A stretch of DNA of 23,965 nucleotides from a virus. The stretch covers positions 1-23,965 of IMG/VR virus record IMGVR_UViG_3300006749_000128; one strand, written 5' to 3'. A program made the translations under genes and the position numbers. Below the pieces are notes generated by a model, which saw nothing but the letters and a program-made list of their open reading frames with translations, was not told the DNA's origin and did no database searches. This document shows positions 1 through 23,965 of this stretch, in pieces (position 1 is the first letter of the stretch; each line of letters opens with the position of its first letter).

Positions 1-2
1 AC

Positions 3-725
3 TGGGAGATAGACACTGGCATTGTCTGCCCAGATGCGGGAGAGTATTGGGACTGCATCCAGTCCAACCCGTATCAACGGTGGATGTATCTGGGTGCTAA
101 GTTTACGCCAGTCAACTGGTACTTCGACGGACCAGAGGGATGCTGTCCAAGAAATGGGGATCTTGTTGACCTTGAGTACGCATGGTGTGACTCATGGATT
201 CTGCATGGTCCACTTGGCAAGAAGTATGGCAGCCAGTTTCCACAATACAAGTATCCATTGGTGCAGCAGCAACACAAAGACCTGATTACCCCGCATTACT
301 CATACAACCGAGTTCTCAAGTTCTGGCCTCACCGGGAAACTATCGTTGGTGAACAATGCTGCTCCTCTCCATCCCAGAATGACTATGGCGACTTGATCCG
401 TTGGAACGCTGATGTGGATTGGGGAAGCGAGAAGTGGCCTGGTTCGTTCCACATTGCTCGATTTACTGGTCCTGATTACTTTGGATCTGGGGGCGTTGTT
501 CGCTTTGCTTGTGGCAACGGACACCCATGTGATCCGGCACCGTACTCTGTGAATTACTACGCGGATAACCTCTGCCCGTCAGACTTGAACGAAGATGGCA
601 CGGTTGGGTTCCAAGACCTTCTGCAAGTTCTTGGTGATGTTTCTTCTTTCAAGTATCATCCGATGACGAACAACGGCTTCAACGCCATCATCAAAGTCCT
701 CTCGGAATGGGGTAATTGCAAATGA
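3..725 (+). CDS. Cys/Trp-rich protein with C-terminal dockerin-like module (5' partial)
   Basis: The frame is open from the first complete codon at position 3, so the N-terminus lies outside the window; an internal ATG at 84 is probably not the start. The visible 240 residues contain 11 cysteines, including two CC pairs, and many Trp and Tyr, which suggests an extracellular or virion-exposed disulfide-bonded protein. The end (from nt 573) reads CPSDLNEDGTVGFQDLLQVL and, after a short insert, GFNAIIKVLSEWGNC. The first half is a canonical EF-hand loop with Asp/Asn/Asp at loop positions 1, 3, 5 and Asp at 12. The second lacks a clear calcium loop. This matches dockerin modules that begin with a CP and end in WG-x-C. 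The stop TGA at 723-725 overlaps the next gene's ATG. The upstream portion matches no family I recognise. It could be a fibre, a receptor-binding accessory or a secreted protein; with no N-terminus visible, a signal peptide cannot be judged. Confidence 0.8.
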   Translation, partial: WEIDTGIVCPDAGEYWDCIQSNPYQRWMYLGAKFTPVNWYFDGPEGCCPRNGDLVDLEYAWCDSWILHGPLGKKYGSQFPQYKYPLVQQQHKDLITPHYSYNRVLKFWPHRETIVGEQCCSSPSQNDYGDLIRWNADVDWGSEKWPGSFHIARFTGPDYFGSGGVVRFACGNGHPCDPAPYSVNYYADNLCPSDLNEDGTVGFQDLLQVLGDVSSFKYHPMTNNGFNAIIKVLSEWGNCK

Positions 726-1225
726 CACTACGAACAGGTTTTACAACAGGCAATGATATAGACGCTGAAGTAACCGCGAAGGGCGGCATTTTTTCGTTCG
801 ATCCAGCGGACAAGCCAAACTATGCACCTATGTGCATCACAGTACAGCAGCATGAGCTTTCCAGCACAGCAGTGGATGACACTCTGTTTATCATGCGAGT
901 GAATCCTGGAATGTTTGTCCATGAAATCGTGGTCAGACACGATGCTCTTAATTCATCGACAGAGCTACGAATCGGTGACGATGACGACGATGATAGATTT
1001 TTCGCAAACTTTTCTACGTCTTCTGCTGGTCACAAAAACTTGACCGAGGATGGCTTGATTGGCGGGGTGTCTTTCTTCTACGACCCTGACACCTTCAATG
1101 ATTCCGAAGACATTATCGCGACGGTGAAAGGGGCAGCTGCAACAGGGACTGTTGTCTTCCAGGTCATCTACTCGTACGCAAACCCTGGTTTTGTTTCTGC
1201 TCAACCAGGAAGCAAGGGTAGCTAA
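722..1225 (+). CDS. Small acidic beta-rich protein resembling the phage head/decoration protein
   Basis: The product is 167 residues from ATG 722. A TTG at 716 in the same frame is less likely, because ATG 722 forms an ATGA overlap with the preceding stop and has GGGG at 709-712 as a possible ribosome site. The pattern of segments follows that of the head protein at 23204-23710: a DDTLFIMRV stretch, then a hydrophobic strand before HDALNSSTELRIG, and a closing strand ATGTVVFQVIYSY (compare AAGDIAFTVLYVV in the other). This suggests paralogy, judged by eye only. A run of six Asp follows the RIG strand near nt 979-996. No signal peptide or membrane segment is visible. The gene is translationally coupled to the dockerin-like gene and converges on the minus-strand operon, overlapping its last codon. 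A virion decoration or head-fibre role is inferred, not shown. Confidence 0.78.
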   Translation: MTLRTGFTTGNDIDAEVTAKGGIFSFDPADKPNYAPMCITVQQHELSSTAVDDTLFIMRVNPGMFVHEIVVRHDALNSSTELRIGDDDDDDRFFANFSTSSAGHKNLTEDGLIGGVSFFYDPDTFNDSEDIIATVKGAAATGTVVFQVIYSYANPGFVSAQPGSKGS

Positions 1226-1476
1226 GACTTATTTTTCTTTGTGGCCTTTTCAACAACCACTTCTTGCATGTTGACCACTGCACACTTGGGTATAGCAATC
1301 ACATAGTCAAAGGTTTCAAGCTGTGGCTTTGAGGCACCGGCAACAACAATGTGGTCGCCATCCTCTTTGACCAGGAATCCACACTGGTAAATGCGCTGCG
1401 GTCCAGGCAGCTCATGCCGCTCTACCTCCGCGTTGGGATCAGGCTCGCAGCTGTCTACCCATTCTACAAGCACCAT
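1222..1476 (-). CDS. Small conserved-looking phage protein of unknown function
   Basis: This is the last gene of the minus-strand operon, 84 residues from ATG 1476, which lies 2 bases after the metallophosphoesterase stop. An in-frame ATG at 1509 would give 95 residues and overlap the previous gene by 31 bases. I prefer 1476 because the protein then opens with MVLVEWVDS. From memory, many phages carry short proteins that open with a V-E-W-x-D-S motif and contain a hydrophobic GFLV strand and an IPK motif; here these appear as CGFLVKEDGD and VIAIPKCAV. The C-terminus is lysine-rich. No catalytic motif, signal peptide or membrane segment is seen. The stop TAG overlaps the stop of the opposing gene by 3 bases, leaving no room for a classical terminator between them. 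Function is unknown. Confidence 0.72.
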   Translation of the reverse strand: MVLVEWVDSCEPDPNAEVERHELPGPQRIYQCGFLVKEDGDHIVVAGASKPQLETFDYVIAIPKCAVVNMQEVVVEKATKKNKS

Positions 1477-1478
1477 TT

Positions 1479-2252
1479 TCACGACATCAGTTCCAGGGAC
1501 GCTGACCATTCTCGGCTCGTGCAACGACTTACTCTCTTGCCCAGCAGAGCTTCGCCGACCAGGACAGCAGCCCCCCATTGGGTGCAATCCTTTCGGCTCA
1601 TATACTCTGGCTGTTTGTCCCCGTAGCCTATCGTCCCCACGTTGGCATACCAGTGAGGCAACAAAACTTTAGCAGTCCGTTTGGCCTGGGTGGGCAATAC
1701 GGGCCTGTGAGTATGCCCTCTGACGCTTAGACGCCACGGGGAGCCTCCACAGGCGTAATTCATCTGCAAGCCCTCCAGCTCGTCGCTATTGGCCGCTACG
1801 TCGAACCCGTGAAAGAACATGACCTGCCCCAGGGAGTACACCGATTTAGCACTCTTGATGTAGGGGTACTGAGCCCATCTCTGAAACTCCTCGCCGTAGA
1901 GCTTGTCCTGGTTCCAGTGGACTGATTCTCTTAAAGCTTTGGGTATCCGTCTGGGATCTGCCTTCTGAATATTGTCGTCGTGGTTGCCCAGGGTCCAGAC
2001 GCATACTGGGTCGTCGCCAGCTTCCCTGGCACGCCGCAAGAACGAAGCAGCCTCCGCGTATTCGTGACGGAGGCTACAAACGTCTTCATCTGGATGCACC
2101 GAGGCTGCCTTGGCATCGAACAGGTCGCCAAGGCATACAAGGTGGGTCGGCTTATGCTCCGCTATCTTGCGAAGTAGCCAGCCCACGCAGTTCGACGAGG
2201 AGTCTGGCTGGTGGACGCAAGAGAAGGCTAGAAATTTTGCGGTTGTTACCAT
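1479..2252 (-). CDS. Calcineurin-like metallophosphoesterase
   Basis: The 257-residue protein has the ordered motifs of the calcineurin-like metallophosphoesterase superfamily: GDLFD (42-46), GNHD (89-92), a His in FFHGF (148) and GHTH (179-182). These normally hold two divalent metals for phosphomono- or diester cleavage. Motif I is usually Asp-x-His but here reads Cys-Val-His (12-14), so one metal ligand is replaced. The enzyme is cytoplasmic as far as can be seen, with no signal peptide or membrane segment. It is alone among structural and membrane-protein genes rather than next to recombination genes, so an SbcD/Mre11-type repair role is not supported by context. Its ATG overlaps the stop of the 36-residue ORF upstream (ATGGTAA), and GGA lies about 7-9 bases before the ATG. 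The substrate is unknown; nucleotide, RNA-end or protein phosphatase activity are all possible. Confidence 0.9.
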   Translation of the reverse strand: MVTTAKFLAFSCVHQPDSSSNCVGWLLRKIAEHKPTHLVCLGDLFDAKAASVHPDEDVCSLRHEYAEAASFLRRAREAGDDPVCVWTLGNHDDNIQKADPRRIPKALRESVHWNQDKLYGEEFQRWAQYPYIKSAKSVYSLGQVMFFHGFDVAANSDELEGLQMNYACGGSPWRLSVRGHTHRPVLPTQAKRTAKVLLPHWYANVGTIGYGDKQPEYMSRKDCTQWGAAVLVGEALLGKRVSRCTSREWSASLELMS

Positions 2253-2356
2253 TTTTGTCCGCGCGACTTCAACCAGGACCAGGCGTAGGGTCCGGTGGCG
2301 GCTCCAAAGACGTAGGATGAGAGGACGACGGCGATGATGGTTCCGATATCGGACAT
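2246..2356 (-). CDS. 36-residue single-pass membrane protein, nested small ORF
   Basis: A short frame begins at ATG 2356 and ends at TAA 2246-2248. It opens with MSDIGTIIAVVLSSYVFGAA, a convincing membrane segment, and closes with an aromatic and basic tail ending in LKSRGQKW. AAGGA at 2364-2368 sits 7 bases before the ATG, a good ribosome binding site. The stop overlaps the start of the metallophosphoesterase gene as ATGGTAA, in keeping with the coupling seen in this operon. Most of it lies inside the 3' end of the 150-residue gene in another frame, where that gene encodes a Pro/Ser-rich tail. The layout and size fit a small holin-like or lysis accessory peptide, but nothing proves expression. 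Very short ORFs arise by chance, so this rests on the ribosome site, the hydrophobic profile and the junction with the next gene. Confidence 0.55.
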   Translation of the reverse strand: MSDIGTIIAVVLSSYVFGAATGPYAWSWLKSRGQKW

Positions 2357-2721
2357 ATTGTTTTCCTTAGCTTCTTGAAAGAGAGAAAGACTGATACGGC
2401 TGCCAGTATGCCGCTAGTGATCGCTGCTGGCAAAATAAGCACCTGATCGTACTTTTGAATTGTATAAGTAAGCAGCACCAATCCGATTCCAACCAGAAAC
2501 GGCAGCTGGCCCCTCAAGGGCAACATCAGAAACCTGCTGGCTGTCATCAAAATCAAGCCGCCGAGGATGCCCAGGCTGCCTACCCAAACCAGTGGACTCA
2601 ACGTAGGGTCCACCTGCGGTACATCCGGCAAGGAGAATTGCGATGATGGCGAGACAAATGATCGCTGCTGGCAAGAGGAGGACAGAAGCAACAGAACGAC
2701 GGCAGCAAGGCCCGTCTTCAT
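2269..2721 (-). CDS. Membrane protein with lipoprotein-like N-terminus, possible lysis-cassette member
   Basis: The 150-residue product begins MKTGLAAVVLLLLSSSCQQR: a basic residue, a hydrophobic core and a Cys at 17. The residues before Cys (SSS) are a weak lipobox, so this could be a lipoprotein signal or a plain signal anchor. Three further hydrophobic stretches follow, around residues 43-61, 67-85 and 94-113. The tail from about residue 125 is rich in Ser and Pro and ends in a PDPTPGPG run. Its ATG overlaps the stop of the 71-residue gene as ATGA. Two small membrane proteins side by side resemble holin/spanin arrangements, but no endolysin is visible nearby and the family is not recognised. 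The low-complexity tail coincides with the 36-residue ORF in another frame, so one of the two may have shaped the other. Confidence 0.7.
   Translation of the reverse strand: MKTGLAAVVLLLLSSSCQQRSFVSPSSQFSLPDVPQVDPTLSPLVWVGSLGILGGLILMTASRFLMLPLRGQLPFLVGIGLVLLTYTIQKYDQVLILPAAITSGILAAVSVFLSFKKLRKTICPISEPSSPSSSHPTSLEPPPDPTPGPG
2364..2368 (-). promoter_or_regulatory. Ribosome binding site of the 36-residue ORF
   Basis: AAGGA on the minus strand, 7 bases upstream of ATG 2356. It lies inside the coding region of the 150-residue protein and is the main argument for independent translation of the nested ORF. Confidence 0.5.
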
Positions 2722-2933
2722 TGCAGCTCCAGCTTCTCCAGCCTGGACAAGATTCTTTCCTGCATCCGAGCAATCGTTTCAAGTTGAGAAATAGTGACAG
2801 CTTGTGTGATAGCCAGTTCATTGATTTTCGCCTGTTGATTCTGAAGAATTCCGTATAGGCCGCCAACGACCAGGACGGTCGTGCAGAGGATGCCGACCCA
2901 ATCACGATTTGAGAGTCGGACAACGTTGCTCAT
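2718..2933 (-). CDS. Small membrane protein with N-terminal anchor and coiled coil (spanin/holin-like candidate)
   Basis: The product is 71 residues from ATG 2933. A longer frame reaching back to 3011 would overlap the preceding gene; ATG 2933 forms an ATGA overlap with that gene's stop and has GGAAAG about 12 bases upstream. The protein has a short basic N-terminus, one membrane segment (VGILCTTVLVVGGLYGIL, about 13-30) and then a heptad-like helix (about residues 34-70) ending in an LSRLEKLELQ stretch. This topology, a single N-terminal anchor followed by a periplasm-facing or cytoplasmic coiled coil, is found in inner-membrane spanins and several small phage lysis or structural proteins. 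It is followed at once by another membrane protein gene. No family is recognised with certainty. Confidence 0.75.
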   Translation of the reverse strand: MSNVVRLSNRDWVGILCTTVLVVGGLYGILQNQQAKINELAITQAVTISQLETIARMQERILSRLEKLELQ

Positions 2934-3469
2934 CAGATCATCTTTCCGAGAATAAAGCCGGTGGTGCTGCCAGCAGAGGCAGTTTTGATGCCTACCAGGA
3001 TCTGGTTGCACCCCATCAGGTCAACAACGTGGGCATCTGGGTCAACAGTGGTAAGAGTTGTTGTTCCGTCAGTGGTGTCTGTCGCAGAGTCACTAATGGT
3101 GATGTCGATGCTGCCAGCCTTGTTGGGCAGGACCATCCACTGTCCACGGACGCCATCCAGAGCCGTCAATGTGGTTTCTGAAGCATCAGCCACCGTACGA
3201 CCGAAGACCTTGACGACAGGCTGTGTAGACACGCTGTTAACCGATCCGGTGTAGCCGTGACACAGAACCAAGCTGGTGCCTATTGGTGCGAAAAGCAGCA
3301 GGGACTTATCTGAGGTGATGTCGTCCTCTGGATCGTTCAGAGTGGCATCGTCCGCCACTTGGCTGTCTTCATGGACTTTGGTCCAGAAAGAGTGAATCTG
3401 AACTGGTTTGCTGATGTCCTCGCTCAGGACATTTACGGTTGGCATTACTTTGTTTGGATCAAGAGCCAT
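2933..3469 (-). CDS. Beta-rich 178-residue protein, putative virion structural protein
   Basis: The 178-residue product has no membrane segment or catalytic motif. It is dominated by alternating short hydrophobic strands and Thr/Ser/Asp/Gly-rich turns, for example IDITISDSATDTTDGTTTL near residue 120. It ends with a strand-rich stretch around DLMGCNQILVGIKTASAGST followed by a short GFILGKMI end, a style typical of small virion or decoration proteins. The start ATG 3469 overlaps the end of the Bbp19-like gene by 11 bases, and its stop overlaps the next ATG. Its place right after the portal and Bbp19-like genes, inside a late operon, supports a virion role. I do not recognise a named family; a head decoration or neck-associated protein is the best guess. 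Confidence 0.75.
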   Translation of the reverse strand: MALDPNKVMPTVNVLSEDISKPVQIHSFWTKVHEDSQVADDATLNDPEDDITSDKSLLLFAPIGTSLVLCHGYTGSVNSVSTQPVVKVFGRTVADASETTLTALDGVRGQWMVLPNKAGSIDITISDSATDTTDGTTTLTTVDPDAHVVDLMGCNQILVGIKTASAGSTTGFILGKMI

Positions 3470-3746
3470 TTGTCATTTCCTCGTGCAAAATGTCTAAAAC
3501 GTCGTAAGTGCTTTGGATGTCCTCAAACTGGGGATCTTGTGGCTTGTAGTTTACGGCGTGAATGATGTGGAGTGCAACACTTCTTTGCCCCTCACGGTAA
3601 ATCAGGTCGTTGGGCTCGCCGTTGTATTGGACGTTCCCGCACCCGAACATTGATGCCAAGTCAGCCAAGACACGCTTGCCCTCCTTGGTCGAAAACACCT
3701 CTTTGTACGACTCGCGCCGCTCGATCTGGCTTTTGTACTTGCTCAT
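3459..3746 (-). CDS. Bbp19-like phage protein
   Basis: The 95-residue protein has the features of the Bbp19-like phage family: a FSTKEGKRVLADLASMFGCG block (about 18-37) followed by an N-x-x-x-Y/R-E-G-x-R-S-V block, here NDLIYREGQRSVALHIIHAV (about 46-65). In Bordetella phage BPP-1 the namesake gene lies beside the portal gene, and the same is seen here: the ATG at 3746 overlaps the portal stop as ATGA. The exact role of the family is not established; it is probably a small head-assembly or virion-associated protein. There is no membrane segment or signal. Confidence 0.85.
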   Translation of the reverse strand: MSKYKSQIERRESYKEVFSTKEGKRVLADLASMFGCGNVQYNGEPNDLIYREGQRSVALHIIHAVNYKPQDPQFEDIQSTYDVLDILHEEMTNGS

Positions 3747-5335
3747 TGCTGTGGAGCTCCTTGGGCCTGCTGGGCCTCACCTTGTTTCTGTGCCAGTTCC
3801 GCCTGCATGGCCTGCTGCTGCATGGCTTGCATTTGCTGCTTTTCAGCTTCAACTTCCCTGGCGTCTTTGAGATATTTGGGATCAACAGAAGACGACTCAA
3901 AGATGTCTCGTATAGCCGCGTCAACATCAATCGTCTTGGCGGCCATAGGGTCGATTTGAAAGAGGACTGAGGCCGCCTGCATTGCCTGCATAAAGCTCTG
4001 AGTGTGAGACTGCCTCTTGGAGTTGGCCATAGGGCTTCGATACTCAACACTCAATGCTCGGCCTTCCAGGACGCTTGGAGGCTCTGGCAAAAGCTTGGCT
4101 TTGTTCAAGCTGATAAAAGTCCTAGAAATAAGTGGATCAAGGAATTCCGCGTAAAGCCTGGACAAGATCGGTGCAGCCTGCATCAGACCTTCCTGACGAC
4201 GCTGGATGATCTCGGTTGCAGTCATGCGGTCGTTGTTGGGCATCTTGAGGTTTTCCAGGAAAAATGCCTTCTCAATACGGCTTTCTTGACGCTGGAGCAG
4301 GTTTTCACCTACACCTGGGTTCGCACCCGACACCAAGGGTCGCGGGTAGTCTCTAGATCCCTGGCGGTAGTAGATCAAACTTCCTGGTGAGGTGCGAAGT
4401 GGGCCTTCAATGCTGTTCGCGGGCATCATAATTGGCGGCCTGATCGCCAGCTCTGATGCTTCTAGGATGTTTCGCGCCATTACGTTGGCCACCTTGATGC
4501 CAGGAAGAACCTTCATCGCTGGTGAACGTCCGTAAGTTTCCTCTGGCGACTTGCTCCACCGTGGGAACAGATATGGCATTTGCTTGTAACCGCCCTCGCT
4601 ACAGATGTGGGCCTCGTTACGCTCAATATAGAACGAGGCATACTCCATGTTGGTGTTGTCCAGCTTGAGCATGTCACGGTCGTACCGCTTGATGATGGCA
4701 TGAATAAACTCAATCTTGCGGCTGCCGTAGTCTCCAGCTGCGGAGCCCTCACGAATCCGATTTAGTGTTTTTTCGGACAGCTGGTCGCCAAACGTTTCGT
4801 AGGCTTCTCGCTCAGTCATTTTGAACTTGCGGTAGACCTCGACTATTTTGCCCTGGTCGTCTTCCATGAGATAGAAGTTGGAAAGATCACGTGCCTGAAA
4901 AGACGGTCCAGAATCGGTGTCATTGACAAGCATGCAGCCAGTGCCAAAACAGACGATATCCAAATACATCTCGTGGCTGGCAAGTGCGAACCCGCAGTTG
5001 TTGCCGTCAAAGTATGACAGCATCACCTCAGTTACGTCGTAAAGATACTGATCGACTGCACGAATGCCACGGAGATTTGGGTCAGTCGGCATCAAACTAA
5101 ACCAACGGGTGCTGGTGTTAGTAAGAAGCCCAGAAAGGGCCGCAGCCAAGGATTCGGCAGCTTCAGGAGCTACATCGCTGAAGATTTTGTTTCGACGTTT
5201 CTCGCCTGGTGCATACTCGGTTTGAAACTCCCGTGTGGGCAGAACTAGGTCAGCGACCTCTTGCCAATGGTTGTCAAAGTTGTATCGACCGTTTTTTGCC
5301 TGCTCGAAGCGGGCGATGATGCTTTTGCCATCCAT
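3743..5335 (-). CDS. Portal protein (T7 gp8-like head-tail connector)
   Basis: The product is 530 residues from ATG 5335. A GTG at 5344 in frame would add three residues, but AGGTGG at 5341-5346 is spaced 5 bases before ATG 5335 and would overlap the GTG start, so ATG is preferred. The N-terminal region (DNHWQEVADLVLPTREF, then IFSDVAPEAAESLAAALSG and LLTNTSTRWFSL) is characteristic of the podovirus head-tail connector family to which T7 gp8 belongs. The length equals that of T7 gp8 (about 536). The portal forms a dodecameric ring at one capsid vertex through which DNA is packaged and ejected. The tail, from about residue 490, is rich in Gln, Ala and Met, as is common for portal C-termini. 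It follows the terminase and the 83-residue gene, while in T7 it precedes the scaffold and capsid genes. Confidence 0.95.
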   Translation of the reverse strand: MDGKSIIARFEQAKNGRYNFDNHWQEVADLVLPTREFQTEYAPGEKRRNKIFSDVAPEAAESLAAALSGLLTNTSTRWFSLMPTDPNLRGIRAVDQYLYDVTEVMLSYFDGNNCGFALASHEMYLDIVCFGTGCMLVNDTDSGPSFQARDLSNFYLMEDDQGKIVEVYRKFKMTEREAYETFGDQLSEKTLNRIREGSAAGDYGSRKIEFIHAIIKRYDRDMLKLDNTNMEYASFYIERNEAHICSEGGYKQMPYLFPRWSKSPEETYGRSPAMKVLPGIKVANVMARNILEASELAIRPPIMMPANSIEGPLRTSPGSLIYYRQGSRDYPRPLVSGANPGVGENLLQRQESRIEKAFFLENLKMPNNDRMTATEIIQRRQEGLMQAAPILSRLYAEFLDPLISRTFISLNKAKLLPEPPSVLEGRALSVEYRSPMANSKRQSHTQSFMQAMQAASVLFQIDPMAAKTIDVDAAIRDIFESSSVDPKYLKDAREVEAEKQQMQAMQQQAMQAELAQKQGEAQQAQGAPQQ

Positions 5336-5336
5336 G

Positions 5337-5588
5337 TCAACCACCTAAAATTGAGTTGTTTGTTAATCCTTGGAATCCAGATCGGATTGTAGAGCCAATT
5401 AGACCTTGCGACATAAACTGCTTGATCTCCAGATCACGTTGTTCTTGTGCCTGGGTGGTAAAAAATTGATTCTCCCTGGTGGTTGCGCCGCCGCCAAGAG
5501 GCACGTTGAAACGACCAGAAATGTCAAATCCCTGTTGGGTTTGTTGCTGGCCAAACATGCCAGATGTGTTGGTGAAAAACTGACTCAT
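5337..5588 (-). CDS. Small Gln/Thr-rich protein between terminase and portal, unknown function
   Basis: The 83-residue protein starts directly after the terminase stop (TAG then ATG) and ends one base before the portal ATG. It is rich in Gln, Thr, Gly and Asn, with a polar N-terminus (TNTSGMFGQQQTQQGFDISG) and one likely helix (about 48-62, AQEQRDLEIKQFMSQ). It has no membrane segment and no recognisable motif. Its position between two packaging genes could suggest a head-assembly or packaging accessory, but this is inference. It does not look like a small terminase, which normally carries an N-terminal DNA-binding helix-turn-helix and a longer oligomerisation core. Confidence 0.7.
   Translation of the reverse strand: MSQFFTNTSGMFGQQQTQQGFDISGRFNVPLGGGATTRENQFFTTQAQEQRDLEIKQFMSQGLIGSTIRSGFQGLTNNSILGG
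5341..5346 (-). promoter_or_regulatory. Ribosome binding site deciding the portal start
   Basis: AGGTGG on the minus strand lies 5 bases upstream of ATG 5335 and inside the last codons of the 83-residue gene. It overlaps the alternative GTG start at 5344 and so argues against it. Confidence 0.65.
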
Positions 5589-7049
5589 CTAAAGCTCCAG
5601 TGGATCATAATTGTGTTCGGCAAATGGTTGTGGTTCAAACGCAATATCTTCTTCCGTGAGGGCGTATCGGAGCATCATTACTGCATACCTAGTAGCCGAC
5701 TCGATGTCGTCACGCTCTGCGACAATGCGACCGTCCTTACGGTGCAACATACGTTTTTCTTCAAACCACTCGTTAAGGTGACGGAATACCTTAAATCTGC
5801 CGGTTCTCATTCTCTCCAAGATGTCCAGAGTTGCAGGCTCTCGCGCTTGCCCACCACCCTTGTCGTCTTCGTACCTAGCGGACAGGTAGAGCATGTTGAC
5901 GCCACACTCCTCATACTGGTCACGCAACGCTTTGCCGCCGCCTTTGTCCCTGGTCATGCCGTCGTGAGGCCATGCGACTGGTATCCACTCTGCCCGCGAG
6001 GTGATCGCCTGAGCGTGATAAGCCGCTGTCTCGCCTGACTTACGATAGCAGTCAGTTACATATACGATGTCCGCGTCGGCGTCGTATGCGATCCATGCTG
6101 CCCCTGCTGGGTGGTCGATTCCGAAGTCGATTCCGCAGATGCGGCGGAAGTACGCGGGGATTGGGAATGGATCGCAAACTATCTCCTCGTCAGGGACGTT
6201 GTAAACACCGCCAGAGCCGAGCAGGGGCGTACCTTTCGCCCGCGTCGCCCGTTCATGCTCTGGGTAAGATTTGAGTAGTCGGTTCCGTTCCGCCTCGTCC
6301 AGGTGAGGACTCTGCTCCCAAGTGGCGGTTGCGTAGTAAATTCCGTCGCCGCCGTCAAGGAAGTGCCTGACAATATCTGACATGCCAAACAGAGGGGTAC
6401 GGGTGAACAAGATCAACCCCTTCTTGTCCAAGGTACGGGTCTGGCATTCAGTGAAAATTGCATGGTCAGTTGGTTCTTCGTCAAGCCACACGCCGTGCCG
6501 TGACACACCTTGAAACTTGATGTTGCCTTGTTCGTAGGACTTGAAAGCAAGCTCTGACCAGCCGCCGGAAGAATGCTTGACTTTCACAGTGTCAATCACG
6601 TTTTGGACGCCACACTGACGGAAATCCACGTTGCCGATGTGCTCTTTGGGAATCCACCCTGTGCCGTCCGGTACCTTTGTACCAGGCTCCATTGCCCCAA
6701 CCAGGGCGAACTGGCAGACATCACGAGTAAGCTCGTTGGTTGGTCCTGCGACAATCCAGGAAGTGGGTTCATCAAACCTTCGACCCTCCCACCAGTCTGG
6801 GTACAGGCCAGTGAGGTGCAGTGCGACTTCAGCAGCCGCTGATCGCGTCTTGCCTGTCCGGTTCCCTGCAATAATTGCACGCTCAGGGCATTCGGTTCCA
6901 CGATTATGCCACTCCGCCTGCCAATCGTACGGACCACCCTCGTTACCCTTACTGGCAAGGCCACCGTACTCACCCAGCAGGCGAGTTTGACTCTTGAGCT
7001 TTTGCAGCTCCTCAAGTAACTCCAGAACCTGTGCGGCTTCTTGACTCAT
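5589..7049 (-). CDS. terL: Terminase large subunit
   Basis: The 486-residue protein has an ATPase domain with Walker A GNRTGKT (62-68) and Walker B VWLDEE (187-192), and a coupling-like segment LILFTRTPL (212-220). It then has an RNase H-like nuclease domain beginning at CGIDFGID (305-312), with later acidic clusters near EDD (about 390) and RDDIESATRYA (about 448-458). TerL is the motor that pumps DNA into the prohead through the portal and cuts concatemers. Length is normal for the family. The ATG overlaps the stop of the fibre gene as ATGA, and the gene is followed immediately by the 83-residue protein and portal. No small terminase is recognisable nearby. Confidence 0.96.
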   Translation of the reverse strand: MSQEAAQVLELLEELQKLKSQTRLLGEYGGLASKGNEGGPYDWQAEWHNRGTECPERAIIAGNRTGKTRSAAAEVALHLTGLYPDWWEGRRFDEPTSWIVAGPTNELTRDVCQFALVGAMEPGTKVPDGTGWIPKEHIGNVDFRQCGVQNVIDTVKVKHSSGGWSELAFKSYEQGNIKFQGVSRHGVWLDEEPTDHAIFTECQTRTLDKKGLILFTRTPLFGMSDIVRHFLDGGDGIYYATATWEQSPHLDEAERNRLLKSYPEHERATRAKGTPLLGSGGVYNVPDEEIVCDPFPIPAYFRRICGIDFGIDHPAGAAWIAYDADADIVYVTDCYRKSGETAAYHAQAITSRAEWIPVAWPHDGMTRDKGGGKALRDQYEECGVNMLYLSARYEDDKGGGQAREPATLDILERMRTGRFKVFRHLNEWFEEKRMLHRKDGRIVAERDDIESATRYAVMMLRYALTEEDIAFEPQPFAEHNYDPLEL

Positions 7050-9028
7050 GCGATCTTCGTCGCCGAAAGAACGCCGCCAAACTGGACACTTGCTTGCGTG
7101 CCGTCCTGTGGTCTTAAACCGACTGTAGTGTACAGGTTGGTGTTTGAACCAACGGTCACAACAGTTTTGTAGAACAATGATTGGGTGTGAGCGAGGTTCC
7201 TGACGCCTACTCCGTTATTCATACATTCAAAACTCTTGACTGTATCTCCTCCTGCACCAGTGACCTGTCCACTGAGGGTGGCTGAGCCGTTGTTTCGGGA
7301 AGTAGTCAGGTGAACCATCGGACCCCGTGACAGGTTAGACGAAGTAACGGCAGCGAAGATGTTGCATTCAATCAGATACGTTCCTGATGGCAAGGTGAAG
7401 AACCCTGCACCGCCAGAAGTCACACTAGCCCCAGAGACGTTTGAAAAAGAACCTGAGCTTGTAGCTTGGGGACTGAGTGAGTGATAGCGTTGATTCGCGG
7501 TGCCACTACCTGACGAGTGTTGTTGATCTGAGTATTGGACACAAAGAACCTGCGGAGCCCCAGAGTTGGAGTCAACATAACCCTTGGTCGCGGCGTGGTC
7601 GCTGGCGGTCGGAGTTGCCACATTGTCAATGATTGTCGTCGAAGGCAGCACAAGCTGGGGGTTGCCGCCGTTTGCATCGAAAGTGGCTGTGCTGCCACCA
7701 AAGTTTAGAGCCAGGCTGTCCTGGTTACGGTTTGTCTGATTGTGGGTGTATGTGATGCCACCCGAGATGTTGTTTGCAACCTTGCCAAAGAAGATGTTGG
7801 CTGTGTTGTCAGAGCCACTAGGGTTGGGTTGGAGAATAGAAAGACCGTTGCTGGAGTCGTTGGTTTCCAAGACAAGGATATTGCCGGTCGTCGCTGCTGC
7901 GACTGATCCAGCAGTTGCTTCTACAACGTGCAACATGCCGTCAGCACTAGCAGAAGAGGTGTTAACACCCACTCTACTGGCGTTGCCACTTGGACCTTTA
8001 AGAGTACCTGTGACAGTTACGTCCTCACCTACTGTAAGCCCCCCGCCAATAACGGCATCGTCAACCACTGTCAGGTCGTCTGTGGATGTCAGCTGTTCAG
8101 CAGTAATTGTCCCGGATGAGGTAACCCCTCCGTTGGCTGTTACAGCACCACTTAATGTAGATGTGCCAGATACCACAAGATTCTCACCGGCAGTTACACG
8201 GTTGAAAGACACATCGTCGCCAGTTCCAACTCCAAGTGACGTTCTTGCTGTTGCTCCAGATTGCAGCTCATAAGCACTGGACTCAGACACAATAAATGCG
8301 TTACTGCCTGTCGCAGAAGGAACGCTGCCAGAGCTGGTGTTCTGTACAGCGAGGTTGATGTTGCCGGAGGAGTTTGTGACGGTTACAGATCCATCGGAAG
8401 ACGCGATGCTTTGAATTGGAGCTGCGGCACTTGCCCTGGCGGTGGTGTGGTACAGATTGGTTGGGCTGCCGTCCTCGTCAACATCGTCAGTCGTAAGCGT
8501 GACCGCACCAGTCTTGAGGGTACCGCCGTCGCCAGCAATGCTGTTCACAAAGGTGGTGCCGCCCTGGAGGTTTGCCAATTGGCCAACCGTCGCAGCATCT
8601 GAAACAAGAATGCCGTCGGCCACGTTGGTGATCCGTCGGTTGGTGACGGTGGTGTCCACCAGCTTGGAGGCGTCCAGGTTGCCATCGTTGTCAATTGTCA
8701 TACCCTGGTGGTGCAGGGCTGTGACCTTATCTAGGGCGGCCTCAACGGCATCTACGTCAAGTACCTGGTTGTTTGCCAAGTTTGTGCCTTGCGTCCGATC
8801 CAGGACTCGGCGGAAAGTCAGCGTCTTGGAACTGTTGAAACCAGGGTCGGAATCGACAGTTACCTGGTTTGTGGTTGAAAGCACGGTAAACCCAGAAGTC
8901 ACCTGAAGGCCGTCAAAGAACATGACGATATCAGAGGTTTCAAATACCTCAAAACCCAGACTAAATGTCTGATTACTTCCAGCGTCTGGGGTGAATGACT
9001 TTTCGGTAAGTGTGTTTGATACAGTCAT
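7046..9028 (-). CDS. Tail fibre protein with T7-like N-terminal domain
   Basis: The 660-residue protein has an N-terminus (to about residue 150) like the tail-attachment domain of T7 gp17: a KSFTPDAGSNQTFSLGFEVF opening, a DGLQVTSG turn, then LTFRRVLDRTQGTNLANN and a DVDAVEAALDKVTALHHQG helix. A long shaft of Ser/Thr/Gly/Val-rich short strands follows, with TSLGVGTGDDVSFNRV and paired SGT/TAN/TSS units that suggest a beta-helix or repeated-strand trimer. An ATKGYVD motif near 480 is widespread in phage fibres. The last 170 residues form a compact strand-rich domain (FFTLPSGTYLIECNIFAAV near 543-561) that may adopt a C1q/TNF-like trimeric fold and bind the receptor. The ATG follows the gp16-like stop by 12 bases with GGA upstream. 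Fibres recognise the host surface; the receptor is unknown. Confidence 0.9.
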   Translation of the reverse strand: MTVSNTLTEKSFTPDAGSNQTFSLGFEVFETSDIVMFFDGLQVTSGFTVLSTTNQVTVDSDPGFNSSKTLTFRRVLDRTQGTNLANNQVLDVDAVEAALDKVTALHHQGMTIDNDGNLDASKLVDTTVTNRRITNVADGILVSDAATVGQLANLQGGTTFVNSIAGDGGTLKTGAVTLTTDDVDEDGSPTNLYHTTARASAAAPIQSIASSDGSVTVTNSSGNINLAVQNTSSGSVPSATGSNAFIVSESSAYELQSGATARTSLGVGTGDDVSFNRVTAGENLVVSGTSTLSGAVTANGGVTSSGTITAEQLTSTDDLTVVDDAVIGGGLTVGEDVTVTGTLKGPSGNASRVGVNTSSASADGMLHVVEATAGSVAAATTGNILVLETNDSSNGLSILQPNPSGSDNTANIFFGKVANNISGGITYTHNQTNRNQDSLALNFGGSTATFDANGGNPQLVLPSTTIIDNVATPTASDHAATKGYVDSNSGAPQVLCVQYSDQQHSSGSGTANQRYHSLSPQATSSGSFSNVSGASVTSGGAGFFTLPSGTYLIECNIFAAVTSSNLSRGPMVHLTTSRNNGSATLSGQVTGAGGDTVKSFECMNNGVGVRNLAHTQSLFYKTVVTVGSNTNLYTTVGLRPQDGTQASVQFGGVLSATKIA

Positions 9029-9040
9029 GTTGGGTCCATT

Positions 9041-12000
9041 CTAATATGAAAATCCACCAGTTTCATTACCATTTCCCTCCATCAATTCTTCGACATTTTC
9101 TATTTGCCCAGACGGGTCGATCTGTCGGTCAAGCTGATAGACAGTCACGCCGTACGCGGCGTATGGAGAGAGCAACGCACCCATTAATCCAAAGATACCT
9201 TTGGTCAAGTCCACAAACCCAGAGAGGTCAAACTCTTTGCTGTCTGTGAACACATTGGGAGCCAGTTTTTTACGGGCTCGGTTGAAGGGTGCAAGAAGGT
9301 CTTCAACCAGGGCGTCAGGAACGGTTTGTGGCTTGAAGGGGTAAGCCTTGCCAAGTCCGACAGCCTGAAATCCGTGGTAAAGCAGTGAATTGCCTATACC
9401 CGCAATAGGAAAGATGCTGGCAACGGAAGTGACAGGTCCAAGGCCATACCGTAGACCTGTACGCTTAACGTATTCACCTGGTTCTTCGACCATTTGCTTG
9501 TAGGCAGTGAGTTGTTGGGTCGGATTTAGGATGGCACTTACAACATCCTTCATCAGCGTAAGCAAGAATCCGCCAAACCAAATCCGAAACAGAGCACGCG
9601 CAGCCTGGTTCTTGTAGTTCGTATTAGGTGCTGGGCGTCTGCCCCCTATGCCGTCATATTTAGCTCGACTAGTTGCTTCATCGAAAGGCACCTTGGCATC
9701 ATCAGGAACGCCTTCCTGGTTCTTGTCGTGAGCCTTGCGATCCTTTTCAACTTGTTCTTCGACATATTGATCGACACGGCGTTTTCGACGATCAACAAAC
9801 TGTTCGCTGCGGTTTGCTGCACGAGCCTGCCCAGCAGAAGTAACAAAAGTTTGATATGCAGCATTCAGATATCCACGAAATGGCATAAAGAAGTATGCGT
9901 AGAGGTTTTTACGAGTCAGTAGGGCGTTGCCTGTCAGGTGCGAGTAGTCGAAGTTTGGCTGTGATGATTGTGTGGCTTCATCAAACTTCGAGATAATTAC
10001 TTCAGTCAATCCTGGCGAAGCTCGAAGAGCCTCAAAGGGAGTTTCAGTGACAAAATTTATAAGCTCTTCCTGCGTTGGATTACCAGGTCCAGTCTTTGTG
10101 GCCAGAGCATTGTTTAGCTCAGCAAAAATTTGACCTGTCCGTTCTATACCAAATGCGTCTGTGAGATTCTTAGTTGTGGGTTGCAGTCCGTCTACTGTCT
10201 TAACAGAGGCTTTCAACATTCTCAAAACATTGTCCAGATCAGCCTGGACGAACCTTTTACCGCCACGCAACCTGGTTCTGCCGTCCACACTTTGGATTGC
10301 ATCAAACAACGCGTCTTCTTGTTTTCTTGCCCTAGCAGACGCCTCAAGTTCGGCTGCTGTTTGACCCGAGAAGATTTGGATGCCACTTTCAGAGGTTGCT
10401 GTCTTTCGGAAAGACATACTGTGTTCATAGAAGAAATCAAAGTAATTGCCCAAACCAGCTTCAACCGCCGTCTCACGCATAGTGGGCAGTTCAGGCGCGA
10501 GGTTGTCAGGCAAAAGCGTCCCCAAAGCACGGCCTGTTGACTTGAACACAGGAATGATTTCTTTGAACGCACTCTGTAGCCCAGCAAGGGTGTTCATAAA
10601 CTCGCTGACAACAGGTCGATTTTTGTCGAACCTGTAGCCCTCTGGCAGATACATATCGTAGAACATTTCAGACCCGACCTGACTGACTGCAATACCTGGG
10701 TTCACAGTAAGGGCTCGTATGCCGAAAATGCTCTGCGCTTTGCGGAGCAGCTTTTCTTCTGTGGTTTTCTGTGTCAAGTCTTTGCCAGCTTTGCCCAAAG
10801 CAATGGCTTCAATTCGGTCTAAGATTTGTTTACGAATATTGCCGAAGCCTGCTAGCTCGATAGATTGGGAGCTGATGCTAATCATAGAGTCACCAGCACC
10901 TCTGTTTGTTGGACCCGCAACCGCATGCCTAATTTCTGCCAAAGCAGGAATAACGGTAAATTGAGCTAGTTGCGCCTGTGCTCTACGCTCGTAGAACGGG
11001 CCGTCCTCAAGCATGACGATATCAGCCTTGCTCTCCACAGTCGCACCGAGAACACTCTTGTCCTCAGTTAAGCCGTAGTCATTGATTGGCGTCATCATTG
11101 TTGGGTCGGCAGCATTGATGTATGCGGACAGCTCTGTTTCTGTAAAACCTGCACCCTCCATCATGCCTGTGGGATCTTCCGAGACGATTGCAGACTTACG
11201 AGGAATCGGAACGTATTTCAGCCCACGCATCGACTGAAGACCTGCACGGTTGTGCTGCTGGACCAGGGACTCTCTTGACACTTCTGCCAAGGAGCTATTG
11301 TTGAACATGGCAATATTTCCCTCGGCCATCATCAACAGATCGAAGCCCAGACGAGCTCCAAGATCCTTTAGAGCAACCTCAATGTTTTCAAGAAACTCAG
11401 TGGTGATCTTGACTCTCAGGTCTTTTCCAAACCTGGCTTGTGGTCCGAAATTAAGGTGAGCCTTGTCGATAAAACCTACAGCTCGGCTTGCCCGACTAAT
11501 GGTTGCGATGTAAACCAGTTCAGCAGAGCTGAGTGGGACAGACAGATTGTTGCCGTCAGCGTCTTTCCCGTAATTCACAGTAATCTTGTTTTCGGCACCT
11601 ACATCGTTGCCACCGTTGTACGCCTTGCCGTACTTGTTTTGAAGCTGCGTTGTAATGCCAGAGGAAATCATAAGAGCGTCACGCCCTTGCTTCGTCTCCA
11701 TGTCCACGCGGTTGTAGACGCGATCACGAAGCGTAAACTTGCGATACAGAACGTTGTAAAGATCACCCCTGGCTGTCATTAGTTCGATGAGCCTACCCAT
11801 GCTCATGGCTCCGCCAGAGGTGTATTTCATAAGGGTGCTAAATGATTTGTCGCCAATGCTTCGGTCGATAGCCTCCATAAGCTGATTCATGGCTTTGAAA
11901 TCAGCAGGGACAAGCCCCTCAAGTGCAGCAGCCTCAATGTCGAATCGTGTGTTCAGCTCCACCTCTTGCAGCTCGGCACGCCTGGTAGCAAGAATCTTTT

Positions 12001-15000
12001 GCTGCTCTGCATTGTTTGTTTCAATGACCGAGAACAGCTGATCTCGCAGCTCTGACTGTGACTCAATCGCGTTGTCATAAGCAGAAGGGTCAGTGCTCTT
12101 TTTCGGAACACGAAACTGCAACGCGCTGCCTGTTGGTCGTTGCAAAATCTCTTTGCCGTGCTCAACCAGGTGGGGAACATCACTGTTAACTAAAGTTTCC
12201 GCAGTTGTCCTGGCTGCTTGCGACGCAGGGTATAGACCTACCGGCTCAGGGAAAGATCCCAAAACTTCTTCTGCGAGTTTCTGATACTTGGGAAGAAGTG
12301 CGTAAGCACCAGACTTGTTTGGGTTTGAATTTGCAAGCGATCTTGTAAGCCTTACTGTGCCAAACAGCTCTCGGCGGGTCCGTTGTTCCAAGTATTGCAA
12401 AATCTTGATCTCGGCCCTGTCGAATACGCGTTGTATCTTGTCGAAGTCCAAGGTCTGTCCAACCCGCAGCTGCCCCAGAATCTGCTCTCGGACTGATTTG
12501 GGGATGTCCTTCTGTGACATCACAAAATCACGTAAGTGGCCAACACTGTCCTGTGCAATTTTTACGTCGTACTTAAAGTCACGGAGATCCTGGAGAAGTT
12601 TGTTGCGAATATCACGAACACGCTCGTTGGCTTTTTTGCGTGGCTCGAATCCAACGCGAGCGTTACGAGCACCCCTGGCTTCCGCTCTCAAACGGTCGCC
12701 AAGCCTGCGGTACTCCTCAAGTTCTTTACCCTCGCGGTGTGTTCGCTCTTGCTCACGAACACGCATTGGAGCTCGGTTGACTTTGGGTCTAAACAAAGAG
12801 GCGATATAATCTGCATCAACAATACCTGCGTTGAACAGCTCAAGACCTTCTTGCAAAGTTTTGGGCTGCACGAACTCACCAGCTTTGTTGCGACCAGCCT
12901 TTTTGTAATTCAGACCAAGGATGTCAGCTGCTGTCGCTTCGAGCTCTGATTTGAGTTTGGGGTTCTTGACACCATCTGCACGAGCCATCAGCTCGGCGGC
13001 AACAGTTCGTGCCTGGTCAGCCGTCATCGCCATTTGTGCGTCATTGGCGTACATATCGACTGGGATAAATTGTTCCAGAGACACTCTAAGTGGAGGCATC
13101 TGGTGCATCTCTAAAATGCCAGTCAAGCCTTCGCCAACGACCAGGGTGGCTCGCCCCCCGTACAGAGTGAACACTGACCCAGGAAGCGCGGTTGCGGTGT
13201 TGAGAACGCCTTGCCCTGTGTAACCCTCTGGTGCTCTGGACCCCCCTGGCTTAAACAAAGCTGAACCCTTGGTATAGATTTTGTCTAGAGGTATTTTTTC
13301 CCTAGTTTTTTTCTCAACGATTTCTTCTCCAACAAGGGATAACTCTGTCTCACCCCTTCGGTAACGTTGACCATCTTTGTCAACCCACATCTCGCCAATG
13401 ACTTGTGACAGTGGAACTGGGTATGGCGGCATGTTTTGGTAAGCCAATGTCGCACGTTCTGTAAACGACATCTCTACAAAATTTTGCAGGTCTTCGACAA
13501 GCTGACGACCAACATCGCCCTGGTCAGAAATTCTTTCCACATCCCCTTCAGCAAGTGTTGTGCCAAGGAGCTTTTCGATTCTTGCTTGCTTGAGCTGCCA
13601 TCCAGGTGCACCCTTGTCCACAAACTCGGAAAGCGTGAGTCGTGCATCAGGGTCGATGCCGAACATATCCGTGTTTTGAAGACGTTGTATCGGCGATCCA
13701 CCTTCTATTTGGAAGATGCTATCTCTCATTGAACCTGCACGCTGTCGTAGCTCGGTAACGCTAGCTTTCTCGTAGTTTTCGACGTAGGCGTCTACAGCTT
13801 TCTGCACATCCGCAGCAGTATCTAGTTCTGAGTCAACACCGATCTTAAGAGCCTTTTTGATTTGACCGGCAGGAATCACCACGTTGTTGGCAAACGGATT
13901 GGCGACTTGCATAGCTGCGTAGGAAACAACACTGTCAGGCAGATTTACTGCTTCTAATTTTGTAGTGTCAAAACCAGACTCCTGGAGCTTGGCCATGTAG
14001 TCGGCAGCCGTAGGGGCTCCGTAGTTGTTGACTGCGGTGAAGAACCGCTCTTGCTCGACTGGCTGTGTACCTGGCACAGATTTTTTAGGAGCACCACTCT
14101 TCTCAATGCCCATGCTTCTTTTGGCACCAAGCCCTATTAGGCTGGGGTCAACCATGCCGCGTCGCATACCAGCGCGTGGCACGCCAGGAGCATCGGGCAT
14201 AGTTGCAGGTCGTACAGGGATTGTCTCAGGCAGTGCACCTCTGATTCGTGTGCCTTCACTTGTGATCCCACGCTTATTAAGTTCGTTCTTTAGGCGCAAG
14301 ATGACAGGATCAAATTCTGCTCTTCGTGATTTAGGCAAAGTTGAACGATGACGAATGACATCCTTGGCAAATCCAAAGAGCCTTGCATCTTCCATGCTGG
14401 ATATGCCCACATCTATTTTTTGACCTTGCAGAGACATAATCAAATCTTGTTTGAATGTGTCGTAAGCCTGGATCTCCATGATGCTGGCCTGGTTAGGCGT
14501 TATAGGGTTTGCTCTTTTACCGGACATCTTATGGATGCGTGCAAGCTCAGACATAAATTCACGTTGAGCTGACCGACCAGATTTAAACGCTCTGGATGAC
14601 GCACGAATCGACGGAGCCCCAAAAAACAACAGGCCCATACCGATCCCAGCAGCGGCGTTTTCTGCTGTAAAACCTTCAACAATCCTGGTGTACAGATCAA
14701 CACGAAGTGCTCTGTCTATGTTGTTAGAAAAGTCTTTCTCAAACCTGGTAAACCCTTCGAGCAAAAGTTCATCGGAGATTCTTGCGGCCTCCATGACTGC
14801 GTACCCAGCAAACGCTGATCGCAAAATAGAAGGTGCGACAGCTCGGGTGTTGGCCAACATTTCCGGCGTAAAATACTTGCCAAACTTACGCTCTGATGCA
14901 ACCCGCAATCTTCTTGAAATAACAGGTGCAGCTGCTTTTAGGTCGGCAAAGATGGCTCGTCCAAAACGAATCTTCACTGCCTCCGGCATAGCTTCTGGCA

Positions 15001-16009
15001 GCATAGTGGCTGACCTACCTCCACGAGCTATTGCATCATCGAAGCCTCTTTTGAGCCCTTTGGCAGCACCCTTACCGACACCAAAGAAGGCCGCGTGCAT
15101 TGCACCCTCGATAGCTGCTGAACCAAGCGCAAATTCTTGGTTGCCATCTGATTCTTCAAGAGCTGTTGAATATGTAGAAACAGTGCTAATGCCAGCGTAT
15201 GTTGGAAATGAGGCCATCATTAGACCGAACTCGGCATTGTTAGCGACGCCGGACAGCCAGGCGTAAGGGTCAGTCAGGTTGTAATCGTCGTACCCTGGTA
15301 CATAGGCACGAAGCAGTGTTTCTTCAAGAGCTCCATCTTTTTCGATAGCCTCACTTGTCTGATTGACAATGCGAAGAAAGTTTTCTCCTGTAGCGTTAAT
15401 AATTGCACCAGGAACGCCACCAATTGGGTTGAAATCTGCGACGTTGCCACTAATCCTCAGATGGTGGTCGAGCATCTGGATGTTGTTTAGCAAAAACCTG
15501 TTTGAAAGTTTCATTAGACCGCGTGCAGCACGGTCAAGTTTCGGCTCGTCAAAGATTAGGTTTTCACGAGCGGACGACTCATCCATCGGACCCAGGAGTT
15601 CTAGTGTTTGAAACGGGTCATAGTCAGTGTTCACTGGCGCGTGTTGCGGGTTTGCTACGAAAACATCTTGCCCCGTGCTGAGATACTGGGACATCATTTT
15701 GCTGTAGTCGTCAGCTTCTTTCTGTGTGCCAAACGCAGTAGCCTCTCCAGTTTCCAAAGCTCGGGACAAGGCTTCATCCGGCGTCATCACTCTTTTGTTC
15801 TCAGGGTCGATGCTGGGGACTTCGTAGAAAATGCCGTCAGACTCAACGGTGATACCCATGCGAGACACACCCAAGCCATTGTCTTGCTGGAAGATTGGCC
15901 TGCCTTCGTCTGTCATACCCATAATTGTGTCAAACTTGACAGTGTTGTCCGCACCAAACATTTGACTGCCAGGTACAGGTTTACCGAGATCGCCCAGGTC
16001 AAGGCTCAT
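9041..16009 (-). CDS. Giant internal virion protein (gp16-like position) with polyvalent-protein-like regions
   Basis: The 2322-residue product occupies the place of T7 gp16 (1318 residues) after gp14- and gp15-like genes and before the fibre. Near residues 56-110 a pattern FYEVPSIDP...TPDEALSRALETGEATAFG.QKEAD recalls a short motif recurring in giant phage virion and polyvalent proteins. A helical basic segment lies around 1080-1250 (LRDFVMSQKDIPKSVREQIL near 1158, LLPKYQKLAEEVL near 1240), and a second region around 1490-1600 also recalls polyvalent proteins carried into cells by phages. Hydrophobic stretches lie near 257-320 and 446-465, and several in the C-terminal 300 residues (FFMPFRGYLNAAYQTF near 2041, IWFGGFLLTLMKDVVSAIL near 2139). 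No lytic transglycosylase motif is visible at the N-terminus, unlike T7 gp16. The expected role is to be ejected first and line the channel across the envelope. Enzymatic domains are not established. Confidence 0.85.
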   Translation of the reverse strand: MSLDLGDLGKPVPGSQMFGADNTVKFDTIMGMTDEGRPIFQQDNGLGVSRMGITVESDGIFYEVPSIDPENKRVMTPDEALSRALETGEATAFGTQKEADDYSKMMSQYLSTGQDVFVANPQHAPVNTDYDPFQTLELLGPMDESSARENLIFDEPKLDRAARGLMKLSNRFLLNNIQMLDHHLRISGNVADFNPIGGVPGAIINATGENFLRIVNQTSEAIEKDGALEETLLRAYVPGYDDYNLTDPYAWLSGVANNAEFGLMMASFPTYAGISTVSTYSTALEESDGNQEFALGSAAIEGAMHAAFFGVGKGAAKGLKRGFDDAIARGGRSATMLPEAMPEAVKIRFGRAIFADLKAAAPVISRRLRVASERKFGKYFTPEMLANTRAVAPSILRSAFAGYAVMEAARISDELLLEGFTRFEKDFSNNIDRALRVDLYTRIVEGFTAENAAAGIGMGLLFFGAPSIRASSRAFKSGRSAQREFMSELARIHKMSGKRANPITPNQASIMEIQAYDTFKQDLIMSLQGQKIDVGISSMEDARLFGFAKDVIRHRSTLPKSRRAEFDPVILRLKNELNKRGITSEGTRIRGALPETIPVRPATMPDAPGVPRAGMRRGMVDPSLIGLGAKRSMGIEKSGAPKKSVPGTQPVEQERFFTAVNNYGAPTAADYMAKLQESGFDTTKLEAVNLPDSVVSYAAMQVANPFANNVVIPAGQIKKALKIGVDSELDTAADVQKAVDAYVENYEKASVTELRQRAGSMRDSIFQIEGGSPIQRLQNTDMFGIDPDARLTLSEFVDKGAPGWQLKQARIEKLLGTTLAEGDVERISDQGDVGRQLVEDLQNFVEMSFTERATLAYQNMPPYPVPLSQVIGEMWVDKDGQRYRRGETELSLVGEEIVEKKTREKIPLDKIYTKGSALFKPGGSRAPEGYTGQGVLNTATALPGSVFTLYGGRATLVVGEGLTGILEMHQMPPLRVSLEQFIPVDMYANDAQMAMTADQARTVAAELMARADGVKNPKLKSELEATAADILGLNYKKAGRNKAGEFVQPKTLQEGLELFNAGIVDADYIASLFRPKVNRAPMRVREQERTHREGKELEEYRRLGDRLRAEARGARNARVGFEPRKKANERVRDIRNKLLQDLRDFKYDVKIAQDSVGHLRDFVMSQKDIPKSVREQILGQLRVGQTLDFDKIQRVFDRAEIKILQYLEQRTRRELFGTVRLTRSLANSNPNKSGAYALLPKYQKLAEEVLGSFPEPVGLYPASQAARTTAETLVNSDVPHLVEHGKEILQRPTGSALQFRVPKKSTDPSAYDNAIESQSELRDQLFSVIETNNAEQQKILATRRAELQEVELNTRFDIEAAALEGLVPADFKAMNQLMEAIDRSIGDKSFSTLMKYTSGGAMSMGRLIELMTARGDLYNVLYRKFTLRDRVYNRVDMETKQGRDALMISSGITTQLQNKYGKAYNGGNDVGAENKITVNYGKDADGNNLSVPLSSAELVYIATISRASRAVGFIDKAHLNFGPQARFGKDLRVKITTEFLENIEVALKDLGARLGFDLLMMAEGNIAMFNNSSLAEVSRESLVQQHNRAGLQSMRGLKYVPIPRKSAIVSEDPTGMMEGAGFTETELSAYINAADPTMMTPINDYGLTEDKSVLGATVESKADIVMLEDGPFYERRAQAQLAQFTVIPALAEIRHAVAGPTNRGAGDSMISISSQSIELAGFGNIRKQILDRIEAIALGKAGKDLTQKTTEEKLLRKAQSIFGIRALTVNPGIAVSQVGSEMFYDMYLPEGYRFDKNRPVVSEFMNTLAGLQSAFKEIIPVFKSTGRALGTLLPDNLAPELPTMRETAVEAGLGNYFDFFYEHSMSFRKTATSESGIQIFSGQTAAELEASARARKQEDALFDAIQSVDGRTRLRGGKRFVQADLDNVLRMLKASVKTVDGLQPTTKNLTDAFGIERTGQIFAELNNALATKTGPGNPTQEELINFVTETPFEALRASPGLTEVIISKFDEATQSSQPNFDYSHLTGNALLTRKNLYAYFFMPFRGYLNAAYQTFVTSAGQARAANRSEQFVDRRKRRVDQYVEEQVEKDRKAHDKNQEGVPDDAKVPFDEATSRAKYDGIGGRRPAPNTNYKNQAARALFRIWFGGFLLTLMKDVVSAILNPTQQLTAYKQMVEEPGEYVKRTGLRYGLGPVTSVASIFPIAGIGNSLLYHGFQAVGLGKAYPFKPQTVPDALVEDLLAPFNRARKKLAPNVFTDSKEFDLSGFVDLTKGIFGLMGALLSPYAAYGVTVYQLDRQIDPSGQIENVEELMEGNGNETGGFSY

Positions 16010-18651
16010 TTAATTTTCCATCCGTGGTTGATGATGACTTGCTCAGTGATAAAGGACAAAGCAATGTCGTCCAGGTCAGGGTTGTCAATACGTGCTGTCT
16101 CTCGTGCCATGGCTCTAATTCTTGCTTGAGCCCGTGGCGTCAGATTCCCAAACTCGTTTGACCTGTATAAACTATCGTTCCACAGAAGCCTGGGGTTGAG
16201 TGTCATGCCCCCGACATTTGGCAAGTCTGTTTTGACATTAAAAGTTGGATCAATAACAAACAATTGATCGGGATCTCTAAATTCGTTTTCGCCAGCACGA
16301 GTTGAAGTTGGGTAATTGGCTTTGAACTCATTCATTGTCATCAGGGCTACGCCAACAACCTGCTCATCTGCTGACTCTTTGGTCCAGTTTTTCTTCTCTT
16401 CTGACAGCCGACCTTGCACCCAAAGGCTTGCTCGTGTGATCCAGTTTGGGGTGTCGAATCTAGTGCCACCATCTGTGGCAAGACCAAAGTCTGCGTAGGG
16501 CTGTATGGCCATGTGGGTGGTCAAGCCAGTAGTCCTATCAATCATAGGGGTGGCAATATATCTTTCACCGCCACGGTCAGTTATAAGGACTAGCCCGTCG
16601 AAGTCAGGTTGACCCAAGGTGTCATCACCACCAGCAGCAGCTCTTGTCTGAGCTGCAAAGCCTTTGAGACTATTGTCAGACAGTCCAGTTTGTGACCTTG
16701 ATATTAGTACCGCAGACTTTGTTCCGTCAGTGTTACTTATGAACACATGACGCTCTGCGACTTTTTTGTTTGCATGGTCAAAAGCAGCAGCGTAAGCAGC
16801 TTCAGGACCGACATCATCAACAATTTTTGCCATGTGTGAAAACAAAAACAACGAATGCTCAGGCTCAATTTGTGCAAAAGTACCAGCAGACATCAGGTCG
16901 AATTCATTCCCATCAACGTCAGAAAAAGCACCAGTTCCGAAAACGAATACTTTGTATCTTTGGGCCTCAAGATCGTCAAAAGTGAAACCTTCATCTTTGG
17001 CTGCGTTTTTCAGTGCTTTATCCCTTGCTTGGGCTTGTGGACCCTTCTCACCCAAGTGTCGCTTGGCAATTTGCAGCACGTTGGACATTACTCGTTCGTT
17101 GCCAGCAATCTCAATCACCTCGGACTCAGGTAGCGTTGCAGCCAGGGCGATCATCAAACCCTGTTGCGTGTCCAGCGGGTATTTGAGGGCAAACGAAGAC
17201 CGCAACGCGTCACTACCAAACATACTGAACATGCGAGACAGCTCTTGCACGTTGCCATCTGTTGCAAGTTTATTTATGTGTTGTTCGTACTCTGGTTCTA
17301 TTGCGCTGTGAAGCTCATAACCACGGGCTGCTTTTTCATGCCATGCCCCCGTTTCGATGTCACGGGCAGTCATGGCTGCTGCTGCCAAAACTTGCTCCGG
17401 AGTGTTTCTTTTGTACCGTCCAGTTTCGAAGAACGTTGAATCAGCCATGCTGCCTGTCTTCTTGTTCTCAATGCTTTTTTGACGTATACCTGCGATGGTT
17501 CGCAAAATTGACGTTCCGTCTTTTGTCGCTGTATAGGCCGTCTCTTCAAGCAAAATTTCTATCTGCGACTCCATGCTTGCAAGCTGTCCCAAATCATCGG
17601 CGTTTAGAACTCTTCCACTCTGCACGGTCTCTTCATAGTCACTAGCGGCCAAACGTGTATCTACAGCTCGCAATGTCTTCTTCACAAGGTCGTCATTGTC
17701 ATATTCATAGCCTAAACCGATTGCGCTATCTCTGAGGTTGATGTAAAGACTAAGGACGTCGGCGGTTGGGGTTCTTTGAAACTTTGCAAACTCTTCTGTT
17801 TCTATCTCGCCGTAGTCTCGTAGCGCGTTAGCCGCTCTAGTTTCTTCCTGAGTCTCAAGCGCATCTCGTTGGATTTTGTCAAGAGATCGTAACAACACCT
17901 CGTTTTGAGTCATTCTTTTGACTTCATTAATAGCTTCTGGCGTCACCTTGCCACTGGCGGTCAACTGATTCACGACTGTAAAGATGGTTGATTGCTCCAG
18001 GTCAGAAACCAAAGATCGCTTGTCACGAGCAGAAAGAGCTGTGTCAGCGTCAATCTGAGATCGAATCATTTCAAGACGTTCGATAAAGGGCTCGATAAAG
18101 AAGATATTTTCGCCGGTCTGTGAGTCAGGCCGGAAGACTTGCATGCCTTCACTCAGTTGCTCAATATCTTCGGTTGCGTTTTGGTACGCCTGGTCTTCCA
18201 GGTATTGAACCCTAATACCAGAAGTGGTGTTGTTTAGGCCGTTGGCAACCTCCAAGGATGCGATGTCCATGACAGCCTGGGCATCAGGGTACGTCTTGGC
18301 TAGATCCTCGAACGTGCTTTTGGTGTTATCTAGCAGGCTGCTTGACTCTGCAAAATACTGGTCATGGGTAATCTGACCCTCTGACAGCTGCCGCCCCAGA
18401 GCAGCTTTGGCTTCTTGTGCCTCGGCAGTAGCCCGACGAACAGCAAGACGCTGCTCCTGTTGATCTTCAAGTTGCTTTTGCCTCTCTTCTTCTCGTTGGT
18501 TGCGAATCGCTTGTTGTGCAATAGACACACCAGCACGGCTCACCGCGTCGGCCACAGCTGAATCTGGCGTTGGTCGGAACTGCGAAGGCGACGGAATGCC
18601 CTGGTTAGACAGTCCTTGACCACGTTGGAATGGTGTGTTAAATGCGCTCAT
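16006..18651 (-). CDS. Internal virion protein, gp15-like
   Basis: The 881-residue product lies between gp14-like and gp16-like genes, overlapping both by ATGA, and is a little longer than T7 gp15 (747). The N-terminus is polar, followed by a highly charged predicted coiled coil at about 47-90 (RNQREEERQKQLEDQQEQRL). The rest is mostly helical and soluble, with no membrane segment and no visible enzyme motif. A small region near 610-680 contains a strand-turn pattern around GTGAFSDVDGNEFDLMSAGT. In T7, gp14, gp15 and gp16 form the internal core and are ejected to build the DNA-translocation channel. The assignment rests mainly on gene order, size and coiled-coil content rather than on clear sequence likeness. 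Confidence 0.8.
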   Translation of the reverse strand: MSAFNTPFQRGQGLSNQGIPSPSQFRPTPDSAVADAVSRAGVSIAQQAIRNQREEERQKQLEDQQEQRLAVRRATAEAQEAKAALGRQLSEGQITHDQYFAESSSLLDNTKSTFEDLAKTYPDAQAVMDIASLEVANGLNNTTSGIRVQYLEDQAYQNATEDIEQLSEGMQVFRPDSQTGENIFFIEPFIERLEMIRSQIDADTALSARDKRSLVSDLEQSTIFTVVNQLTASGKVTPEAINEVKRMTQNEVLLRSLDKIQRDALETQEETRAANALRDYGEIETEEFAKFQRTPTADVLSLYINLRDSAIGLGYEYDNDDLVKKTLRAVDTRLAASDYEETVQSGRVLNADDLGQLASMESQIEILLEETAYTATKDGTSILRTIAGIRQKSIENKKTGSMADSTFFETGRYKRNTPEQVLAAAAMTARDIETGAWHEKAARGYELHSAIEPEYEQHINKLATDGNVQELSRMFSMFGSDALRSSFALKYPLDTQQGLMIALAATLPESEVIEIAGNERVMSNVLQIAKRHLGEKGPQAQARDKALKNAAKDEGFTFDDLEAQRYKVFVFGTGAFSDVDGNEFDLMSAGTFAQIEPEHSLFLFSHMAKIVDDVGPEAAYAAAFDHANKKVAERHVFISNTDGTKSAVLISRSQTGLSDNSLKGFAAQTRAAAGGDDTLGQPDFDGLVLITDRGGERYIATPMIDRTTGLTTHMAIQPYADFGLATDGGTRFDTPNWITRASLWVQGRLSEEKKNWTKESADEQVVGVALMTMNEFKANYPTSTRAGENEFRDPDQLFVIDPTFNVKTDLPNVGGMTLNPRLLWNDSLYRSNEFGNLTPRAQARIRAMARETARIDNPDLDDIALSFITEQVIINHGWKIK

Positions 18652-19103
18652 GTCATCATGCTCATGGTTGCGATATTGGAACCCGCGTTGATTATGGAGG
18701 CTGTTGCCTGTGATCCCGCCGCGCTAGCTTGAGACATCGTGTTCATTTGCTGAATCAATGCGTTGTCTCTCATTCGTTGCAAGACGTACAAATCTCGGTT
18801 TGCAGCTCTACTCAGCTCTGCCGCACCTATAGCTCGTTCATTGCTGACTGATCGCAGGGCAGAAATGTTGCCGCCCATAGCCGCAGCAGCAGCACCAGCA
18901 TCCTCGGTGCCTGCACGAATCGCCCTGGCATCTTTGACACGTTGTGCCTGAAGATCCTTTTCCGTCTGAGCAACGTCACGCATCGCCATGTCGAAAGACA
19001 TGCCAGCAGACTTTTCAAGGGCTCGCTCTTGTTTTTTAGCCGCGCCATAGCCCATGATGCCACCAATGGCTTGCAGGGTCATTCCAACAGCAAATGCAGT
19101 CAT
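18648..19103 (-). CDS. Internal virion protein, gp14-like
   Basis: The 151-residue protein opens with a hydrophobic glycine-rich segment (VGMTLQAIGGIMGYGAAKKQ, 6-25), continues with an alanine-rich helix carrying many charged residues (about 25-75) and a central GAAAAAMGGNISALRSVSNE block (70-89), and closes with an Ala/Ser/Met-rich hydrophobic tail. These are usual traits of gp14-type ejection proteins, which insert in the outer membrane of the host after ejection. T7 gp14 has 196 residues. The ATG overlaps the nozzle stop as TAATG, and the stop overlaps the gp15-like ATG as ATGA. Assignment is by composition and gene order. Confidence 0.82.
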   Translation of the reverse strand: MTAFAVGMTLQAIGGIMGYGAAKKQERALEKSAGMSFDMAMRDVAQTEKDLQAQRVKDARAIRAGTEDAGAAAAAMGGNISALRSVSNERAIGAAELSRAANRDLYVLQRMRDNALIQQMNTMSQASAAGSQATASIINAGSNIATMSMMT

Positions 19104-22100
19104 TACGAAACTCCTCCCTTGTCTACTTCGAGATGTAGAGCTTGCAATTCAAACTGCTCCGTGTCCCGGGTTGTGATTGTAAACGTAGTAAGTAAATCAG
19201 CGTCGTCAGTGATGCTGTGTTCGATGACTCCAGTTTGCCTGGCGGTCGGAAGAGCCACCGCAAGTCCATCGTCATACTGAATGTCGTCCAGGATGTTGCA
19301 GCCAGCTCTGCCGCCGTAGGTGTCGTTGATGTGCAGGTGTGCTTTGTAGATCCGCTTCATGTTGCTGCGCACATCAGAGCCCTGACCTTTGTCGCCAGTC
19401 ATAACAGCGACCGGCATAGATTCGTACTTGGAGTCAAACCGTTGACCTACGATTGCGCCTTCTGGAAAATCCGTAATACCGATAGAGGCAAAGTCCACAT
19501 TTCCACTTGCGTCTACCTGTGTTCCGTACACGCGACCGTCGTAGATGACAACAACACCTTCGTTTGCAAATTGTGGAACCTGGGCATTTTTAACCTGTCC
19601 AGTAGTAAGATCAGAGATTAGTGGGTTGGACGGGATAATCGTCAATCTGAGATTTGTAGCGTGCGGAATATGTGCGGAGCCCACTGCTGTACCGTCGTCA
19701 TACCATTGCCGTATAACATCAAACTCTGACGCTACAGCTGAAACGTTGACAGTAAGAAAGGTATCACCTTGCGGGGGACTGGGCGTTTCTGCAAACCATC
19801 CAATGAACGAAAACTGCCTGCTTGACGAGTCTACGGTCTGGTTAGAAAACAATGGGTACGGTCTTTCAGGAGCATCGTCTCCATCTGCTGTCATGTCGTC
19901 AAAAGTTTCTCCTGCCCGTTCGAGCTTAAAGGTCGTGCCTGACGGAAACTGACTAGCAGGTAGCGGTGAACCATCGGAAAATTGAAGTGCAACAGTTCCC
20001 TGGTCGCATTGAGATTTGTATGGACTTTTAGCAAATTGCTCTTGGTAGGTGGTAGATCCACCGCTTAAAAGGCATTGAAAAAACTCTGAGAATTCTTTGA
20101 GTGCGTATGCGTTGACGTTTTCGTACACAAGCTGTGGAGGCTCGGGTTCGCCACCTCCGCCATCTACATCACCGTCTGGTGTTGAAATGGTGTCTTCGTC
20201 TCCTGGAGGAGTCAGTGGTGGAGTAATGCTGATGGTTGTGAAAGCATCTAGTTTGACTAGACCCTCGTTATATCCGTCTTGTTTTTCTTTCGTCTCTCGA
20301 ATCAAAAATTGGCCATTGGCATTGCTGGCTGAGGCAAACGTCACCGATCCATTGGCATCGTTTACATACGCGTAGGACTTTATGGAAAACCCTGACATCT
20401 GTGTCGTTGTAAAGCTCTTGATGTCAGGCTGCGACTCGCAAACAAAGTTGCCAACAGACCCGTTTGATTTAACAATTTTGATGTGCTGGATTGGGTATTG
20501 GTGCAAAGACATGCTTCTGATTCGACGTTGCGTCGTCAAACTAGGCATGCCCCCCTGGACTGGCTGGTTGTCGGTGATGATGCTTGATGATGCTACCGAT
20601 ACTTCCCTTGTCATCGAGTCAGTGCCAGACTCGTTGGACAGCTTGAGTTCGGTCAGCCTTGAGTCAGAGCTGTCAACAAAGTAAATCTTGTCGTCAACAA
20701 TGAGCGGTGGCGTTGTCCTAGAGATACCGTTGGAGCTGACGTTGATGACCTTTGCGTTCGTTGGAGTCAAGACTTCCCCGCGAGCGGGCGACACAGCGAG
20801 CATAGAGGACGCCGTGGCAAGCAGAATGTTCGTCTTGTATGGCACCATGTGCCTGATTCGAGCACCACTGTCCCCTACGGTGGACAGCTGAAACGAGTCG
20901 GTCGCGGAGATAGACAGAACATCTGTAAGCGTGGAGTCTTGGAACTCCAGGAACAATCGGTCGTTTAAAACACTGTTGCTGTGGAATCGAAGTCGATCAA
21001 CCTCGAAATCTTTGTTTGATAAACGTATGCTGAACCCATTGCTGGTTGTGGCAAACACCCGACCCGGGATGCTCTTGAAACTAACAAACATTCGTCCTTG
21101 CGATTGGCACATTGCACCAATCCCAGCCATGACATCAGGTCCGACACGGAAAGATGCACCGTTCAGCACTCGTCCGTACTCTGAGTAGTCAGTCTCTGGG
21201 CTGTTAAATGTGCCGTCTGGACCGTAGGGCCAATTTTTTTCTTGGCTGCCATTTGTACCCAGATATGTTTCTCTTTTCTGTGGCAACGTTTGATTCACGC
21301 GTAGCACGAGGACTGTCAACTTTGTAGTGTCATTCTTGTCCGCGTCCTCTTCGGGAGCACCTGGATAGAAATCTGTACCGTCTGACATTCCACAGGCAAA
21401 TGCACCCATGAAAGAGAATGCAAACCTGCAAGACACGGTTCCTATCGGCAACTCAATCGCCATAGGTGTCTCTGCCGCCATCTTGTCGTTGAGTATGTCT
21501 GACAGGCTCGTTGGGTCGCCTTCTACAAAATCGACAGCTCTTTCTTCGTTGTTGGGCTGTGCGGGGATTGGCTTCATGCCAAACCGGCGACGGAAGTAGT
21601 TTGCCTGTGTCCTGGACATCAGGTGCAAGACGGTTTCGCCAAGTGGGTGTGTACGTTGCTCACCCTGTGGTGTCGATCCTGTTGCATTAATACCTGGAGG
21701 TACGTTTCCGTTTCGGTCAGCGATTGGGAAAAAAGGTTTGCGGAGGTCGATAGCAGTCTGGACATAGGTTGGCCAGTTGTTTGTGAGCAATCGACCAGGA
21801 AGTATGCCATCGCCCATGTCAGAGCTGTCGATGTAGGGTCCATCCAGGAAGCCAACCGGCAGGTTTACCAAGCCCTGATCGTTGTTTGCCACCGCCGTGT
21901 CGAAGTCAGCAGAGCTTGGCGTAAATGTCCTGGAGCCGTACAGCCTTGCCCTGGTTGCAGCGTGCAGAGGGGTGAGGCCACCAGGAGCGATATACATCAC
22001 ATCCTCTACCTGCATGGTCTTGGTAAACGCTGGATTTGGGCGGTCGTAGATATCAGTCTCACCCGTTCGTGTTTCATTGTCCAGGACGCCAACGTCTGCG

Positions 22101-22555
22101 TCGGCAGACAAACTGCCGCATTCGTTCCAGTCGTACTGTGCATTTGGAAACTCAGGAATGTTGCTGATTATCCTGGGGCAGAACGCTGCGCTGCCAACGT
22201 CGAAGGATCGTGGCCGCCCCAGCTCCAACAGGTTCACAACCGACGGAGACAACGCCAGGACAGATTGTCGCTCGGTGCTGTCGTTAAGGGCAACAATCTT
22301 GTTGTCATCAAAGAAGTTGCAATCTCGGTACGAAAGGCCGTCTGCTGTCTCCTCAGAATCCCTGACGTAAGAGTCGAAGAGGTTGCAGCAATGAATTGTC
22401 CCTGGACGACGACGCATCGAGCCCGTCTTAGTCGGCATAAAGTTTTGCATCTCTAGGGCTGCGTTTTTGTAGCCGTCGATGTCGGCTCTGCCCAGGACGG
22501 ACTTGTCTACTTGCCCGCCAGAGAACGAGCTTTGTACCACGGTACGAATCGTCAC
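19103..22555 (-). CDS. Tail nozzle / tail tubular protein B (gp12-like)
   Basis: The 1150-residue protein begins with the signature of podovirus nozzle proteins: SFSGGQVDKSVLGRADIDGY near 9-28, then MQNFMPTKTGSMRRRPGTI near 36-54. The start is GTG 22555, supported by GAGGA at 22562-22566 with 6-base spacing and by the GTGA overlap with the tubular A stop; no upstream ATG fits. It is larger than T7 gp12 (794). The extra length includes a Pro/Gly/Asp-rich linker at about residues 775-808 followed by a strand-rich region with a Cys pair, which may be an inserted or surface-exposed module. The nozzle forms the distal tail tube and holds fibres. It sits after tubular A and before the ejection proteins, as in T7. 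Confidence 0.92.
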   Translation of the reverse strand: MTIRTVVQSSFSGGQVDKSVLGRADIDGYKNAALEMQNFMPTKTGSMRRRPGTIHCCNLFDSYVRDSEETADGLSYRDCNFFDDNKIVALNDSTERQSVLALSPSVVNLLELGRPRSFDVGSAAFCPRIISNIPEFPNAQYDWNECGSLSADADVGVLDNETRTGETDIYDRPNPAFTKTMQVEDVMYIAPGGLTPLHAATRARLYGSRTFTPSSADFDTAVANNDQGLVNLPVGFLDGPYIDSSDMGDGILPGRLLTNNWPTYVQTAIDLRKPFFPIADRNGNVPPGINATGSTPQGEQRTHPLGETVLHLMSRTQANYFRRRFGMKPIPAQPNNEERAVDFVEGDPTSLSDILNDKMAAETPMAIELPIGTVSCRFAFSFMGAFACGMSDGTDFYPGAPEEDADKNDTTKLTVLVLRVNQTLPQKRETYLGTNGSQEKNWPYGPDGTFNSPETDYSEYGRVLNGASFRVGPDVMAGIGAMCQSQGRMFVSFKSIPGRVFATTSNGFSIRLSNKDFEVDRLRFHSNSVLNDRLFLEFQDSTLTDVLSISATDSFQLSTVGDSGARIRHMVPYKTNILLATASSMLAVSPARGEVLTPTNAKVINVSSNGISRTTPPLIVDDKIYFVDSSDSRLTELKLSNESGTDSMTREVSVASSSIITDNQPVQGGMPSLTTQRRIRSMSLHQYPIQHIKIVKSNGSVGNFVCESQPDIKSFTTTQMSGFSIKSYAYVNDANGSVTFASASNANGQFLIRETKEKQDGYNEGLVKLDAFTTISITPPLTPPGDEDTISTPDGDVDGGGGEPEPPQLVYENVNAYALKEFSEFFQCLLSGGSTTYQEQFAKSPYKSQCDQGTVALQFSDGSPLPASQFPSGTTFKLERAGETFDDMTADGDDAPERPYPLFSNQTVDSSSRQFSFIGWFAETPSPPQGDTFLTVNVSAVASEFDVIRQWYDDGTAVGSAHIPHATNLRLTIIPSNPLISDLTTGQVKNAQVPQFANEGVVVIYDGRVYGTQVDASGNVDFASIGITDFPEGAIVGQRFDSKYESMPVAVMTGDKGQGSDVRSNMKRIYKAHLHINDTYGGRAGCNILDDIQYDDGLAVALPTARQTGVIEHSITDDADLLTTFTITTRDTEQFELQALHLEVDKGGVS

Positions 22556-23151
22556 GACGCGTCCTCAATGCCACGGTAGACCTCGCCATTGAACCTGGCC
22601 TCCATGTACCTGGATGGCTCATGCCCCACATCAGGAGCTTTTTCAAGGCTGTCAATATACCTAGCCTCATCAAGCATCCTGGTGTATTCAGCCTCCATCT
22701 GATTTACTACGCCTGCGTCGCCGGTCAGCTGCTTGCCAACCTCTGCGGCGAGTCGAGCAGACAAAGCTCTGATAAACAGTGGATCGTACTTGTCAACCTC
22801 TTCCTCTCGCTTGATGTAGAGGCAGTTGCCATTGCCCGCGTCGGTCAACAGTTTGTCACCTTCGATGCGAAAGTCTTGGCTTTGGTTCTCAAGCTGCACC
22901 ATTCGCACAAAATCGGTTGGAAGCTGGTAAGCCGATGAGAACCCCCAGGACGGGGCGGTGGCGAGCTTGACCAGGGCTGTCCGGCGGATTGCAAAGTTCC
23001 ATCTGTGCATGCGAAGAACTGAGTCCAGGGCTACGTCATACACCACAGCAATAGCACGAGCACGAGGGTTCTGCTCGGTAAGTGATGAGATGCGGCTCTG
23101 GCCTAGTTTGGCAAGGGCGATGTTTGCGATGTCAGCCTTGGATTTGGCCAT
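22552..23151 (-). CDS. Tail tubular protein A (gp11-like gatekeeper)
   Basis: The 199-residue protein matches the gp11 family in size (T7 gp11 is 196) and features: ADIANIALAKLGQSRISSLT (6-25), RAIAVVYDVALDSVLRMHRWNFA (32-54), then YQLPTDFVRMVQLE (74-87) and FIRALSARLAAEVGKQLTG (126-144). Tubular A forms the ring joining the portal to the nozzle and provides fibre attachment sites. The ATG at 23151 follows a 52-base gap containing a strong hairpin; its likely ribosome site (CAGGG) overlaps that hairpin. Its stop overlaps the nozzle GTG. Confidence 0.94.
   Translation of the reverse strand: MAKSKADIANIALAKLGQSRISSLTEQNPRARAIAVVYDVALDSVLRMHRWNFAIRRTALVKLATAPSWGFSSAYQLPTDFVRMVQLENQSQDFRIEGDKLLTDAGNGNCLYIKREEEVDKYDPLFIRALSARLAAEVGKQLTGDAGVVNQMEAEYTRMLDEARYIDSLEKAPDVGHEPSRYMEARFNGEVYRGIEDAS
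22562..22566 (-). promoter_or_regulatory. Ribosome binding site for the GTG start of the nozzle gene
   Basis: GAGGA on the minus strand, 6 bases before GTG 22555 and inside the last codons of the tubular A gene. It is the main support for a non-ATG start. Confidence 0.7.
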
Positions 23152-23154
23152 AAC

Positions 23155-23184
23155 CCTGAGTAGGGGGTTTCCCCCCTACCCAGG
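23155..23184 (-). promoter_or_regulatory. Strong intergenic hairpin with GAAA tetraloop, upstream of tail tubular A
   Basis: Read on the minus strand, CCTGGGTAGGGGG pairs with CCCCCTACTCAGG around a GAAA loop, giving a 13-bp stem with a single G-U wobble. No U-run follows it, so it is not a classical intrinsic terminator. It lies after the capsid and head-protein genes, comparable to the T7 late terminator after gene 10, and may attenuate transcription or protect the 3' end of the capsid message. Its 3' arm contains most of the likely ribosome site (CAGGG) of tubular A, so the structure could also limit translation of that gene. Confidence 0.75.
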
Positions 23185-23203
23185 TCAGAAAAAAGGAGGT
23201 TTC

Positions 23204-23710
23204 TTAGTCCACGACGTACAACACGGTGAACGCGATGTCGCCAGCAGCTGGTGTGGCTGCAACGGTATCAATGGTCAAGCAGAGGTCGATGAAAGACCGT
23301 GGGTCTTCCGTCAAGTCAGCTTGTTCCCACACACGCTTGCCGAAGTCGGCATCCAGGTCAACAGGGGGCAAAAGCTCCGAGTTGCTGGCCGGGCCTTGAA
23401 GTTCGGTGCCTTGGTTTACAAAGACATCGTTGTCAAGAGCGTTGCCGTCTTGGTCGTACAAGCCCAAGTGATAATCAAGGGCTGGCGAGCCACTGCCGTC
23501 AAGGTCAGAGTTTGACATCTGGATAGAGATCAAACGTGCGTTGGATGGAAGTGGGCAGATTTTGAGAATGTCTGCCGCTTCGAGATCAGTCGTTGCCAAG
23601 TCGTCGAAGAGACACATGGCAACACGGACTCGACCACCAAGTACGTCTGCGCTAGGTGCGCTGACCTGGTTGTCAAGTGCATTAAAAAGGGTCGATGCTT
23701 TAGTAGTCAT
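23204..23710 (-). CDS. Small head / decoration protein downstream of the capsid gene
   Basis: The 168-residue protein lies 20 bases after the major capsid stop, with AGGT at 23718-23721 as a ribosome site 7 bases before ATG 23710. It is acidic and strand-rich. The order of segments, DILKICPLPSNARLISIQM, a Gly/Asp-rich turn leading into YHLGLYDQDGNALD, and a final IAFTVLYVVD strand, is a pattern I associate with small virion proteins encoded right after podovirus capsid genes. The + strand protein at 722-1225 shares the same order of strands. A role decorating or stabilising the capsid shell is inferred from position. No membrane segment or enzyme motif is present. Confidence 0.78.
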   Translation of the reverse strand: MTTKASTLFNALDNQVSAPSADVLGGRVRVAMCLFDDLATTDLEAADILKICPLPSNARLISIQMSNSDLDGSGSPALDYHLGLYDQDGNALDNDVFVNQGTELQGPASNSELLPPVDLDADFGKRVWEQADLTEDPRSFIDLCLTIDTVAATPAAGDIAFTVLYVVD

Positions 23711-23730
23711 AGTGATTACCTGCTTTCAGA

Positions 23731-23965
23731 TTAGACCGTTGCGCCTTGGGCGAGCTGGTCATTTTCGTCGTAAGTGATCTTGACAACCTTCTCTTCTTCG
23801 AGACGGGTAGCACCAAGAGTCATGCAATAATAAACGTAGGTCGAGAATGCCTTGTCAGCACGCTCTTCGATGCGAGCCATCACATCCTGGCCGATGCCAA
23901 GCTCGATGGCCGAACGGGTAAACGCAAAGGCGTCACGGTCGGTGCCTGAGACAGGCAGTCGGTTG
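23731..23965 (-). CDS. Major capsid protein, C-terminal part (5' partial)
   Basis: The frame is open to the right window edge and ends at TAA 23731-23733; 77 residues are visible. They read DRDAFAFTRSAIELGIGQDV, ARIEERADKAFSTYVYYCMT and LGATRLEEEKVVKITYDE, the usual C-terminal style of HK97-fold capsid proteins in podovirus-like phages, where the last strand closes with a GATRxEEEKVV stretch. The gene is followed by the head protein and then tail genes, the expected order. The N-terminus, and any scaffold upstream, are outside the window. Confidence 0.85.
   Translation of the reverse strand, partial: NRLPVSGTDRDAFAFTRSAIELGIGQDVMARIEERADKAFSTYVYYCMTLGATRLEEEKVVKITYDENDQLAQGATV

Follow-up and report, generated by a model that had tools for sequence, protein, structure and literature searches.

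The ORF at the contig edge of the analyzed DNA belongs to a conserved, mobile phage gene family which carries a divergent GC-type dockerin outside the limits of the curated dockerin family. The window, i.e. the whole stretch of DNA analyzed here, is a virus record of 23,965 bases with a phage context consisting of a portal, a terminase, tail tubular proteins and very large internal/tail proteins (Table 1). The ORF encodes 11 Trp and 11 Cys and its product ends in EWGNCK. The 11 cysteines, the C-terminal CPSDLNEDGTVGFQD loop (starting at nt 573) and the EWGNC ending listed in a preliminary description were all re-read from the ORF. As estimated from the relatives, approximately 110 N-terminal residues of the protein lie beyond the contig edge.

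Table 1. Features of the window and genes of the dockerin family or next to it in related contigs; positions without a contig name refer to the window
Feature	Position	Strand	Remarks
Dockerin ORF	3..725	+	240 codons plus stop; C-terminal part of a putative exported-type protein of ~345 aa; 5' end open at contig edge
Divergent GC-type dockerin module (C...WGxC)	573..722	+	Host-module HMM, hhalign; AF2 pLDDT mostly above 80
F-hand calcium-loop-like DLNEDGTVGFQD	582..617	+	Ligand positions invariant or nearly so in 57 sequences
Second, degenerate repeat	651..722	+	Retains helix GFNAIIKVLSEWGNC but not the Asp/Gly loop; aligned to the second repeat of host modules
Next gene, 167 aa	722..1225	+	ATGA start-stop overlap with dockerin gene; weak match to phrog_486 (virion structural), E 2e-4
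Portal / head-tail connector, podovirus context	3743..5344	-	PF12236, E 4e-125
Terminase large subunit	5589..7049	-	PF03237, PF17289, phrog_2
~210-aa proteins with PEP-CTERM-like tail	L017:5081-5701, L291:4823-5458, L049:2824-3459, G008:C1:18155-18778 (L276:4658-5278, minus strand)		Directly beside dockerin genes, mainly in T4-like contigs
~150-aa CxxC neighbor	L061:2124-2588, L007:2169-2591, L033:8723-9175, L198:9513-10001		Several podovirus types
Two to three tandem dockerin-family paralogues	L291:1763-4753, L283:10001-12904, L287:4899-6991		T4-like contigs
Fourth paralogue group	e.g. L049:1921-2754		T4-like contigs; module without cysteines

Relatives of the dockerin protein were found at 65 loci in IMG/VR, and at about 90 in viral contigs when an alignment was used as query. 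Full-length homologues were up to 93% identical to the window protein and further divergent relatives shared ~33% identity, with intact genes of the family encoding roughly 336–369 aa. Neither the protein nor its module had a relative among 50,697 annotated phage records including the HTVC010P-like pelagiphages, to which the portal of the window was 33–37% identical. Additionally, cellular homologues were not found, either of the full-length protein or, in the host genomes examined, of the ectodomain. Seemingly longer ectodomain matches in host genomes dissolved once they were inspected.

Within the family, conservation is highest in the module: in an alignment of 57 sequences 23 of its 51 positions were invariant or nearly so, compared to 35 of 284 positions elsewhere. 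The module lay completely within the last 75 aa and showed the strict C...WGxC pattern in 75 of the 80 unique complete ORFs; the remaining five were CPTDL...WGDC variants. The spacing D-x-N-x-D-G-x-V-x3-D was retained in 240 of 257 homologous viral ORFs. When aligned with host modules the ligands of the first loop were kept, whereas the second repeat kept its helix (GFNAIIKVLSEWG) and lost its loop. Thus, of the two F-hand loops by which dockerins are defined (PF00404) one is intact and the second is without Asp/Gly ligands.

Scanned directly against Pfam, NCBIfam and PHROGs the ORF had no match, and the same was true for its relatives. The NF041540 model, which has a curated cut-off of 29 bits, matched neither the window (E up to 10) nor the relatives (E up to 1) nor any of 11 phage records, and the phage proteins were without a match to PF00404. 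By computational comparison with host modules, however, a relationship was detected. When an HMM was built from 20 modules for which NF041540 was the only criterion, the window scored 26.8 bits (E 2e-7) and all 69 family members tested were matched at E 1.5e-5 or better. Among 2,139 decoys, shuffled or reversed, the highest score was 7.7 bits. Using an HMM of 73 host modules, which were partly gathered with the phage motif, the window reached 42.9 bits and the best of the 2,139 decoys 9.4 bits. Profile-profile alignment (hhalign) of phage and host modules spanned both repeats with an E value of 4.5e-12 and a probability of 97.6%. By its sequence the phage module is a divergent GC-type dockerin, in which the first calcium loop is intact, the second helix is kept and the second loop is lost. 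Since the NF041540 cut-off was missed, we refer to it as a divergent relative and do not file it as a member.

The dockerin-type module proposed in the preliminary description is thereby supported by the host-module HMM as well as by the profile-profile alignment. The lack of any dockerin-family match, named there as an argument against the proposal, was found with the curated libraries but not with the profile-profile comparison. An EF-hand-like coincidence unrelated to dockerins would agree with the silence of the curated dockerin models, and a PDB profile search with the module placed dockerins and EF-hands side by side at E about 0.01. Nevertheless, such a coincidence is strongly disfavored and highly improbable, as the HMM built from NF041540-selected modules matched every family member far above the decoys, the profile-profile match covers both repeats, and the C-terminal position and the flanking cysteines agree with dockerins.

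GC-type dockerins (NF041540, dockerin_GC) are likewise located C-terminally, comprise ~53 aa, start with CP-x-DL-[ND]-x-DG and end with WG-x-C, and the profile comparison argues for homology. However, their host representatives have two F-hand repeats, whereas the phage version has lost the second calcium loop, is missed by the NF041540 model and is located on a phage-only ectodomain.

In a scan of the genomes of ~85,000 species the module was present almost only in Planctomycetota and Bacteroidota, chiefly in the orders Phycisphaerales and Flavobacteriales, respectively. In Phycisphaerales the majority of matches covered the whole 50 residues, in flavobacteria the first half only. The modules of these hosts are NF041540-kind GC-type dockerins, several of which also pass the PF00404 model. 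The closest cellular modules were those of marine Phycisphaerae, e.g. CPSDLNEDGFVGFSDVLEVVASWGPC-LGCPADVNEDGAVEFVDLLQVLADYGDC. With the phage profile, four marine Phycisphaerae genomes of ~2 Mb yielded 45–78 modules each, a further genome of the Planctomycetota up to 147, genome G016 a single one and two flavobacteria 11–24. NF041540 gave 36–60 modules for four Phycisphaerae genomes, G016 among them, and 25 for the single flavobacterium that was tested. The preliminary description had suggested to look for the module in the host proteome, and Phycisphaerae, as plausible hosts, indeed carry dozens per genome.

Regarding protein sorting, eight Planctomycetota genomes were searched for exosortase; seven of them had one at E 1e-40 or better and the remaining one, a fragmented assembly, gave no match. 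Only marginal matches were obtained in two flavobacteria. PEP-CTERM-type tails were present in all eight Planctomycetota genomes and hardly at all in the flavobacteria. In the four marine Phycisphaerae genomes 8 of 29 PEP-CTERM matches were located within 1.5 kb of a dockerin match, versus about 4% expected, and several of these loci were orthologous. Host loci with PEP-CTERM beside dockerin genes were seen at G012:C32, G013:C250, G013:C471, G014:C97 and G011:C2.

Taken from these sequence data, the distribution of the module suggests Phycisphaerae (planctomycetes) as the likely host group of these phages. Flavobacteria are less likely hosts because their matches to the phage profile are mainly half modules and PEP-CTERM is essentially absent from them, even though some of their modules match NF041540 in full. 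In a tetranucleotide comparison Phycisphaerae and flavobacteria were not distinguishable. Searches of 298 genomes of the host class, run without a positive control, yielded no relative of the window portal and none of the body of the PEP-CTERM-type protein.

The phage module shares the calcium-loop motif, and possibly the two-helix layout, with the type I dockerins of cellulosomes (PF00404), a model which some of the host relatives pass. In contrast to cellulosomes, no Pfam cohesin (PF00963) was detected in the four marine Phycisphaerae genomes (G011-G014), the putative type of host, despite dozens of GC-type dockerins in each. Therefore, "anchoring" may be the wrong word. A "Planctosome" of cohesin and dockerin proteins has been proposed for freshwater Planctomycetes, with dockerin modules in secreted proteins without a cellulose role (PMC6461901). 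That proposal relies on cohesins, which distinguishes it from the marine genomes analyzed here.

The N-terminus of the protein was accessible through the relatives. The first 12–25 residues were variable in sequence yet hydrophobic in all 68 unique full-length relatives (e.g. MRHLFIVLFTLIFVMPATAQE and MRHFLTLVVCTLSSFSFAS), and in 63 of them this segment exceeded every stretch of the mature chain in hydrophobicity. The best 8-residue hydropathy had a median of 2.72 (minimum 2.01) for the N-termini and of 1.77 for the mature chains. Many of the N-termini were short and without a clear positive n-region. Hydrophobic and variable N-termini fit a signal peptide and would point to export of the family. 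This is in agreement with the preliminary description, in which a search for a signal peptide at the missing N-terminus had been suggested.

An AF2 model of the whole protein based on the 57-sequence alignment reached a pLDDT of 72.5 and a pTM of 0.75 (pLDDT 37.7 in an earlier model from 25 sequences). In this model the ectodomain starts and ends with beta strands and its middle is poorly predicted, and the module contains two helices (residues 297–308 and 318–328). Fold searches with the model gave no convincing match: Foldseek hits in PDB and BFVD had E values of at least 0.6, and the highest Z score in VIA was 4.0. The results did include beta-sandwiches of cohesin and adhesin type, which were too weak to use. 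Within the ectodomain the 57-sequence alignment revealed conserved Trp, Asp and Arg positions. These would suit an exported enzyme or a lysis/release factor which the dockerin holds in place in the host periplasm or outer layer, as would the fact that the host tag sits on many different proteins. However, there was no enzyme match in Pfam, PHROG or NCBIfam, and the fold searches argue against this explanation as well, which we consider quite improbable.

The spread of the gene was likewise determined computationally. According to marker genes, relatives occur in at least four phage types, namely the podovirus type of the window, the G001 podovirus, the 44-kb type of G010 and T4-like phages. 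G001 is a 61-kb podovirus contig (60,954 bases) and its 123-bp direct terminal repeat indicates a probably complete podovirus genome. The T4-like carriers encode gp23-like capsid and gp6/gp25-like baseplate proteins, and their dockerin cassettes are located beside the gp25/gp6 baseplate genes and downstream of the gp23-like capsid genes. The position of the dockerin gene differs between the phage lineages. In a maximum-likelihood gene tree of 68 rows, 40 of which were without a phage-type marker, the types were mixed: the four window-type rows corresponded to four changes, the three G010-type rows to three and the T4-like rows to six. This mixture of labels indicates that the gene moves between phage lineages. 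Such an exchange is expected if those phages meet in one host group.

Computational analysis of the neighborhood revealed two recurrent types of genes. Near the dockerin gene many viral contigs of the family encoded a protein of ~210 aa whose N-terminus is signal-like and whose tail is, for example, VPVPAPGALALGGLSILTGGRRRRN. A second neighbor family of ~150 aa was characterized by a CxxC start, a hydrophobic segment and a PEP-CTERM-like basic tail, e.g. VPEVGQLALLGSLPFLMNKRRR, and its distance to the dockerin gene was often 0–15 bases. In L061 and L031, which are relatives of the window type, a gene with a PEP-CTERM-like tail was present upstream of the dockerin gene. In L045, which shares with the window a metallophosphoesterase at 98% identity, no such neighbor was found within 1.5 kb. 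As in PEP-CTERM/exosortase sorting (TIGR02595, PF07589, PF09721), the phage neighbors and the Phycisphaerae proteins end with P-A/E-P/x-G, a hydrophobic stretch and Arg/Lys. In contrast to that system the tail is found on the neighbors and not on the dockerin protein, and the phage tails are below the curated cut-offs. The L017 protein, for instance, matched PF07589 over the complete motif (1-24/24) with 17.5 bits (E 0.0044), the cut-off being 20.7 bits. As the formal cut-offs were missed, we refer to the neighbors as PEP-CTERM-like. Similar tails are found in Phycisphaerae, and a profile of the ~210-aa type matched only Planctomycetota among the cellular genomes tested. The neighbors count for the host question because Planctomycetota have exosortase and PEP-CTERM tails and flavobacteria hardly do.

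From the sequence features described above we infer export of the dockerin protein and its retention at the surface of a Phycisphaerae host. On balance, we lean towards an exported cargo protein which would be retained at the envelope of such a host and perhaps alters its surface against re-infection. It would comprise a signal peptide, a Cys/Trp-rich and partly beta-rich ectodomain of ~280 aa and the C-terminal divergent GC-type dockerin. The protein might be made late in infection within the Phycisphaerae cell, be exported as host proteins are and be retained at the envelope via the host's own dockerin-recognition system. Its gene would be a mobile cargo gene in at least four phage lineages with probably one host group, often paired with an envelope-type protein bearing a PEP-CTERM-like tail. 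The cell surface could then be changed late; for instance, the protein might mask a surface component or compete for it and thereby keep sibling phages from re-adsorbing. Taken on its own, this surface-blocking function is speculative and rather doubtful. Tentatively, dockerin-tagged and PEP-CTERM-tailed proteins might form an exchangeable envelope-remodelling cassette in several unrelated phage lineages, in which the host machinery would deliver both to the surface and which would probably govern whether competing or sibling phages adsorb.

The location of the dockerin gene among late structural genes, i.e. next to the phrog_486-like gene in the window and near gp23-like and baseplate genes in T4-like phages, counts against export. 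The main rival is a virion-displayed adhesin, with the protein on the particle (at the periphery of tail, head or baseplate) and the dockerin binding a partner in the host envelope to aid adsorption. Proximity to structural genes and the ATGA overlap with the phrog_486-like virion gene make this a serious rival, and the T4-like cassettes next to baseplate genes would fit it too. Adhesion genes are also exchanged between phages. However, the signal-like N-termini in all 68 full-length relatives and the exported PEP-CTERM-like neighbors are unusual for virion parts, and the gene location varies across phage lineages. Virion display is regarded as rather unlikely.

Phage superinfection-exclusion surface proteins exist, e.g. 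the lipoproteins of coliphages. The exported cargo protein proposed here would resemble them as a phage-encoded protein altering the host surface, although no sequence or fold relation was seen. In the open-access literature searched, neither a GC-type dockerin nor a PEP-CTERM-type protein was found described as encoded by a phage. Dockerin similarity was noted for gene 40 of Vibrio phage VvAW1 (PMC3558961) and a carbohydrate module was described in an E. coli phage tailspike (PMC5967307); neither of them gave a match here.

The shared host-type tag suggests, on the level of sequence, that these phages infect Phycisphaerae and place their own proteins on the host surface. Such tags would help to tell which uncultivated marine phages infect planctomycetes. 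Moreover, they would offer a way to ask what GC-type dockerins bind in genomes apparently without cohesins.

As a minor observation, two small overlapping genes with membrane segments on the minus strand of the window (2269-3011) possibly represent a lysis cluster. One of them (2269-2721) has a lipoprotein-like start and the other (2718-3011) a weak holin match.
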